Assembly: GCF_007748195.1 (NCBI RefSeq)
Contig: NZ_CP037920.1
Span: 7,002,062 to 7,066,061 of the forward strand
DNA: 64,000 nucleotides
Direction: 5' to 3'
Origin: Gimesia aquarii
GTDB taxonomy: Bacteria; Planctomycetota; Planctomycetia; Planctomycetales; Planctomycetaceae
In this document: piece after piece, positions 1-64,000 of the stretch
How positions within the stretch are numbered: position 1 is the first letter of the stretch
How the letters are laid out: each line of letters starts with the position of its first letter
Notes under the pieces: model-generated
What the model was told of the DNA's origin: nothing
Seen by the model: the letters and a program-made list of their open reading frames with translations, nothing else
Databases searched by the model: none
Position numbers and translations under genes: made by a program

Positions 1-969
1 CACAATCATGCCCGGCTTGAGTTCTGTGGACTGGTTGGCTCCCAGGCGCGGACCTTCGTGAATGTCGAGACCGATGCCATGCCCCAGTCCATGCGAAAAG
101 TATTTTCCAAAGCCTGCTTTGTCGATGATTTTTCTTGCGACGGAATCGACCTTTTTACATGTCACTCCCGGTCCTATGGCTTCGATGGCAGCACACTGCG
201 CCTTCAAAACCGTGTTGTAAACTTTTTCCAGTTTGCTTGTAGGTCGACCGTGGATGATCATACGCGTTAGATCGCTTCGATATCCTTTTTGGGTCATAGC
301 CCCCCAGTCGACCAGCAAAAAAGGAGATTCCCCAATTCGCTTCTCGGACGGTATCGCATGCGGTAACGCTGCCCGCTCACCTGCTGCGACAATCGGGTCG
401 AAGGCCGCCTGCCGTGCTCCGAAGCGTCGCATGGCATGTTCTAATTCATGCGCTCCTTCCAACTCGGTCATGTCCTTCGTAAGGATGGCGCGCAATACCC
501 CAAAGCCCTGTTGTGCCTGTTGAACGGCTTTGCGAGTTTCCTCGATTTCCGAAGCATCTTTCACCATCCGTAACTCTTCAACAAAACTATCGAGAGGGGC
601 CCACTGGATGGCAGGTGTGATACCATTTAACGACTCTAAAAGAGCACAGGTCACAACATGGCTTTCGAAGCCTACCTTTGTAAGACGTGCTTTTTTCAAG
701 ACTTTTTCCAGAGCCTTTGTCATCGACTCGGTGGACGGGCGAATGTAAACATCCAGACCAGGACATTCCTCCTCGATTTGAATCGTATAACGAGCATCGC
801 TGATCAGAATAGTTTGTGCTTTTCCAATTAATAAATAGCTGGAATCACCCCCAAAACCGGTGAGATAGGTCACATTCGTTTCACTGGTGACTAACAGTGC
901 TTCGACTCCCATGCGTTTCAGGAGTGAATTCAATTTTTTCTGTCTGGCGGCGATATAGTCTTTACTCAT
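1..969 (-). CDS. M24 family Xaa-Pro aminopeptidase, 3' end cut by window edge
   Basis: Reading leftward from ATG at 969 gives 323 residues with no stop before the window edge, so the C-terminus is missing. The protein is a pita-bread metallopeptidase expected to remove the N-terminal residue preceding proline, in the cytoplasm. Residues 1-130 resemble the creatinase N-terminal domain (LTGFGGDSSYLLI, ISDARYTIQIEEE). The catalytic domain follows with the first metal ligands of M24 enzymes visible: Asp in LLVDWGA (about 220), Asp in RSDLTRM (about 231) and His in SHGLGHGIGLDIHE (about 300). The two Glu ligands should lie beyond position 1. It is divergent from the P-type ATPase gene at 1279. A prolidase function is possible, since family members are hard to separate by sequence alone. 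Confidence 0.9.
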   Translation of the reverse strand, partial: MSKDYIAARQKKLNSLLKRMGVEALLVTSETNVTYLTGFGGDSSYLLIGKAQTILISDARYTIQIEEECPGLDVYIRPSTESMTKALEKVLKKARLTKVGFESHVVTCALLESLNGITPAIQWAPLDSFVEELRMVKDASEIEETRKAVQQAQQGFGVLRAILTKDMTELEGAHELEHAMRRFGARQAAFDPIVAAGERAALPHAIPSEKRIGESPFLLVDWGAMTQKGYRSDLTRMIIHGRPTSKLEKVYNTVLKAQCAAIEAIGPGVTCKKVDSVARKIIDKAGFGKYFSHGLGHGIGLDIHEGPRLGANQSTELKPGMIV

Positions 970-1278
970 GGGATTCCTTAATGAACTAGTGCTGATAGTC
1001 GCACTAACTTGCTGTTTTTTACGCGATTTACTTCTATAATTTTTGCTGACCAACTGTTACATTTTTGTAAGTTGCCATCTGGCTCGCTATGCCGATCAAA
1101 GCGATTATGGAAATGATTCCATTTAAAACGGTCAAAGTCGGATCTTAAACCTTTTATGAGAAATTTGCGAAGAAAAAAATCCGAAGTTTCTGTTTCTTCT
1201 CCTGAGGTGCTATGATTTTATTACTTTTGATTAGGATATGCCCCTGCTTCCTCTCTCTATTTTCGATATCGATTTTTC
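970..1278. other. Intergenic region between divergent peptidase and metal ATPase genes
   Basis: No gene is visible in this 309-base stretch, which must hold the promoters of both flanking genes. At 1051-1074 there is an imperfect inverted repeat (arms CAACTGTTAC and GTAAGTTG around ATTTTT; pairing needs a two-base bulge). It could be an operator or the start of a weak hairpin. This is inference only; I do not recognise a named regulator box. Confidence 0.4.
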
Positions 1279-3480
1279 ATGGACCAGAACCAAGACGAAC
1301 AAATCTTTAAAATCCAGGACATGGATTGTGTCGAAGAAGTTTCCGTTTTGAAACGGGAAATTTCCCCACTCGTCGGTGGAGAGGAATATCTGTTTTTTGA
1401 CATTCTCAATCGTAGAATGACAGTCAAGCCATCAACACAGCCCGTTTCTGCGGAAGCAGTGATTCAAGCCATCAATGAAACCGGGATGCGGGCCGAGATC
1501 TGGGATGCAGAGAAACAACAAGCGGAATCCGGTTCATTCTGGTCGAAACAGGGACGATCTCTACTGACTGGCTTGAGCGGTGTGATGATGTGCTCAGCGT
1601 TTCTGACTCATATCATTTTAGCAGGCAGTTTCAGCGCTGCCCTGGGTGCGGAAGAAACGGCCAATGCATCAATGCCGTTACCTGTCCGTTTACAATATCT
1701 GGCAGCCATCATTACCGGTATCTGGTTCGTGTTGCCTAAAGCCTGGTTTGCATTAAAGCGTTTGCGACCGGATATGAACCTGTTGATGTGCATCGCTGTG
1801 ATCGGAGCGCTATTTATAGATGAGTGGTTTGAAGCCGCCGCTGTCGCGTTTCTGTTCGCCTTCTCACAACTGCTGGAAGCCTGGAGTGTAGGCCGTGCAC
1901 GTAAAGCAGTCGCGGCACTAATGGACCTGACGACTCCGATTGCCCGTATTCGCGATGAGCAAGGAAACGAAACGACGGTCACACCCGAGTCTGTGGAAGT
2001 CGATACGATTTTTCTCATCCGACCGGGCGAAAAAATTCCGTTGGACGGCCGAGTGGTAAAAGGAGAAAGCGAAGTCAATCAGGCGCCCATTACAGGCGAA
2101 TCGATCCCCATCATGAAACAAGTTGATGATGAAATATTCGCGGGTACGATTAATGGGGACGGCCTGCTGGAAGCGAAATGCACCAAACTGGCGGAAGATA
2201 CCATCCTTTCACAAATCATTCGCATGGTGGGAGAAGCGCAGACCCGCCGTGCGCCATCGGAAGTTTGGGTCGAAAAATTCGCCAAAGTTTATACACCAAT
2301 TGTCATGGCGGCAGCATTGTTGATTTTGCTGACTCTGCCGCCTCTATTGCAAATTAGCTGGCACGATTCGCTTTATCGATCACTTGTGCTGTTAGTCATT
2401 GCCTGTCCTTGTGCACTGGTGATCTCCACGCCGGTCAGCATCGTTGCTTCCCTCGCAGCAGCAGCCCGGAATGGGGTGCTGATTAAAGGGGGCGAGTTTG
2501 TTGAAGCACCTTCCAAATTGAAAGCGTTGGCGCTGGACAAAACAGGTACGCTCACACAAGGCAGACCTGTCGTCACCAAAATCGTTCCGTTGAACGGTCA
2601 CACCGAATCAGAGTTACTTGAACGCGCCGCCGCATTGGAAGCGCACAGTAATCACCCTCTGGCGGTAGCAATTCTGGACGCGGTTGAAAAACAGAATGTC
2701 AAATATCAGCCGGCAGAAGACTACCAGATTATTCAAGGTAAAGGTGCAACGGCGCTGATTAATGGACGAGAATTCTGGCTGGGATCTCATCGCTATCTGG
2801 AAGAGCGAAATGAAGAAACTCCCGAAGTACACCGGCAGCTTGAGGAGCTTTCGAACGCTGGTCAAACCGTAGTCGTTGTAGGAAATGAAACTCATGTCTG
2901 TGGTTTCATCGCTTTAGCAGATCGTGTGCGCGAAACATCGGCGGATGTGATTCGCGACCTACACCATGAAGGGGTAAAAGAGCTTGTCATGCTGACGGGT
3001 GACAACGCGGGCACTGCTCAAGCGGTTGCTGAAGAAGTGGGTATGGATACCGTGCATTCCGAATTACTGCCGGAAGATAAACTCACCGTCATGGAATCGC
3101 TGGTGGAAGAATACGAATACGTGGCGATGGTCGGTGATGGCGTGAATGATGCGCCCGCGATGAGTCGTTCGACTTTGGGCATTGCGATGGGAGCCGCCGG
3201 CAGTGATGTCGCTATCGAATCAGCTGACATCGCGTTAATGACGGATGACCTGACCAAAATTCCGTGGCTGATTGGTCACTCGCACCGTACATTGCGCATT
3301 ATTCGTCAGAACATCATCTTTGCGTTGAGTATCAAAGTGTTATTCATGCTGTTGATGGTCTTTGATCAAGCCTCGTTGTGGGCAGCCATCGCCGCCGACA
3401 TGGGTGCTTCACTGCTCGTCATATTCAATGGCCTGCGTCTGCTCCAGACGCCAGCAACGGCAAAGCTGAATGAAGTGTGA
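1279..3480 (+). CDS. Heavy-metal P1B-type ATPase, Zn/Cd/Co exporter type
   Basis: This 733-residue inner-membrane pump should export divalent soft metals using ATP. An HMA-like N-terminal domain (residues 9-70) carries MDCVEE, with Cys17 but Glu20 where the second Cys of CxxC usually lies. Membrane helices follow from about residue 98. Then come the actuator loop (PITGES), the CPC transport motif at 376-378 in CPCALVISTP, the phosphorylated Asp420 in DKTGTLTQG, the His-Pro motif HSNHPLA (456-462) and the hinge GDGVND (619-624). The last helices contain SIKVLF and AADMGAS, including the Lys and Asp typical of the Zn/Cd (ZntA-like) subgroup rather than copper pumps. It converges with the AroDE-like gene, separated by only 15 bases. 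Substrate is inferred from motifs; the pump class is secure. Confidence 0.94.
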   Translation: MDQNQDEQIFKIQDMDCVEEVSVLKREISPLVGGEEYLFFDILNRRMTVKPSTQPVSAEAVIQAINETGMRAEIWDAEKQQAESGSFWSKQGRSLLTGLSGVMMCSAFLTHIILAGSFSAALGAEETANASMPLPVRLQYLAAIITGIWFVLPKAWFALKRLRPDMNLLMCIAVIGALFIDEWFEAAAVAFLFAFSQLLEAWSVGRARKAVAALMDLTTPIARIRDEQGNETTVTPESVEVDTIFLIRPGEKIPLDGRVVKGESEVNQAPITGESIPIMKQVDDEIFAGTINGDGLLEAKCTKLAEDTILSQIIRMVGEAQTRRAPSEVWVEKFAKVYTPIVMAAALLILLTLPPLLQISWHDSLYRSLVLLVIACPCALVISTPVSIVASLAAAARNGVLIKGGEFVEAPSKLKALALDKTGTLTQGRPVVTKIVPLNGHTESELLERAAALEAHSNHPLAVAILDAVEKQNVKYQPAEDYQIIQGKGATALINGREFWLGSHRYLEERNEETPEVHRQLEELSNAGQTVVVVGNETHVCGFIALADRVRETSADVIRDLHHEGVKELVMLTGDNAGTAQAVAEEVGMDTVHSELLPEDKLTVMESLVEEYEYVAMVGDGVNDAPAMSRSTLGIAMGAAGSDVAIESADIALMTDDLTKIPWLIGHSHRTLRIIRQNIIFALSIKVLFMLLMVFDQASLWAAIAADMGASLLVIFNGLRLLQTPATAKLNEV

Positions 3481-3495
3481 TCATTATCAGCGCGT

Positions 3496-4962
3496 TTACT
3501 TTGTATACTCGCTACGGCTTTCAAAAACTGCTTCTGGAATTTCCGATCCTGTAATCGCTTTGAAAATCTGATTGAGCTGTTTGCGATATACTTCGTTTAC
3601 ATCGACGACTTCACACCCTCTGCCCTCGGCTTCGCGAATCAGTTCCGTTTCTTCGGGCAGCTGGCTGATATCCATCACAGTCATTGTTTCGCGAAGGTAT
3701 GCGGGATTAAATTCGGTCTTGCCAGGTCCCAATTTCAATTCAGGGTCGGTCTGAATCACAATGTCAGAAAGAGTATCGTATAAATTGGCAAACGGGACAT
3801 AACGGACATCGAACGCACGCGCGATTGCCTGGGCTGCTTTATCGTTACCCGAAGCAACACTGACAACAGCGCCCTGTTGCACCAGGCTATAAACGATGGC
3901 TTTTGTTAAACCACTGCTACCTAAGACGAGAATATTTTTACGCTGGAAGGCACTCGTTGATCCTGTCGTATGCTCTTCAAAGGTGGCTTCGAGACTTTTC
4001 ACTGCACTCCGCCGCACTGTGTCGTATGCGTGCCAACCATCTGGCTGATTGAGTTGCAGATCCCCGTAACCGGTCGCTTGTGATGATTCTTCCAGATGCT
4101 CTGCCAGCGGTAAAATAAATTCTCCCATGCGCGGGCTCACCACTAATGAGCGAATTTTTAGAATCCCCAACATTTTATGAACTTGTTTGAAATCATTAAT
4201 CATCAGTGGCAGGCAAATGAAATCCAGACCCAACTGTTCTGAAGCTTTATTGAAGACTTCCACTGTGCGTCGCTCTGCGACACCTAACCCGGCGACACCG
4301 ATAAAACGTGTTTTGGCTGAGATTTTTTTGTGATGATAGACTTCATCTAATTCTGCTAATGTCGGTTGTCCTTCAAAGGCTTCCATCCCTTTTTCCAGAG
4401 CAGCATAGATCCAGGGAGACCCATACTTCAAACCGAGTAATGAAAAGGTGATGCCTGCGGCTCCCAGCCCTAAACCGACCACCGGAATCTCCCGTTTCTG
4501 GCTGATCGCAGCGAGTAAAGGCCAGGCCGTTTGCAAGGTAGGAGTCGGCCAGGTGAATTTAATGATATCCGCTTTGGCGTCTTCCATTTCATCAAAGATA
4601 TCATCTACCGCAGCTAACGGTTTCTTTAAACTCGTATAGCTGATGACACGTTTCGTTTTTCCAAATCGCGGAATCTGTTGAGCGGTCTCCAGATCCAGTT
4701 CGATATAAGCAGGTTCTGCGATGATGGCCTGCTTCAGTAGATTGATCCGTTCGGACTCGGTCCCTTTGAAAGACCCTCCCTCTTCGGGTCGACGACAGGA
4801 AACCAGAATGGGTACATCGAAGCCGGCGATCAAGTCTCCAATATCGGGTGTTTTAATCAACCGATCCAGGCAGAGCTCCACCAAATCAGATTGTGCAGCA
4901 GCATTTAGAATATCCACTTTGGCAAAGCTACGGGATTCGGGAGTCACAGAGGTACAAATCAT
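3496..4962 (-). CDS. AroD-AroE type fusion protein with altered active-site residues
   Basis: The 488-residue protein joins a type I 3-dehydroquinate dehydratase domain (1-210) to a shikimate dehydrogenase-like domain (218-488), which in the normal pathway would catalyse two consecutive shikimate steps. In the first half the Schiff-base Lys is kept (Lys135 in DIIKFT), as are Glu29, the CRRPEEGG segment and Gln199. However, the usual His of ISYH is Thr110 (ISYTS), the Arg of ELRLD is Cys31, and the substrate Arg of the SR motif is Phe173. In the second half the shikimate-binding SxS and the catalytic Lys of the TPHK motif are not evident (SPRMGE instead), and the glycine motif reads GSSGLTKA. 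It may be a paralogue with a different or no activity, or a lineage variant. The fold call is firm; the activity is doubtful. Confidence 0.75.
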   Translation of the reverse strand: MICTSVTPESRSFAKVDILNAAAQSDLVELCLDRLIKTPDIGDLIAGFDVPILVSCRRPEEGGSFKGTESERINLLKQAIIAEPAYIELDLETAQQIPRFGKTKRVISYTSLKKPLAAVDDIFDEMEDAKADIIKFTWPTPTLQTAWPLLAAISQKREIPVVGLGLGAAGITFSLLGLKYGSPWIYAALEKGMEAFEGQPTLAELDEVYHHKKISAKTRFIGVAGLGVAERRTVEVFNKASEQLGLDFICLPLMINDFKQVHKMLGILKIRSLVVSPRMGEFILPLAEHLEESSQATGYGDLQLNQPDGWHAYDTVRRSAVKSLEATFEEHTTGSTSAFQRKNILVLGSSGLTKAIVYSLVQQGAVVSVASGNDKAAQAIARAFDVRYVPFANLYDTLSDIVIQTDPELKLGPGKTEFNPAYLRETMTVMDISQLPEETELIREAEGRGCEVVDVNEVYRKQLNQIFKAITGSEIPEAVFESRSEYTK

Positions 4963-5119
4963 GCTGCTTCACAATCAATCTGAAATGAGATGGTAGAGCC
5001 AGAACACTTTTACAAATCGAAGCCCATCAATTATGCCAGATCTGTGTTGTAATGAAAGCGCGAATCTTGCACTTCGGCAAATTTATTGACACGCTAATCG
5101 TTTTGTCTCTGTTCAATAA

Positions 5120-5158
5120 AAAACGCTTCCTCAGATGATAAAGTAGAGGAAGCGTTTT
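5120..5158 (-). terminator. Rho-independent terminator, probably for the Cys-rich gene
   Basis: Perfect 13-bp arms AAAACGCTTCCTC (5120-5132) and GAGGAAGCGTTTT (5146-5158) enclose a 13-base loop. Read leftward, the stem ends in a run of T residues, as expected for a terminator behind the minus-strand gene that ends at 5226. It is nearly symmetric and could also stop rightward transcription. Confidence 0.8.
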
Positions 5159-5225
5159 ATTTTCAAATCAGAAACAGGACCACTACGAGGGACTGACTCA
5201 AAAGTTACGCAGTGGTTTCTTTTCA

Positions 5226-5702
5226 CTATTTTCTGATTAGCGTCGCAGGAGCCAGTGGAGGTCGTGCTTTGGCGGATTGAGTTGGTTTCTGGACCGACTT
5301 TTGGTGTGGTTTTTGAACAGCTGTTACGCAATTCCCAGACGAGCAGGAATCACAGTTGCATTCAACGGTCCACTTATATCCGCATTTCTCACAAGTATAA
5401 TTATGCTTTTTCAGAACACGAACCGTTTTGATTTTCCCACATTTTAAATCACAACATTTCTGCCAGGGAAAACGTACGGGAGGAATACAGATGTCTTTGC
5501 ATTCAATATAGTAACAATGCTTTTTGATTTTTAATGTTTCCACATGCATTCGACAGGTTTTGCAACCCTGTGAACAGTAATTGGTGTTTCCACAAACACC
5601 TTTCGTCTGATCACAACAGGGCACTTGAGATTCGGCAAAGTTCCGGTGCCCACTTATGAGCGTGGCTGTGATCGCCAGTAAAATCATTCCTGAATATTTC
5701 AT
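5226..5702 (-). CDS. Secreted cysteine-rich protein (18 Cys), function unknown
   Basis: About 158 residues with a hydrophobic signal peptide (MKYSGMILLAITATLISG) and then 18 cysteines, many in CC, CxxC and CxC patterns (SQGCKTC, EKCGYKW, ECNCDSC). The tail is rich in Gln, Lys and Pro. The spacing suggests either several disulfides or structural metal sites, for example zinc-ribbon-like CxxC pairs. I take ATG at 5702 rather than 5711, because AGGAA abuts the upstream ATG directly but lies nine bases from the second one. It stands alone ahead of the porin gene, with its own terminator at 5120-5158. I do not recognise a characterised family. Similar Cys-rich exported proteins are, as I recall, common among planctomycetes. 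Confidence 0.75.
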   Translation of the reverse strand: MKYSGMILLAITATLISGHRNFAESQVPCCDQTKGVCGNTNYCSQGCKTCRMHVETLKIKKHCYYIECKDICIPPVRFPWQKCCDLKCGKIKTVRVLKKHNYTCEKCGYKWTVECNCDSCSSGNCVTAVQKPHQKSVQKPTQSAKARPPLAPATLIRK

Positions 5703-5766
5703 ATTACTCATTTCCTGAGAGATTAATTTTTTAGTATCACACTTTTAAATCAACACTATTCTGCTG

Positions 5767-7347
5767 TTAGAAGTCAACCATGAATCGTGCTCCAAAGATG
5801 TTTGACCGACCACCGGTGAAGCCATCAATCGGACCACGGTCGTCAATTTGAGCATGGATATAGTTGAACTGCAGGCGGGCATGCGAATTCCACCACCAAA
5901 CCATACCAAACGTGAAGTTACGTTCGTCACCACCAGTGATATCAGCATCAGTTAAGTTGAGGTAAGAATAGCGAGCAGCAATCTGCCAGGCACCCCAACC
6001 ACCGGCTTTGCCATCATCGCAGGTGTTGACAAAGAAAAAGTTTTCCAACGGTTTCACGCGAGCAATAGTACCTGTTCTACGATTGATGGGCTGGTACTCA
6101 CCTGTCAGGAAGTAAGCGGCTTGCACATATGCACCATCGAAAGTGAGATCGGGTCCATCGTTTCCACGTCCCACATTGGTAACCTGGTATTCGCTCACAA
6201 CTGAGAACGATCCGATGTTCAACATGAATTCGAAACCGAGAGTATTAAACCAGTCTGCTCCGGCAATTCGGCCTGTATTTAACCAACGCACACTTCCCGT
6301 CCGTGCTTCGGGACGAGTTCGAAACCGGGCTTCGTTGTTATCAGAACTGGGTTCAACCACATCTCCATCCGGATGAGCCCACATATCGGCAATCCCCAGA
6401 TGCAAGTAGCCACGACCGCCAGAGGTTTCATCATACCAGGGAGTTCCTGCCAAACGACCGTTCACACTCATTTGCCCTGCATCACCAACATAGGTTCCAT
6501 CACTGGCAATATTCTCCAAATTATAAATACCATAGCGCCAGTTCCAGGTTTCGTCTTCAGAAACACCATAAGCGGCGATCCCCAAACGTCGGGCATCTTC
6601 GTTGAATGCTTCGATTACCAGAGGACGTTCCAAGAACGTGTTGTAACGACTACTATTAAGGTGATCCATACCCAGGGGACGCTTCTGGTTACCAATCAAG
6701 AGTGTCTGAAAGACGGGCAAGTCCTTCCATCCGATATAAACATCTTTGAATGCAGGATCTCCGGGATTACCAAAGTCGTACTCGAATTTATAGAGCATGT
6801 TATCTTTAATATCACCGGAAACACCGATACGCAAACGACGAAATTCAAAGCGGTTTTCTGGATCGGCTGGGTCTGCCGGATTATTAAAGGCAGCAATCCC
6901 CGGTGTACTATCAGAGAAATTCCATCCATCTAAATGAATTCGACCGAACACTTTTAGGGTCGTGACTTTGGAAGCATCTTTTGCCTTTTTCGCCTGTTCG
7001 GACTCACTGAATTTCTTCCAGTCCTCTTCAAGAGTGGACAGGCGACTTTCCAGTGCGGGGTCTCCTTCGGCATTACGAAAACTGTTAATGAGCATTTCAT
7101 CTGACTCATCAAGACTGCCCCCCACTTTTTCCAGTTGGGGTGGCAACACCGTGGCTTTTGCTGGCACTGATGGTTGAGTCTTGGTTTGCTCCAGTTCCTG
7201 AATTCGACTCTCGGCGGCCTCTAATCGCTCGAGTAATCTTTCCAATTTATCAGAACTGATTTGAGTGTCTTCCGCAAAGCTACTTTGAGAACGGAACAAC
7301 GTTCCTAAGAGAAGTAGAAACCCTGCAAGTTTAATGAACGTGCGCAT
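5767..7347 (-). CDS. Phosphate-selective porin O/P type outer-membrane porin
   Basis: About 526 residues. It starts with a signal peptide (MRTFIKLAGFLLLLGTLF), then a short coiled coil (LERLLERLEAAESRIQELEQ region, about 33-55) that probably forms a periplasmic trimer stalk. A long stretch of alternating polar and aromatic residues typical of a beta barrel follows, ending in Phe (FGARFMVDF), the usual outer-membrane assembly signal. Recognisable OprO/OprP features are FGRIHLDGW, FRRLRIGVSGDI and KFEYDF near the start of the barrel. The family passes anions such as phosphate, but substrate cannot be read from sequence. ATG at 7347 is preferred over 7353 because AGGG sits six bases before it. 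It is divergent from the ZIP transporter, with a shared 500-base promoter region. Confidence 0.85.
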   Translation of the reverse strand: MRTFIKLAGFLLLLGTLFRSQSSFAEDTQISSDKLERLLERLEAAESRIQELEQTKTQPSVPAKATVLPPQLEKVGGSLDESDEMLINSFRNAEGDPALESRLSTLEEDWKKFSESEQAKKAKDASKVTTLKVFGRIHLDGWNFSDSTPGIAAFNNPADPADPENRFEFRRLRIGVSGDIKDNMLYKFEYDFGNPGDPAFKDVYIGWKDLPVFQTLLIGNQKRPLGMDHLNSSRYNTFLERPLVIEAFNEDARRLGIAAYGVSEDETWNWRYGIYNLENIASDGTYVGDAGQMSVNGRLAGTPWYDETSGGRGYLHLGIADMWAHPDGDVVEPSSDNNEARFRTRPEARTGSVRWLNTGRIAGADWFNTLGFEFMLNIGSFSVVSEYQVTNVGRGNDGPDLTFDGAYVQAAYFLTGEYQPINRRTGTIARVKPLENFFFVNTCDDGKAGGWGAWQIAARYSYLNLTDADITGGDERNFTFGMVWWWNSHARLQFNYIHAQIDDRGPIDGFTGGRSNIFGARFMVDF

Positions 7348-7848
7348 ACTCATCCCTGATAGTTGATCGCCTGAAAGTCATGACAAGCGATTCTGTACTA
7401 AATTTACCTATTATGCGGCTATGTACGAATAGTCCGATTATGAGGGTCTTATCGGCTGTTCTTTTTTTAAGCGAATATTAAGAAACGATGAAGGACCTTA
7501 ACATTTACTCCTTCAACGCGCACAAGCCTGAAAGAAAACCTAATCGTTACAATTTAACAACTAAAAAGTGTTCCGATTTGAACTTACCCTCGCTAAATGA
7601 GTGATTTCACTTGGAAATCACTGGGATCTGGTATTCAAAACTTTCAGGTTGAAATTCAATGATCCGGATTCATTACCGAGCAAAAGTTCAGAATCTCCTC
7701 AAATACAGTCAGAGAAGGCTCTTGCTATGATCCTTCACAAAAGCTAAAGTCAATCGCAACCAATTTGCTATTACAATATGCGAGTGATGCTTGGCCTGGA
7801 AATCTGGGAAACTCACTCTATCTGGATCTCTGGTGGCTTTTTAACTCA
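7348..7848. other. Divergent promoter region between porin and ZIP genes
   Basis: No gene is supported in these 501 bases. The clearest structure is a perfect 9-bp inverted repeat at 7600-7622. An in-frame TTG at 7765 would extend the ZIP protein by 28 residues, but that extension resembles no signal peptide and places Trp- and Asp-containing sequence ahead of a good one, so I treat it as untranslated leader. Confidence 0.5.
7600..7622. promoter_or_regulatory. Perfect 9-bp inverted repeat, candidate operator
   Basis: Arms AGTGATTTC (7600-7608) and GAAATCACT (7614-7622) are separated by five bases. It lies about 230 bases upstream of the ZIP start and 250 upstream of the porin start. Length and symmetry fit a dimeric repressor site, and a Fur-family regulator gene lies nearby, but the sequence does not match a consensus that I know. 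There is no T-run, so a terminator is unlikely. Confidence 0.35.
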
Positions 7849-8979
7849 ATGAAACCGCTCTCTCATTTCAAAAATGACGTTAAACTTACGTTACTCTTAA
7901 TGACGATCCCTCTCGTTCTGTTTTTGATCGCACCCGGATTTTTTGTTTCGCAACCTACATTGGCGGCTGAGCATACTCATCAGCATGCTGAATCTGAAAA
8001 CACATCGGAATCATCAACAGTTGCAAATGCGGATACAAAAGCACCAAACAGCATCATGTGGGCTTATACTCTGTTGGGTGTTTATTGTAGTGTCATCGTA
8101 TTCTCTTCCCTGCTGGGTGGTTGGTTACCTTCACTCATTCGCTTGACCCACACGCGTATGGAAACGCTGATCAGTTTCGTCGGTGGGCTCATGCTGGGAA
8201 TTGGCGTATTCCATCTGCTGCCGCACGCCGTGGCTGAAATGGGCTCCGTTGATCGCGCTGTCTGGTGGATGATGGCCGGTATCCTGACACTGTTTTTCCT
8301 GATTCGTACCTTCCATTTTCACCAACATGGCACCGTAGAGCTTGATGAAGAAAATGAGCACGAACACGATCATGACTGCGACCATCACCACGCTCATGCT
8401 CACGTGCACCCACATACACATTCCCATAAATTGAGTTGGGTCGGTATTGCACTGGGCTTAGCGCTACATACACTGATTGACGGTCTGGCTTTGGGTGCGA
8501 GTATCATTGCCGAGCAACATCATGAAGTCTTTCTGTCTTTGTTCGGACTGGGAACGTTTCTGGCAATCACATTACATAAACCTCTCGATGCCGTTTCGAT
8601 CACTTCTTTGATGGCAGCAGGAGGCTGGTCTGCAGGTTGGCGCAATGCCGTAAATATTGGTTTTGCCTTGATGTGTCCATTGGGAGCTTTGTTGTTTTTC
8701 CTGGGAGTTCAACAATTTTCGGAAAATCAACATATCATCATCGGATGCGCGCTCGCCTTTTCGGCGGGCGTATTTATCTGTATTTCTCTGGGAGACTTAC
8801 TGCCGGAAATGGAATTTCATTCGCATAACCGGTTTCGACTCTCCTTTGTGCTACTGCTGGGTATCGCACTCGCATATGGAATTGGTTTCATTGAACCTGA
8901 CCATGTCCATCACCATGGCAGTCATGGAGCGGATTCTTCAAATCACGAAGCCGAGCACTCACACAATCACAGTCATTAG
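7849..8979 (+). CDS. ZIP family divalent metal transporter, His-rich
   Basis: The 376-residue membrane protein should import zinc or a related metal. After a signal-like N-terminus (MKPLSHFKNDVKLTLLLMT) and a His-containing segment, three helices lead to a cytosolic-type loop packed with His, Asp and Glu (about residues 164-194, including EHEHDHDCDHHH). The metal-path helices carry LHTLIDGLALGAS and ITLHKPLDAVS, which correspond to the paired H-x-x-x-D/E motifs of ZIP helices 4 and 5. The C-terminus is again His-rich (HVHHHGSHG, EHSHNHSH). ATG at 7849 is chosen because the reading frame before it does not look coding. It converges with the Fur-family gene, with only 16 bases between stops. 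Direction of transport is inferred from the family. Confidence 0.9.
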   Translation: MKPLSHFKNDVKLTLLLMTIPLVLFLIAPGFFVSQPTLAAEHTHQHAESENTSESSTVANADTKAPNSIMWAYTLLGVYCSVIVFSSLLGGWLPSLIRLTHTRMETLISFVGGLMLGIGVFHLLPHAVAEMGSVDRAVWWMMAGILTLFFLIRTFHFHQHGTVELDEENEHEHDHDCDHHHAHAHVHPHTHSHKLSWVGIALGLALHTLIDGLALGASIIAEQHHEVFLSLFGLGTFLAITLHKPLDAVSITSLMAAGGWSAGWRNAVNIGFALMCPLGALLFFLGVQQFSENQHIIIGCALAFSAGVFICISLGDLLPEMEFHSHNRFRLSFVLLLGIALAYGIGFIEPDHVHHHGSHGADSSNHEAEHSHNHSH

Positions 8980-8995
8980 ACGAATTTATTCCCGC

Positions 8996-9439
8996 TCAAG
9001 CTTCGTCGCATTCGCTGCAAATTCCCTTCAGGAGAATTTCTGTCACTTTTCCTACCTGAGACCAATGCTTATTACTGGGTGTCTTGAATTCAACATCATG
9101 GAGACAGGAAACACTGCCACATTCGGTGCAGACGAAATGAGGGTGCTCAGCATCCTCCGGTTCATTGGGATCGCGTAATTCAAATCGCCACGCATGATCT
9201 CCGAGTTCTGTTCGCTTAACCAGCCCCGCTTCGGCAAGATCAATGAGATTGCGGTAGACAGTCGCCTTGTCAAATCCCATCGGCGTCAGATCTTCGGCAA
9301 TCTCTGCGTGCGTAAGAGGTGATGAGGCCTGACGTAGAAACTGAATGACTGTAATTCGGGCCGCAGTGCTTCGCAGGCCACTATTTCGCACCAGTGTGCG
9401 AATTTCATCAATTTCTTCTGCCTGGGACAGATTTTTCAT
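8996..9439 (-). CDS. Fur family metal-responsive repressor
   Basis: The 147-residue DNA-binding regulator has a winged helix at 10-85 (STAARITVIQFL, HAEIAEDL, KATVYRNLIDLAEAGLV) and a dimerisation half with HPHFVCTECG. Two CxxC pairs (Cys104/Cys107 and Cys141/Cys144) form the structural zinc site usual in Fur, Zur and PerR. The first ATG is at 9439; an upstream in-frame GTG at 9460 would add seven residues. Its position tail to tail with a ZIP gene, near a Zn-type ATPase and porin, suggests a Zur-like role, but Fur or PerR cannot be excluded by eye. The family call is strong, the metal specificity is inference. Confidence 0.9.
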   Translation of the reverse strand: MKNLSQAEEIDEIRTLVRNSGLRSTAARITVIQFLRQASSPLTHAEIAEDLTPMGFDKATVYRNLIDLAEAGLVKRTELGDHAWRFELRDPNEPEDAEHPHFVCTECGSVSCLHDVEFKTPSNKHWSQVGKVTEILLKGICSECDEA

Positions 9440-9552
9440 TGCGATATATCCGGGTGCCACATCGGGTCATTAAATAAAAACAATCCACTTCGTCAGGGCT
9501 ATGTTAACAATTATATACACAGATTACGAGATTCAGGATCATAATTGTCGGT

Positions 9553-10119
9553 TCAATCTCTATTATGAGCTTTCTTTACAGGCGGATCATATCCTCGAAT
9601 GCGGGGAATCCAACATCGAATCGCCCGTCGATAATCGGAATATTCCTCTTTAAATCGCAGTAAAAGATCCTGCTCTTCAATAGGTCGCACATAGTAGTTC
9701 CAAAGAAAAAAACCGATGATGACGTAAATCAATGTAAACCATGAGCCAACATAGAACGCGACAGCAATACCTTGTGTTAAACCAGCGATGGCCATGGGAT
9801 TCCGTACATAACGATAAGGACCCACAATGACCAGTTGGCGTGCTGAATCGAGGGGAAGTGGTGTTCCTCGACCGTAAATACCCATGATGGCTCCACTCGT
9901 CAAACCCAGGCTCCCCCCTAGTACAAACAAGACGATACCCAAAATTCGCTGTCCTGAAAAATGGAAATGAATCTCACCCCACAACTGTTCCAACCACACA
10001 AGACCACCGGGGATCACAAACAAAAACAGTCCCCAGAAAATTGTTGTCTGGAAAAAGATTTTGAGCAATATCCACCAAAGTGGGGAGTCCTCAGCCGCCG
10101 GGACAAAATAGGTCTTCAT
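9553..10119 (-). CDS. Isoprenylcysteine carboxyl methyltransferase-like membrane protein
   Basis: About 188 residues with four or five membrane helices. The C-terminal half holds the signature of the PEMT/ICMT-type membrane methyltransferases: GPYRYVRNPMAIAGL followed by a helix pair and RPIEEQDLLLRFKEEYSDYRR, where the Arg-Asn-Pro and Glu-Glu residues bind S-adenosylmethionine. The substrate is unknown; bacterial members act on varied lipids or small molecules. ATG at 10119 is chosen over one 36 bases upstream because GAGGAAG lies about ten bases before it. It probably forms a two-gene unit with the small membrane protein at 10175-10585. Confidence 0.8.
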   Translation of the reverse strand: MKTYFVPAAEDSPLWWILLKIFFQTTIFWGLFLFVIPGGLVWLEQLWGEIHFHFSGQRILGIVLFVLGGSLGLTSGAIMGIYGRGTPLPLDSARQLVIVGPYRYVRNPMAIAGLTQGIAVAFYVGSWFTLIYVIIGFFLWNYYVRPIEEQDLLLRFKEEYSDYRRAIRCWIPRIRGYDPPVKKAHNRD

Positions 10120-10174
10120 TGATATGTGCTTCCTCACAATGGCGTCGGCTAACAACCATCAACAATGAGGGATC

Positions 10175-10585
10175 TCAACCCCCGGGATGCGTTTCACTAC
10201 TTCGAACAACGCTACAGACATAGAACATGATGAACATACAAAACAACATAATCAGAGTCCCCAACCATCCCCCTCTCGTTGAGAGACTCAACGCGAGACA
10301 GTAGAGGCTGGCATAAGCAATGCCTCCGGTTAAAAAATAAAGAACAGGCTGAACCCAACCCCGGTTTTTCCTCCATCCATAAGCAACCATCAATGAACAG
10401 AGAATAAAAATAAATAAATCGGGCAGCCAGAACGAAATCAACACACGATCCGGAAGCATATCCGACAGAAAAAATGAGCGACTCGCTGGCACACTAAATA
10501 GAAGACACCACCATAAAATGCCGCCTATTCCCTGTGCAAATAAATAAAGAGTTAGCCATTTTTTCACATACAGAGATAATTTCAT
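10175..10585 (-). CDS. Hypothetical four-helix membrane protein
   Basis: About 136 residues with four predicted membrane helices (around 13-36, 47-68, 80-105, 108-128) and short polar loops. No catalytic motif is visible. The first ATG is at 10585; no strong ribosome-binding site is seen. It lies just upstream of, and in the same direction as, the ICMT-like methyltransferase, which suggests joint expression. I do not recognise the family. Confidence 0.6.
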   Translation of the reverse strand: MKLSLYVKKWLTLYLFAQGIGGILWWCLLFSVPASRSFFLSDMLPDRVLISFWLPDLFIFILCSLMVAYGWRKNRGWVQPVLYFLTGGIAYASLYCLALSLSTRGGWLGTLIMLFCMFIMFYVCSVVRSSETHPGG

Positions 10586-10728
10586 ATTGCTAATCGTCAA
10601 AGAAACGAACAGGATGATAAGAGAGATTTGAAAATTTTATCCTCATTATGATAGCCTGACAGGCTCTGAACGACATCGTCAGACTTCAGATTGCTGAAAA
10701 TCCCACCAGAATAAAGGCCACTAATCAT

Positions 10729-12024
10729 ATGAAACAACTGCTGTTTTCCACCTTGACCCTCTTAAGCATATTCGTAGTCTCTATGCAGACAGTGCAGGCA
10801 CAGCGTCCTAAACCCAATTATGATGAAGCAAAGGTTCCGCAATATAAATTACCCGCTGTTCTGAAAACTTCTGATGGCAGGAAGGTCGACTCTGCTGAAC
10901 TTTGGTGGAAAGTCAGACGTCCGGAAATTCTGCATCTGTTTGAAAGTGAAGTCTATGGAAAAAGTCCGGCACCATCAGAAGATATTCTGTTCGAAGTGAC
11001 CTCACAGAAAAATGATGCACTGAATGGCAAAGCAATCCGAAAAGAGGTTTCCGTTTATTTTTCTGGAAAAAAAGAAGAGCCCCGTATGGACCTGCTGATT
11101 TACTTGCCGGCCAAAGCAACGAAACCGGTGCCGGTCTTCATGGGACTCAATTTCTATGGTAATCACACCATTGCCAATGATCCTGAAATCACACTCTCAA
11201 CCAAATGGATGCGGGCCAATAAAGCGAAAGCTATCGTCAATCATCGAGCGACTGAAAAATCAAGAGGTACCTCGGCCTCGCGCTGGGCTATTGATGAAAT
11301 CCTTGACCGTGGCTATGGGTTAGTTGCCATTTATTGTGGTGATATTGATCCTGACTATGACGATGGCTTTCAAAACGGCATTCATCCTCTGTTTAATAAG
11401 GCAGGACAAAAGAAGCCTGCGGCCGACGAATGGGGCACTATTGCCGCCTGGGCCTGGGGCTTGAGTCGTGCAATGGATTATCTCGAAACAGACGATCAAA
11501 TCGATCAAAAGCATGTCGCCCTCATCGGTCATTCACGACTTGGTAAAACATCGCTCTGGGCCGGAGCACAAGATCAACGCTTTGCACTGGTCATTTCCAA
11601 TAATTCTGGTTGCGGAGGCGCCGCACTCAGCCGTCGTCGTTTTGGCGAAACACTGAATGTAATCAATAATGCATTCCCGCATTGGTTTTGTGATAATTTC
11701 AATAAGTACATTGACAAAGAAGAGCAACTTCCCGTTGATCAGCACATGCTGGTCTCTTTAATCGCACCCCGCCCTGTATATGTAGCTAGCGCAGTTGAGG
11801 ACCGCTGGGCAGATCCACGTGGCGAATTCTTATCTGTACTGAATGCAGAGCCGGTCTACAAATTATTGGGAACTTCCGGATTTGGTGCGAAACAGATGCC
11901 GGAAGTCAATCGACCCGTACAGCAGCAGATGGGATATCATATTCGAACCGGCAAACATGATGTAACCGACTATGACTGGAAGCAATACCTCGATTTCGCA
12001 GATCGGCATTTTCGTGGCAGCTGA
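10729..12024 (+). CDS. Secreted alpha/beta hydrolase, CE15 glucuronoyl esterase-like
   Basis: The 431-residue protein has a signal peptide ending near QTVQAQ and an alpha/beta hydrolase fold. The nucleophile is Ser269 in GHSRLGK, followed by SNNSGCGGAALSRR. The region LPVDQHMLVSLIAPRP and the late GKHDVTDYDW supply His residues; the latter is a plausible catalytic His. This combination matches the bacterial CE15 family, which splits ester bonds between lignin alcohols and glucuronic acid on xylan. The N-terminal quarter (FMGLNFYGNHT) also fits. Acetyl xylan esterase is an alternative label seen for related proteins. It is a single-gene unit between the membrane protein pair and the TPR gene; export to the periplasm or cell surface is expected. 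Confidence 0.85.
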   Translation: MKQLLFSTLTLLSIFVVSMQTVQAQRPKPNYDEAKVPQYKLPAVLKTSDGRKVDSAELWWKVRRPEILHLFESEVYGKSPAPSEDILFEVTSQKNDALNGKAIRKEVSVYFSGKKEEPRMDLLIYLPAKATKPVPVFMGLNFYGNHTIANDPEITLSTKWMRANKAKAIVNHRATEKSRGTSASRWAIDEILDRGYGLVAIYCGDIDPDYDDGFQNGIHPLFNKAGQKKPAADEWGTIAAWAWGLSRAMDYLETDDQIDQKHVALIGHSRLGKTSLWAGAQDQRFALVISNNSGCGGAALSRRRFGETLNVINNAFPHWFCDNFNKYIDKEEQLPVDQHMLVSLIAPRPVYVASAVEDRWADPRGEFLSVLNAEPVYKLLGTSGFGAKQMPEVNRPVQQQMGYHIRTGKHDVTDYDWKQYLDFADRHFRGS

Positions 12025-12238
12025 ACCTCATAGATCTAACCTCTCTCGACCACGAAGTTGAATCAAGAGCTACGTATTTGGTGATTTATCAGCAGAAATA
12101 CCAGTGCACAAAGTACGTATAACGTAGGTTTTCGCTGCTCCAGAAGGAGATTTCGACAACGCCGCTTGCCTCAGCCAGAAGTGCCACGATAATATGAATA
12201 TTTCACACTTTACTACTTTAAATTGATTTCGCGATTAC

Positions 12239-15200
12239 ATGATGATGAATAACCGTATCCGGCCCCTCTTCTCATATGACTTACGTATCGGCAAAATTTG
12301 TCTGATCTTCCTGGCATTCACATTTTTGCCTGTTCAGTTTGCTCTTGCTGATAAAGCGTCCGATGAATTTCAGCTGGCGATCGGCCTGTACAAACAAAAC
12401 CGCTGGGAACTGGCGACAGAAACATTTCAAAAATATTTGAAGAATTATCCTAAGCACGCCAGTGTTCCTTTGGCTAAATTTTATCTCGGCCTTACTCTCG
12501 TTAATCAACAAAAATATCGGGAAGCAAGAGACGTCCTCAGAAACTTTGTAAAAGAGTACCCCCAAAACCAGAATAGACCCGATGCACTTTATCGCATCGG
12601 TGAATGCAGTTACTTGCTGGATGACCTGGAAGCAGCGGACAAAGAATTCACAGAATTTCTCAAACTCCATCCGAAGCACGCACTGGAAGAATGGGCCTAC
12701 CCTTATTTTGGTGATGTCATGCTCAGGCGTGGCAAATCCGAAATGGCTGTAAAAAGTTTTCAGAGATCATTAGAACGCCACCCTAAAGGAGCCATGCGCG
12801 AAGATGCCGAATTTGGTCTCGCATCAGCTTACCTGCAAAATAAACAACCAGCCGAAGCCGAAAAACGATTTAAAGAAATCGCCGACAAAAAAAATCACTC
12901 CCGCGCCAGTGATGCGCAAATGTCGCTAGCCACCTCTTTATTTGATCGTAAACAGTTTAAAGCGGCTGCAAATGCATTCCTGGAAATACCTGAGAAGTTT
13001 CCTGAGAGCCCCCTTGGTACAACCGCGCGACTTAATGCAGGTTATGCATTTTACGATTTAAATGAATATACCAAAGCAATCGAGCAGTTTGATCTCGTTG
13101 CCAAAGATCCGAAACAAACTGCGAATGCCTTGTATTGGAAGGGAGTAAGTCTGAAAGGCGCCCAGAAATTTCCTGAAGCAATCGCGGCCTTAGAACAAAC
13201 ACTCAAATCAAAACCCAGTCCAGAGCAAAAAGAGTTAGCGACCTATCAACTGGCGGATACTCTGTTACGCTCTGGAGAACCAGCCAAGGCAAAGCCTTTA
13301 TTTCTTGATTTCATAAAACAATGGCCAACCAGTGATCTCGCCGATGACAGTTTACATTTTGCCATCGAGTCTGCACTGCTGAACGATCAATTAACGGAAG
13401 CGGCACAACTGGCAATGCAGTTTGAAAAGGAGTACCCACAGAGTGGTCTGCGGCTGCATCAGGAACTGCTGAAAGGCCGTATTCGAGATGCATTGGGTAC
13501 CCCCGACGATCTGAAAATTGCCTTGGCCCATTTCCAAAACGTCCTTGCACAAACCAAGCTTGAGAACACAAAACTACTGGCACGGTTGTATCTGGCACGC
13601 ACGTTCCAAAAATTGAATCAATTTGACAAGTCGGTAGAAGTACTGGAGCCATATTTAAACGATCCTAAAGTCAACAAACAATCCAGCGAATACGCCGACG
13701 CACTGGTTCTGCAAAGTAGTAGCTTCAATTCACTCAAAAAATATGCCGAGGCAGAAACTCTCTCTACCGAATATCTCAAACAATTCCCAAATGGTCCTAG
13801 AGTTAATCAGATCCTCGCCAATCTGATTATTATCACCAATAAAAATAATAAACCCCAGGAAGTTGATAAATATCTCGATCAGTTAAAAGCACGCAAACCA
13901 GATACTGAGCTGTTGCTTCAGACCTATAGTCAGTTAGCAGAAAGAAACTACGAGCAAAAGCAGTGGAAACGCGCAAAAAAATTCTTCGCTGAAATCGTAA
14001 AAGCCGGATTGGGTACTCCGGAATACCCGGCTGCACTCTCGGGATTGGCCTGGTCTGAATTTCAACTCGAAGAGTATCCATCCGCGGCAAAACATTTTGA
14101 ACAATTTGTCAAAGAATTTCCAGAAAGTCCCTTAGCTGCTGAAGCAACTTTCATGCAGGGGCGCAGTCTGGAAGACAATAAACAACTGGAGGCAGCCACC
14201 ACTGTTTTCCAGAACGCGTTGACCAAATTTGCCCCTTCGCGTTATGCAATGCTCTCGGGTTTACAGGCAGCACGAACGTTATTCAAACTCAATAAAATCG
14301 ATGCCGTTAACGAAGCCTACGAAACCCTTTTGCAGAAATTCCCCAAACCTGACAATCTCGACAAAATTCTTGATGAGTGGGCTTTGATCAACTACGAGGC
14401 AGAGCGATTTGAAATGTCAGACACGATCTTTCAGCGCCTGGTGCAAGAGACCCCCAATAGCGATCTAGCTGACAACGCACGTTTGAGTCTGGCAGAAAGT
14501 GAATTAATCGCCGGTAAATTACAGGTAGCCGCAAAAGCATTCGATGAATTACAAGCCTCTGCAAAGTCTGATGAAAAAGTACAACAAGTCTCCCTTTATC
14601 GGCTGATTGAAATTTATCTAGAGTTGAAAAAATGGGACCTCGTCGAAAAATTTGCCAAAGAATTGCTCAAACGATTTCCCAAAAATGAATACGCATCCTT
14701 TGCTCAATTCCATCAGGCAGAAGCGGCCTTGTATCTAAATCAGACCAAAACAGCACAGGAAGAACTACTGAAAATCGTCAATGACGATAAGAGTGCGAAA
14801 CTGAGTCAGGAACCCTGGTATCCGCGCGCGTGGGTACTTTTAGCAGAAACATACTTTCGACAGAAAAAATATGATGATGTGCAAAAAACAGTGGAGCGTT
14901 TTCGTAGCTGGGATGCGAAAAACCCCTTCCTCTATCAAGCAGAAGAAGTTCTGGGACGCAGCTTGAAAAATCAGGCAAAATTTGAAGAGGCACGCAAAGT
15001 ATTTCAAAAAATCACAGAATCTGAAAATAGCAGACGCACCGAAACCGCAGCCAAGTGCCAATTTCTTCTGGCAGAAACTTTGATGATTCAAGAAAAATTC
15101 AAAGCAGCACTTCTGGCGTATTTGCAGGTTGATATTCAGTACAAATTTCCCGAATGGCAAGCCCCTGCGCTCTTTCAAGCCGGTACCTGCCATGAAGCGC

Positions 15201-15328
15201 TGAACGAATGGACTCAAGCTTTAAAAACGTATCAGGATTTTCTGAAACGTTTCCCTGAACATGAACTGGTTCCTCGTGCCAAAGAGCGGATGAAAGCAGT
15301 TCAAGCCAAGGTAAGTCGCAATAAATAA
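12239..15328 (+). CDS. Large exported TPR-repeat protein
   Basis: The 1,029-residue protein begins with a signal peptide (ICLIFLAFTFLPVQFALA) and is otherwise almost wholly built of helical TPR-like repeats, about 34 residues each, with recurring patterns such as YPKHASVPLAKFYLGL, FPESPLGTTARLNAGYAF and FPEHELVPRAKERM. The run of repeats 'F-P-x-x' then Ala-rich helices resembles YbgF/BamD-type solenoids, which bind other envelope proteins. Three ATGs in a row open the frame; the first is taken. It is followed 215 bases later by an ExbB/TolQ-type gene, a pairing that suggests an envelope energy-coupling or trafficking role. No catalytic domain is present. Confidence 0.85.
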   Translation: MMMNNRIRPLFSYDLRIGKICLIFLAFTFLPVQFALADKASDEFQLAIGLYKQNRWELATETFQKYLKNYPKHASVPLAKFYLGLTLVNQQKYREARDVLRNFVKEYPQNQNRPDALYRIGECSYLLDDLEAADKEFTEFLKLHPKHALEEWAYPYFGDVMLRRGKSEMAVKSFQRSLERHPKGAMREDAEFGLASAYLQNKQPAEAEKRFKEIADKKNHSRASDAQMSLATSLFDRKQFKAAANAFLEIPEKFPESPLGTTARLNAGYAFYDLNEYTKAIEQFDLVAKDPKQTANALYWKGVSLKGAQKFPEAIAALEQTLKSKPSPEQKELATYQLADTLLRSGEPAKAKPLFLDFIKQWPTSDLADDSLHFAIESALLNDQLTEAAQLAMQFEKEYPQSGLRLHQELLKGRIRDALGTPDDLKIALAHFQNVLAQTKLENTKLLARLYLARTFQKLNQFDKSVEVLEPYLNDPKVNKQSSEYADALVLQSSSFNSLKKYAEAETLSTEYLKQFPNGPRVNQILANLIIITNKNNKPQEVDKYLDQLKARKPDTELLLQTYSQLAERNYEQKQWKRAKKFFAEIVKAGLGTPEYPAALSGLAWSEFQLEEYPSAAKHFEQFVKEFPESPLAAEATFMQGRSLEDNKQLEAATTVFQNALTKFAPSRYAMLSGLQAARTLFKLNKIDAVNEAYETLLQKFPKPDNLDKILDEWALINYEAERFEMSDTIFQRLVQETPNSDLADNARLSLAESELIAGKLQVAAKAFDELQASAKSDEKVQQVSLYRLIEIYLELKKWDLVEKFAKELLKRFPKNEYASFAQFHQAEAALYLNQTKTAQEELLKIVNDDKSAKLSQEPWYPRAWVLLAETYFRQKKYDDVQKTVERFRSWDAKNPFLYQAEEVLGRSLKNQAKFEEARKVFQKITESENSRRTETAAKCQFLLAETLMIQEKFKAALLAYLQVDIQYKFPEWQAPALFQAGTCHEALNEWTQALKTYQDFLKRFPEHELVPRAKERMKAVQAKVSRNK

Positions 15329-15543
15329 CCCAAAGCAAGATTTTGTCTTACAAACGTTTGATCAGGAAATTTGATTCCAGGCTCGACGGGAAAGCCAATC
15401 TGGCGTAAACTAGACCGCTTCTTACAATCGTATGTTGACTTACGATAAAGTACTAACGGGGCAAATGCTGCTACGAGTAATCCGGATCAGATAACAGAGG
15501 CACTTAGCCAGTCCCCTTCATTTTAGTGTGACAATTATTTCTC

Positions 15544-16509
15544 ATGGTCAATTTTATCAGCAATCAACAAAATCCCTCCGCTGATCATCCCCATCGAGGA
15601 AAATCTACAAACTTCACATTCATACGGCTCTCCCGGCTACTGCTACCATTCGTCGTGATTAGCGTTATCGCTCTACTTATGATAGCCGACTCCACGGAAG
15701 CACAGGAACGATTACCTGATGTGGTTGAATCCATCGATGGAAAATTTGTAGAAGCCGAAGGTCCGCTACCAGATGGAGTACTGCCAGTCAAACGGAACTC
15801 GGGTATTCCTTCCACGCCGGAAGCAATCATCGATGAAATGGGTTATTTTCTACTCCCCTTTGTCATTGCCTCCATCATTTCAATGTGGTTCATTATTGAG
15901 CGACTGGTCATTCTCAGAACCGCGCGTGTGATTCCACGTCACTTTGTCAGTCGTTTCTTGAAACTGCTCAAAGATGGAAAACTGAATGCACGTTCGGCAT
16001 TGAAATTATGTGAGGAAAATCCGAGCCCTATTGCTTCGGTCTTCGCACACGGCGTTCGTAAATGGGGGAAACCGAGTGTCGAAGTGGAACAGGCAATCAT
16101 CGATGGCGGTGAACGTCAACTTTCCCAATTGCGTAAGCATCTGCGCGTCATTAATGGAGTCGCGACAGTGGCACCCTTGATGGGACTGCTGGGCACCGTA
16201 ATCGGAATGATTCAGGCCTTCAACGAAATTGCCAACAGCAGTGCCATGGGCAAGGCAGAGGAACTCGCGATTGGTATTGCCATGGCTTTGCTAACAACGG
16301 CCTTCGGTTTGGGAATTGCCATTCCTTCATTGATTATGTATATGTACCTTGCAGGTCGTGTCGATGCTCTTGTTATGGAAATGGATCAGAATTCACAAGA
16401 TTTGGTCCATCTCATCTCTGCAGAAGGCCTGGCCACGAATGCTGCCAGCCGCAAAACCACTGCCCCTGCCCCGAAAAGCAAACCAACTAAAACACGAAGC
16501 ACATCTTAG
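15544..16509 (+). CDS. MotA/TolQ/ExbB proton channel family protein
   Basis: The 321-residue inner-membrane protein should form the channel subunit of a proton-driven energy-transfer complex. A first hydrophobic stretch (32-50, [17 protein letters not shown]) is followed by a periplasmic segment. Then come the three helices of the family: [16 protein letters not shown], the conserved [21 protein letters not shown] and [20 protein letters not shown]. The tail is basic and Pro/Thr-rich. ExbB and TolQ normally work with ExbD or TolR encoded next door, but the following gene is a PhyH dioxygenase and no small one-helix partner is visible here. The TPR gene upstream may be its functional partner. 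Confidence 0.88.
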
Positions 16510-16692
16510 AAGATTTCATCAGTTTATTATCTTCTAATGAAAATGGTTCCGACTTCCGGCAATTATTGCTTCTAAGTTGTTCCTGAGCTGAGCCCTATTT
16601 ACAATAGGGACATATTTCTTTCCTGGGAACGACGCGCCAAAAACTGTTTCGCCCACGACTGATTTACTCTGATATTATTGAAAAGGCATATC

Positions 16693-17529
16693 ATGACAGA
16701 ATCCAAAGAATTCCAGGCAGTCCCCGAGGAAGAAGAACTCTCTCAAATCGAACGTGACTTGAAATTCTATCCTTCTACAACAACGGACCCCCAAGTTTTA
16801 ACCAGCGCTCAGATCGAGCAATTCAATCAGGACGGGTATCTCCGTAGCCTCCGCATCTTCAATGAACAGGAAGTCGCTACGAACCGACAGTATTTTGACG
16901 CATTGTTAGAAAAAGTCATGGCTGAAGGTGGGGATAGCTATTCCATCAGTACCGCTCATATGAAGTATGGCAAGGTTTATGATCTGCTGACTCATCCTAA
17001 AATCGTTGCCTATGTCAAAGATTTACTGGGAGATAATTTGATTGCCTGGGGTTCTCATTTCTTCTGCAAAATGCCTCATGATGGGAAATCGGTCTCTTGG
17101 CATCAGGATGCCAGCTATTGGCCTTTATCTCCTTCCAAAGCAGTCACTGTGTGGTTAGCCATTGATGATGCTGATCCCGAAAATGCCAACATGCGGTTTA
17201 TTGCCGGGAGTCATCACCATGGTCACATGACGTATCGTCCGAGTGGCTCGCACGAAGATAATGTATTGAACCAGACGATTGAAAACCCGGAGCAATATGG
17301 ATCACCGGTTGACGACTCATTGAAAGCCGGAGAAATTTCTATTCATTCCGATTTACTACTACACGGCTCAGAAGCGAATGAATCAGACCGTAGACGTTGT
17401 GGTTTAACACTCCGTTATTGTGCCGCGGATGTGAGAGCGGGAATGGACTGGAATGCCAAAGGAGTGATTGTTGCCGGCACAGATCCATCCGGCCATTGGC
17501 TTAACCCTGCCCGTCCTGAAAATGATTAG
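16693..17529 (+). CDS. Phytanoyl-CoA dioxygenase (PhyH) family protein
   Basis: The 278-residue protein is a non-haem Fe(II)/2-oxoglutarate oxygenase. The iron-binding facial triad is visible: His137 and Asp139 in SWHQDASYW and distal His224 in LLHGSEAN, followed by an Arg-rich strand (RRRCGLTLRY) that would hold 2-oxoglutarate. The segment MRFIAGSHHHGHM between them is typical of the family. ATG at 16693 has AAAAGG six bases ahead; an upstream in-frame TTG is not needed. Bacterial PhyH proteins hydroxylate diverse small molecules, so the substrate is unknown. The aquaporin gene starts 32 bases after its stop and is likely co-transcribed. Confidence 0.9.
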   Translation: MTESKEFQAVPEEEELSQIERDLKFYPSTTTDPQVLTSAQIEQFNQDGYLRSLRIFNEQEVATNRQYFDALLEKVMAEGGDSYSISTAHMKYGKVYDLLTHPKIVAYVKDLLGDNLIAWGSHFFCKMPHDGKSVSWHQDASYWPLSPSKAVTVWLAIDDADPENANMRFIAGSHHHGHMTYRPSGSHEDNVLNQTIENPEQYGSPVDDSLKAGEISIHSDLLLHGSEANESDRRRCGLTLRYCAADVRAGMDWNAKGVIVAGTDPSGHWLNPARPEND

Positions 17530-17561
17530 TCATTGAATCTACAACCTGGAATCGACAACTG

Positions 17562-18230
17562 ATGCAAAAATACTATGCTGAAATTTTTGGCACATTCATC
17601 CTGCTATTTTCAGGCGCGGGTGCCATCGTCACTAATCAGGCTTCACAGGGAGCTGTGACACATGTTGGAATCGCTCTTGTGTTTGGGCTCGTCGTCACTG
17701 CAGTCATTTATGCCATTGGTGAAATTTCTGGTGCTCATATCAATCCAGCAGTTACCATCGCATTCTGGGTCTCAGGCCGCTTTCCAGCAAAACAGGTGAT
17801 TCCTTATATTGTCTGCCAGATCATTGGTGCTATTGTGGCATGTCTGATTTTGAAATTCCTCTTTCCCGATTTGAAGAATTACGGAATGACGCTTCCTGCG
17901 GGCAGCGAAATGCAGTCGCTTGTTCTGGAAGGAATTTTGACCTGGATACTGATGTTCGTTGTGCTTTGTGTAAGTACAGGTGCGAAAGAAACCGGAATTT
18001 TGGCAGGAGTTGCCATCGGAGCTGTGATCGCTCTGGAAGCAATGTTCGCCGGACCAATCTCCGGTGCTTCCATGAACCCGGCGCGCTCGTTAGCCCCCGC
18101 ACTGGTCAGCCAGAATTTGACGTCTCTCTGGATTTATATTGTCGGTCCCATTGCAGGAGCAGCCCTGGCCGTGCCTTCACTGTGGCTTGTCCGTAATAAC
18201 AGTCCTGCCAATGATAATGGGGAAGAATAA
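17562..18230 (+). CDS. MIP family channel, NIP-like aquaporin
   Basis: The 222-residue six-helix channel carries both half-helix motifs: Asn-Pro-Ala at 61-63 (SGAHINPAVTIAF) and at 172-174 followed by Arg175 (GPISGASMNPARS). The flanking sequences IYAIGEISGAH and FAGPISGASMNPARS resemble the nodulin-26-like group more than AqpZ or GlpF, and bacterial members of that group can pass uncharged metalloids and small solutes as well as water. Selectivity-filter residues cannot be assigned with certainty by eye. It lies 32 bases downstream of the PhyH gene, in the same direction. Confidence 0.9.
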   Translation: MQKYYAEIFGTFILLFSGAGAIVTNQASQGAVTHVGIALVFGLVVTAVIYAIGEISGAHINPAVTIAFWVSGRFPAKQVIPYIVCQIIGAIVACLILKFLFPDLKNYGMTLPAGSEMQSLVLEGILTWILMFVVLCVSTGAKETGILAGVAIGAVIALEAMFAGPISGASMNPARSLAPALVSQNLTSLWIYIVGPIAGAALAVPSLWLVRNNSPANDNGEE

Positions 18231-18325
18231 AAGTAGCATCGAATAAAGTAGAAAAGATATGATGGCGTAACCAACAAACCGAACATAACTTGTTTTCAAC
18301 AGGCAATAGCAAAGAGGTACAAACC

Positions 18326-19357
18326 ATGATCAACTGGCAAAACATCTTCATTTATGGAGTGGCACTTTCAGCAATGGCTTGCTCAATGGTTTATGCGGCA
18401 ATTCCTGGCCCCTCTGGTGATTCATCGATTGTTTCACCGCAGTCCAAAGTGGAGGAACTGTGGAACGATAAAGGATTCACAGAAGGGGCCTGTGTTGACG
18501 TTGATGGCATTATCTACTTTAGCGATATCAATTTCTCCGGCGGCCTGGGAAAAATCATGGCCTTCGATCCTGCAACAGGAAAAACCACTGTCTTCAGTTC
18601 AGACAGTGGACAAAGCAACGGATTGATGATCAATCAAAAAGGTAAAATGCTGGCTGCCTGCGGTGCGAATAATGGAAAACAGTGTTTGGCACAAATCTCA
18701 AAAAAAGGGAAAGTGAAATGCCTGGTTGATCGTTATCAAGGAAAAAAATTCAATGCTCCCAATGATCTGGTTGTGCATCCTAAAGGGTGGGTCTATTTTA
18801 CGGATCCACGTTATGTCGGTACTGAACCACTGGAACTGGATCACATGAGTGTCTTTCGCTACGACCCAAAATCGAAAACCGTAGTACGTGTCACAACTGA
18901 TATCAGTAAGCCTAATGGAGTGGTTGTTTCACCTGATGGTAAAACACTCTATGTTGCTGAAACCAATAATGGGGCCACTGGTCTAGAAAAAAATCCCCCC
19001 CAAAAACCCAAGAAACGGATGACCCTCAACGCATTTCCGATTCATAAAGATGGCTCCTTGGGTAAGAAGAAAATACTTGCGGACTTCGGTGGGAAAGAGA
19101 CTGGAATTGATGGAATGACCGTTGATCAAAACGGAAATATCTACGCGGCGTTCCGCGCAGAAAGCCGATTCGGCATTGTCATCTTTTCACCCGAAGGAAA
19201 AGAACTGGCATACATCCCCACTCCCACACTGCCTACCAATTGCACGTTCGGGATTGGTAAAGATGCGTCAACGCTTTACATCACTGCGGGTAGCGGCTTA
19301 TATCGGATTCCCTGTAAAATCCCTGGGTTTCATCCAGCACTGCCTGTCAAGAAGTAA
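18326..19357 (+). CDS. Secreted SMP-30/gluconolactonase-like beta-propeller protein
   Basis: The 344-residue protein has a signal peptide (IFIYGVALSAMACSMVYAA) and a six-bladed propeller of the SMP-30/gluconolactonase family. Typical pieces are the early Glu in TEGACVDVDGIIYFSD, NAPNDLVVHPKGWVYFTDP, KPNGVVVSPDGKTLYVAE and GIDGMTVDQNGNIYA. The first Glu, the Asn in NAPNDL, the Asn in KPNGV and the Asp in GIDGM fit the metal ligands of the family, so lactonase-type hydrolysis in the periplasm is plausible. Start ATG at 18326 has AGAGGT about nine bases before it. The next gene is convergent. Confidence 0.87.
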   Translation: MINWQNIFIYGVALSAMACSMVYAAIPGPSGDSSIVSPQSKVEELWNDKGFTEGACVDVDGIIYFSDINFSGGLGKIMAFDPATGKTTVFSSDSGQSNGLMINQKGKMLAACGANNGKQCLAQISKKGKVKCLVDRYQGKKFNAPNDLVVHPKGWVYFTDPRYVGTEPLELDHMSVFRYDPKSKTVVRVTTDISKPNGVVVSPDGKTLYVAETNNGATGLEKNPPQKPKKRMTLNAFPIHKDGSLGKKKILADFGGKETGIDGMTVDQNGNIYAAFRAESRFGIVIFSPEGKELAYIPTPTLPTNCTFGIGKDASTLYITAGSGLYRIPCKIPGFHPALPVKK

Positions 19358-19359
19358 CT

Positions 19360-21024
19360 TCATCGCGAACTATTCAAACGAATCAGACGAGCTAAAGGGA
19401 TATTCGACCTGGAAACTTCGGTAATGATGTTCTGCGATTCCTGTTGCCCTGCTTGAAGGATCTCTGGCAAATAAGGATTCCGTTGAAAATATAACACGTA
19501 TTCGGAAACTGGTTTCTCTGATTCGAAGGGGACCAATTGAATCCCCTTCCGTTTTAGCTCGGGTGTTTCCTGCAAGGTTTGTAAGTAAGCGGGATGCAAA
19601 ACTGGTGCGACTTGAATGACTGAATTCTCAGGTACATCGTTCACAACTTGTTGCAACATGTCGGCGGTAATCGAATCGCCCCAGTAGGTGACTTCCATAC
19701 CAAGAACGTTTGCCCCATTCAGGCCACGAGTCAGCAAACTATAATAACTAAGCCAGCAGGGAGCCAATACGAAGGTGGCATAGGATTGCGAGAGCAGGAG
19801 CAAGGCAACAGCAGTTATTGCAAACTTGGCTGGAAGCTGTTGGTTTACCCAATCAATGACTATCGCTGCGCCGCGACCAATAAATACTGCCGTCAGCGGA
19901 AAGACCATTAAAAATAATCGCACGCCATCGTAGACAGTAATCCCTGGCAAAGAAAATAAGATCAAGGGCCACAATAACGAAAGCAGCAACAAAATTTCTC
20001 CACCAGGTCTTTGATTTGGAGTTTCACGAAATGAACGAATTGTTTTCCAGAAACCTAATAAGCCGAAGAGAGAGAGCCCTACCGGAATCGACGTCAGAAA
20101 CATGACCCAGGGATAATGCCAAGGCAGATTACGATCAGAATATTTGATACCGAAATATTCTACATAGAGAGCCGCACGCTCTGTGGTTCTGCCAAGATAT
20201 TCACTGATTCGATCCACGGGATCAAACCAGAGCCACGGCCAGCCTGCAAAGAAAATCAATACCCCTATACTCCCCCAACAGAGTAATGGCACAATCGCTT
20301 TTTGTCGCCATTTCCAGAGCGCCCAGATGATCACAGGAATCGGAATCAAAACTGCCTGAATCTTGGTTAGCAGTGCGAGTCCCAATAACAGCCCTGTGAG
20401 GCAAGACCGTTTGTATCCGGGAGGCTGTTCTAAATTCCAAAAATGTACGACAGATAATACCGCTAATACATAAAACAGTGCTGTTACCATTTCCAACGCC
20501 GCCAGATGTGCATGCCCAAATAATCGAGGTAAGCAGATCAACGTGGCAGCAGCAATCAAACCGCTTTTGTGCCCCCATTGGAGAAAGGTAAACCACCCCA
20601 CCACAAACACGAGACAGGCAAAACTGAAGGCTGAGGCATATCGACCATAGGTTACTACAAAAGGACGATCATCACTCCCTGCTAACCAGGAAACCAATTC
20701 GTGCGAAATTCCAATCAATAACCGTCCCAATGGAGGGTGGTCGGGTAAATAGTTGGGATGTTCAAAAATCTCCCGCAAGCTGTCGGGTGAAAAGATTCCC
20801 AGGCCATAGACCTCTATCGCACGAACGAGGAACACTCCTTGTCCAACATTAAACGGTTCATCGACAGTCATCCCGGGACCCGCCCCAGTAAAGTAAAGAT
20901 CCTGTGCACAATCGAGCTGAGTGGACACAAATAGGAAAGCAATGAGGGCAAGCAGCAAATACCAGATAGAATCAGGTAACCGCTTTTTCTTCTCGGATTC
21001 GTGATGTTGATTTAATAGATTCAT
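19360..21024 (-). CDS. GT39/PMT-like integral membrane glycosyltransferase
   Basis: About 554 residues with roughly ten to twelve membrane helices. The first periplasmic loop has the Asp-Glu pair typical of lipid-phosphosugar-dependent GT-C enzymes (GMTVDEPFNVGQG) and later PNYLPDHPPLGRLL, matching the ArnT/PMT pattern. Such enzymes transfer a sugar from polyprenyl phosphate to protein or lipid outside the cytoplasmic membrane. ATG at 21024 is chosen because the upstream extension would run through the terminator at 21060-21091. The C-terminal about 110 residues form a soluble domain (LQQVVNDVPENSVIQV). Acceptor is unknown. Confidence 0.82.
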   Translation of the reverse strand: MNLLNQHHESEKKKRLPDSIWYLLLALIAFLFVSTQLDCAQDLYFTGAGPGMTVDEPFNVGQGVFLVRAIEVYGLGIFSPDSLREIFEHPNYLPDHPPLGRLLIGISHELVSWLAGSDDRPFVVTYGRYASAFSFACLVFVVGWFTFLQWGHKSGLIAAATLICLPRLFGHAHLAALEMVTALFYVLAVLSVVHFWNLEQPPGYKRSCLTGLLLGLALLTKIQAVLIPIPVIIWALWKWRQKAIVPLLCWGSIGVLIFFAGWPWLWFDPVDRISEYLGRTTERAALYVEYFGIKYSDRNLPWHYPWVMFLTSIPVGLSLFGLLGFWKTIRSFRETPNQRPGGEILLLLSLLWPLILFSLPGITVYDGVRLFLMVFPLTAVFIGRGAAIVIDWVNQQLPAKFAITAVALLLLSQSYATFVLAPCWLSYYSLLTRGLNGANVLGMEVTYWGDSITADMLQQVVNDVPENSVIQVAPVLHPAYLQTLQETPELKRKGIQLVPFESEKPVSEYVLYFQRNPYLPEILQAGQQESQNIITEVSRSNIPLARLIRLNSSR

Positions 21025-21059
21025 ATCGGTTTGTAACGAAACACCAGGCACGTAAAAAA

Positions 21060-21091
21060 ACCCGGCCAAGAGTCTTACCTCTTGGCCGGGT
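21060..21091 (-). terminator. Strong rho-independent terminator behind the HTH-receiver gene
   Basis: Arms ACCCGGCCAAGAG (21060-21072) and CTCTTGGCCGGGT (21079-21091) pair perfectly around six bases. Read leftward, seven T residues follow. It ends the minus-strand transcript of the gene at 21227-21799 and sits just upstream of the glycosyltransferase gene, so the latter needs its own promoter in the short gap. Confidence 0.9.
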
Positions 21092-21226
21092 CTATTCGTT
21101 CACGCAAACCAGCAAATCCCTTTGCGATTGTTTTGGTTGACCAGCGGGCCGTTCTCTCGACACCGTCCATAATATCGAGAACTACACGTCCCTGGCAATC
21201 TCACCACAGGGCATTCTTGCCCCTCA

Positions 21227-21799
21227 TTAGGCGATCTGCTTTTTTCGTCCAACCAAGGTCCGAATCCGTTCAGCTAGTAATGCAGCATCAAATGGCTTCC
21301 GGAAAGTTTCGTTAAACAGAGTTCTGTCAAACCCACTGGCATTATCCTCATCGCTCAGAAGGGCAATCAATACAGAATCAGTGTAGTCTTTGTTTCGTCG
21401 CAGGTTTTGAGCGATCATCAGAGCTTCATTGCGGCCCATTGCAAAATCAACAATCACGCAATCGGGATGCAAAGATTCAGCCTGGATACCAGCTTCAAAA
21501 CCACTTACGGCATATTCAATTTTGAAATCTTCGGTAGCCATCAGGTCATCGAGACTTGCACGAACCTGAGTGTCTGCCCCAACAAGCAACAATTTGCCCA
21601 TTGCTTCATCTTCCAATTCGCCTAACGGCATGCCGTGTTCTTTAAGAAATCGAATAAGGTGCTCACGTGGGATTCGACGATCCTGAGAACCGGGGATCCG
21701 GTATCCTCTCAAGCGTCCAGAGTCGAACCACTTACTAACCGTGCGGGGTGCAACCTTACAGATCTTTGCTACTTGGCCAGTAGTGAAGATCGTTTTCAT
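21227..21799 (-). CDS. MerR/excisionase-type HTH plus response-regulator receiver protein
   Basis: The 189-residue protein starts with a helix-turn-helix of the excisionase/BldC-like kind (TTGQVAKICKVAPRTVSKW, then GRLRGYRIPGSQDRRIPREHL), residues 5-55, followed by a receiver domain (68-185). The phosphoacceptor Asp118 (VIVDFAMG) and the conserved Lys in FRKPFD are present, but the acidic pair normally preceding it is reduced (LLLVGADTQVR, with Gly74-Ala75-Asp76). HTH first and receiver second is the reverse of most response regulators. ATG at 21799 has GGAGAG six bases before it. No sensor kinase lies beside it. A one-kilobase leader separates it from the next gene. DNA target unknown. Confidence 0.85.
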   Translation of the reverse strand: MKTIFTTGQVAKICKVAPRTVSKWFDSGRLRGYRIPGSQDRRIPREHLIRFLKEHGMPLGELEDEAMGKLLLVGADTQVRASLDDLMATEDFKIEYAVSGFEAGIQAESLHPDCVIVDFAMGRNEALMIAQNLRRNKDYTDSVLIALLSDEDNASGFDRTLFNETFRKPFDAALLAERIRTLVGRKKQIA

Positions 21800-22822
21800 T
21801 GCGGGCTCTCCAATCACATGTTTGGCAAATTTCAATCGAAGAAGGGTTACACTTCTTCTGCTTTAACCCCTACTACTGTCAACGGCTATCCTGGCCAGTC
21901 ACTTTCAAGTTGTAACCTGAGTAGTCTTGGGTCGGGGTTTGTTTTCAGAGACAGCATCTCCAAAAACTGTTTCAAATTGCCAATCTTTAATTTTAAGGAA
22001 ATTTGGGATCTGGTACGTAATACTTTTGGGGTCGGACTGAATGACAATCGCAATACCATTCAGATCAGTTCGTCAGACTAGATCCATCTTGTCCTCTCCC
22101 CCCTTACAAACGATTGAAGGGACTGAACCATTCAAACTGATGTTGACTGGTTCGACGTGGTTTTTACGTCTTTCCGGTTTCAACCGTCTGCCCTAATTGC
22201 ATCGACGAATCGACGGTGAGGACTTTAAGTTCTTTGACAAGAGAGAGTGCAGTAGTGAGAGAGACACTGGGAATAGCTGATAGGGAAGAAACAACTGTGA
22301 GGAATATTATGCCGTAATCCCCTACGATTCAGGGACTTAATCCACTTCTGGAAAATACTTAAGATATGAACCAAATTTCTTGGGGGACTTGAATTTTTCA
22401 CACCGCTTCCCGCCGCTTTTCTCATGAGTCGGAGAGAAACGGTCGGATAATCGTTATGACAACAGCGACCAGCATTGGGTTCCATGCAATTGAACTTTCA
22501 GATCTATTACGTCAATTATGCCGATTTTTGTTGGCCGCTTTTCGAAAATTGATACCTATTTCTCTAAATTTGAAAGTCGTTGAAATCTCACTTTTTTGCT
22601 TGCTCTATCATGGCTGGCTGGTCTAAGATCAGAACACAATAATCCAAGGTTCTCCAGGAACTCTTTCGCCATCTACCACTTATGAAAGATTTAGCATCAT
22701 GACGATATAGACATTTCTTAGAACCTGCGCTTGATGCTTCTTTTCATAGACTCCTCTTCTTGTCTTCTGTTCGTTAAAATTCAATGATCGAAATTTCTCG
22801 ATCCTGAACTGATAGAATTGTT
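21800..22822. other. Long region without a supported gene
   Basis: About 1.02 kb between the divergent HTH-receiver and HAD-fold genes. Short open frames on both strands lack recognisable domains, signal peptides or ribosome-binding sites, and I do not count them. GAACCA and TGGTTC arms around 22125-22155 could form a weak stem. A small RNA, a long structured leader or unusual promoter control are possible, but nothing in the sequence proves any of them. Confidence 0.4.
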
Positions 22823-23779
22823 ATGGCTCAATCTCTCCAAGAATATGCTGAATGGCTGGCTCACCGTGATGACCTTATCTGGCCGATCCCTCCAGCGCTA
22901 GTGGTCCCGAAGGCAACGCCTTTTTTGAAGCCTATGAGGGATGTCGCTGCAGTCACATTCAGCGTCTATGGAACATTACTCCATATTTCTGATGGTTGTT
23001 TACTGTTTGATCATGAACAACAATTGCGGATGCAAATAGCTCTCGATAAGACAATCAAAGAGTTCAATATGTGGAATAGCATGTCACGCAAACCAGGTGC
23101 TCCCTGGGAATATATGCTGTCACAATATCGCAACATCCTTGAAGACCAGAGAATGTCTCGCAAAATTGCTAAGGGAGAAAAACCGGAAATCAACTCTGTC
23201 GAAATCTGGAAACAACTTATCATTCGACTACAGAAGAATGAATATCACATTGACGAATCCTTTTATGGTGGGCTGGATGACTTTAGTGCAAAAGTAGCTT
23301 ATTTCTTTCATTCCTGTCTGCAAGGTGTTGAGGCAATGCCTGAAGCCCTGGTCACTCTTAACAAATTAGGAGAACGAGGTAAAAAAGTCGCTCTTTTCGC
23401 AGATGCACAGCCTTTCACTTTAGTCCAAGTATTGCGGGGATTAAGCTCTCAAGGTACACTGCCGCCACTCTCGGAACTCTTCACTCAGGAGTGTTTCTGT
23501 TTGTCTTATCGTGAAGAAGTCTGTAAACCATCGATGTCTCTTTATGAAAGACTTATCAGTCGTTTCGAACAATTGGGTATTTCACCAGAGCAAATTCTGC
23601 ATGTTGGGACTCGTATTCATGAAGACCTGGCGATGGCCAGACGATTTGGAATGAAGACCGTTTTATTTGCAGGCGATTCACTGAGTATGCAAGCGAGTAA
23701 AAAAGAAGTTCGAAATCCTGATTTAAAGCCTGACAGGTTGATCACTAATCTGAACCAATTAGCTGAAATCCTCGATTAA
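22823..23779 (+). CDS. HAD-superfamily fold protein lacking the nucleophile Asp
   Basis: The 318-residue protein aligns by eye with haloacid dehalogenase-type phosphatases. Motif I reads VTFSVYGTLL instead of the usual FDxYGTL, so position 47 is Ser where the catalytic Asp should be. Motif II resembles KVALFADAQ, motif III Lys lies in VCKPSMSLYERL, and motif IV reads HVGTRIHEDLAMA with Thr263 where GD is expected, though Asp268 remains. The helical cap occupies about residues 60-165. Loss of both motif I Asp and the first motif IV Asp argues against ordinary phosphatase activity. A binding or regulatory role is possible. The fold is fairly sure, the function unknown. Confidence 0.75.
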   Translation: MAQSLQEYAEWLAHRDDLIWPIPPALVVPKATPFLKPMRDVAAVTFSVYGTLLHISDGCLLFDHEQQLRMQIALDKTIKEFNMWNSMSRKPGAPWEYMLSQYRNILEDQRMSRKIAKGEKPEINSVEIWKQLIIRLQKNEYHIDESFYGGLDDFSAKVAYFFHSCLQGVEAMPEALVTLNKLGERGKKVALFADAQPFTLVQVLRGLSSQGTLPPLSELFTQECFCLSYREEVCKPSMSLYERLISRFEQLGISPEQILHVGTRIHEDLAMARRFGMKTVLFAGDSLSMQASKKEVRNPDLKPDRLITNLNQLAEILD

Positions 23780-23957
23780 CAAATGCTACCGAGTTTGCTA
23801 AGATCACAAGCTTCAAGGGCGGTGAGTATTCACTTCATTACCTTGTGAATCTTAGGAAAAACAGTAGTTACGTTGAAAAACTATTTCATTCACTTGATGA
23901 CCCCAATTAAAAATTGAGGGCTGTTTTCGATAATGCCCCTTTTGGAGAAAAGAGACC

Positions 23958-24467
23958 ATGCCACCCAAGTTGCTTTATGCTGGAATTGATTTCGATTTCG
24001 AGAACCCTTTATTCGGAATCGAAGACATTAGAGAAATCAATCCTCAGCGATTTGAGATGGAACAACTTTCCGGTATCGTCCATATCGATAACGAAAAGCA
24101 TGGCATTGTCGGTTTTAAAGATATCACTGAGAATGAATTTTGGGTGCGTGGGCACATGCCCGGTTTTCCTTTGATGCCAGGCGTGGTTCTTTGTGAATGT
24201 TCGGCTCAATTAGCTGGTTTTTATGCCCGCAAATTCAAATTGCTCGGCGGTGACTTCCTGGGATTTGGTGGAATGAACGATGTTCGTTTTCGCCGCCCTG
24301 TCTTTCCTAACCAGCGTCTGGTCATCATGGCACAGTTGGCACGCATCCGCGCTGGCAAGAGAGCCGAGTTCAACTTTCAAGGGCTCGTTGATGGAGACAT
24401 GGTTTTCAGTGGCCAAATGATTGGCGTGCCAATTGATAAAAATCAGGAAATCCCGGGAACCAGCTAA
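23958..24467 (+). CDS. FabZ-like hot-dog 3-hydroxyacyl-ACP dehydratase
   Basis: The 169-residue protein has one hot-dog domain. The catalytic pair fits FabZ exactly in spacing: His66 in RGHMPGFPLMPGV and Glu80 in LCECSAQLAG, 14 residues apart. FabZ removes water from 3-hydroxyacyl chains on acyl carrier protein during fatty-acid synthesis. Here the N-terminal part (NPLFGIEDIREINPQRF) is a little longer than in the usual 140-150 residue enzyme. No other fatty-acid genes adjoin, so this may be a paralogue for a special lipid. It is convergent with the pgi gene. Confidence 0.87.
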   Translation: MPPKLLYAGIDFDFENPLFGIEDIREINPQRFEMEQLSGIVHIDNEKHGIVGFKDITENEFWVRGHMPGFPLMPGVVLCECSAQLAGFYARKFKLLGGDFLGFGGMNDVRFRRPVFPNQRLVIMAQLARIRAGKRAEFNFQGLVDGDMVFSGQMIGVPIDKNQEIPGTS

Positions 24468-24484
24468 GCAAGAGTTCTCATCAT

Positions 24485-25894
24485 TCAGCGATTCAACACT
24501 TCCTGCATGTTCTTTTTGTAGGCTTCCACACCGGGCTGGCCATACGGATTGATGTCAATTAAACGACCTTCTAAAACGGTTGCCAGCATTAACATCTGCA
24601 AAGTTTGCCCCAACGTATACTCATTCAGGCAAGGTAGGACCAAATCTGCCGTGGGTCGATTTACGTCGGCATAAGCGCGATTTGTTCCTTCAATGGCTGC
24701 AGAAAGAATATCAGGAACCGTTTTCCCTTTCAGTTTATTAAGCTGATCCTGGTTTTGACTTTCGGGAACCAGAGGAACTGAAACAGGAGTCGAATCGGGT
24801 TGCTCGACTATCAGGTTTGTAATTAATTTATCGAGGGCTCCCTCCTGGTGCTGCTGCCCACGGCTATGCAGGTCTCTGGTGTTCACCACCGTCAGAGGAG
24901 TTGCCCCCTTTTCCTCTTTGCCCAGACTTTCAGCCAGCAATTGATCATACCAGAGTCCTAATGCTTCGAGTCGTTTTCCCCAAGTAGAAAGGATCCGAAT
25001 CGTGTTCTGCTTCTCTTTTTCAAAGAGATGACAGGTCGCCGTGTAGTCTAACACCGGATTGTCACCCATCGGCTGAGTGACAAATCTCTGTGTCATATCG
25101 GCTGCCCCTTGCAAAAGTTGTTTGATGTCAATCCCCATCACGGCAGCGGGGAATAAACCGACTGCGGTGAAAACGGAAAAACGCCCTCCGACATTATCGG
25201 GAATCGGAAAGACGCTGGAATATCCTTTCTCATTAGAAAAGTTTCTCAACTTTCCTTCCAGACCGGTAATAGGAACGACGAGCGAACGGCTTTCTTCCGA
25301 ATCGGCTCCGTAGTATGCTTCCAACGCTTCACGAAAGAGCCGAAATCCGACCGCGGTTTCTAATGTGCCCCCTGATTTACTGATGACAGTCAGACTCCAA
25401 CGTTGCAACAGGTCATGTGGATCCTGGCAACCGCTTTGTAGTAAATCTCTGAGTGCAGACACCGAATCGTTGTCAACATTGTTTCCTTCGAAATAAAGAC
25501 GGGGGATATCCTGTCTTTGCTCACGCGTCAATTCATTATGCCAGGGATGCGCCAAAGCTTCGAACAATGCCCGCATCCCCATATAGGAACCACCAATTCC
25601 CAGAACCACAAATCGGTCAGACTGCTCGCGCAACTCCTGCGCCTTGGCCTCAATTTTTCCCAGCAGGCTTTCACCCTTTTGCGATTCATATTCATCCAGG
25701 AGTTGCTGCGGCAAATTCTGAAAACCAGCATCTAAAGGCTGTTTGCTGGCCGGTATCTGATCGGTCCCCAGCAGAGTCACATCTTTCAGCATTTCTTCTC
25801 GTGCCGCGATTAGATCTGGCTGGAGCGCCTCGTATAATTGATTATCAATCAAACGTCGAGCTGCTGAATCATCATAACGTAGGAAATTTTCCAT
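24485..25894 (-). CDS. pgi: Glucose-6-phosphate isomerase
   Basis: The 469-residue cytosolic enzyme interconverts glucose 6-phosphate and fructose 6-phosphate. The sugar isomerase (SIS) fold is marked by VVLGIGGSYMGMRALFEAL, the phosphate-binding SKSGGTLETAVGF, GGRFSVFTAVGLFPAA and HSRGQQHQEG, which contains the ring-opening His. Length fits the short bacterial form. ATG at 25894 is preferred to an in-frame TTG six codons upstream. pyrE ends 33 bases before this start in the same direction, so the two are likely one operon. Confidence 0.93.
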   Translation of the reverse strand: MENFLRYDDSAARRLIDNQLYEALQPDLIAAREEMLKDVTLLGTDQIPASKQPLDAGFQNLPQQLLDEYESQKGESLLGKIEAKAQELREQSDRFVVLGIGGSYMGMRALFEALAHPWHNELTREQRQDIPRLYFEGNNVDNDSVSALRDLLQSGCQDPHDLLQRWSLTVISKSGGTLETAVGFRLFREALEAYYGADSEESRSLVVPITGLEGKLRNFSNEKGYSSVFPIPDNVGGRFSVFTAVGLFPAAVMGIDIKQLLQGAADMTQRFVTQPMGDNPVLDYTATCHLFEKEKQNTIRILSTWGKRLEALGLWYDQLLAESLGKEEKGATPLTVVNTRDLHSRGQQHQEGALDKLITNLIVEQPDSTPVSVPLVPESQNQDQLNKLKGKTVPDILSAAIEGTNRAYADVNRPTADLVLPCLNEYTLGQTLQMLMLATVLEGRLIDINPYGQPGVEAYKKNMQEVLNR

Positions 25895-25927
25895 TAAAAA
25901 TGTCTCTTTCAATGAAGGCTTGAAAGT

Positions 25928-26488
25928 TTACTCATCTTCCACCGGTGGTTCGATTCCAAAGTCTTGAATCGTTAATAACGCTTTGAAGGGAATATTGCGT
26001 TTTTCAAAGTTCGCAGCCCCCCCTTGTAAACGATCGACAACCCCTAATGCCTGCACCACTTCGCAGCCAAATTTTTCGGCTCGATCAACAGAGAGCAACG
26101 CACTACCAGCCGTGGTAATGACATCATCCACAATCACGACTTTATCACCTGGCTGCACAGGACCTTCCACATATTTATTCGTTCCATGTCCTTTGGGTTC
26201 CTTGCGAACCATAAACCCGTTGAGCGACTTCCCCTGTTCAGCGGCAATCGCCAGCACACCGGCGACAATCGGATCTGCCCCTATTGACATGCCGCCAATG
26301 GCATCAAATTCGACGTCGGCCAACATTTCTAATAATCCGGCGCTCACTAAACGCAACCCATGCGAATGTAGTACAACCTGTTTTCCATCAAGGTAATAAC
26401 TACTTTTTTTACCCGAAACGAGTGTGAAGTCTCCAAACTTTAAAGCACGCTCTCGAAATAACTCGATCAGCTTTTCCCGATCAAACAT
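25928..26488 (-). CDS. pyrE: Orotate phosphoribosyltransferase
   Basis: The 186-residue enzyme joins orotate and PRPP to make orotidine 5'-phosphate in pyrimidine synthesis. The PRPP loop VVIVDDVITTAGSAL and the segment VSGKKSSYYLDGKQ are standard. The mobile loop with MVRKEPKGHGTNKY carries the catalytic Lys and His. A purine-rich stretch (AGAAGAGA) precedes the ATG. It is the first gene of a probable pyrE-pgi unit. Confidence 0.93.
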   Translation of the reverse strand: MFDREKLIELFRERALKFGDFTLVSGKKSSYYLDGKQVVLHSHGLRLVSAGLLEMLADVEFDAIGGMSIGADPIVAGVLAIAAEQGKSLNGFMVRKEPKGHGTNKYVEGPVQPGDKVVIVDDVITTAGSALLSVDRAEKFGCEVVQALGVVDRLQGGAANFEKRNIPFKALLTIQDFGIEPPVEDE

Positions 26489-26745
26489 GAATATTCTCTT
26501 CTCTACCCTGAATGTGTGTCATTATGATGAAGAACCATTGAAAAGCACATGCTTTATCCTTGTGCTCTCTCTGGTTCAGCCACACGTATTCTACAGGCTC
26601 GAATTCCACATTCAAACAGACTGCAGAGAAAGAATCACCCGAATTCAAGTTTATTATTATGTTTGAGAGCCATGGGACTAAAAAATTATCCCATAAATAT
26701 TTCTTAGGATCCACTTAAGAATGCCTGCGAAATAACAATAAGAAA

Positions 26746-28020
26746 TCAGGGACGAATCACAACTTCTGAGCCTATTCCCAGCATGTCGTAAACTTCAGCA
26801 ACATCCTGGTTGTGCATCCTCACACATCCTTTAGACTCTGCTTTACCAATCGAAGCAGGATTGATCGTGCCATGAATACCGTAGCTATCACCAATATCAA
26901 TCCATCGTTCGCCCAAGGGATTCGTCGGATCATCGTTGGCGATCACTCCCTCTGGACCATAATAAGTAGGATCCACCAACTTGTCTTTTACGAGAAATTT
27001 ACCCGTCGGTGTGGAATGATCTTTGCCAGTTCCAATGGCATAACGTTTTACAAAGTAACCATGTGCATGCACTGTCAAAGTAAAATCACTCAAATCCACA
27101 AATACGGAAAATGGTCCCTTGATGACCTTGAGCTTCTGACCAGGTCTGATTTTTCTGGGGTCAATCCGATTCAGCTTTGACAGGTACTCCCAGGGAATTT
27201 GATATTGTTTTGACACTTTTCGCAATTGATCTCCGGGCTCTATTTCATGAGGTGTCATAAAATGTGGCTGAGGAGAAAAGTAAATCATGCGTGCGGTCTC
27301 TTCAATTCGTGATTTGATGACCGGGTATAATTGAGGTTGTTTCCAGTAAATTTTAGAAAGCCTCTTATGAGCATCGATAATTTTTCCCTGCTGAATGAGT
27401 TGATCAATGGCGATCAGATCAGGAGTGGAATTTTCTGTCTGGCTTTTCCCTATTTCTTCATCAAAACTCGCATGCTTGGCCGTTTTGATCACACGAGCAC
27501 TCGCACGTTTGATCCCTTCTGGCGGGTTCAATTTCTTCGGAGCATTGAGCTCTTTTGAAGCCAGTTGAGGTGAGACCTGATCCTCTTTGGCCAAAGGTTG
27601 TGCAGAAACTTTGAAATGATTGGGTTCTATAGCAGCATTCACAGGAGAATCGACTTTAGGAGCAGTCTCTACAATCGTACCGGTAATCGTTCGCTTAAAA
27701 ATACGAGGTACTTCGATTTCTCTCCTATGATATTTACGTTGATTATCACTTCCCTCCGTTAATTCTTCTGCGGGAGGTTCCGACTGAGCAATGATGGTTT
27801 CCTGCTCCAAAACCGGCTCTTCATGATCGGAAGTTCCTTGTCGCTTACCAGACTCGGACGAATTTTGAGAAGAATCGTCAATCAAAGCCCCGGTTTGTGC
27901 TCCGCCCACATGAAATGGAATCCACTCATATTTCCAGGCAGCAGTCCCCAAAATTCCCAGCCCTATAAACATTACGACTCGAAAGGGAGTCATTAGTCGG
28001 TTCCGTTGATGACTTCGCAT
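26746..28020 (-). CDS. LysM plus YkuD-type L,D-transpeptidase
   Basis: The 424-residue protein has one N-terminal membrane anchor (VVMFIGLGILGTAAW), a long polar and disordered region with Glu, Ser and Pro, a LysM domain (about 258-302, EIEPGDQLRKVSKQY, RPGQKLKVI) and a C-terminal YkuD domain. Its catalytic motif is complete: His383 (YGIHGT) and Cys399 (SKGCVRMHN), 16 residues apart. Such enzymes make 3-3 crosslinks in peptidoglycan or attach proteins to it, outside the cytoplasmic membrane. This agrees with planctomycetes having peptidoglycan. AAGGA lies ten bases before the ATG. It is divergent from the ABC gene cluster. Confidence 0.92.
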   Translation of the reverse strand: MRSHQRNRLMTPFRVVMFIGLGILGTAAWKYEWIPFHVGGAQTGALIDDSSQNSSESGKRQGTSDHEEPVLEQETIIAQSEPPAEELTEGSDNQRKYHRREIEVPRIFKRTITGTIVETAPKVDSPVNAAIEPNHFKVSAQPLAKEDQVSPQLASKELNAPKKLNPPEGIKRASARVIKTAKHASFDEEIGKSQTENSTPDLIAIDQLIQQGKIIDAHKRLSKIYWKQPQLYPVIKSRIEETARMIYFSPQPHFMTPHEIEPGDQLRKVSKQYQIPWEYLSKLNRIDPRKIRPGQKLKVIKGPFSVFVDLSDFTLTVHAHGYFVKRYAIGTGKDHSTPTGKFLVKDKLVDPTYYGPEGVIANDDPTNPLGERWIDIGDSYGIHGTINPASIGKAESKGCVRMHNQDVAEVYDMLGIGSEVVIRP

Positions 28021-28352
28021 CTTGTAATCATCCTTGATTCACAGTTGTTGCATGTATCATTTCGCAGATTGTTTTAACACGAAAGAGGCGGAACTATAGC
28101 AAAACACTCAAAACAAGCCTACCGCGATCCCGATAAAAATAAGTCGAAATTGTTGCGACATAAGTTAGCTAACGACCATTGTTTAAGGGACTTTTTTTAA
28201 GACCCACTGATCGGGAATAATTGCAAAGATTTGCGAAAACAACACTAGCGAACGACTGGCTTATTGCATAACATTTGCAAAAACAACAGCACAAATCAGC
28301 GAAAGAATTTTCATCCGTAGTATCATTCTTCCATCGAACAAACGAGGTCAGC
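28021..28352. promoter_or_regulatory. Divergent promoter region with a 16-bp direct repeat
   Basis: No gene lies in this 332-base region. Two near-identical copies of ATTTGCRAAAACAACA occur at 28229-28244 and 28273-28288, 15 of 16 bases equal, with starts 44 bases apart (about four helical turns), the second ending 64 bases before the ABC ATPase ATG. A 10-bp palindrome GTTAGCTAAC lies at 28164-28173. Both could be regulator sites for the ABC cluster; which protein binds is unknown. Confidence 0.45.
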
Positions 28353-29027
28353 ATGTCTTTGCTGCTGGAAAACGTCAAAAAGAGCTACCGGGAACCCAAT
28401 GGTTCCATTCTCCCCATTCTGAATATTGAACGATTTGAACTGAAAGAAAGTGAACAGGTCGTGCTGATTGGCGAGAGTGGTTCAGGGAAATCGACCCTCC
28501 TGAATGTCATCTCTGGAATTACTTCAGCCGATAGCGGAAAAGTAACCATTGCTGGCACCGAAATTGCTTCGATGGCGGAGGTGGTCCGCGATCGATTTCG
28601 AGCCGAACGGATCGGTTTTGTTTTCCAGACATTCAATCTGTTACCCGCTTTTTCTGCTTTGGAAAATGTCTTGCTAGGTATGAGTTTCTCACGCGAAAAA
28701 CCAAATCGGAATCGCGCGAAAGAACTCTTGGCACAGGTTGGCTTGGAACATCGCTTACATCATCGCCCCCAACAAATGTCTGTTGGAGAACAACAGCGTG
28801 TGGCAGTCGCTCGCGCATTGGCCAATCAACCCAAGCTCTTACTCGCAGATGAACCTACCGCCAATGTGGATATTTCCAACCAGGAAACGATTCTGCAATT
28901 ATTACGAGATGCTTGCGCACAGAACCAGATTTCGATGCTGCTGGTAACACACTCACAAGAAGTCGCCAAACAGTTTGACCGCGTGGAAACGTTATCTGAT
29001 TTTAATAAAATTCACGCAGAAATATAA
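28353..29027 (+). CDS. ABC transporter ATPase, LolD/MacB type
   Basis: The 224-residue nucleotide-binding subunit has Walker A GESGSGKST, Q-loop FVFQTFNLLPAF, a signature MSVGEQQRVAVARA (Ser-Val-Gly-Glu-Gln in place of LSGGQ) and Walker B LLLADEPT, followed by the switch His (VTHS). Start ATG at 28353 has GAGG about seven bases before it. The permease follows 55 bases downstream. LolD/MacB-type pairs power extraction or movement of lipids, peptides or other cargo across the envelope by a mechanical lever. Neighbouring genes suggest a metal-linked cluster rather than lipoprotein sorting. Confidence 0.92.
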   Translation: MSLLLENVKKSYREPNGSILPILNIERFELKESEQVVLIGESGSGKSTLLNVISGITSADSGKVTIAGTEIASMAEVVRDRFRAERIGFVFQTFNLLPAFSALENVLLGMSFSREKPNRNRAKELLAQVGLEHRLHHRPQQMSVGEQQRVAVARALANQPKLLLADEPTANVDISNQETILQLLRDACAQNQISMLLVTHSQEVAKQFDRVETLSDFNKIHAEI

Positions 29028-29082
29028 CACTCATTTTATTCATGATATTTTTTATCCTCAGTGAACGAAGTAATTCCCCACT

Positions 29083-30432
29083 ATGAATACTGTCACTATT
29101 GCCTGGAAAAGTATCCAACAACGTCGCGTCTCCTCACTGTTAACGGCTTTGAGTGTCGCTTTGGGTGTCACACTCCTGGTCTCCGTCCTAGTCATCAATG
29201 ACGTCGTTGACCGTATGTTTAATCAGACTGCCAGTGGCTATGACTTGATTGTCGGTGCGCAAGGCAGCCCACTGCAATTGGTTTTGAGTACCGTCTTTCG
29301 CGTCGGAGCACCGATTGAAAACCTGCCTTACCGATACTACACCGAATTGAAAAAAGACCCACGCATTGAAGAAGCCATTCCTTTTGCAATTGGTGATGTG
29401 ACGCAGAAGGGTGCGTTCCCCATCGTAGGAACCATTCCACGTTACTTTGCGCTGGAATACATTCCCGGTCGCCATTTTCGCATTAACAAAGATGGAAAAT
29501 TTCTACCAGGAACCTGGGATGCCGTGATTGGCTCTGTGGTCGCAAAACAAAATAACTGGAAGATGGGCGATGAGTTCCAACTGATTCATGGTTCCGCAGA
29601 AAGTGGACACGTCCATGATGAAAAATTTAAAATTGTGGGTATTCTGGCACCAACGGGAACCCCCAATGATCGTACTGTGTTCGTAAATCTGCGCGGTTTT
29701 TATCAGGTCTCCGGACATGAAAAACCTCTGGATGAAGCGCTCAAACGGGAAGCTGCTTTTTTTGGAGAAGCACTCGATGAAGAAAAACTGAAAAGGTTGA
29801 TGAAAGAGAACGCAGCCCATGATCACAGTGGTCATGATCATGGACACAACCACGCACATGAAGTACCCGATGCCCAGAAAGAAGTCACCGCGATTCTCGT
29901 ACAAATGAAAGGGGACCGATTACGCGGATTTACAACAATCAAGTTTCAGTCTGAACTCAAAGAGGCGAATCAAGCGATGGCCGTCAATCCGATTCGGCAA
30001 ATCAGCTGGCTGATGACTAATATCGTGGGCAATGTGCGCACGATGCTCATCATTTTGACATCGTTGATCATTGTCGTTTCCGGCGTCAGTATTTTCGTCA
30101 GCATTTACAACTCGATGTCGGACCGCAAAAGAGAAATCGCCATTATGCGCGCCCTGGGTGCCGGGCGCACTACCGTCTTTTCGATCATTCTATCTGAATC
30201 CGTGCTGCTCTGTCTGGGTGGAGGCATCTTGGGAATCATCCTCGGACATGGTCTCGTCTTCATCGCCTCTCCCATTATCGAAGCACGTAGCGGACTGTTG
30301 ATCAACCCGTTTGCATTCAGCTCAATAGAATTGATCCTGTTGCCGATCCTTGTCGTGCTAGCTTCACTGGTAGGATTTATCCCCGCCATGACCGCATATC
30401 GAACTGATGTCGCCAGTACGTTAAGTGACTAA
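29083..30432 (+). CDS. FtsX/MacB-type ABC permease with His-rich periplasmic loop
   Basis: The 449-residue permease has the family layout: one helix near the N-terminus (about 18-45, SLLTALSVALGVTLLVSVL), a large periplasmic domain (about 46-310) and three C-terminal helices including SIFVSIYNSMSDRKREIAIMRALGA, the coupling segment that contacts the ATPase. At about residues 245-263 the periplasmic domain carries a His-rich insertion (AHDHSGHDHGHNHAHE), likely to bind zinc or a similar metal. This ties the transporter to metal handling. It is paired with the ATPase just upstream. Cargo unknown. Confidence 0.9.
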   Translation: MNTVTIAWKSIQQRRVSSLLTALSVALGVTLLVSVLVINDVVDRMFNQTASGYDLIVGAQGSPLQLVLSTVFRVGAPIENLPYRYYTELKKDPRIEEAIPFAIGDVTQKGAFPIVGTIPRYFALEYIPGRHFRINKDGKFLPGTWDAVIGSVVAKQNNWKMGDEFQLIHGSAESGHVHDEKFKIVGILAPTGTPNDRTVFVNLRGFYQVSGHEKPLDEALKREAAFFGEALDEEKLKRLMKENAAHDHSGHDHGHNHAHEVPDAQKEVTAILVQMKGDRLRGFTTIKFQSELKEANQAMAVNPIRQISWLMTNIVGNVRTMLIILTSLIIVVSGVSIFVSIYNSMSDRKREIAIMRALGAGRTTVFSIILSESVLLCLGGGILGIILGHGLVFIASPIIEARSGLLINPFAFSSIELILLPILVVLASLVGFIPAMTAYRTDVASTLSD

Positions 30433-30956
30433 GCTTATGGATCAAACCATAAGAATAATTATACAAAATAACACTTCCGGCAATTTCTAGTGGATCTGTC
30501 TGATAGTATATTGAAGACAAGGCTCATAAGTGTCTATTCAGTAATGTTTTATACTCTTTCTATCTCTTCAAATTCATTTTTTGAATGATTCTGAGTGTCA
30601 GATACATGCCTTGCATTCTTTAAGGTAGGTTAAATAATCAACGGAAATGAAATCTTCTCCGTATATACTATATTAGTAGTATTATGTAAGCTGTTGAGAG
30701 AAAAGAACCGTGGAGTGATTATTCCGGTCTTTGAAATTAATAGGGGTTCTGACTTCTCTCTCATGATTTCTGTGGTTTTCTATGGGAATTCAGGGGTGAT
30801 CTGCCCCTTTTAGCATGATATGATTTAAATAATAGGAGTTGGACCACTCTCGAATCTCTGAGCGCATTCAGTGTAAGTGAGTAGTCACGCTCTATAACTA
30901 TCATATTCGTTTTTTCTTAATTTTCATTCTTGCTGAATTTTGAAAGGCCTTGCAAA
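30433..30956. other. Intergenic region, no gene seen
   Basis: 524 A+T-rich bases between the permease and the CCFG-domain membrane protein. It contains short hairpins such as AGGGG...CCCCT around 30789-30810 followed by TTTTAG, which might be a weak terminator. A separate promoter for the next gene is likely in the later half. No coding frame is convincing. Confidence 0.4.
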
Positions 30957-31670
30957 ATGTCGCAAGTTCTTGATGGATCCAATCAATTTTTGCACGACGC
31001 GGTCGATACCCAGAACGAGTTTTCTTACAAACCTGTGCCTCCTACTGCCGTTGTTGGTTTAGCATTAGGATTGCTCTCGTTCATCGCATTGTTTGGAATT
31101 ATTGGTCTGGGGATTGCCGTCGTCGGAATCATTGTTTCTCTCATTAGCTTATTCAGTATCAAACGCGCTGCGGGTGAACTGGGAGGTAAAACAGTGGCCA
31201 TTGCAGGGGTCGCACTCTCCGCATTTTTCTTAGCCACTGGAATTTCCTATCAGTCTTATGTTTACGCGCATGAAGTCCCAGACGGTTTTCAGCGACTCAA
31301 TTTTACCAGTGATATTTCCGCCAAAGATTTTGTTCAGAAAGACGGGGTTACGCGAGTTGATCCGGAAGTACTGAAGCTGGATAAACAAAAGATCTTCCTC
31401 AAAGGTTACATGTATCCTACCAGAGATACTAAAAATCTGAAAAACTTTATTCTCGTGAAAGACAATGGTCAGTGCTGCTTTGGGGGACAACCCGATGCCA
31501 AGGATATGATCCTGGTTGAAATGCAAGGCGATCACCGTGCTGATTTTTATGCTGGCCTGGTAGCTGTGGCTGGCGAATTTCAGGCCGAAGCACCTACACA
31601 GGCAGGTGAACTGAGACCCGTTTATCAATTAAAGGGAACACATTTTGAACAGGCAAGGACCGCCTATTAA
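30957..31670 (+). CDS. Two-helix membrane protein with periplasmic CCFG (DUF3299-like) domain
   Basis: About 238 residues. Residues 25-90 hold two Gly-rich hydrophobic helices (TAVVGLALGLLSFIALFG, then AIAGVALSAFFLATG) of the DUF4190 type. The rest is predicted outside the membrane and includes KIFLKGYMYPTRDTKNL, FILVKDNGQCCFGGQP and a final strand with VAVAGEF. That arrangement (G-Y/F-M-x-P, F-x-L-x-x-D-N, CCFG, P) recurs in the next gene and resembles the DUF3299 OB-like domain of zinc-regulated clusters. AAAGG precedes the ATG by nine bases. Function unknown; the domain relation is by eye. Confidence 0.7.
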   Translation: MSQVLDGSNQFLHDAVDTQNEFSYKPVPPTAVVGLALGLLSFIALFGIIGLGIAVVGIIVSLISLFSIKRAAGELGGKTVAIAGVALSAFFLATGISYQSYVYAHEVPDGFQRLNFTSDISAKDFVQKDGVTRVDPEVLKLDKQKIFLKGYMYPTRDTKNLKNFILVKDNGQCCFGGQPDAKDMILVEMQGDHRADFYAGLVAVAGEFQAEAPTQAGELRPVYQLKGTHFEQARTAY

Positions 31671-31724
31671 TCATTGTGTCTTTGAGAAGTAGAGAGAAAG
31701 AACTATTATAAAACTTGTTTACCG

Positions 31725-31757
31725 AATGGCTCAGATTGATTGACAGTCTGAGCCATT
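31725..31757. terminator. Hairpin between the two CCFG-domain genes
   Basis: Arms AATGGCTCAGA (31725-31735) and TCTGAGCCATT (31747-31757) pair perfectly around 11 bases. No strong T-run follows, so it may be a weak terminator, a processing site or an attenuating structure in front of the GTG start at 31812. Confidence 0.55.
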
Positions 31758-31811
31758 ATCAACTTTGTAACGAAGTTGGTGCAACCACCCGATCATCAGG
31801 AGTTTGATCAC

Positions 31812-32693
31812 GTGCAGGCCCACCTTTATCCCACCCGACAGACAACATTATTTTTGGTTTTCCTGATTCTGAGTAGTCTTCCTGTTTTAGGAACAGGCTG
31901 TACATCATCAGAGCCGACAGAGTATCGCCAGTTCAGCGATCAGATTGACCAAAAGAGTCAAGATACTAGCCCCACTGAGATTGTCGATTCAAAATCATCT
32001 GTCGACAGTCAGCAAACACAAAATGCTGCAACAACACCTGAAACAAGATCGCCACCAGAAATAGACAAACCAAAAGAGACTTCTGAAGAAAAAATTCTGG
32101 CCCAGGCAACCTCAAAACAGACCGTACAAAAAACGGAAACCAAAGTTTCAGAAGATAAAACCCTGGCGCTCGTCGCACGTAAACCAAATCCGAAAGATCG
32201 TGCATTAACAGAACAGGAAAAAAAAGAACTAGCTGCTCTCGAACCTCGAGAAGTTAAATTGCTCATCAAAAATCGTACTTTTCAAAAAACATCACCTGGA
32301 GACGCTCTGCGTGTCTCCTATGACGATATTGATTTGTTGAAAGTGCTGAATATGGAACCGGTCACTCCCAATGCACCGGAATTAATGCCACAATGGTTAA
32401 AGAATCTGGATGGCGCGCGGATTCGTATTCGAGGGTTTATGTATCCTCCCTTTCAGCAGACTGGAAATGAATTTTTCATGCTGGCCCGTGACAATCAGAT
32501 CTGTTGTTTTGGGAAAAACCCGAAAATTTATGACTTATTTCCCGTTGTGATGCGTGACGGCGTGACAACCGACTATATTCTGAACCGCCCCTTTGACGTG
32601 GTAGGCACGTTCCATATTAAAGCGGAATCTATCGATGATGAACTAGAGCGTATCTATATGATCGACGACGCCATCGTCATCGATCAAAAATGA
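31812..32693 (+). CDS. Lipoprotein with CCFG (DUF3299-like) domain
   Basis: About 293 residues. The start is taken as GTG at 31812, with CAGGAG eight bases ahead; it gives a clean lipoprotein signal (FLVFLILSSLPVLGTGC, lipobox ending in Cys). A long low-complexity linker rich in Ser, Thr, Glu and Lys follows (to about 165). The C-terminal domain reads RIRIRGFMYPPFQQTG, FFMLARDNQICCFG and DVVGTFHI, clearly alignable with the end of the preceding gene. Two adjacent Cys could form a redox or metal site. Position and domain tie it to the ABC transporter upstream. Function unknown. Confidence 0.72.
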   Translation: MQAHLYPTRQTTLFLVFLILSSLPVLGTGCTSSEPTEYRQFSDQIDQKSQDTSPTEIVDSKSSVDSQQTQNAATTPETRSPPEIDKPKETSEEKILAQATSKQTVQKTETKVSEDKTLALVARKPNPKDRALTEQEKKELAALEPREVKLLIKNRTFQKTSPGDALRVSYDDIDLLKVLNMEPVTPNAPELMPQWLKNLDGARIRIRGFMYPPFQQTGNEFFMLARDNQICCFGKNPKIYDLFPVVMRDGVTTDYILNRPFDVVGTFHIKAESIDDELERIYMIDDAIVIDQK

Positions 32694-32769
32694 CGGTAGA
32701 ATCTCTGTTAGAAACATTTTAAAGATTTCAATTTCAAGAAACATATTTCAATCGCCACGAGGTCAGGCA

Positions 32770-33960
32770 ATGAATCGTCTCAAACACAACGTCAATAACC
32801 GATTTTTTATGGGACTCCTCTGCAGTCTGATTGTGATTTCACAGTCAAGCTACGCGGTAGCCTGCCCTTTCTGTTCTGCTCCTTCACTGACGTTGACCGA
32901 ACAGCTCTCGCAATCTGATGTTGCCGTCCTGGCACAATGGACAGAGGCAGAAAAAGGTACGTTAGAAAAAGCCGGCAAGACGGTTTTTGAAATTAAAGAA
33001 ATTGTCAAACAATCGGACAAAGACAAACTGAAAGTCGGCGATAAGATCGTTATCAATCGTCATCGTCCTGGTAAAAAAGGAAACTTGTTTTTACTACTCG
33101 GTACCAAAGGTACCAGCGTTGATTGGGGGGACCCGATTGAAGTGACAGAAACAAGCTTCCACTACATCTCACAAGCACCTCCTCCTGAGGAAAAGACATC
33201 CAAGCGTTTACGTTATTTCCTGAAGTTCCTGGAATATCCTGATCAGATGGTCGCAAACGATGCGTATGCAGAATTTGCCAATGCCCCTTATGAAGATATC
33301 ACGCCTCTTGCGAAAGACATGCCACGGGAAAAAATTCGGAAATGGGTCGTTGATTCCAATACTCCCGTGACTCGCCTGGGGCTATATGGTCTGTTACTGG
33401 GGTTATGTGGACAGGAATCTGACGTCGCCTTTATGGAAAAGAAGATTAATGAACCGACTAAAGAGTTTCGACTGGGCATTGATGGTGTCATTTCTGGATA
33501 TCTGCTACTGACTGGTGCAGATGGTTTGGACAAAATTGATGAAACCAAGTTTATCCCCAAGAAAGTTGCCTTTAGCGAAACTTACGCCGCCATGCAGGCA
33601 CTACGTTTCATGTGGACTTACGCAGATGGCCGTATCAGTAAGGACCGCTTGCGTAAATCAATGCGTTTATTATTGGATCGTCCCGAATTGACAGATCTCG
33701 TTGTGGCTGATCTCGCACGCTGGGATGACTGGAGCGTCCTGGATCGCTTGATGGAAATGTATGGTACAGGAGATTATGACATCCCTTCTATTAAGCGTGC
33801 CATTGTGCGTTATCTGCTGGTCGCTTCCAAAGGCAAGAACAAAAAAGGAGGCGGAGCAGACCCGGCAACGGCGGAGAAAGCAAAGCTACTGCTTGACAAA
33901 TTACGTAAAGAAGACCCCAAAACAGTCAAAAGTGCAGAACGCTTCTTTTTCTTCAAATAA
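32770..33960 (+). CDS. Secreted CPFCS protein, first copy of tandem pair
   Basis: The 396-residue protein has a signal peptide ending near SSYAVA, so the mature chain would begin at or near Cys in CPFCSAPSLTLTEQL. The next 110 residues look like a beta-barrel of the OB/NTR type (SDVAVLAQWTE, TVFEIKEIVKQ, KVGDKIVINRHRPG, LFLLLGT). An N-terminal Cys followed by such a barrel recalls the TIMP/netrin-like domain. The remaining 250 residues are helical, perhaps HEAT-like (GLYGLLLGLCGQESD, DLARWDDWSVLDRLMEMYG). No catalytic motif seen. The next gene is its paralogue. Function unknown. Confidence 0.72.
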   Translation: MNRLKHNVNNRFFMGLLCSLIVISQSSYAVACPFCSAPSLTLTEQLSQSDVAVLAQWTEAEKGTLEKAGKTVFEIKEIVKQSDKDKLKVGDKIVINRHRPGKKGNLFLLLGTKGTSVDWGDPIEVTETSFHYISQAPPPEEKTSKRLRYFLKFLEYPDQMVANDAYAEFANAPYEDITPLAKDMPREKIRKWVVDSNTPVTRLGLYGLLLGLCGQESDVAFMEKKINEPTKEFRLGIDGVISGYLLLTGADGLDKIDETKFIPKKVAFSETYAAMQALRFMWTYADGRISKDRLRKSMRLLLDRPELTDLVVADLARWDDWSVLDRLMEMYGTGDYDIPSIKRAIVRYLLVASKGKNKKGGGADPATAEKAKLLLDKLRKEDPKTVKSAERFFFFK

Positions 33961-34051
33961 GAAGAACAGGCATTTTGACATCTGGATTTTTTGTAGCCGC
34001 GTGAGGAACTAACGGTCACAAAACTTGTCTCAATCACCAGAAGGATCTGGA

Positions 34052-35242
34052 ATGACTGGACGAAAACAACACATGAAAGTTCGCATTGGTATAGGACTGC
34101 TGAGTGCGCTACTCATATTTTCAAATGCAATCACGCTTCATGCATGCCCTTTCTGCTCTGGCCCCTCGCGAACATTGACTGAGCAACTCTCTGAATCTGA
34201 AATAACTGTTCTCGCGAAATGGATTGAAACAAAAAAAGGAACACTGGAAAGATCTGGTAATACGCTTTTTGAAATCAAAAAAGTTATTCGTCAGTCCTAC
34301 AAGGACCATTTGGATGTAGGCGATCAAATCATCATCAATCGACATCGCTCCGGGAAAAGAAGTCAGTTGTTTTTATTACTGGGAACCAACGAGACCAGTA
34401 TGAATTGGAAAAACCTGATTCCAATTACCGAAACCTGTTTTCAATACGTTTCTCAAGCTCCTCCCGCAAAAGAACAAACATCCAAACGCCTGCGGTATTT
34501 CCTGAAGTTTCTGGAACACTCAGATCCGATGATCGCCAATGATGCCTTTGCTGAATTTGCGAATGCTCCCTACGAAAAGATCACTCCTCTCGCCAAAGAG
34601 CTGCCGCGAAAAAAAATTCGAACATGGATTGTGAGTCCTGATACCCCTGTAGTCCGATTGGGGTTGTATGGCTTGTTACTGGGGCTGTGTGGACAGGAAT
34701 CAGATATTGCATTTATGGAATCGAAGATCAATGAACCCGTTAAAAAAGTTCGATTTGGCATTGATGGCCTGATCTCAGGATACCTGCTACAGACCGGTGC
34801 AGATGGGTTAGACAAAATTGAACAAACCAAATTCATTTCCGAAACAGTTCCTTACTCTGAAACAAAAGCCGCGATACAAGCGTTGTATTTTATGTGGGCT
34901 TATGGAAATGAACGGATCAGCAAAGAACGATTGCGAAAGTCAATGAGACTGCTGCTGGATCGACCTGAGTTAACCGACCTGGTAATCGCGGATCTTGCAC
35001 GCTGGAATGATTGGAGCGTACTGGATCGTCTAATGCAAATGTATCAAACAGAAGACTATAGTAACTCTTCGATCAAACGCGCCATTATAAGATATCTTTT
35101 GGTCGCCTCTAAAGGTAGAAACAAAAAAGGGATTGGTGCCGATCTCAATACTGCAGAAAAAGCAAAGCAGTTTATTAATAAACTGCGTAAAGAAGATCCA
35201 AAAACAGTCCAAAGCGCAGAACGCTTATTCATCGTTCGATAA
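34052..35242 (+). CDS. Secreted CPFCS protein, second copy of tandem pair
   Basis: Also 396 residues and alignable from end to end with the preceding gene: CPFCSGPSRTLTEQLSES, DVGDQIIINRHRSGK, LRYFLKFLEHSD and RLRKSMRLLLDRPELTDL recur with scattered substitutions, so this is a gene duplication old enough to have diverged. ATG at 34052 has AAGGA six bases before it; an upstream in-frame TTG would lengthen it by nine residues. The signal peptide is IGLLSALLIFSNAITLHA. Lying 91 bases after its sister, it is likely co-transcribed. Function unknown. Confidence 0.72.
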   Translation: MTGRKQHMKVRIGIGLLSALLIFSNAITLHACPFCSGPSRTLTEQLSESEITVLAKWIETKKGTLERSGNTLFEIKKVIRQSYKDHLDVGDQIIINRHRSGKRSQLFLLLGTNETSMNWKNLIPITETCFQYVSQAPPAKEQTSKRLRYFLKFLEHSDPMIANDAFAEFANAPYEKITPLAKELPRKKIRTWIVSPDTPVVRLGLYGLLLGLCGQESDIAFMESKINEPVKKVRFGIDGLISGYLLQTGADGLDKIEQTKFISETVPYSETKAAIQALYFMWAYGNERISKERLRKSMRLLLDRPELTDLVIADLARWNDWSVLDRLMQMYQTEDYSNSSIKRAIIRYLLVASKGRNKKGIGADLNTAEKAKQFINKLRKEDPKTVQSAERLFIVR

Positions 35243-35366
35243 GTAAGGATTAGAACGCATTTCGTTTTTTTGCCCTGCGAACAGTGTCAGTCAATCGAGC
35301 ATTTCGCTAGAGTAGCAGTACTGGTAATTTCTTATTTTAACTGTATCTCTTTAGAAATATTTGATC

Positions 35367-36356
35367 ATGCCTCGTACAATTTGTACTGCGAAAATGTGTG
35401 AATTTGGACCCCATTTTGAAATTCTTCAAGCCGGTGGATTTGAAGTAGCCACTGTCCCCTCCGAGGTTGATTTACGAAAAGAACCAGATAGAGTCGTTGA
35501 ACAAGTAGAAAGCTTCGATGCCATCCTTGCCGGCGCAGAGATCTATTCTAGAGAAGTTCTGGAACAGCTTCCGGACTTAAAAGTGATTTCACGTTATGGG
35601 GTTGGCTTTGATGCCGTCGATTTACAAGCCGCTGATGACCTGGGAATTGCCGTCACAATTACACCCGGTGTGAACCATCATTCGGTCGCAGAACAGGCTT
35701 TTGCTCTATTAATGGGAGTGGCACGCTTGACCCGTTCACAAGACCGTGCTGTTCGTAGTGGAAAGTGGGAACGAGCTCTCACACCCCGTGTTTGGGGAAG
35801 TACCATCGGCATTGTGGGGCTGGGGCGTATCGGTCAGGCAGTCGCAACCCGTGCGATTGGCATGGGAATGAAGGTCCTCGCTTATGACCCTTTTCCCAAT
35901 CAATCATTTGTGGCCGAACATCAGATCAAACTCGTTGATCTCAATGAATTACTGAAACAGTCAGATTACGTCACGTTACACCTGCCTGTAACATCAGAGA
36001 CTATCGACATCATTAACAAAGAAACCCTGGCAAAAATGAAATCCGGTTCTGTCTTGATCAATACGGCGCGCGGGGGGCTAGTTGACGAGGAGGCCTTGAT
36101 TGAAGCACTTCAGTCTGGTCACTTACGTGCCGCTGGTCTGGATGTTTTCAAAAAAGAACCTTTGCCCGTTGAAAGTCCGCTGATAAACTTAGAAAATGTG
36201 TTATTGAGTTGTCATATCGGCGGTCTGGACAAGGAATCTCACCGTGACGCGTATGCAATGGCAGCTCAGAACATTGTAAAATTATATCAGGGAGATTGGC
36301 CTGAAGAGTGCGTTGTGAATCTGAAAAACACAACCGGCTGGCAATGGCCAAAGTAA
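35367..36356 (+). CDS. D-isomer-specific 2-hydroxyacid dehydrogenase (phosphoglycerate dehydrogenase-like)
   Basis: The 329-residue cytosolic enzyme has a substrate domain, a NAD-binding Rossmann domain (GIVGLGRIGQAVATRA), the catalytic Arg segment INTARGGLVDEEAL, a Glu (KKEPLPVESP) and the catalytic His in LSCHIGGLDKES. GVNHHSVAEQAFALLMG is typical of the phosphoglycerate dehydrogenase group. It lacks the C-terminal ACT domain of the long serA product, so it may be a short form acting on 3-phosphoglycerate or another 2-hydroxyacid. ATG at 35367 is used. Confidence 0.88.
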   Translation: MPRTICTAKMCEFGPHFEILQAGGFEVATVPSEVDLRKEPDRVVEQVESFDAILAGAEIYSREVLEQLPDLKVISRYGVGFDAVDLQAADDLGIAVTITPGVNHHSVAEQAFALLMGVARLTRSQDRAVRSGKWERALTPRVWGSTIGIVGLGRIGQAVATRAIGMGMKVLAYDPFPNQSFVAEHQIKLVDLNELLKQSDYVTLHLPVTSETIDIINKETLAKMKSGSVLINTARGGLVDEEALIEALQSGHLRAAGLDVFKKEPLPVESPLINLENVLLSCHIGGLDKESHRDAYAMAAQNIVKLYQGDWPEECVVNLKNTTGWQWPK

Positions 36357-36416
36357 TTTTATTGTCAAACTACGTATATTGATATCTTCAGTAGTAAGAA
36401 ACTGGACACATTCATA

Positions 36417-38306
36417 ATGACATCTCTTCATTCCAGTTTTCTCAAAATCAGTCCCCGTATTTCAGTTTTACCACTGATCCATGGTAGTGGCGATTACGCC
36501 ATTGAAGTACGCCGTGTCATGTTGAACAATGAGTTTGATTGTCTGGCCGTTCCATTGCCTCCCTCGTTTCAAGCCAACGTCGAACGAGGTATCTCGTTTC
36601 TGCCAAGTATCACTGCTGTCTTACAAGAAGAACCTCCCATCTCTGGTTCTGCTCCCTGGGAAGAAGATGACGAGGAAGAGGAAGACGATATTCAGCGTGT
36701 CTGCAGCTATGTTCCCATCGATCCCTGTCAGGGAGTGATTGCCGCCCTCAGGCTTGCGATGATGGAACACATTGATCGCCATTTTATCGATTTAGAAACA
36801 CAACGCTTTGAAAGTATTTCTGCTTCATTACCTGATCCCTATGCATTGAAGAAAGTTCCTATTGAAAAATTTTCCGCGGCAGTATTGCCAGCCCTGAATA
36901 AATTACCTGAAGGACAGCCTCTGGATCGCTGTAAGATGATGGCACATCGTTTACGCGAATTGGAGAAGAAATATAAATCGATTCTGCTGGTCTGCTCACT
37001 TCTGGATTGGCCCTGGATTCACGACGCCTACATCGAACAAATGCCACTGGAAGTCGAAGACGAAGAAGTCAACGAAACGAATATTTACACTGCAGATTCT
37101 GAAACCCTCTTATTTTTACTTGGTGAGCTCCCCTATATTACAGGTCTGTATGAAGCAGCCCGCTCCGAACTGAATGATGATGAGAATCTGTCAGTCGATG
37201 GCATCAAGGAACTGGCATTGACTGCTCGAGATCGTTATCGAATGGAATTGAAATCACGCGGTAGAAAAATCACCCCGAAAGTCCTTTCCGTCTATTTTCG
37301 TTATATACGCAATCTATCACTTATCGAACGACGTATGACGCCCGACCTATATACGCTGGTCAAAGCAGCCCAACAAGTCGCCGGCGATCAATTTGCCATT
37401 CAAATTGCAGAAACAGCGCGAGAATACCCATTCGTGCATTTGCTGCCATTTGATAAGATCAGTTTTGGAATTGAACAAGCTCAACTCCCGAATGGCACAA
37501 TGTTTGAGTTGAGTAACCGCTTACCGGGTAACCCCATTTCCTGGAGAAATTGTGAACTGGCCCCAAAACCTCCTAAGCCAAAACAGGATGAGTGGGAGAT
37601 GAGATGGGATCCATTTAAACAATGCAGTTGGCCACCGGAAGACGTCGCCATTGAAAAGTTTCGTACCAGTGTCAAAGATCATGCACTTTCTCTTCTGGGA
37701 GTGGATCTGGCACGAACCGAAAAGTTTACAACAAGCATGAAAGATGGACTTGATCTCCGCGAAACGCTAAGGAACTGGCATACCGGTGAGATCCATGTCA
37801 AAGTACTCCCTCCGAGTCGAGGGCGGCTTGATTGTGTGATTATGCTCTTCGACTCACCCGCAGATCCCCGAGACTATCCCTATCGACTTACCTGGCATGC
37901 TGAACACCAGGATGAATCGACACTGGCATTTTTTGCGACCGACCACCGTAAAGAAATGGTAGGACCTGGAATTGGTATGGCAACTTACGGCGGAGCACTC
38001 TTCCTGTTCCCTCCCCGGCCTGTCAGTGATATCTGGAATGACCTCCAGTTTGATTTTGTGGATACACTCGAGGAGCGTCTGCTGGTTGCCGCCTGCCATT
38101 ATAGTGAAGAATCACATATTGCCCTGCTGAGTGAGGCGCCTCCGGGGATTGGCTGGCGACGCTTAGCAAAACGTTATCAGAAAAAATTGATTCATGTCCC
38201 ACTGGGACGATTCAGTCAGGAAACCATCCAGCAACTCAGAATGTTCCATGTCCTTAATGGTCAGGAAATAAGAAGTTATGCAGCCCACTATATTCGAAAG
38301 GCGTGA
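36417..38306 (+). CDS. 629-residue hypothetical protein with acidic loop
   Basis: I do not recognise the family. There is no signal peptide and no membrane helix, so it is probably cytosolic. The N-terminus reads ISVLPLIHGSGDYAIEVRR then FDCLAVPLPPSF, a strand-helix pattern reminiscent of an alpha/beta enzyme, followed by a strongly acidic run (WEEDDEEEEDD, 81-91). The middle is helical with many Arg and Glu (YKSILLVCSLLDWPWI, ARDRYRMELKSRGRK). The last third has Trp and Pro-rich strands (HVKVLPPSRGRLD, DPRDYPYRLTW). It follows the dehydrogenase by about 60 bases and may share its transcript. Coding is certain from length and composition; function is not. Confidence 0.75.
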   Translation: MTSLHSSFLKISPRISVLPLIHGSGDYAIEVRRVMLNNEFDCLAVPLPPSFQANVERGISFLPSITAVLQEEPPISGSAPWEEDDEEEEDDIQRVCSYVPIDPCQGVIAALRLAMMEHIDRHFIDLETQRFESISASLPDPYALKKVPIEKFSAAVLPALNKLPEGQPLDRCKMMAHRLRELEKKYKSILLVCSLLDWPWIHDAYIEQMPLEVEDEEVNETNIYTADSETLLFLLGELPYITGLYEAARSELNDDENLSVDGIKELALTARDRYRMELKSRGRKITPKVLSVYFRYIRNLSLIERRMTPDLYTLVKAAQQVAGDQFAIQIAETAREYPFVHLLPFDKISFGIEQAQLPNGTMFELSNRLPGNPISWRNCELAPKPPKPKQDEWEMRWDPFKQCSWPPEDVAIEKFRTSVKDHALSLLGVDLARTEKFTTSMKDGLDLRETLRNWHTGEIHVKVLPPSRGRLDCVIMLFDSPADPRDYPYRLTWHAEHQDESTLAFFATDHRKEMVGPGIGMATYGGALFLFPPRPVSDIWNDLQFDFVDTLEERLLVAACHYSEESHIALLSEAPPGIGWRRLAKRYQKKLIHVPLGRFSQETIQQLRMFHVLNGQEIRSYAAHYIRKA

Positions 38307-38487
38307 TTTGGTGCATACGGAATCTGTTATTCACAGTTGACCTACACCTATATTATTAGTTTTTTTAACAAATTGCCACATTGCTTATTTTTTCCGTGTT
38401 AATCACTTTGAGAAGCGTATAAAATACAAAGCTTGTTTTATGCTTAATCCTGCCTCGCTTTAACTCCCCTGCAATGGAGAACCAAAG

Positions 38488-39771
38488 ATGTCTGATTCTG
38501 TCAACCGTCGTACTTTTCTAGGTCAAACTGCAGCAGCCTCTGCTGCGAGTTTCGCTGCCCCAGCACTTCTTTCAGCCGCGAATAAAGCCCCTAGCAAAAA
38601 AGTCACTATCGGTATCATGGGTATGCAACGTGGACTCGCTTTGGCGAAAACATTTGGTGCTCTGGACGGCGTCGAAATCAAGTATGTTTGCGATACTGAT
38701 GATAACCGAGCGGCTAACGCAGCCAAGACTGTTGAGAAAGCGACCAAAAAAGCACCACAGCCAATCGCAGACTTCCGTAAAATTCTGGATGACAAAGCGG
38801 TTGATGCCCTGATCGTTGCGGCTCCCAACCACTGGCATTCACCAGCGACTATTCTAGGCTGCTCAGCAGGCAAGCACGTTTACGTTGAAAAACCTTGCAG
38901 TCATAATCCTAAAGAAGGTGAAATGATGGTTGAAGCCGCTCGCAAAAACAAACGTGCGGTCCAGATGGGAAGCCAGAGACGTAGTAGTGAATCGATTATG
39001 GAAGGGATTCAAAAAGTCAAAGAGGGGGTCATTGGCGATGTATACCTCGCACGCGCTTTCTACCAAAGTGCCCGCGGTTCGATTGGCACTGGTAAACCTG
39101 CTTCTGTTCCCGGTTATTTGAATTACGATCTCTGGCAGGGACCAGCCCCTCGTCAAAAATATATGGATAACGTCGTACACTATAATTGGCATTGGTTCTG
39201 GAATTATGGCAACGGTGAACTGGGAAATAATGGCGTGCATTCCCTGGATGTTTGTCGTTGGGGACTGGATGTAGATTATCCTACACGTGTTGTTTCGAGT
39301 GGCGGTCGATACGCCTACAACGATGATCAACAAACGCCAGACACACACGTCGTCGCTTACGAGTTTGACGGAGGTAAACAGATTACCTGGCAGGGAACTA
39401 GCTGTAATCGTCACAAGAATGAATTTGTCACTTTCTTCGGTAGTAAAGGGACATTGATTATTGGCGGCTCAGGCGGCTACAGAGTATTAGATGCCAAAGA
39501 TAAAGAAGTCGAAAAAGTAGGCGGTGGGCAGGGCATGTCCGAGCATGCTCAAAACTTCATTGATGCCATACGTAACAATGAACCACTCAGTCTGAATGCC
39601 GAAATTGAGATCGGTCACAAAAGCACGTTGTTATGCCATATTGGAAATATTGCACATCGCACAGGTCGCACAATGACCTGTGATCCTTCGAATGGTCATA
39701 TTCAAAACGATAAAGCCGCCATGGCACTATGGACGCGAGACTACGAACCAGGCTGGGAACCCAAAGTTTGA
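38488..39771 (+). CDS. Tat-exported Gfo/Idh/MocA family oxidoreductase
   Basis: The 427-residue protein begins with a twin-arginine signal (NRRTFLGQTAAASAA), so it should be exported folded with its NAD(P) cofactor. The Rossmann domain (VTIGIMGMQRG) and VEKPCSHNPKEGEMMVEAARK, with the Glu-Lys-Pro motif, mark the Gfo/Idh/MocA family, which act on sugars and sugar derivatives. The second domain has NWHWFWNYGNGELGNNGVHSLD with the usual His region. Planctomycetes carry many such genes. An AATGGAGA stretch lies upstream of the ATG. A hairpin terminator follows at 39811. Confidence 0.92.
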   Translation: MSDSVNRRTFLGQTAAASAASFAAPALLSAANKAPSKKVTIGIMGMQRGLALAKTFGALDGVEIKYVCDTDDNRAANAAKTVEKATKKAPQPIADFRKILDDKAVDALIVAAPNHWHSPATILGCSAGKHVYVEKPCSHNPKEGEMMVEAARKNKRAVQMGSQRRSSESIMEGIQKVKEGVIGDVYLARAFYQSARGSIGTGKPASVPGYLNYDLWQGPAPRQKYMDNVVHYNWHWFWNYGNGELGNNGVHSLDVCRWGLDVDYPTRVVSSGGRYAYNDDQQTPDTHVVAYEFDGGKQITWQGTSCNRHKNEFVTFFGSKGTLIIGGSGGYRVLDAKDKEVEKVGGGQGMSEHAQNFIDAIRNNEPLSLNAEIEIGHKSTLLCHIGNIAHRTGRTMTCDPSNGHIQNDKAAMALWTRDYEPGWEPKV

Positions 39772-39810
39772 TTCAGTTTGACTTTTGTGAAGCGAAAAAT
39801 CGTAAATGAA

Positions 39811-39839
39811 GGGAGCCGGCAATGTGCCAGCTCCCTTTT
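39811..39839 (+). terminator. Hairpin terminator after the Gfo/Idh gene
   Basis: GGGAGCCGGCA and TGCCAGCTCCC flank ATG, giving a stem of GGGAG/CTCCC with inner GGCA/TGCC pairing and one mismatch. TTTT follows. It lies 40 bases behind the stop codon. Confidence 0.75.
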
Positions 39840-39955
39840 GAGTCGTCAGCTCCAGCGATTAGATATCAACACCTTCAATTGAATCATTGTCGAAAGTATT
39901 TGGAAACGCTGTATATACTGCCCCTAGTTTGTGCTCTGAGTACCTTTGTACTGTT

Positions 39956-40264
39956 TTAGAGCTGATCAGCGATCTTCTTGGCGGCTGCCTGAATCTGCTT
40001 TTTGCCCTTCATGGCACCTAGTTTTTTTGCTTCTTCAGCCAATTTTGGTTTGCCCGCTTGTTCCAAGCTTTCTGGAATTCCAAAGAAGCTACTGTCGATA
40101 ACACCGGACTCCGCGATGCTATTTAATGATGTCTTTACAGCTGTTAAATCTTGAGCGGCAGGCGTTTCCTGATTGGCCGGGGCAGTTTCGCCAGTGCCTC
40201 CTCCTTCACCACAACCTGCTAAAGTAAGACTCAGCAACATGCAAAATACAGTTAGTATTTTCAT
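39956..40264 (-). CDS. Small lipoprotein, function unknown
   Basis: About 102 residues with a clear lipoprotein signal (MKILTVFCMLLSLTLAGC, lipobox LAGC), then a Gly/Thr/Pro/Gln-rich linker and a helical C-terminal part (AVKTSLNSIAESGVID, LAEEAKKLGAMKGKK). AAAGAG precedes the ATG at 40264 by eight bases; a longer frame upstream lacks sense. It lies downstream of the DUF1559 gene in the same direction, past a terminator, a neighbour pattern often seen with DUF1559 genes as I recall. Function unknown. Confidence 0.75.
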   Translation of the reverse strand: MKILTVFCMLLSLTLAGCGEGGGTGETAPANQETPAAQDLTAVKTSLNSIAESGVIDSSFFGIPESLEQAGKPKLAEEAKKLGAMKGKKQIQAAAKKIADQL

Positions 40265-40328
40265 TACAAAACTCTTTCTAATCTCTAGTAACTCTTGTTT
40301 GTCTTCAAATTTGGGCAAAAACAATGAA

Positions 40329-40360
40329 AACAGCCCGGCAATATGTGTTGCCGGGCTGTT
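40329..40360 (-). terminator. Terminator after the first DUF1559 gene
   Basis: Arms AACAGCCCGGCAA (40329-40341) and TTGCCGGGCTGTT (40348-40360) are perfect over 13 bp around six bases. Read leftward it is followed by TTTTC and a later TTTTTG. It lies 29 bases after the stop of the gene at 40390. Confidence 0.85.
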
Positions 40361-40389
40361 ATTGATTACAGCCGTAAAACGATCAAGTC

Positions 40390-41382
40390 TTATTCAGTTA
40401 CACTGACAGCAGCACCATCGGCGATTCCACCGAGTTGCTGCCACTTCAGTAAATCAATATTCTCCGAGATAAAGTGCACAGAACCATCTGCCATCAAAGC
40501 ATGGGCGCCTCCCGTATGACGGCTGCGTGCTGCCTGGTTTGAGGCTGCATCTCCTCCTGCATGACCTCCATTCCCCGTACTACAGTCATCATTAGGTGAG
40601 TTTGGCGTATTCCAGGTATTAAACCAACATTCATCGGCACGCATCCAACGTGACCCACGATGAACATAAAAGGCACTTGCTGCCGCACAGGCGGTACCAT
40701 GTGCATCCAGAGCCGCTTTTGTCGGGTATGTCGTATTGTTACCACCACTGAAAGGCACATTCCGTCTTACATCACCTGTCCTTTTGAAATTCCCACTACT
40801 GTTTGTTCCCACAATGCGTTCCGCCATGGCAACCACATTTGATGTTCCATCCAAAATGTCTGCTACTCGTGTGACGATCGAATAACGGGAAAAACCTTCT
40901 TGCGAACCGACACTCACGTTCCATCCCATGCAAGGACCTGCAGACATATAATAGTTCAAGGATCCTTCCCCATAGTTGGTATACCGCTGGTCCGAAGGGC
41001 AGCGAAATACACCAATACCTGCATTACGGTTATTTGTATTGGGTGCTTCTTCGCAGTTAAAGTTAAAGTCCATGGCGTTATAAATGGTGGCTTGGTCCAT
41101 AAAAGGCAGCAACATTGTCTGCGTACTAAAACCAACCCAAGGTGTTGTGACGCCACTCCTTTGCCCGGATAGTGTTAATTGCCCAAAACAACGATGAGTT
41201 TCATGGTAGTTGTGTAATGCTAAGCCGAACTGCTTCAGGTTATTTTTACACGTTGAACGGCGTGCTGCCTCTCTCGCCTGCTGCACTGCAGGTAATAGTA
41301 GTGCAATTAAAATTGCAATGATGGCAATCACAACAAGCAATTCAATGAGCGTAAAGGCTCTTCTCCTGCGTAAAAGTTGCAT
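40390..41382 (-). CDS. DUF1559 protein with prepilin-type N-terminus
   Basis: The 330-residue protein starts with the type IV pilin-like signal ([20 protein letters not shown]), followed by [33 protein letters not shown], the signature of the planctomycete DUF1559/SBP_bac_10 family. The C-terminal end has the usual [22 protein letters not shown]. Prepilin peptidase would cut before Phe. These pseudopilins are expanded in planctomycetes; their role in surface assembly or macromolecule uptake is inferred, not shown. CAGGAGAG lies six bases ahead of the ATG. Confidence 0.93.
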
Positions 41383-41718
41383 TGAGACTCTCCTGATAAG
41401 TATTTAAATAAGGGTAAAAAGGGCACGTTAAACTACTGGCTTAGTAGAAAACGATACTATCTGTTGAGGGTGGAATTAAGAGGAAAACTTGGCAATAGAC
41501 AGTAATTTCATAGTTATTCATACTAAGCAATCAATTTTATGATTTCTTAAAGAAAAAACAATGTTTTCATCTATCAAAAACATGATAAAACACCCTTTAT
41601 TTAAGTAATTACACTTATTTAAACACCTTAATTTTAACAACTTACATTTAATCAGACTTGTAGACGTGTATATCTATAGAGACATATGAAGTGAGTGTTT
41701 GCAGTGGAATCAAACAGC
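41383..41718. other. A+T-rich intergenic region
   Basis: 336 bases upstream of the DUF1559 gene and behind the FG-GAP gene. It is very A+T-rich, with TATTTAA repeated near 41598-41625. It must hold the DUF1559 promoter. I see no gene and no clear terminator. Confidence 0.4.
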
Positions 41719-43506
41719 TTATTTTTGTTTGAAAAGATCACTTTTTGAATCAGGTTCCAGAATAAGATTTGTAGCATTCACTTTAAGTGAATCACTTTTC
41801 TGCTGTATACCTGAAGGCCAATAAATGCTTATCCCATTGAGAGTTACTTTTTCGTCTATTCCCCAATGCAGACAATAATCGCTGGAAGAGAGATAACTAC
41901 CACCTCCTTTGACTTGTCGTATGAGGTCTCCTTGACTTGTATGTAGCACCGCACGTGTGCCAACCGCATCGCGATTACTTTCTCTTCCAATGAAACGTAC
42001 GGAAACCCACTGGCCTTTTGTCTTGGTCGTATTTTTAAGGATTGCCGGAGGATCGCTGAAATTTGAGATAGACACATCAAGATTACCATCGTCATTAAAG
42101 TCTGCCAAAGCTAATCCGCGACCAGTATGGGACTGTCCCAAATAAGAAGAATCGTCATATTCAATCTGAGCAAAACGTCCGTTTTGGTTTTCCAGATAAA
42201 GCGGCTTTTGTCGAAAGGGAGAATTCGTAGAAAAATATGCGACATGCCCATTTGCCACAATCAGGTCTTCGTCTCCATCCCAATCAAAATCGGCACACGC
42301 TGTCCCAAAACCTACAAATAAATCTCCTATCGAAGTCACTCCAGTATCATTACTGACGTGCAAAAATTGGGCATCGCCATCATTACGGTATAAAGCAAAG
42401 GCTTCTTTCTCATAGTTGGCAACCCATAAGTCAGTCAAGCCATCCTGATTATAATCCATGATGTCAACGCCCATGCTTCCATTGGGCGTGCCCCGATCAT
42501 CAACGGCAGCACCATTGATGAAGCCAACCTCCTCAAATTTCCCCTGTCCGTTATTCAGATACAAAAAATTCTCGACCGTATCATTACAAACATAGATATC
42601 CAAATCGGTGTCATGGTCCAAATCTGCCAGAATTACACCAAGCCCTTTACCTTTTGGCAGTAAACCAACTTGTTCGCTGGCATCATAAAAAGTGCCATCA
42701 CCTCGATTAAAAAAAACAAGATCTTTGACGCCCGTGAAGGAGTGAGGAGAGCAAACATCGGCAACACCAGGCGTCAGATCACACTCTGGATGATTTTGAA
42801 ATGACCAGTCAGCATATTGAGTGAGGTAAAGATCCAACAAGCCATCTCCATTAAGGTCTCCCCAACCAGCGCTGGATCCCCAGAAACAGTCTCGCAAGCC
42901 AGCAGCGATAGAAATTTCTTCAAACGTGCCATCGCCTAAGTTCTTCCAGAAAATTGAACCTCCATAACCAGTCACAAGCAAATCCTGAAAACCATCATTG
43001 TCATAATCGCCGACCGCACAACCATTACTGTAAAATGCTGCGAGCCCGATGCCCGCGTTCTTTGTTATGTCAAAAAAACGAAACTCCCCAGTATGTCGTA
43101 ACAAAATAGAGGGATAACCTTTGACAGTTTTGTTCTCAAATGTACCACCACCAGTATAAAAGAGATCAAGAAGTCCATCCCGATCATAGTCGAAAATTGC
43201 CGTACCCCCTCCAAGCGTTTCGAGAATTGCCAGTTCTCCCGCTTCTCGACCGTTACGGTAAGTGAACTCTAAATTCTGCTCAGGCCAAACATTGATAAAT
43301 TCGGGCTGAATTCTCAATTCAGAATGTTTCTGTTGTGCCTGTTTTTTGATGTCCACCGTTTGTGGACGCTCAACCATGCCCGTCTCAGAATTACACCCGA
43401 CTAACAAAACGCATAAACCGGATACCAAGAACGCCAGGACTACTCGTCGATTGAAACACGAATACTGATTGGTGAAACCCCTTGAATAACCATTTGATTT
43501 GATCAT
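41719..43506 (-). CDS. FG-GAP/ASPIC-UnbV (CRTAC1-like) lipoprotein
   Basis: The 595-residue protein has a lipoprotein signal (VVLAFLVSGLCVLLVGC) and a propeller of FG-GAP/VCBS repeats with repeated Asp-rich calcium loops (DYDRDGLLDLFYTG, DYDNDGFQDLLVTG, DLNGDGLLDLYLTQ, DFDWDGDEDLIVAN). The C-terminal ASPIC/UnbV domain reads ESNRDAVGTRAVLHT and QVKGGGSYLSSSDYCLHWG. The family is outer-surface or extracellular in bacteria, binding calcium, with uncertain partners. The TPR gene upstream ends 63 bases before its start, a pairing I recall as frequent among planctomycetes and Acidobacteria. Confidence 0.9.
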   Translation of the reverse strand: MIKSNGYSRGFTNQYSCFNRRVVLAFLVSGLCVLLVGCNSETGMVERPQTVDIKKQAQQKHSELRIQPEFINVWPEQNLEFTYRNGREAGELAILETLGGGTAIFDYDRDGLLDLFYTGGGTFENKTVKGYPSILLRHTGEFRFFDITKNAGIGLAAFYSNGCAVGDYDNDGFQDLLVTGYGGSIFWKNLGDGTFEEISIAAGLRDCFWGSSAGWGDLNGDGLLDLYLTQYADWSFQNHPECDLTPGVADVCSPHSFTGVKDLVFFNRGDGTFYDASEQVGLLPKGKGLGVILADLDHDTDLDIYVCNDTVENFLYLNNGQGKFEEVGFINGAAVDDRGTPNGSMGVDIMDYNQDGLTDLWVANYEKEAFALYRNDGDAQFLHVSNDTGVTSIGDLFVGFGTACADFDWDGDEDLIVANGHVAYFSTNSPFRQKPLYLENQNGRFAQIEYDDSSYLGQSHTGRGLALADFNDDGNLDVSISNFSDPPAILKNTTKTKGQWVSVRFIGRESNRDAVGTRAVLHTSQGDLIRQVKGGGSYLSSSDYCLHWGIDEKVTLNGISIYWPSGIQQKSDSLKVNATNLILEPDSKSDLFKQK

Positions 43507-43569
43507 GTTTGTTTCCAGGTAGACTTCTATTTCTGGCCAGACAAGACTGGAGTCTTGGCAGGTGCCCTT

Positions 43570-44937
43570 TCAGAGATTCCCTTTTATCGCATCTGCTTTC
43601 TCACGATGCAGCTTCGCCAAACGTTGAAAGCTTTCGCCACGCGAAAGATTTTGTTCGTAATATCTGGCTAATTCAGAGTGAGCGCCCCGGTGGTTAGGCT
43701 GATAACGTACAACACTGTTAAGCCAAACAACCCCCTGCAGTTCGGAAACATATTTTAAGTAAGCTTTTCCAATTTGAAACCGCAGTTCCACATTATTGGG
43801 CTCTTGCAGCAATTGATCCAACAATTTCTGAATCTCTTCCAGAGCATCATTCGTTTCTTTGATCAACAGACTTAATTTCTTTGCTTCCTGTTTCCTTCCT
43901 AAGCGACTGTAAGCAATCACTAAAGAATTTTTCGCTCCCAGATCTCTGGGATTGGCCTTCGCTGCAGGCTCGAGCCACTTTAATGCAGCTTCATAATTTT
44001 TTTCAGCAAGTTCCAGATTCCCCATTTCCAGATGTGCTGAAGAGTAAGCAGAAGATTTATGATCCCCCATTGCCTGATAGTCTTTTTGCAATTCTTCGGG
44101 ATCTTTTGAGATCACCTCTGTCAGAATATTTTTCGCTTCCTGATTCCGGTTTAATAATCGCAAGCAACGCGCCAATCCTACTTTGGCGGGTGCCTGATGT
44201 TCTGTGTTATCCAGCGTTATTTGATAGTACTTCATTGCAGCTTCAGTTTTTTTACGCGTTAACTGAATCCGGGCCAAACTGTATGCCGCTGGTGCATATC
44301 TGGCATTTTTACTGAGTGTTTTTTGAAACTCTTCTACTGCTTCCTGCAATGCACGGTTATGTTCGAAGATTTTCCCACGCATAAAATTGGGAAGCGGATC
44401 TTCTGGAAAATCGGCTTCCCAAAGATCCAAAATTTTTAGTGCATCATCAAACTGGTAGTTGAGAATGCAACTATTTACGTATGTCTCACAAATATCCTGA
44501 ATATCCCCCTGCGGTTTAATGAGAAGTTCACTCAGGTGAATGCGTAAGTCAGCGTTATCTCCAATCTGTGCTTTTAACAACCATTGCTCCTGAAGATATT
44601 CCTCACTGGATCCAGCCAGTTGATAATAGTTTTTTAATTCTTGATATGCTTTTTCGACATCGTGTGATTTTCTGTATGAGCGTGCGAGCAGTATTCTGGT
44701 CCTTGGATTCTTCGCATTCAGAGTTTGCGCATAAGATAGCCATTGCTGTGCGCTGTCAGGATTCCGATCTTGCAAACAGAGCTCTGCACGGTGGTGAAAG
44801 AAATCAAGCCACAGTCCCCGCCCCCAGACAAAAGAACTCAATAAGACAACGAAAAAAATGATGACTGAGAGAACGATTTTTTTTCGCGCACCAGAGAGGG
44901 CTTTTTTATCTTTTGAGTCGCTAATATTGGTTGCCAA
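43570..44937 (-). CDS. Membrane-anchored TPR protein
   Basis: The 455-residue protein has one N-terminal membrane helix (KIVLSVIIFFVVLLSSFVW) and about ten TPR repeats (ARILLARSYRKSHDVEKAYQ, YAPAAYSLARIQLTRKKTE, SSAYSSAHLEMGNLELAEKNYE). The domain should lie in the periplasm and bind partner proteins. It is the first gene of a two-gene unit with the FG-GAP/ASPIC lipoprotein downstream. Confidence 0.85.
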   Translation of the reverse strand: MATNISDSKDKKALSGARKKIVLSVIIFFVVLLSSFVWGRGLWLDFFHHRAELCLQDRNPDSAQQWLSYAQTLNAKNPRTRILLARSYRKSHDVEKAYQELKNYYQLAGSSEEYLQEQWLLKAQIGDNADLRIHLSELLIKPQGDIQDICETYVNSCILNYQFDDALKILDLWEADFPEDPLPNFMRGKIFEHNRALQEAVEEFQKTLSKNARYAPAAYSLARIQLTRKKTEAAMKYYQITLDNTEHQAPAKVGLARCLRLLNRNQEAKNILTEVISKDPEELQKDYQAMGDHKSSAYSSAHLEMGNLELAEKNYEAALKWLEPAAKANPRDLGAKNSLVIAYSRLGRKQEAKKLSLLIKETNDALEEIQKLLDQLLQEPNNVELRFQIGKAYLKYVSELQGVVWLNSVVRYQPNHRGAHSELARYYEQNLSRGESFQRLAKLHREKADAIKGNL

Positions 44938-45298
44938 TCGATCACCAGAAATACCATATCAAGAATAATACTGCTGTTTAAAGAGCTACTTTTCACTTCC
45001 GTAGAACGTAATTTTAGATGTCTAATCTGTACTTTTCCTGTCCAAATGAAGAAATCAATCATAAAATTACTAATTTATCATTAGTTAGTAGTGACTAACC
45101 TGTACTACGAATACGACTTGAACGATGTTGGTCAAAATTTCACAGGATCATGCTGTATTTTTAAATATTATTAAGAGTGGCTCTTTTGATGGTATTGTCA
45201 TTTAGAAACTGGTAAGACTGATGGCAGTATCTAAAAGGTTCAATGTAAATCAGAATCGAAATTGTTTTTTAAGTCGATTTTCAATCAAGAAAGTGTTC
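44938..45298. other. Divergent promoter region with small inverted repeat
   Basis: 361 bases between the TPR gene and the phosphoesterase-like gene. GTTAGT and ACTAAC (45084-45099) flank AGTG, a possible operator. An in-frame ATG at 45221 would extend the downstream protein by 26 residues, but the signal peptide begins at 45299, so I leave this stretch as leader. No gene is seen. Confidence 0.4.
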
Positions 45299-46453
45299 AT
45301 GAAATCTCTCGTTTTCTTCACTTGTATTCATCTTTTTACTTCCATGGTAGCTGCAGCAGAAATTGAGCGTATTTGGCTGACGCACAAAACGAATCAACCG
45401 AATAAAATTGTTGTGAACTGGTTAACAGATGAGCCTGGTGATTCGGTTGTGGTATATGGAATCTCTCCAGAGACAATGGAACGTGCTAAAGTCAACGAAT
45501 CAACAAAGCTGCACCATGTGGAAATTCCTTTGAATCATCGAGATCGAATCTATCACTACTCAGTTCAAACAGGAAACCAACGGTCTGCCGCTGCCACATT
45601 TAAAGCATATCCCACCGAGACTCTCCGTGTCGCCATCGTAGCAGACTGGCAATCTCAACCTGATTTATCCAGTTTGATCAAAGACGATGTCCATCTTTTG
45701 TTGACTGCGGGAGATAATATAAACAATCTCTGGCAGAAATGCGGACCTGGAAAACGTAACTGCATTACACCCTATGTCAATTTGATTAGCGCCTATCCTG
45801 AATTATTTCGATCCACACCCTTCATGCCAATTCTGGGAAATCATGATCGTCAAATTCATCCCCGTGGTAGTAAGCCTCCTGCGCATGCAGTCTATGATGT
45901 GGATGCCACTGCTTTTTGCCGCTTTTTTGAACTTCCCGATGAAGAATGGAAATGGCACTTTGATATACCTGAGTTTGGTGTGCGATTCATTGGTCTGGAC
46001 TTCAATCACATTTCAGATTTTGGCAATCACTGGCAAACCTGTCATGCCTTCGGACGCGATTCTCAACAGTACCAGTGGTATCAATCGATTACCAAAAAAG
46101 TACCGGGGCATCTTGTCACACTTTACAACGAGCGTAACGCCAGCATCCGCAATCAACTCCAGGGAGAATGGCACCAACTGTTTCAGCGAGGAACCATCTG
46201 TGTAACCGGCTTCGGTTATTTTGCTGAACGAGCAGAACTGGATGGATTGAATTACTACAACACATCACTGAGTGGAAAAGGAAAACAGTATTCAGATCCG
46301 CACTCGAAGTTCCTGGCTGGCAAAGATTCTTATTTATTGCTGACTTGTGATCGAAGCTCTGGCGGGATGAAAGTTGAGATGAAGAGCTTAGGTAATGAAG
46401 TCCTGGATCGCCAGAACTTTGCCAAACCAGTACGTAAACAAACAACACCATAA
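45299..46453 (+). CDS. Exported purple-acid-phosphatase-like protein with degenerate metal site
   Basis: About 384 residues with a signal peptide (SLVFFTCIHLFTSMVAAA). Residues 24-110 resemble the fibronectin-like purple acid phosphatase N-domain (IWLTHKTNQPNKIVVNWLTD). The metallophosphoesterase part keeps Asp in VADWQS, the GDN motif (LLTAGDNINN) and the complete GNHD (180-183). However, the expected distal GHxH motif reads GFGYFAER (304-311), and the region where another His belongs reads TLYNER. With at least two metal ligands absent, it may bind without hydrolysing, or use a different site. Fold call good, activity doubtful. Confidence 0.72.
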   Translation: MKSLVFFTCIHLFTSMVAAAEIERIWLTHKTNQPNKIVVNWLTDEPGDSVVVYGISPETMERAKVNESTKLHHVEIPLNHRDRIYHYSVQTGNQRSAAATFKAYPTETLRVAIVADWQSQPDLSSLIKDDVHLLLTAGDNINNLWQKCGPGKRNCITPYVNLISAYPELFRSTPFMPILGNHDRQIHPRGSKPPAHAVYDVDATAFCRFFELPDEEWKWHFDIPEFGVRFIGLDFNHISDFGNHWQTCHAFGRDSQQYQWYQSITKKVPGHLVTLYNERNASIRNQLQGEWHQLFQRGTICVTGFGYFAERAELDGLNYYNTSLSGKGKQYSDPHSKFLAGKDSYLLLTCDRSSGGMKVEMKSLGNEVLDRQNFAKPVRKQTTP

Positions 46454-46509
46454 GCGCGCAGCCTGTGGTGAACTTTCTTTAATAAGCCTGCAGAATGCGC
46501 TTTGTCTGA

Positions 46510-46719
46510 CTAGTGGTCTTGCTCAGATCGTGTTTTCTGTTGTAGTTCCGGAATATAATCGGGAACAGAAAAGTGTGTATCTTCACGAGGAGCCGGGCCA
46601 CGGTTCAATTTATGCCACTGGCTGGGCTGAATCGCATGCGGAAGCAAATCACACCCGGATGCCACAAGGGAGATACAAGGTATGGTCACAGTTATGAGTG
46701 CTTTTGAGAGAGCTTTCAT
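46510..46719 (-). CDS. Small lipoprotein
   Basis: 69 residues from ATG at 46719. A lipoprotein signal (LSKALITVTIPCISLVASGC) is followed by a short tail (PSQWHKLNRGPAPRED, then VPDYIPELQQ). The W-x-K-L-N-R-G/Q-P-A segment is, as I recall, common in tiny planctomycete lipoproteins, which supports coding. The ribosome-binding site is weak. It sits between the phosphoesterase-like gene and the transglutaminase operon; function is unknown. Confidence 0.6.
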   Translation of the reverse strand: MKALSKALITVTIPCISLVASGCDLLPHAIQPSQWHKLNRGPAPREDTHFSVPDYIPELQQKTRSEQDH

Positions 46720-46765
46720 TGAGAGAGAATCCCGTTCCAATATGAGTACTCAGAAAATAGACGCG

Positions 46766-46793
46766 CAAGCAGCAAATGCGCATTTGCTGCTTG
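46766..46793. repeat. Perfect 28-bp palindrome
   Basis: The left arm CAAGCAGCAAATG (46766-46778) and the right arm CATTTGCTGCTTG (46781-46793) join through a self-complementary CG, so all 28 bases form one uninterrupted palindrome. It is upstream of the small lipoprotein and downstream of the transglutaminase operon, so it could end that operon as a loopless hairpin or serve as a protein-binding site. No strong T-run follows on either side. Confidence 0.7.
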
Positions 46794-46923
46794 TCTAACT
46801 TAATTAGTTAATACAAAATGTGGAGTGTTTCATTTGAGAATTGAGAGATGAGGGGCAGATTCTAACCAGACTTCGATTGCCTGCCAAGCCCGGTTTCTCA
46901 TGCAAAATTTGCCGAAAAAAACA

Positions 46924-48942
46924 TCATTGAGGAGACTTGCGTTTGGCGAATTCCTGCAACTGCTGTTTCAATTCAAGAATAAGTTCTTGTCTCGCCACGC
47001 TTTCCGGCATGAATCTGCTGCCAGCATAGATTTGGTACCATTCGGACATACTTTGACTCTCAATTCGCCTGGAAAACTGCATCAACGTCTCTCCCGGTTT
47101 TCGAACAAGGTTTTGTTTTCCTAATAAGCGATCCATTTGTGCCAACAGAGTATGCAATTCCTGGACATATGCCGGCCTTTGGCGAAGTGTCGCCCTTTCT
47201 TGAAACCGCTTTCGATAGTGCCGAATTCCCCAGCTCAAACCAAACCAGAGTAGCACTCCACAAACAATGAGAGCCAAGGGTAATTGCGCCTCTGAGAGAG
47301 CCAGAATCCACTGCCCTTGTTGTAAGGCGGTTTTGATACGGGAAAATTGACTAATAAAAGATTCCCAATACTGTCTGAAGGAGCCAGGAGCGCGTTTGTC
47401 TGGTTGACCGGCAGGAGGTGTGGACTCTACTGTCACCCAGCCCTGCTGTTCATCCCATGCTTCCACCCAGGCATGTGCATGCCGGTTGCGGGCGATCCAG
47501 TATTGGTCATAATCATTTCGTTCGCGTACGACATAACCAGTCACATAGCGGCAGGGAACTTCTGTTAATCTGAGTAACAGTGCTGTTCCCGATGCGAAAT
47601 ATTCACAATGGGCGTTAGGTTTTTCCAGGAGAAAATAGGTCAGCGGATCTTCACCTGCTGGTACCGTAATCCCCAACTCATATTGATAGTTATCCTGAAA
47701 GTATTCCTGAACACGATTGATCTTCTCAGCAGTTGTTTTACAGTTGTCAAAAATGCGTTTGGCCAGTTGTTTGACTTCTGGAGAAATATCATCAGGCAGT
47801 TGTAAGAGCCGCTGTAGTGCCAGCTCTGGCTCAGGTCGACGTGGGATCAATTTTCTCGGAAAAAAGATCGCATAAGGATAACCAAATTTCAAACTACGCG
47901 ATGTCAAAATATCTTGACTGTCATATTGTACGCTATCAGCCACAGCATGTATCAGTGGAGTATTCAGCGGAGCAAAGATATGCCCGGATGTCTCTGACCA
48001 AATTTCGAATTCAATCCAATCAGAAGATTTCGCTTCTCCAATCTGAAACCAGTCCCCATCTTGTAAAACGTCGGTTTCGACTCCCGCCGGTGGTAACGCA
48101 ACAATTGCTGCATTGTGGTTACCGATTTCTGAATGCCATTCTGAGTTAAGAAACTGCACGAATGCCCGGCCACGCAAATAGCCTGGTTCATCAGTCGATT
48201 TGACACGTAATTTGATTTGATTCGCGCTGGTGTCAAACTGTTTGGTGAGGCTACCCAGCTTGGAAATTGTTGAGAAACCGGCACGGGAGGCGATTCCGGA
48301 TGTACGCGGCTCAATGATACGGTAGTAGAGTTGATCCAGTTCTCGCTCATAACGGTACAATCCCGTCGCGGTCAACCACGCCAGCAGCCATATTACGACA
48401 AAAAAGTTCGCGCGAACGAAATAGATTCCCCACGAATGTTTCTCTTTTTTCTTCTGATTACGCACAGAATGCCCTAGCTGATAGAACACTCCGGAAAACA
48501 GCACGAAACTAAAAACCAGTACCTGATATACAAGATGCCCGGAACCATAAACTATAACATCACCAATCAGAATAAACGCCACGATACCGAATAAAGGAAA
48601 CGAATTCGGTAGAAAAGGAACAAAGTGTTTATCAAAGAGCTGACGTAGCTGCACCGCCATTACAAACTGTGCGGCTGCGTAAGCCAGAGGAGTTCGGATT
48701 GCGAGCTGATCTAAGCCAAATTCATGCTGCGAAATCATGTATTTGACCATGAAAATGATGGCCAAAATACTGGTAGTCCAAAATACCTGCCGACTGGAAA
48801 AAGGGTGCCGTAAAATTGGCACATACGATAATGCGGACAGCAATACAATGCTGAATGAAAAAAAGAAAGTTTCTGAAAGAACACCAAAGGCGGCACTCTC
48901 CAGACTAATCAAAATGAACGCAATTGTACGCTGTGCATTCAT
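46924..48942 (-). CDS. TgpA-like membrane transglutaminase (DUF3488 plus transglutaminase core)
   Basis: The 672-residue protein has about seven membrane helices in the first 220 residues, a periplasmic domain (NQIKLRVKSTDEPGYLRGRAF) and then a transglutaminase-like core with the catalytic Cys in NAHCEYFASGTALLL and His in NRHAHAWVEAWDEQQGW, with an acidic residue in VTVESTPP. A final helix and a short cytoplasmic tail follow. In the TgpA family the core faces the periplasm. The start overlaps the DUF58 stop by ATGA, indicating coupled translation. Substrate is unknown. Confidence 0.88.
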   Translation of the reverse strand: MNAQRTIAFILISLESAAFGVLSETFFFSFSIVLLSALSYVPILRHPFSSRQVFWTTSILAIIFMVKYMISQHEFGLDQLAIRTPLAYAAAQFVMAVQLRQLFDKHFVPFLPNSFPLFGIVAFILIGDVIVYGSGHLVYQVLVFSFVLFSGVFYQLGHSVRNQKKKEKHSWGIYFVRANFFVVIWLLAWLTATGLYRYERELDQLYYRIIEPRTSGIASRAGFSTISKLGSLTKQFDTSANQIKLRVKSTDEPGYLRGRAFVQFLNSEWHSEIGNHNAAIVALPPAGVETDVLQDGDWFQIGEAKSSDWIEFEIWSETSGHIFAPLNTPLIHAVADSVQYDSQDILTSRSLKFGYPYAIFFPRKLIPRRPEPELALQRLLQLPDDISPEVKQLAKRIFDNCKTTAEKINRVQEYFQDNYQYELGITVPAGEDPLTYFLLEKPNAHCEYFASGTALLLRLTEVPCRYVTGYVVRERNDYDQYWIARNRHAHAWVEAWDEQQGWVTVESTPPAGQPDKRAPGSFRQYWESFISQFSRIKTALQQGQWILALSEAQLPLALIVCGVLLWFGLSWGIRHYRKRFQERATLRQRPAYVQELHTLLAQMDRLLGKQNLVRKPGETLMQFSRRIESQSMSEWYQIYAGSRFMPESVARQELILELKQQLQEFAKRKSPQ

Positions 48943-50276
48943 ATTGACTCCACCTTACCTTTCGCGATTTGATCGGGTGTGAAATGAAAAGCCGGGCCAA
49001 ATTTCTCTGAATTATAAGGGAGCGTAGTCTCTCCATCATGAATGATGATCGTTTTTAAGCTGGACCCGGAATCCAATACAGCCCGAGCCATCTTTTCCCG
49101 TTGTTCGTCCCAATCAAGGAAAATACAAACTGCGGTTGAAACATTGGACAATTCCTCAAATACGGCTGGTCCGATCGTATCGAATGGATCATGTGGACAA
49201 CGATCGACACATGACAGGATTTCCAAGACGTTATCAAAATGTGCCGTATGCCGACCTGCGCGAAATACGTACAATTCCGGTCCGGCAGCAAAGAGGTCTA
49301 TCAGGTACTCTCCCCGCGAGAGAACATCTGCAATCGAAGCAGTCAAACTGATTCCCGCTTCCAGCACATCCATGGGTTGCGCACCTTCCGTTTTGGGTTG
49401 ATAACGCTGAGTGATGGCTTTTATCATTCGAGTCAACCTGTCATCTGCAGGCATATAGGTATCTAAGATCAGCGCTATGCGACAGTAATACTCCTCCTGA
49501 AATTCTCGTACAACGGGTTTACCAAGTCGAGCCCAAGATCGAAAATCAAGTCTGCGCGCTGGCTCGCCAGGAACATATTCCCGATTCCCAACATATTCGG
49601 GAGATTCTCCCACATTGGAAGTCAGAGCAATCCCCCCCGGTTGAAACTTGTTACCAACAGGTAAATCGATACTGTTCAACTTATGAAAGGCAGGTAGTAC
49701 CAATAATGATTTTCCGGGGAGTGCTGCATTACCAGATCGGTTGAGATGAAAGGGAAACAAGGTATGCACACCCAGCTTGGGCAGTGCATAAAACCCACGT
49801 TGTGGTGCATCAATGGTGACAGTAACGTCCACAGATTCTCCGCGCGGCAGAGATTTCAATGTATCATCGCGATCAGGTTGTGAGAGTGGTTTCTCCAACC
49901 AGCGAAAGGCAACCGCCATATCGTAAACGGGTAACCAACCCCGGTTGGTCACGGTAAAATGCCCCACCGCAGGCTGGCCAGCTGTTGTCTGAGCAGGAAA
50001 ATCTCCTGTTAATTCACACTGAGGCCTGAAAATCCACGAGACAATGCCATCGACGAGAATCAACGCCATCAAGATACTGAAAAGATTATAAATCGGCACA
50101 GAGACCGAAACCGTACCGATCCCAGACAGGAAAAATCCGAATAACAACAACTTTCCCGGATAAGTTACACGGTAGTACCAATAGTGCTTGTGCATTCGTA
50201 CCAGGAGAAGACGATTGGTAAACGAATCCTGCTTTCTGATCGTGGGTGAATAAGGATCGTATTCCGAGACATGCAT
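48939..50276 (-). CDS. DUF58 protein (VWA-like), MoxR partner
   Basis: The 445-residue protein has two adjacent membrane helices near the N-terminus (LLLFGFFLSGIGTVSVSVP and FSILMALILVDGIVSW), a beta-rich section and the DUF58 signature REYVPGEPARRLDFRSWARLGKPVVREFQEE. A von Willebrand A-like segment follows (IALILDTYMPADD). DUF58 proteins accompany MoxR ATPases and are thought to be their substrates or adaptors. It lies between the moxR gene (70 bases before) and the transglutaminase gene (overlapping). Confidence 0.9.
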   Translation of the reverse strand: MHVSEYDPYSPTIRKQDSFTNRLLLVRMHKHYWYYRVTYPGKLLLFGFFLSGIGTVSVSVPIYNLFSILMALILVDGIVSWIFRPQCELTGDFPAQTTAGQPAVGHFTVTNRGWLPVYDMAVAFRWLEKPLSQPDRDDTLKSLPRGESVDVTVTIDAPQRGFYALPKLGVHTLFPFHLNRSGNAALPGKSLLVLPAFHKLNSIDLPVGNKFQPGGIALTSNVGESPEYVGNREYVPGEPARRLDFRSWARLGKPVVREFQEEYYCRIALILDTYMPADDRLTRMIKAITQRYQPKTEGAQPMDVLEAGISLTASIADVLSRGEYLIDLFAAGPELYVFRAGRHTAHFDNVLEILSCVDRCPHDPFDTIGPAVFEELSNVSTAVCIFLDWDEQREKMARAVLDSGSSLKTIIIHDGETTLPYNSEKFGPAFHFTPDQIAKGKVESI

Positions 50277-50346
50277 TTTAGATTCAACACTTCTCTAATC
50301 TAATGAGTTGAAATGACGATTCCACTCATCGTCATTCAATAAAATG

Positions 50347-51309
50347 CTAACTGGGCACTTTCACTTTTTGAACAATATCAGACACCACATCCAGTTTGGT
50401 AATACTACTGTATTTTGCTTTCGAAGTTAAAATGAGACGATGTGCCAATACATAGTCTGTCATATGCTGAACATCATCTGGTAGAACATAGTTTCTGCCT
50501 TTCAAGAAGGCAAATGCCTGTGAAGCTCGAAATAACATCAATGAACCACGGGGGCTGACCCCTAACTTCAACCGTGGATCATCGCGCGTGGCCTGTACCA
50601 GATCGATCATATAACGAGCTACACTCTGATCTACATGCACCGATTTTACCTGATCCTGCATGCAGACAACTTCCTCGTGGCTGAGTACTCGCTCCAGATG
50701 ATCGACCGGATGTTCGGTTGACTGTGCAAACAGAATCTCCATCTCATTTTCTGCGTCAGGATATCCCAGTTGTAGATGAATCAGAAATCGATCCAGTTGA
50801 GCCTCTGGCAAAGGATAGGTGCCGTGAAAGTCGACAGGATTCTGAGTTGCCAAAACAAAGAAAGGAGCAGGCAGAATATAACGTACACCTTCAATAGTCG
50901 CCTGCGATTCACTCATGGCTTCCAGCAAAGCAGACTGTGTACGAGGCGAGGCGCGGTTAATTTCATCGGCTAATAAAATGTTACAAAAGATCGGACCTTC
51001 TCGAAAATGAAATGTACCATCGACCGGATTATAAATCGACGACCCCAGAATATCGGTTGGCAATAAGTCGGGGGTAAACTGAACTCGATTGAAGGGAACA
51101 TCCAAAGAGCGTGCCAGCGCTTTAGCGAGTGTGGTCTTGCCGGTTCCAGGAACGTCTTCCATTAAGACTGAACCGCTGGAGAGCAAAGCCACAATCATCA
51201 GGTCGATGCTTTCCGACTTCCCCCGGATCACGTTACTCAGATTTTTCCTCAAGAGGCTCAGCATTTCGGAATAATCTTCACTCTGTTCCGGCAATGTGGA
51301 CTGCGCCAT
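50347..51309 (-). CDS. MoxR family AAA+ ATPase
   Basis: The 320-residue ATPase has Walker A DVPGTGKTTLAKA, Walker B LLADEINRASPRTQSALLEAM, sensor VLATQNPVDFHGTYPLPEAQLDRF and sensor 2 region GVSPRGSLMLFRASQAFAFLKGR. MoxR proteins act as chaperone-like ATPases that assemble or activate periplasmic or membrane complexes together with DUF58 proteins. The start at 51309 is the first ATG. It heads the moxR-DUF58-transglutaminase operon. Confidence 0.94.
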   Translation of the reverse strand: MAQSTLPEQSEDYSEMLSLLRKNLSNVIRGKSESIDLMIVALLSSGSVLMEDVPGTGKTTLAKALARSLDVPFNRVQFTPDLLPTDILGSSIYNPVDGTFHFREGPIFCNILLADEINRASPRTQSALLEAMSESQATIEGVRYILPAPFFVLATQNPVDFHGTYPLPEAQLDRFLIHLQLGYPDAENEMEILFAQSTEHPVDHLERVLSHEEVVCMQDQVKSVHVDQSVARYMIDLVQATRDDPRLKLGVSPRGSLMLFRASQAFAFLKGRNYVLPDDVQHMTDYVLAHRLILTSKAKYSSITKLDVVSDIVQKVKVPS

Positions 51310-51540
51310 ATGACTTCTCAATCATCATTAGGTGTTGATAGGGGATATGCAGATGCAAAGTGACTTATCGAAAATGATATTTCATCACAAACCCAAGGGA
51401 CATATTGAATTATAACAGATCATAGAAAAATGAAAGGACCGACAAGTAAATATTTCGAAGTGAGTAAATCAATTTTAAATTTTTGATGAAGTTATCTCTA
51501 TTGTTAAGATAGAAAACCTATTAGCCCCAAATACGTCCGT

Positions 51541-53064
51541 TCATTTTCCAGGCTGCCAGGGCTGTGGTCCATTGGGTTTTGCGCGTAAAAACTTCGCATC
51601 TGTTTCGCGATACCATTGATGTAACTTCTGACGCATTGAAGAAACTCGCTCCGGGTATTTTGTAGCAAGATTCATCTGCTCCCCCAGATCGTCTTTCAGA
51701 TTGTAGAGTCGGACGCTTCCGTCTTCAAAACGTTCAATCAGCTTCCAGTCTCCCTCGCGAATGGCAGCTCCGGGAATTCCGCCCTGATTGGAATAATGTG
51801 GATAATGCCAATAGAGGGCTTCTCGATCCAAGCGTGACATTCCTTTCAATAAAGGCTTTAAACTAACGCCATCCTGATGTTGCTCTGGTTTAGCGGGTAG
51901 ACCAGCCAGGTCCAGAATCGTCGGATAAAAATCAACGCTGATCACCGGCTCATCACAGGTAGTTCCAGGCTTCGTTCCACCCGGCCAGCGAATCAGAAAT
52001 ACTTCGCGAATTCCCCCTTCGTACAACCAACCCTTGCCTCCTCGAAGCGGGAGATTCGAGGTAGGAGAACCTTCAGATGTACTCAAGCCACCATTGTCGG
52101 CAGATAACATGACGACTGTATTCTCAGCCAGGCCTGACTCCTCTAATTGATTGAGTACCTTGCCCACTGCGCGATCCATCGACTCTACCATCGCCGCATA
52201 CACGGCATGATTCTGCAGAATTCGTACACGACGCTTTTCTTTAACCGGAAATACCTGCTCTTCTTCTGCAAATTCTTTCTGTTTTGTCAATCCTAACCGT
52301 TGCGCCTTTGCCTTGTATTTGGCGACCAGGGGCTTCGGCCCCATCAAAGGCGTATGTACTGAGTAGAAAGAAAGGTAGGCAAAGAAGGGTTGCTCTCGAT
52401 GTTCATCGATGAACTTAGCCGTTTCACTGGCCAGTCGATCGGGTAGATGCTCTCCTGCAGGCCCATCGGTTAAACGTGGATTTCCATAAGGAGAAAAATA
52501 CTTCTTGCCACCATACGGTCCGCCACGATGCCATCCACCATGGTTTACATCAAACCCTTGATTTTCCGGCCAGAACTCTTCTGTCGGTCCCAAGTGCCAT
52601 TTTCCAGCGAAAAAGGTCGAATAACCATGCTCTTTAAGGGCTTCCGCAATCGTCACTTCATTTAAAGGCATTCGATCATTCAATGGTGCAGGCAGAAACT
52701 TACCTGCTCGTTTGCCGGAGAAGAAATTTGTTGCATCCACGCGCGTCGGATATTTTCCTGTCATGATGCTGTAACGTGTAGGACTACACACAGGATTGGC
52801 AGCGTAGCCGTTGGTAAATCGCATTCCTGTTTCAGCAAGCTGATCAATGTGAGGCGTTTCGTAAAATGTCTTTGGATTATTACAGCCCACGTCCATATAG
52901 CCGAGATCATCCACCAATATGAATACGAAGTTCAACGGTTTTTGCTTGGCTTTCTGCGCAGCAAAAACAAATGTGTTTTCACATATCAATAAAGTGAAGA
53001 TTAATATTGGAATCGAGCGCGCGATCTGTTTCATCAGGATGTACCCCAGTTGAAAGTTCTTCAT
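51541..53064 (-). CDS. Exported type I sulfatase
   Basis: The 507-residue protein has a signal peptide (IPILIFTLLICENTFVFAA) and the sulfatase fold. Asp52 and Asp53 (VDDLGYMDVG) bind calcium; the active-site Cys93 in CSPTR, followed by YSIMTGKYP, is converted to formylglycine by the maturation enzyme. Further landmarks are GKWHLG, SFYSVHTPLMGPKP and SADNGGLSTSEG. It should remove sulfate from algal or other sulfated polysaccharides outside the cell. Its ATG overlaps the stop of the NtrC-type regulator (ATGA), so it is the third member of a kinase-regulator-sulfatase operon; a second in-frame ATG at 53034 is less likely. Confidence 0.93.
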   Translation of the reverse strand: MKNFQLGYILMKQIARSIPILIFTLLICENTFVFAAQKAKQKPLNFVFILVDDLGYMDVGCNNPKTFYETPHIDQLAETGMRFTNGYAANPVCSPTRYSIMTGKYPTRVDATNFFSGKRAGKFLPAPLNDRMPLNEVTIAEALKEHGYSTFFAGKWHLGPTEEFWPENQGFDVNHGGWHRGGPYGGKKYFSPYGNPRLTDGPAGEHLPDRLASETAKFIDEHREQPFFAYLSFYSVHTPLMGPKPLVAKYKAKAQRLGLTKQKEFAEEEQVFPVKEKRRVRILQNHAVYAAMVESMDRAVGKVLNQLEESGLAENTVVMLSADNGGLSTSEGSPTSNLPLRGGKGWLYEGGIREVFLIRWPGGTKPGTTCDEPVISVDFYPTILDLAGLPAKPEQHQDGVSLKPLLKGMSRLDREALYWHYPHYSNQGGIPGAAIREGDWKLIERFEDGSVRLYNLKDDLGEQMNLATKYPERVSSMRQKLHQWYRETDAKFLRAKPNGPQPWQPGK

Positions 53065-54473
53065 TTATTTTCAATACCGTATTGTTTTAGTTTCTTGCTC
53101 AGCGTCGTTCGATGCAACCCCAGACAGCGTGCCGCAGGCGCACATTGCCCATGAAATTGATCCAATGCGACATTCATCACAGGAGGTTCGATCAGTGCCA
53201 TCAGCTTTTCATAGAGATTCGTAGCCTGACCGGGATCAATCAATTGTTGTTCAGCCCACTGCTTGAGCAACTCAATGATCATGATATCAGAGTCTGCATC
53301 TGATTCTTCACTCCCCAGAAATGATTTGGAAACGGGAGCCGGCAAATCCTCAGGCAAGATGGTCCCCCCGCGAGCACGCAAGGCCGCATGTTCAATCGAA
53401 TTTCTCAATTCACGCACATTACCATACCAGGGACGTTTCTCTAATTCTGAAACGGCTTCTGCAGTTAATCGATGCTGCGCGCCAGTCTGACGGTCTACAA
53501 ATCGCTCCAGGAAAAAATCAGCAAGGGCGCAAATATCCCCCACGCGCTTTCTCAACGGAGGAATATCAATTTGAAACGTACACAATCGAAAATAAAGATC
53601 ATGTCGGAACTTATCCTGTTTGATTAATGATTCCAGGTTCCGGTGTGTCGCCGCAATCACACGAAAGTTGGTTTTCACTCGCTGGGTTGACCCGACAGGC
53701 AATACCTCTCCCTCTTCAAGTGCTCTTAAAAGCTTGATCTGAATCGGTAGTGGAATATCGGCAACTTCGTCGAGAAACAATGTTCCCTGATCAGCCTGCT
53801 CCAGAAAACCAACACGTGTCGACTCGGCTCCAGTAAATGCACCTTGCAGATGGCCGAAGAGTTCACTTTCTGCCAGACTTTCACTGAGAGAAGCTATGTT
53901 TACCGCAATAAATGGTCCTGAAGCGCGTTCGCTGAATCGGTGAATTGCGTGTGCCGCCAGTTCTTTACCTGTTCCACTTTCACCAGAAAGCAACACACTT
54001 GCCTCTGACCCGGAAACGAGTGCGATGGACTTGAATACATCTTGCATTTCAGGAGTAGAACCAACCAAACCGTCCACTTGTCGAGTCTCTTCGACCGATG
54101 GTTCCTCACGCCGCGACTCATAAATTGCTTTATCCAACACTTGTTCCATCTGATTCAGATCGAAGGGTTTAACAATATAATCGAAGGCACCATTGCGAAC
54201 GGCTTCGACGGCTGTTTGTAAATCACCATAAGCGGTAATAACGATCACGGGAACAGAACCAACTCGATCACGAAGCCCCTGCATCGCAGTCAATCCGTCC
54301 ATACCTGGTAACCGCACATCCATCACAACGACATCGGGACGATCTTCCTCGGCAATGCTCAGCGCCTGCTCTGCAGTCGATGCTGTCATCACCTGATGAC
54401 CATGACTTTCACCCAGTTGACTTAAACCCCAGCAAATGGATTCTTCATCATCAACGATTAGTAATTTCGACAT
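53061..54473 (-). CDS. NtrC-type sigma-54-dependent response regulator
   Basis: The 470-residue regulator has a receiver domain (Asp52 in VVVMDVRLPGMDG), an AAA+ domain with Walker A GESGTGKE (about 165-172), the sigma-54-contacting GAFTGA loop and GTLFLDEV, and a C-terminal Fis-type helix-turn-helix (APAARCLGLHRTTLSKKLKQYG). When phosphorylated it should activate sigma-54 promoters. The start at 54473 overlaps the end of the kinase gene by 23 bases, with GGAG eight bases ahead of the ATG. The sulfatase follows with ATGA overlap. Target genes beyond this operon are unknown. Confidence 0.94.
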   Translation of the reverse strand: MSKLLIVDDEESICWGLSQLGESHGHQVMTASTAEQALSIAEEDRPDVVVMDVRLPGMDGLTAMQGLRDRVGSVPVIVITAYGDLQTAVEAVRNGAFDYIVKPFDLNQMEQVLDKAIYESRREEPSVEETRQVDGLVGSTPEMQDVFKSIALVSGSEASVLLSGESGTGKELAAHAIHRFSERASGPFIAVNIASLSESLAESELFGHLQGAFTGAESTRVGFLEQADQGTLFLDEVADIPLPIQIKLLRALEEGEVLPVGSTQRVKTNFRVIAATHRNLESLIKQDKFRHDLYFRLCTFQIDIPPLRKRVGDICALADFFLERFVDRQTGAQHRLTAEAVSELEKRPWYGNVRELRNSIEHAALRARGGTILPEDLPAPVSKSFLGSEESDADSDIMIIELLKQWAEQQLIDPGQATNLYEKLMALIEPPVMNVALDQFHGQCAPAARCLGLHRTTLSKKLKQYGIENK

Positions 54474-55878
54474 GCTTTTTCTCCGCACTCACCAAAGGCA
54501 TTTCGACGATAAAACATGTCGTCCGATCTTGCCGCTCCCAGCGAATCTGCCCGGCGTGATTCTTTACGATTTCTCTAGCCACAAACAAACCTAATCCGGT
54601 TCCATCTTTTTTGTCTGTCACCAGTGGCTCATACATTTTACTGATAATTTTTGAATCTGGACCTGCTCCTGTATCCTGTACTTCCAAAGTAACAGACTCC
54701 GGACTACTTTGAAATAGTCTGATACTGACTTGACCGACATCACCTGCCACCGAGCCTTGTTCGGGCTCAACGGAAACTGCTGCTTCAATCGCGTTCAAGA
54801 TCAGATTGGAAATTAGTTGCTCCAAAGCTTCGGGATCTCCCTGAACAGAAATTGAACCTGAAACGGCGTTATTTTCCAGATGGATTCCAAAATGTTTCGC
54901 GGTCGGCGTAACCAGACTTACTACTTTGGAAATGATCTCATTGAGACAAACGGGCTCGAAATGAGAAACATCGCCCCCCTTATTATCCAGAAAACTCTGT
55001 AAATATTGTTCGATCATCGATAGCTGACGATTGGCAACCTGTAGCGTTTCATCCTGACTCTCGGCACATTTACGGAGATGTAAGTCCAGGGCAATGCGAC
55101 AGCCTGTGACAGCATTTCGTAACTGATGTGCAATCGCACCTCGTATCTGACCCAAAGTTTTCAATCGCTCACTGCGTTTGATCTCATCTTCATACTCACC
55201 TAACAGTTCTGCCATTTGATTGATCGAAATACTCAAATCGCGTATCTCATCATTACGAATTGATAAAATCATAGGCTGAAAATTTCCGTGTGCTATCTGC
55301 GCGACTTTTTTGTCAAGACGTTGCAGGGGCCGTGTCACGCGGGCTGCAATCATCGTTGCCAAAAACGCGACCACTGCCAACGCAACACTTCCTGCGATCA
55401 GAGAAGGATATATGGCATTCGATAATGCATCCCGATACTCTTTCGCCGGGTAATAAATATGGAGATACTGTTGCCCCTGCGTTGGGGAACGCGGTTGAAT
55501 TTTTACGACCGTATGAAAAAAAGGAGCATCGCCAGTTTGAAGTACATCGGAAATTTGTAACTCGTTCCACATAGGCGGTTCAACCGAAACAGCCTGTGGT
55601 ACAAAATCAGAGCGGGTCGAAGCGAGAACCTCGTCATTTTTCCCTACGAGTACAAAATCAGCTCCTGAAAGACCTTTGGTTTGATTTAAAACTGCTTCCG
55701 TCAGAGGAAACGTCGCTTCGTTCAAAGTATGCGCGATTTGACGAAACTGATCACGAATCTGCAACTTAATTTGATTCGTCGAGAGATAAGCGTGTAAGAG
55801 TGTCACACTCACAATAGCACAAACCATAATTCCCACCATGGGAATGAGAATCTGATATCTCAACGGCCAGCGCATCAT
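54451..55878 (-). CDS. Membrane sensor histidine kinase
   Basis: The 475-residue kinase has two membrane helices (about 8-28 and 165-185), a periplasmic sensor region between them, a HAMP linker (RVTRPLQRLDKKVAQIAHG), a dimerisation His251 in AIAHQLRNAVTG and a HATPase domain (LISNLILNAIEAA, LEVQDTGAGPDSK, DKKDGTGLGLFVAREI). It should phosphorylate the NtrC-type regulator downstream. The ligand is not visible; the periplasmic region is about 135 residues. Two ATGs open the frame; 55878 is taken. Confidence 0.92.
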   Translation of the reverse strand: MMRWPLRYQILIPMVGIMVCAIVSVTLLHAYLSTNQIKLQIRDQFRQIAHTLNEATFPLTEAVLNQTKGLSGADFVLVGKNDEVLASTRSDFVPQAVSVEPPMWNELQISDVLQTGDAPFFHTVVKIQPRSPTQGQQYLHIYYPAKEYRDALSNAIYPSLIAGSVALAVVAFLATMIAARVTRPLQRLDKKVAQIAHGNFQPMILSIRNDEIRDLSISINQMAELLGEYEDEIKRSERLKTLGQIRGAIAHQLRNAVTGCRIALDLHLRKCAESQDETLQVANRQLSMIEQYLQSFLDNKGGDVSHFEPVCLNEIISKVVSLVTPTAKHFGIHLENNAVSGSISVQGDPEALEQLISNLILNAIEAAVSVEPEQGSVAGDVGQVSIRLFQSSPESVTLEVQDTGAGPDSKIISKMYEPLVTDKKDGTGLGLFVAREIVKNHAGQIRWERQDRTTCFIVEMPLVSAEKKHVEITNR

Positions 55879-56235
55879 CAAGGGTGCTTTCTCTTACTGT
55901 TAAAATGGTTCCGATCACCTTCATTTTAAGTCATGTGGGGAGCAGAAAACATGATTAACCTGACAGATCAACCAGATTTATCTCGCAGCTGATCACATCA
56001 CTTGAGAATGTAAGCCGGTAATATGTCGTACATTTCAGCGCTTGTGTCTATTTTAAGAACACATTCCGGGATTGTTTGCAGGCCGAACTAATCTCAAGTC
56101 AGTATAAACCGAACTCCAGACTCAGGAAATTACGGAAGTCCCTGGAAAACAGTCGTTTCGGTACACATTTTGCGTAATGATCTTCTAAAATGGAACTACT
56201 GAAAAAATCATGTACAACGACAAGGAAACTCTTTA
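55879..56235. other. Divergent promoter region, kinase operon and DUF1559
   Basis: 357 bases without a supported gene. It should hold the promoters of the kinase operon and of the DUF1559 gene at 56236. AAGGAAACTC lies just before the latter ATG. I could not see a convincing sigma-54 (GGCAC/TTGC) element. Confidence 0.4.
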
Positions 56236-57240
56236 ATGCGTAACAGACGTGGATTTACATTAATCGAATTACTGGTGGTGATCGCCATTATCGCGATCTT
56301 AATCGCCCTGCTCCTGCCCGCGGTCCAGCAGGCACGCGAAGCAGCCCGGCGTACCCAGTGCAAAAATCACCTCAAACAATTAGGGTTGGCAGTTCATAAC
56401 TACGCCAGCAGCTATCGCTATCTGCCTCCCGGAGCAAGCGTCGATTTATCAGTGACTTCAACCGGAAATAACGGCTCATGGGGCGTGCATGGTCGTATCT
56501 TACCATTGCTTGAACAAGGAAGTCTTTATAACAATGTAGACCTCTCCATAGCCTGGGACTTCCAAACTGCCATCGATGGCTTAAAAATTCCCGTTTATGC
56601 CTGCCCCAGCGATCCGAATAGCGATCGTGTGCGTGATCCCGGTAGTGGAAGAGTGAAGCTTTATCCTACTAATTACGGTTTCAATTATGGAACCTGGTTT
56701 GTATATGACCCCACCAATGGAAGTGGTGGCAATGGCGCCTTTTTTCCTAACGCCAGTTTGACAATGGCGGCTTTTACAGATGGAACCAGTAATACTCTGC
56801 TGGCCGCGGAAGTGAAAGGCTGGCAGGCCTATACCAGAAATGGGGGACCTTCAACGACAACCATTCCAGCCACAGCAGCCGATGCTGCAACCATCGTCGC
56901 ATCGGGAGCAAATTTTAAAGTCAATACGGGACACACTGAATGGCCCGATGGCCGAGTGCATCATACCGGTTTTACTGTAACGATGAATCCCAATACTCAT
57001 GTGACTTATTCCAATGCGGGCACAGAATATGATGCCGACTTCAATTCCTGGCAGGAAGGCAAAGATGGAAGTGCCGGCTCTCCTACCTATGCCATTATTA
57101 CTTCACGTAGCTATCATACAGGAGTCGTCAACGCGGTCCTTGTCGATGGTTCAGTGCGTACTATCAGCGAAAATATTTCTCTTGATATCTGGCGCGCATT
57201 AGGCACACGGGGTGGTGGCGAAGTCCTGGGTGAATTCTGA
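56236..57240 (+). CDS. DUF1559 protein with prepilin-type N-terminus, second copy
   Basis: The 334-residue protein has the pilin-like signal [44 protein letters not shown] and the C-terminal [17 protein letters not shown]. The middle contains [32 protein letters not shown] and SDPNSDRV, a variable beta-rich domain. It is a paralogue of the gene at 40390, with a different central part. AAGGAAAC lies about eight bases before the ATG. Function is not known beyond the expected pilus-like export. Confidence 0.93.
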
Positions 57241-57267
57241 TTTTTAGTCGCTTTATGACTCAATCCC

Positions 57268-57306
57268 AAGGAGTTGACCTGGTTTCAGGTCAACTCCTTT
57301 TTTTGT
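57268..57306 (+). terminator. Strong terminator after the second DUF1559 gene
   Basis: Arms AAGGAGTTGACCTG (57268-57281) and CAGGTCAACTCCTT (57286-57299) pair over 14 bp around GTTT, followed by a run of T residues. This is the clearest terminator in the window. Confidence 0.92.
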
Positions 57307-57495
57307 AAACGTGTTGTCTCATTTTAAAAATTTAACATTAAACCAGAGCTTCCAACACGTACCGAAACTACCAAAAAAACGTGAATTCTTCTTTCATAGC
57401 CTTCCCTAAATTCCTATCGATCTACAACAATGAAACAATCAAGCAAAGCGCTTTTCTGATTCGAGATACTTCAAATAGATTAAGGAATGAGAAAT

Positions 57496-58092
57496 ATGAG
57501 CTACCAACCTCGTATTGTAGCTTTCGCCGGTAGTACACGTGAAAACTCTTATAATAAACGTTTAGTAACAATTGCAGCTAACAGCGCCAGAGAATCAGGG
57601 GCTGATGTGAAGCTGATCGATTTGCGCGATTTCCCCATGCCTTTATTCGATGAAGATCTGGAAACAAAAGAAGGAAAAAATGAAGCTGCCCGCGATTTCA
57701 AACAACTACTGATTGACAGTGATGGTATCTTGATTTCCTCACCTGAATATAATGGCTCACTTTCAGCCGTGTTGAAAAATGCCATCGACTGGGCCACCCG
57801 CGCGGATGCGGGTGAAGCTCCCGGGTCATTGCCTGCCTTTCGTGGGAAAGTCGTCTCACTGATGAGTGCCTCTCCCGGCGGATTAGGAGGTCTCAGAGGA
57901 CTCGTTCATTTACGAGCAATTCTTGGTGGATTGGGATGCATCATGCTCCCCGCACAACTGGCCGTCTCCAGTGCCCATGATGCATTCGATGAAACCGGTA
58001 ATTTGAAAAATGAAAAACAGCAGCAGCAAATTCTGACTCAAGGGCAAGAGCTATCAAAGTTTATTGCTCAACTCAATAAACTGGATTCCTGA
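57496..58092 (+). CDS. NADPH-dependent FMN reductase family protein
   Basis: The 198-residue flavodoxin-like protein has the FMN phosphate loop AFAGSTRENSYNKRL, and SSPEYNGSLSAVLKNAIDW with the second FMN contact, then MSASPGGLGGLRG. Members reduce quinones, azo compounds, chromate or flavins using NAD(P)H. ATG at 57496 is preferred because AGGA abuts the ATG three codons upstream but is nine bases from this one. It is a single-gene unit behind a strong terminator. Confidence 0.88.
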   Translation: MSYQPRIVAFAGSTRENSYNKRLVTIAANSARESGADVKLIDLRDFPMPLFDEDLETKEGKNEAARDFKQLLIDSDGILISSPEYNGSLSAVLKNAIDWATRADAGEAPGSLPAFRGKVVSLMSASPGGLGGLRGLVHLRAILGGLGCIMLPAQLAVSSAHDAFDETGNLKNEKQQQQILTQGQELSKFIAQLNKLDS

Positions 58093-58216
58093 AACCAACT
58101 TGGAAAAACTTTGTATTCCACCATTAAAATCAACTTTCTTTTTCATAATTGCTACTGCTAATATGAAATAAGTTCAGATTTGTTTCACATCCTGAGACTT
58201 CACCACGGAAAAAATC

Positions 58217-59368
58217 ATGAGTTTAAAACACAGCGCTCGGCTATCAGTATTTGCAATTCTTGTACTTTCATTGTTTCTACCACAAGATGTCATTGCTGAA
58301 ACGCAACCAGTCTCTACATTCAAGGTCGATGAAAAAGATAAAACGCATTGGTTCGATATCAAGAACCTGGGTGTCGAAGGCAAAGGTTGGACTGATACGG
58401 AAACATTTTTTGATCGACTACCCAAAAAAGCAAAAGGCGTTGTTCGCCCTCCAGTCTGGTCGCTCAGTAAACATTCAGCTGGTCTTGCCGTTCGCTTTGT
58501 CACAGATGCCACCACAATCAAAGCAAAATGGGAACTGACGTCTGCCAATATCGCAATGAATCATATGGCTGCGACTGGTGTCAGTGGCTTAGATCTCTAT
58601 GTCAAAACCGATTCTGACAAGTGGCGCTGGCTGGCAGTAGGCCGCCCTTCAAAAAAAGAAAATAGCGTCACTCTGATCTCAAGCCTGATGCCGAGAAAAC
58701 GAGAGTATTTTCTCTATCTGCCACTCTACAATGGTGTCAAATCGGTTGAGATTGGCATCCCAGAATCCAGTCATCTCTGGAAAGCCCCCGCGCGACAGCC
58801 AGGTAAAAATAAACCACTGGTCTTCTGGGGTACTTCGATCACTCAGGGAGGTTGTGCTTCTCGAACCGGCATGGTTCATACTGCCATTCTAGGCCGCAGG
58901 CTGAATCGTCCGGTAATCAACCTCGGATTTTCCGGCAATGGTCGCATGGAACCGGAAGTCTCGAAGCTGATAGCCGAATTGGACGCCAGCGTCTTCATCA
59001 TCGATTGCCTGCCCAATGTAACCGCACCCGTGGTTGCCAAAGAGACGGAGTCCATTGTCAACACGTTACGTAAAGCACATCCAGACACGCCGATCTTACT
59101 TGTAGAAGATCGAACTTATTCAAATGCTTATCTCAAAAAGAGTAGCCAGGAAAGACATCGTACGAGCCGTCAGGCGCTCCAGGAAGCATATCAAAAACTG
59201 AAAAATTCAGGTGTCAAATATCTGTATTATCTGGATGGAGAATCTCTGCTGGGCAATGACAGCGAAGATACGGTTGATGGATCTCACCCCACCGACCTTG
59301 GTTTTTTCAGACAGGCTAATGCATTTGAAAAAGCGCTAAAACCTATTCTTGACCAACAGTCTCAATAA
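58217..59368 (+). CDS. Secreted SGNH hydrolase
   Basis: The 383-residue protein has a signal peptide (LSVFAILVLSLFLPQDVIA), an N-terminal beta-sandwich-like domain (28-200) and an SGNH hydrolase domain. The nucleophile is Ser207 in GTSITQGG, the Gly/Asn blocks read NLGFSGNGRMEPE and DCLPNVTA, and Asp354/His357 sit in DGSHPTDLG. Such enzymes hydrolyse esters, often acetyl groups on polysaccharides. The stop overlaps the start of the haem-c lipoprotein gene (TAATG), so the two are translationally coupled. Confidence 0.88.
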   Translation: MSLKHSARLSVFAILVLSLFLPQDVIAETQPVSTFKVDEKDKTHWFDIKNLGVEGKGWTDTETFFDRLPKKAKGVVRPPVWSLSKHSAGLAVRFVTDATTIKAKWELTSANIAMNHMAATGVSGLDLYVKTDSDKWRWLAVGRPSKKENSVTLISSLMPRKREYFLYLPLYNGVKSVEIGIPESSHLWKAPARQPGKNKPLVFWGTSITQGGCASRTGMVHTAILGRRLNRPVINLGFSGNGRMEPEVSKLIAELDASVFIIDCLPNVTAPVVAKETESIVNTLRKAHPDTPILLVEDRTYSNAYLKKSSQERHRTSRQALQEAYQKLKNSGVKYLYYLDGESLLGNDSEDTVDGSHPTDLGFFRQANAFEKALKPILDQQSQ

Positions 59369-60879
59369 TGAAAATTCGCCTCTGCTTATGCATGATTCTT
59401 ATGTTATCGCTATCCTGTAAAAAGCAGGAAGACGGCGTTAAACCGAATGTTGCACTTCCACCTGAAGCTCAATTTCAGGAGTTTCATGCCGAAATTCAAA
59501 GCTTCTGCGGAAGTTGTCATCTCTGTCCTGACCCAAGTGTATTAACAAAAGAAGCCTGGCGGATGCAGATCCCCAGAGAATATGCACACTATGAATTATC
59601 CCCGCGCAAGAATCTGCGTGTACCGCCCATGCCCGAAGTGATTCAATACTTCGTCACACAGGCTCCAGAACAACATGATTTACCGATACCAATTGTCGAT
59701 ACCCCTCAAGGTCCTATCGAGTTTAGAAAAGTAGAGTTTCCGCAACAGTCTGACAAACAAATGCCCAGCATTTCGCATTTGAAATGGATCCCAGGAGCAA
59801 ATGAATCAGGAAAACTCCTGATGACCGATATGGGTTCGGGTGAAGTCGGGTGGATTCAGTTCGATTCATCCAAGCCCAGCTATTATCCTCTGGCGAAATT
59901 GATGAACCCGGCCCACATCGAACGCATCGATCTGAACCTGGATCAGAATGATGATTATCTGGTTGCGGACCTTGGTAGTTTCGGTCCAGCGGATCATGAT
60001 TCTGGTAAGGTAACTTTGTTGGTATTCGATAATGAAAAGCAAGCTTATCGACCACAGACCCTCCAGGAAGGATTAGGACGTGTCGCCGATGTAAAAGCGG
60101 CTGACTTCGACAAAGATGGAGACCTGGACCTTGTCATTGCCGAATTTGGCTGGCGAGATACCGGACGTTTACTCTATCTGAAAAATGTCTCGCCTTCGAA
60201 AGCAAGTTTGAAATTCGAATTTCAGGTGCTCGATGGTCGTCATGGTGCCAGTCATGTTTTAATCACAGATTTGAATCATGATGGTCTGCCTGATCTGATC
60301 ACACTCTTTTCACAGGAGCATGAAGTCATCGAAGCCTTTTTGAATCAGGGAGCAGGTCGCTTCAAAAAAAAGACGATCTACCAGGCTCCAGAACCCGCCT
60401 ATGGCTCTTCCAGTATCTCACTGGTGGACCTTGATCAGGATGGAGATCTCGACCTGCTGTATACGAATGGCGATACAATGGATTCGTTTGAATTACGCCC
60501 CAGTCACTCCGTGCAATGGCTGGAAAACAAGGGTACGTTTCCTTTTCAACATCATCATATCGCAGTTCTGACTGGCGCGTATTGCGCGACTCACGGAGAT
60601 TTTGATGGAGACGGCGACATCGATCTGGCTGCCTGTACGATGACGTGGAATTATCAGGAACCGCGCAACACACTTGTCTGGTACGAACAGACAGCACCGG
60701 GGCAGTTTAGTAGACACCCTCTCGATTTTTCAAACGGACAACATGCAGTGATCGAAGCAGGTGACTTTGACGAGGATGGAGACCTTGATCTGGCAGTCGG
60801 AGCATTTGAAGTTCAGGACACTGACCAAAATGAATGGTTTTCGATCTGGTGGAATGAAGGTCCTGTGAAATCAAATTAG
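59368..60879 (+). CDS. Lipoprotein with c-type haem motif and FG-GAP/VCBS propeller
   Basis: The 503-residue protein has a lipoprotein signal (LCLCMILMLSLSC, Cys17), then a single CxxCH haem site (Cys47, Cys50, His51 in FCGSCHLC), about 100 residues of linker with Pro, and a propeller of FG-GAP repeats with Asp-rich loops (DFDKDGDLDLVIAEFG, DLNHDGLPDLITLF, DLDQDGDLDLLYTN, DFDGDGDIDLAACT). Methionine or His for the sixth haem ligand could be in VPPMPEVIQYF. It is encoded in overlap with the SGNH hydrolase, suggesting a joint task in polysaccharide handling. Electron-transfer role is inferred. Confidence 0.87.
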   Translation: MKIRLCLCMILMLSLSCKKQEDGVKPNVALPPEAQFQEFHAEIQSFCGSCHLCPDPSVLTKEAWRMQIPREYAHYELSPRKNLRVPPMPEVIQYFVTQAPEQHDLPIPIVDTPQGPIEFRKVEFPQQSDKQMPSISHLKWIPGANESGKLLMTDMGSGEVGWIQFDSSKPSYYPLAKLMNPAHIERIDLNLDQNDDYLVADLGSFGPADHDSGKVTLLVFDNEKQAYRPQTLQEGLGRVADVKAADFDKDGDLDLVIAEFGWRDTGRLLYLKNVSPSKASLKFEFQVLDGRHGASHVLITDLNHDGLPDLITLFSQEHEVIEAFLNQGAGRFKKKTIYQAPEPAYGSSSISLVDLDQDGDLDLLYTNGDTMDSFELRPSHSVQWLENKGTFPFQHHHIAVLTGAYCATHGDFDGDGDIDLAACTMTWNYQEPRNTLVWYEQTAPGQFSRHPLDFSNGQHAVIEAGDFDEDGDLDLAVGAFEVQDTDQNEWFSIWWNEGPVKSN

Positions 60880-60888
60880 GTTCTGATG

Positions 60889-61731
60889 CTATTTCGCAGG
60901 CTTCAATAAATCACTGATTTTTTTCTCGGGATCTACCGAAAACACCGTTTTCGCGTGTGGGTCGGAAACAAGAACATTTTCGCCTTGTAGTGTGATACCA
61001 ACCGGATTTTTGAAAGGATCACCGGACACCCATTTTTCCGTTTTTCCATCGGGTGTGACTTTCCAGAGTGCTTTCTCATAACCATCGCTGACAATTGCCG
61101 TCCCATCGTCGAGCACGACCACGTCATGAGGAAAGTTGAAGGGACGTCCTTTGACAACCACCGTCACTTTGCCATCGGGACTGACTTTCAAAAGCTGGTC
61201 CGCGGTTCCTGAAACAACCCAAAGATTCTCTGCCTGATCGAGCACTAACCCACGGGGTGCGCTCACTTTTGCAAAAAGTGTGGGTTCCCCTCCCGCAGCG
61301 GGAACTTTCCAGATTTGATGCAATTCCAGGTCAGAAACGAGCAGGTCGCCATTTTTTGTCACCACTACATCCATGGGAATCCCGATACCCCCATTGGTTA
61401 ACGGTGTTGGTTTCTCGCCTTCTTTTTCAAAACGATACACTTCGCGCGTCGATGAATCGCCGGCGATGATTCGCCCTTGCGGATCTACTGTAACACAGCG
61501 AACCGCATTCAAAGGAGTACGAAATACTTTGGAACCGGTGAAGAAACTGTTAGTCTTCCCTTTCTCGACACTCCAGATTCCCGGTAACTTTCGATCTGCT
61601 ACGTAAACGGTCCCTTTGTCAGAAGCCGCCACAGACAAAGGATACAACATCTCCTGAGCTCGACTCACACCAGTCGTACAAAAGGATGCCAGTAACAAAA
61701 TACAGGAAAAACTACGAGGTAAAAAGCGCAT
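60889..61731 (-). CDS. Secreted NHL/SMP-30-like beta-propeller protein
   Basis: About 280 residues from ATG at 61731 with a signal peptide (SFSCILLLASFCTTGVSRA). The body has six short repeats of the NHL or SMP-30 type (VAASDKGTVYVADRKLPG, VTVDPQGRIIAGDSSTREV, VVVTKNGDLLVSDLELHQIW, LVLDQAENLWVVSG, VVVLDDGTAIVSDGYEKALW). Metal or catalytic residues of true gluconolactonases are not obvious, so it is more probably a binding propeller. It converges with the haem-c gene, 9 bases between stops. Confidence 0.82.
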   Translation of the reverse strand: MRFLPRSFSCILLLASFCTTGVSRAQEMLYPLSVAASDKGTVYVADRKLPGIWSVEKGKTNSFFTGSKVFRTPLNAVRCVTVDPQGRIIAGDSSTREVYRFEKEGEKPTPLTNGGIGIPMDVVVTKNGDLLVSDLELHQIWKVPAAGGEPTLFAKVSAPRGLVLDQAENLWVVSGTADQLLKVSPDGKVTVVVKGRPFNFPHDVVVLDDGTAIVSDGYEKALWKVTPDGKTEKWVSGDPFKNPVGITLQGENVLVSDPHAKTVFSVDPEKKISDLLKPAK

Positions 61732-61820
61732 CGTCTTGAACACCTGATCGAGATAAGGAAAAAGAACACCAAGAATTATATTATCGTAAATCTGAAGCAA
61801 ATGCACTCATAAAAAATTAC

Positions 61821-64000
61821 TCAGGGTTTCTGCAGAGCGTTCCAGAAGCGGGCACTGTTTTGCCGACGCGTATGATATTGCGTTTGGTCCTGCTGTAACA
61901 CCTTATCGTCTGGATAATTCTGGGTTGGATAGGGATACCCCCCCATCTCCCGAAACGGTAGTGGTTTTACTGATTGCCCTAGAATTGTGTGCAAATTAGC
62001 GTCTTTGTCCCAGCCGACATTATGCAGGATAAAATCGCGTTTCCAACCAGGTTTATCTGGTGCTGCTGATACTGCAAATCGTAACCGCATCTCATCGCCG
62101 GCGCCCATGATCACCAGACGATTGTCAGCAGATTCCACTAAAGTTTTCACATCACCATAGCGTGTAAACCCCCCTTGCATCGGTGGCCACTGGATGTCTG
62201 ACGACAGACTTTCATAATCATAACGTTCCGGGCCATTTCCAGGATGATTAATGGGAGTGGAAAACCCGCGATATTTCAATGTCGCTGATTCCAGCGGCAG
62301 CACTCTCATCATAAATTCCGCTGATTCTTCGTCTACAGTGAAAAAAGCCTGATCCCAGTAGAATTCCATATTTGTATTAATTCGTACGCGATAATCGTTA
62401 GTTAAGAACTGGTCTGCCAAATCAACGGCAATTGTTTTCGTCTTCCCGCCAGGAAATCCCATGAAGGGCATGACAGTTTTCCATTCGCCGTTCTCATCAG
62501 GAACCGACAGAGACGGCGGCCGAGGCGACGGCATCGATGGATTTTCCGATAAAGCCAAGTTGATACCGGTATCTGTCGGATAAATCCAACCGGTCAGAAA
62601 CAATTTCAACCGTGGTGGCGTCTTCGTATTCAGTACCGCTTCAGTATTCAGGTCCAGTTCCAGAAAATGATCCTCGGTCAGCCCCTGGCGGTACTTTTTG
62701 TTGAACGTTTTCGCATATCTATCGTCGGCGTCTTTGATCTCAGATAGGACGTCATGGCCTTCATGATTAATTGCGGCCACTGGTGTTTGCGGATGCTGTA
62801 CCGTATGAATGTCAACTTCAGCTATTTCAGGAGGACCTACCTTTTCATTCGTATAGATTTCCACATCTGATGGATGATAGACGGCCATCAGTTCTACCAT
62901 GTCGAAGTAACCGGCTTCCCACAACTCTTCAGTGACCCGCAATTCATAGAAACCGTCTTTTTCTTTTAAACGGTCGCCATCAATTTTGAGAAATTCCCAG
63001 TCACGACAAGGGGCCACAATGCCTTTGCCAAACTGCAAGCCGATAGGCGCCGCCCAGAGCAGATCTGTATAAAAAGAAAACTGTTCGCCATCCCAGGTAT
63101 AGAGATAAGGACAAGATCCCATCAAAGTCTGCTTCTCATAAATTCGCTGATCGGTTTTCACATTGATAATATTTACAGGAATTCCATTAGTCCATAGGAC
63201 ACGAATCGCTTCAGCCACAGTTTGTTTACCAAGACCAAAATGTGTCGACTGCCCCGCTACAATTTGTGGCTGATAAATCGTACCACTCCGTAGTTCCAGC
63301 AAACTTCCAATTCCGTAATGATTCACACGACCACTGGCTGATTTGACTTCTCCTTTAACCTGTTCTGCTCGGAGTGAAATATCAAGCCAATGGTAATCAT
63401 TGCCTTTATTTTGCCTTTGAACGATTTGGTTTTCTGTAACGGCAATCACATCGAGGCTACCGTCCTGATTCAGATCGTACAGCAAGATTTTTTGAATCGG
63501 CTTGGGAAAAACGATCACTTGATCTTTCACATAGACAGTTTGACCTGCCTTCTGCTCAGCTGTTCCCAAACATAGCTGCAATCCATTAGGACTCGACGCC
63601 ACAACATCCAAAACTCCATCGTTATTTAAATCCCCTGTTAGTAATATTGTATTCTCAGCGTTGACAGGCTCTGACTCTTTGAGTGGCCGCACGCTGGCAA
63701 TCTGCACGCTTCCTGGCAGAGGTCGGTTCGTCTCTACCAACATCATCTGTGCTCTGGAAACGCCAATCAAATCCCATGAACCATTGCGATCAAAATCAAC
63801 CAGTCGACATTCCTCAAACTGATTAATGACTGACTCTTTTTCTTTTGCGTCAAATTGTCTCCAGCGAAATCGGCCATGGCGTAAATTTTCCAGATAGCCT
63901 GCCTGCTTCGATTCACGGCTGCATAAGATCAAATCAAGATCGACATCCCGATCCCAGTCAACACGTACAATAGAGGTCGCTGCCAGACTGTCAGGAGGTA
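61821..64000 (-). CDS. FG-GAP/ASPIC (CRTAC1-like) protein, 5' end cut by window edge
   Basis: The reading frame runs from the stop at 61821 to the right edge without interruption: upstream of the internal TTG at 63932, more FG-GAP sequence is readable (VRVDWDRDVDLDLILCS), so the start is outside. Over 720 residues are visible: FG-GAP repeats (DFDRNGSWDLIGVSR, DLNNDGVLDVVASSP, DLNQDGSLDVIAVT), an ASPIC/UnbV-like section (GIGSLLELRSGTIYQPQI, STHFGLGKQTVAEAIRVLW) and a C-terminal domain of about 430 residues (YLYTWDGEQFSFYTDLLW onward) with no recognised family. Surface or secreted location is expected. Confidence 0.85.
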   Translation of the reverse strand, partial: PPDSLAATSIVRVDWDRDVDLDLILCSRESKQAGYLENLRHGRFRWRQFDAKEKESVINQFEECRLVDFDRNGSWDLIGVSRAQMMLVETNRPLPGSVQIASVRPLKESEPVNAENTILLTGDLNNDGVLDVVASSPNGLQLCLGTAEQKAGQTVYVKDQVIVFPKPIQKILLYDLNQDGSLDVIAVTENQIVQRQNKGNDYHWLDISLRAEQVKGEVKSASGRVNHYGIGSLLELRSGTIYQPQIVAGQSTHFGLGKQTVAEAIRVLWTNGIPVNIINVKTDQRIYEKQTLMGSCPYLYTWDGEQFSFYTDLLWAAPIGLQFGKGIVAPCRDWEFLKIDGDRLKEKDGFYELRVTEELWEAGYFDMVELMAVYHPSDVEIYTNEKVGPPEIAEVDIHTVQHPQTPVAAINHEGHDVLSEIKDADDRYAKTFNKKYRQGLTEDHFLELDLNTEAVLNTKTPPRLKLFLTGWIYPTDTGINLALSENPSMPSPRPPSLSVPDENGEWKTVMPFMGFPGGKTKTIAVDLADQFLTNDYRVRINTNMEFYWDQAFFTVDEESAEFMMRVLPLESATLKYRGFSTPINHPGNGPERYDYESLSSDIQWPPMQGGFTRYGDVKTLVESADNRLVIMGAGDEMRLRFAVSAAPDKPGWKRDFILHNVGWDKDANLHTILGQSVKPLPFREMGGYPYPTQNYPDDKVLQQDQTQYHTRRQNSARFWNALQKP

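What the first reader, a model, noticed from the sequence alone, without database searches (positions are those of the whole stretch)
28353..32693. MacB-type ABC transporter with His-rich permease and two CCFG-domain proteins: a candidate metal system
A LolD/MacB-type ATPase, a permease with an inserted AHDHSGHDHGHNHAHE loop, a membrane protein and a lipoprotein sharing a G-Y/F-M-x-P ... CCFG domain follow in order. As I recall, zinc-regulated (Zur) clusters of Pseudomonas and Vibrio pair a similar ABC unit with a His-rich protein and a DUF3299 OB-like protein. Here the His-rich part is inside the permease and the OB-like domain is duplicated and differently anchored. The fused and doubled layout appears to be a planctomycete variant not described to my knowledge.
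Basis: partly seen in the sequence, partly recalled or inferred. Interest (0 to 1): 0.62.

Follow-up and report, generated by a model that had tools for sequence, protein, structure and literature searches.

The report
Planctomycete Zrg-like zinc-starvation operon
A planctomycete gene cluster that very probably helps the cell cope with zinc shortage: it looks like a distinct branch of a little-understood bacterial zinc system, with its own predicted control site and an extra partner protein.

Summary
In detail: LolD-like ATPase, MacB-like permease with a His-rich loop, membrane CCFG protein, lipoprotein CCFG protein. The main interpretation holds too. The CCFG domain is DUF3299, the OB-fold family of Zrg/PA4063-4066 zinc-starvation operons: a CCFG profile finds one PDB chain, PA4066/4HSP (E=3.5e-10), and the predicted fold matches it best.

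New evidence ties it to zinc. A 17-bp palindrome, TTGCAAnTnAnTTGCAA, precedes the operon. In 97 loci not used to define it, 7 of 11 copies lie just upstream of the ATPase gene (p=4e-9; 25 decoys gave at most 1). It also precedes the genome's ZigA zinc-chaperone GTPase gene. Permease and CCFG genes co-occur (both in 53 of 149 genomes, neither in 88). Two permease histidines are nearly invariant.

Two claims fail. The His loop and the doubled DUF3299 are not planctomycete-specific: alphaproteobacterial relatives have one or the other. ZrgA (DUF2796) is missing, so this is Zrg-like, not ZrgABCDE. Zinc response, regulator and transport direction are untested.

The parts
28264..28280 (.). Candidate Zur-type operator TTGCATAACATTTGCAA (2 mismatches to TTGCAAnTnAnTTGCAA), 72 bp before the ATPase start codon
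   Evidence: held-out enrichment of the motif upstream of ATPase genes in relatives. A second, weaker palindrome of different spacing, TTGCAAAGATTTGCGAA, is seen by eye at 28221-28237.
28353..29027 (+). ABC ATPase, LolD/MacB type
   Evidence: ABC_tran E=1.4e-35; best NCBIfam LolD 207.2 bits, below cut-off 307.75
29083..30432 (+). MacB/FtsX-type permease of the ZrgB-like branch; His169 and His212 nearly invariant
   Evidence: MacB_PCD and FtsX over cut-off; conservation in 101 permeases; comparison with Pseudomonadota, Deinococcus and E. coli LolC/LolE/MacB; tree
29815..29862 (+). His-rich loop AHDHSGHDHGHNHAHE in the periplasmic domain of the permease
   Evidence: Sequence; variable among relatives
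30957..31670 (+). CCFG1: N-terminal membrane segments plus DUF3299 domain (start codon inferred)
   Evidence: PF11736 25.7 bits, cut-off 22; domain 31257-31655
31812..32693 (+). CCFG2: probable lipoprotein with C-terminal DUF3299 domain (start codon inferred)
   Evidence: No Pfam match of its own; domain 32277-32687 by CCFG profile; model pLDDT 91.5, best match 4HSP
32770..33960 (+). HEAT1: secreted protein, mature N-terminus predicted at or next to CPFC, small beta domain (possibly NTR-like) plus HEAT-type helices
   Evidence: found with the system only
34052..35242 (+). HEAT2: tandem paralogue of HEAT1 (72% identical over the mature part)

Best explanation
A planctomycete branch of the Zrg type of zinc-starvation system. 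Under zinc shortage a Fur-family repressor (most likely Zur) leaves the TTGCAAnTnAnTTGCAA box and the ATPase-permease unit is made, together with, or from a second promoter, two DUF3299 proteins and the HEAT proteins. The permease has the MacB/LolCDE architecture, so it most likely acts by mechanotransmission: ATP use in the cytoplasm moves its periplasmic domain. The His-rich loop and the two conserved histidines gather zinc, and the movement passes it to or from the two DUF3299 OB domains, one anchored in the inner membrane and one on a lipoprotein, as a relay through the periplasm. Shown here: gene content, families, co-occurrence, conserved residues, box. Inferred: zinc as ligand, Zur as regulator, the relay and its direction.
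For: DUF3299 identity of both CCFG proteins. Permease belongs with those of DUF2796-DUF3299 clusters. Co-occurrence 53/3/5/88 of 149 genomes. Box enrichment in held-out loci, 7 of 11, p=4e-9, decoys at most 1; same box before a gene whose product meets the ZigA cut-off, 601.2 against 600, and near MerC, ArsP_1 and His-rich genes in G048 and a His-rich gene in G105. His169 in 100 and His212 in 98 of 101 permeases. A second, distant member of the permease family in the same genome lies in one gene string with a ZnuA-family binding protein. Zrg genes are induced by zinc starvation in Vibrio (PMC9817125, passages).
Against: The box was found in only 9 of 44 scorable CCFG-bearing loci, four of them the defining loci or a near twin, and three boxed places in the own genome (538717, 5256187, 6164873) showed no metal gene. 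In G105 the pattern is no commoner than its reversed control (13 against 13). No box in the four family genomes where the genes are split (L183-L186 at 2 mismatches or fewer). The Fur-family protein in the window scores best with PerR and Fur models, below cut-offs. No ZrgA. About 500 bp separate permease and CCFG1, so one transcript is not shown. No metal-binding data.
Confidence: 0.68

Rival explanations
1. A MacB-type exporter made under zinc limitation that sends out a metallophore or surplus cobalt, as proposed for PA4064-PA4065; the DUF3299 proteins would be helpers.
For: MacB-like permease; the P. aeruginosa work reads the homologous unit as an exporter of pyochelin-cobalt (PMC11481552, passages).
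Against: No metallophore gene cluster was looked for or seen beside the operon; ZrgA in V. cholerae is needed for growth without zinc, read there as import (PMC9820375, passages); in the own genome a distant relative of the permease is paired with a ZnuA-family binding protein.
Confidence: 0.15
2. A LolCDE-like unit for lipoprotein release or envelope remodelling, with no direct role of a metal; the DUF3299 and HEAT proteins would be cargo or chaperones.
For: The ATPase scores best with LolD; the permease profile matches MacB, LolF, LolE and LolC in the PDB; CCFG2 is a probable lipoprotein.
Against: LolD cut-off not met; His169/His212 are absent in E. coli LolC, LolE and MacB; the box also precedes a ZigA-type gene.
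Confidence: 0.07
3. A metal system, but controlled by another Fur-family regulator (Fur or PerR type) and serving another metal such as iron, manganese, copper or cobalt.
For: The box has the general form of Fur-family operators (recalled); the Fur-family protein in the window scores best with PerR and Fur models.
Against: Those neighbours of the box that could be named are ZigA, His-rich proteins, MerC and ArsP_1; DUF3299 operons studied so far respond to zinc.
Confidence: 0.1

Closest known systems
ZrgABCDE of Vibrio cholerae and V. parahaemolyticus (PMC9817125, PMC9820375; passages seen)
   Same: LolD/MacB-type ATPase, MacB-like permease, DUF3299 protein in one cluster; link to zinc starvation
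   Different: No ZrgA (DUF2796) and no ZrgD seen; two DUF3299 proteins of the CCFG subtype, one membrane-anchored and one a lipoprotein; His-rich stretch in the permease; HEAT proteins added; a different box
PA4063-PA4066 of Pseudomonas aeruginosa (PMC11481552, PMC8561739; passages seen)
   Same: Same core; PA4066 (4HSP) is the nearest solved structure to the CCFG domain
   Different: As above; proposed there to export pyochelin-cobalt
DUF2796-ATPase-permease-DUF3299 clusters on plasmids of Sulfitobacter, Phaeobacter, Pseudooceanicola
   Same: Core genes; two DUF3299 genes in Sulfitobacter and Pseudooceanicola; Fur gene in Phaeobacter, COG0523-type GTPase in Pseudooceanicola
   Different: DUF2796 present, no His loop in the permease, GACIHVPPPP in place of CCFG
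Alkaline phosphatase-linked ABC units of Shinella, Paracoccus and Deinococcus
   Same: Same permease family, an OB-like small protein with CPFC (by eye), His loop in the permease of Shinella and Paracoccus, no DUF2796 annotated
   Different: Single small partner, alkaline phosphatase gene beside it, no HEAT protein
LolCDE and MacAB-TolC
   Same: ATPase and permease architecture
   Different: No HG histidine, no DUF3299 partner

Membership tests
DUF3299 (PF11736) | Profile match over the curated cut-off | tested here: met
   CCFG1 25.7 bits against 22. CCFG2 alone gave no match; 16 of 17 CCFG proteins match at E<=0.1
DUF3299 (PF11736) | OB-like fold of PA4066 (4HSP) | tested here: met
   Profile to 4HSP E=3.5e-10; CCFG2 model: only Foldseek match at E<=0.001, Z 8.9 over 116 residues, rmsd 3.3
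ZrgB-like permease branch | HG histidine, second histidine near residue 212 and TPxDR motif in the periplasmic domain (features defined here, not by a published model) | tested here: met
   clade of 48 rows with E. coli LolC, LolE and MacB outside, 99/97, with long-branch warnings
ZrgABCDE / PA4063-PA4066 system | ATPase, MacB-like permease and DUF3299 gene in one cluster | tested here: met
ZrgABCDE / PA4063-PA4066 system | ZrgA (DUF2796, PF10986) binding protein | tested here: not met
   No match in the operon proteins; own genome only a 42-position match below cut-off; 1 of 149 genomes over the cut-off
ZrgABCDE / PA4063-PA4066 system | Control by Zur | tested here: inconclusive
   Conserved palindrome, also before a ZigA-type gene; regulator not identified, no binding data
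ZrgABCDE / PA4063-PA4066 system | Induction by zinc starvation and effect on zinc-limited growth | not testable with these tools
   Needs culture work
LolCDE | LolD and LolC/LolE equivalog models over cut-off | tested here: not met
   LolD 207.2 against 307.75; lolCE 41.4 against 362.45
MacB | MacB equivalog model over cut-off; ATPase and permease in one chain | tested here: not met
   PRK10535 152.6 and 37.6 against 966; two separate genes
NTR/TIMP-like domain (HEAT1 N-terminus) | NTR fold | tested here: inconclusive
   TIMP-1 entries in 4 and a complement C3 C-terminal-domain entry in 1 of the 50 Foldseek rows, probability 0.99-1.00 but E 0.029-0.059; none in the 50 VIA rows, which the helical part fills
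NTR/TIMP-like domain (HEAT1 N-terminus) | Sequence profile match | tested here: not met
   No NTR or TIMP family among the matches of the 24 HEAT proteins at E<=1; no PDB chain at E<=10 with the N-domain profile

The most novel reading that the evidence does not exclude
A zinc-transfer machine in which a MacB-type mechanotransmitter carries its own zinc site (His169, His212 and the His loop) and hands zinc along a relay of DUF3299 domains anchored at two places in the envelope, together with a bacterial TIMP-like NTR-HEAT protein whose mature N-terminal Cys-x-x-Cys binds zinc or a zinc enzyme. It would be a way for an ABC protein to handle zinc that is neither a channel-type importer nor a drug exporter.
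Probability: 0.2. Interest if true: 0.78.

Novelty: new variant of a known kind. Interest (0 to 1): 0.56.

Why it matters
The Zrg/PA4063-4066 system has been studied in Vibrio and Pseudomonas, and its direction is read in opposite ways in print (zinc import, PMC9820375; pyochelin-cobalt export, PMC11481552). A large planctomycete branch without ZrgA suggests which parts are the core (ATPase, HG-type permease, DUF3299) and points to two conserved permease histidines that the passages I saw do not mention. The box offers a directly testable way into a zinc regulon of planctomycetes; my searches listed no paper that describes this operon. The HEAT proteins are a new candidate component.

Tried and rejected
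Chance neighbourhood: rejected by recurrence and co-occurrence. 'The His loop is the essential zinc site': weakened, since the loop varies (at least 4 His in 49 of 92 scorable permeases) while His169 and His212 are nearly constant; the His-rich loop of V. cholerae ZrgA was also dispensable (PMC9820375, passages). 'Planctomycete-only fused and doubled layout': rejected. 'His-rich stretch sits either in the permease or in a separate protein': not tested statistically, and Catenovulum and Deinococcus have neither a permease loop nor a DUF2796 gene annotated in the stretch shown.

Box: my first pattern, TTGCAWANNWTTTGCAA, gave 59 and 63 matches on the two strands against 41 and 53 for its reversed control and was replaced by the 17-bp form. 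That form gave 70 against 31 in the own genome, 58 against 26 in G048, 31 against 23 in G137 and 13 against 13 in G105 (place lists capped, G137 places not shown), so genome-wide counts alone prove little. Boxes at G000 538717, 5256187 and 6164873 had no metal gene that I could recognise. The two ZnuA-type loci have no box at 2 mismatches or fewer (L080, L081). The ZIP gene in the window has only a 3-mismatch site. In one search the counted zone was slightly wider (440 bp) than the base count used for the test (400 bp), two boxed loci (L099, L135) had no ATPase detected and counted as misses, and relatedness or duplicate genomes among loci were not corrected; the same holds for the Fisher test. 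Shuffles were single-base shuffles, 20 per set.

The window Fur-family protein could not be assigned to Zur. Promoter and terminator scans gave about the shuffled counts. HEAT1 has no Pfam family at E<=0.001; NTR resemblance is weak in E-value. The other rows are general OB folds at Z 7.6 or less. A DUF1980/YcgQ link (one CCFG member E=0.0076; CCFG2 to TIGR03943 E=0.061) was followed by one paper search only, whose eight listed papers do not hold the term.
Full report
WHAT IS THERE. The window is part of a 7.4-Mb planctomycete chromosome, G000:C1:7002062-7066061. The four genes of the finding are on the + strand: ATPase 28353-29027, permease 29083-30432, CCFG1 about 30957-31670, CCFG2 about 31812-32693. 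Two tandem paralogues follow, 32770-33960 and about 34052-35242. The close relative G048 has the whole set (L035).

FAMILIES. The ATPase is nearest LolD but below that model's cut-off; the permease has MacB_PCD and FtsX domains. CCFG1 matches DUF3299 over the cut-off; CCFG2 has no Pfam match of its own. A profile of 17 planctomycete CCFG proteins finds one chain in the PDB at E<=10, 4hsp (PA4066), E=3.5e-10; 16 of the 17 match DUF3299 at E<=0.1. The AlphaFold model of the CCFG2 domain (pLDDT 91.5) has 4hsp as its only match at E<=0.001 and its only match with Z>=8 (Z 8.9, 116 residues, rmsd 3.3). The motif differs: the DUF3299 proteins of the proteobacterial clusters read GAC(I/L/V)H.PPPP where these read CCFG. 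In 44 CCFG domains the two Cys are kept in 43 and 42.

CONSERVED UNIT. In 149 planctomycete genomes the permease is found in 56 (E<=1e-20) and CCFG domains in 58 (E<=0.001); 53 have both, 3 only the permease, 5 only CCFG, 88 neither (relatedness not corrected). Where the genes are together the usual order is ATPase-permease-CCFG(-CCFG); HEAT genes follow the CCFG genes in the window's relatives or stand between permease and CCFG in others. Many loci of the window's family in the genome-contig scan hold ATPase and permease without CCFG genes nearby (only the best 80 of 394 confirmed loci were returned). In four genomes of that family (G024, G069, G087, G121) the CCFG and HEAT genes lie together elsewhere.

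THE MISSED COMPONENT. The HEAT proteins occur in 10 of 149 genomes at E<=1e-10, all 10 of which have both permease and CCFG genes, and in all 8 sampled genomes of the window's class. All 24 aligned mature parts begin x-C-x-x-C. The model (pLDDT 91.7) is a small beta domain followed by HEAT/ARM-type helices. Foldseek has TIMP-1 entries in four and a complement C3 C-terminal-domain entry in one of its 50 rows, probability 0.99-1.00 but E 0.029-0.059. I read this as a possible NTR-like domain; sequence profiles do not confirm it. TIMPs use their N-terminal Cys to chelate a protease zinc (recalled), which makes the N-terminal CPFC of interest. The predicted cleavage just before the Cys is by eye.

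THE PERMEASE. In 101 planctomycete-type permeases His169 is kept in 100, His212 in 98, Asp196 in 101 (one locus, L156, is labelled Bacteroidetes). His169 is in all 8 Pseudomonadota and Deinococcus relatives aligned and in none of E. coli LolC, LolE, MacB. At position 212 the relatives are shifted in the alignment, but each has a His within a few residues, by eye. The His-rich loop comes after His212. It has at least 4 His in 49 of 92 scorable permeases. It also occurs in Shinella and Paracoccus relatives without an annotated DUF2796 gene and is missing in three relatives that have DUF2796. In five loci whose permease lacks it a secreted protein family lies nearby (L043, L045, L048, L049, L053), strongly His-rich in L048 and L053 (the other three not checked one by one). 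Catenovulum and Deinococcus show neither. So 'loop in the permease or separate His-rich protein' is a lead, not a result.

THE BOX. A 17-bp palindrome TTGCAAnTnAnTTGCAA was derived from the upstream regions of the window, G137 and G105. Within 400 bp upstream of the ATPase it is present at 2 mismatches or fewer in 9 of 44 scorable CCFG-bearing loci and 2 of 41 others (85 of 101 loci scorable), against none in 20 shuffles; four of the nine are the window, its near twin L035, L040 and L042. In 97 held-out loci (1.15 Mb) there are 11 such boxes, 7 of them upstream of the ATPase, a zone of 2.8% of the bases (p=4e-9); 25 decoy motifs gave at most 1 there. In the own genome the box precedes a COG0523 gene, about 6 kb before the window, whose product meets the NCBIfam cut-off for the zinc chaperone GTPase ZigA, 601.2 against 600. 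In G048 four boxes lie around genes for MerC, an ArsP_1 permease and two His-rich proteins, and in G105 one precedes a His-rich secreted protein. Three other boxed places in the own genome had no metal gene that I could recognise, and no box was found at the split loci. ZigA-type GTPases are classic Zur targets (recalled). The regulator is not identified.

WIDER LINKS. The permease finds 114 plasmid records. I opened eight; one has no annotation. Three hold DUF2796-ATPase-permease-DUF3299 clusters, with a Fur gene in Phaeobacter, a COG0523-type GTPase and DUF1826 in Pseudooceanicola, and two DUF3299 genes in Sulfitobacter and Pseudooceanicola; Catenovulum has MerC and DUF3299 beside the unit; Deinococcus, Shinella and Paracoccus have an alkaline phosphatase and a small CPFC protein. 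In a tree the planctomycete and proteobacterial permeases form one clade with E. coli LolC, LolE and MacB outside (99/97, with long-branch warnings; midpoint root). In the own genome a distant member of the permease family (26% identity over 359 columns) lies between a LolD-like ATPase and a ZnuA-family binding protein, with overlapping or nearly touching genes; it lacks the HG histidine.

LITERATURE. Vibrio zrg genes are strongly induced without zinc (PMC9817125, passages); ZrgA is needed for the system's function and ZrgB is predicted to have the MacB form (PMC9820375, passages). PA4063-PA4066 is read as a MacB exporter of pyochelin-cobalt (PMC11481552, passages). PA4066 has an OB-like fold and unknown role (PMC8561739, passages). 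Four papers in the library hold 'DUF3299', none about planctomycetes by title (listing). Searches on Zur with planctomycetes and on zinc uptake, ABC transporter, histidine-rich and planctomycetes listed no paper that by title or abstract describes this operon (10 of 36 shown). PMC10957091 treats ZepA, a different protein (passages and one section).

VERDICT. The zinc reading is well supported and not proven. The layout is not planctomycete-specific as stated, but the CCFG subtype with membrane and lipoprotein anchoring, the missing ZrgA, the HEAT proteins and the box make it a distinct variant of a known kind.

Noticed in passing
window 7849-8979 (+) and 8996-9439 (-): A ZIP-family zinc transporter gene with His-rich stretches (PF02535 95.6 bits) faces a Fur-family regulator gene (PF01475 57.2 bits); a 3-mismatch box lies at 7754 before the ZIP gene.
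   Followed up: partly
L079 (G000:C1:6990000-7003000), just before the window: Boxed ZigA-type GTPase gene followed by an oxidoreductase-like gene, two related unnamed proteins and a second COG0523 GTPase gene.
   Followed up: partly
L084 (G048:C1:1090000-1102000); L088 is the similar region of G000: Four boxes in 7 kb around MerC, an ArsP_1 (YraQ-type) permease, two His-rich proteins and DUF1559-type genes; L088 has two boxes.
   Followed up: partly
L081:668-3479 (G000:C1:2676667-2679478): A second MacB-like ATPase-permease pair, distantly related to the one in the window, in one string of genes with a ZnuA-family binding protein.
   Followed up: partly
L178, L179, L180: Deinococcus, Shinella and Paracoccus plasmids carry alkaline phosphatase, a small secreted OB-like CPFC protein, ATPase and permease in a row; a third type of this family.
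   Followed up: partly
L155, L159, L163, L165: A family of His-rich lipoprotein-like proteins lies near the permease in four loci; the L159 member has a long HDHDH stretch.
   Followed up: no
L098, L109, L111, L162: COG0523-like GTPase genes (by eye) lie in the same loci as the ATPase-permease pair.
   Followed up: no
window 30433-30956: A gap of about 500 bp between permease and CCFG1, without a box at 2 mismatches or fewer, leaves open a second promoter.
   Followed up: no
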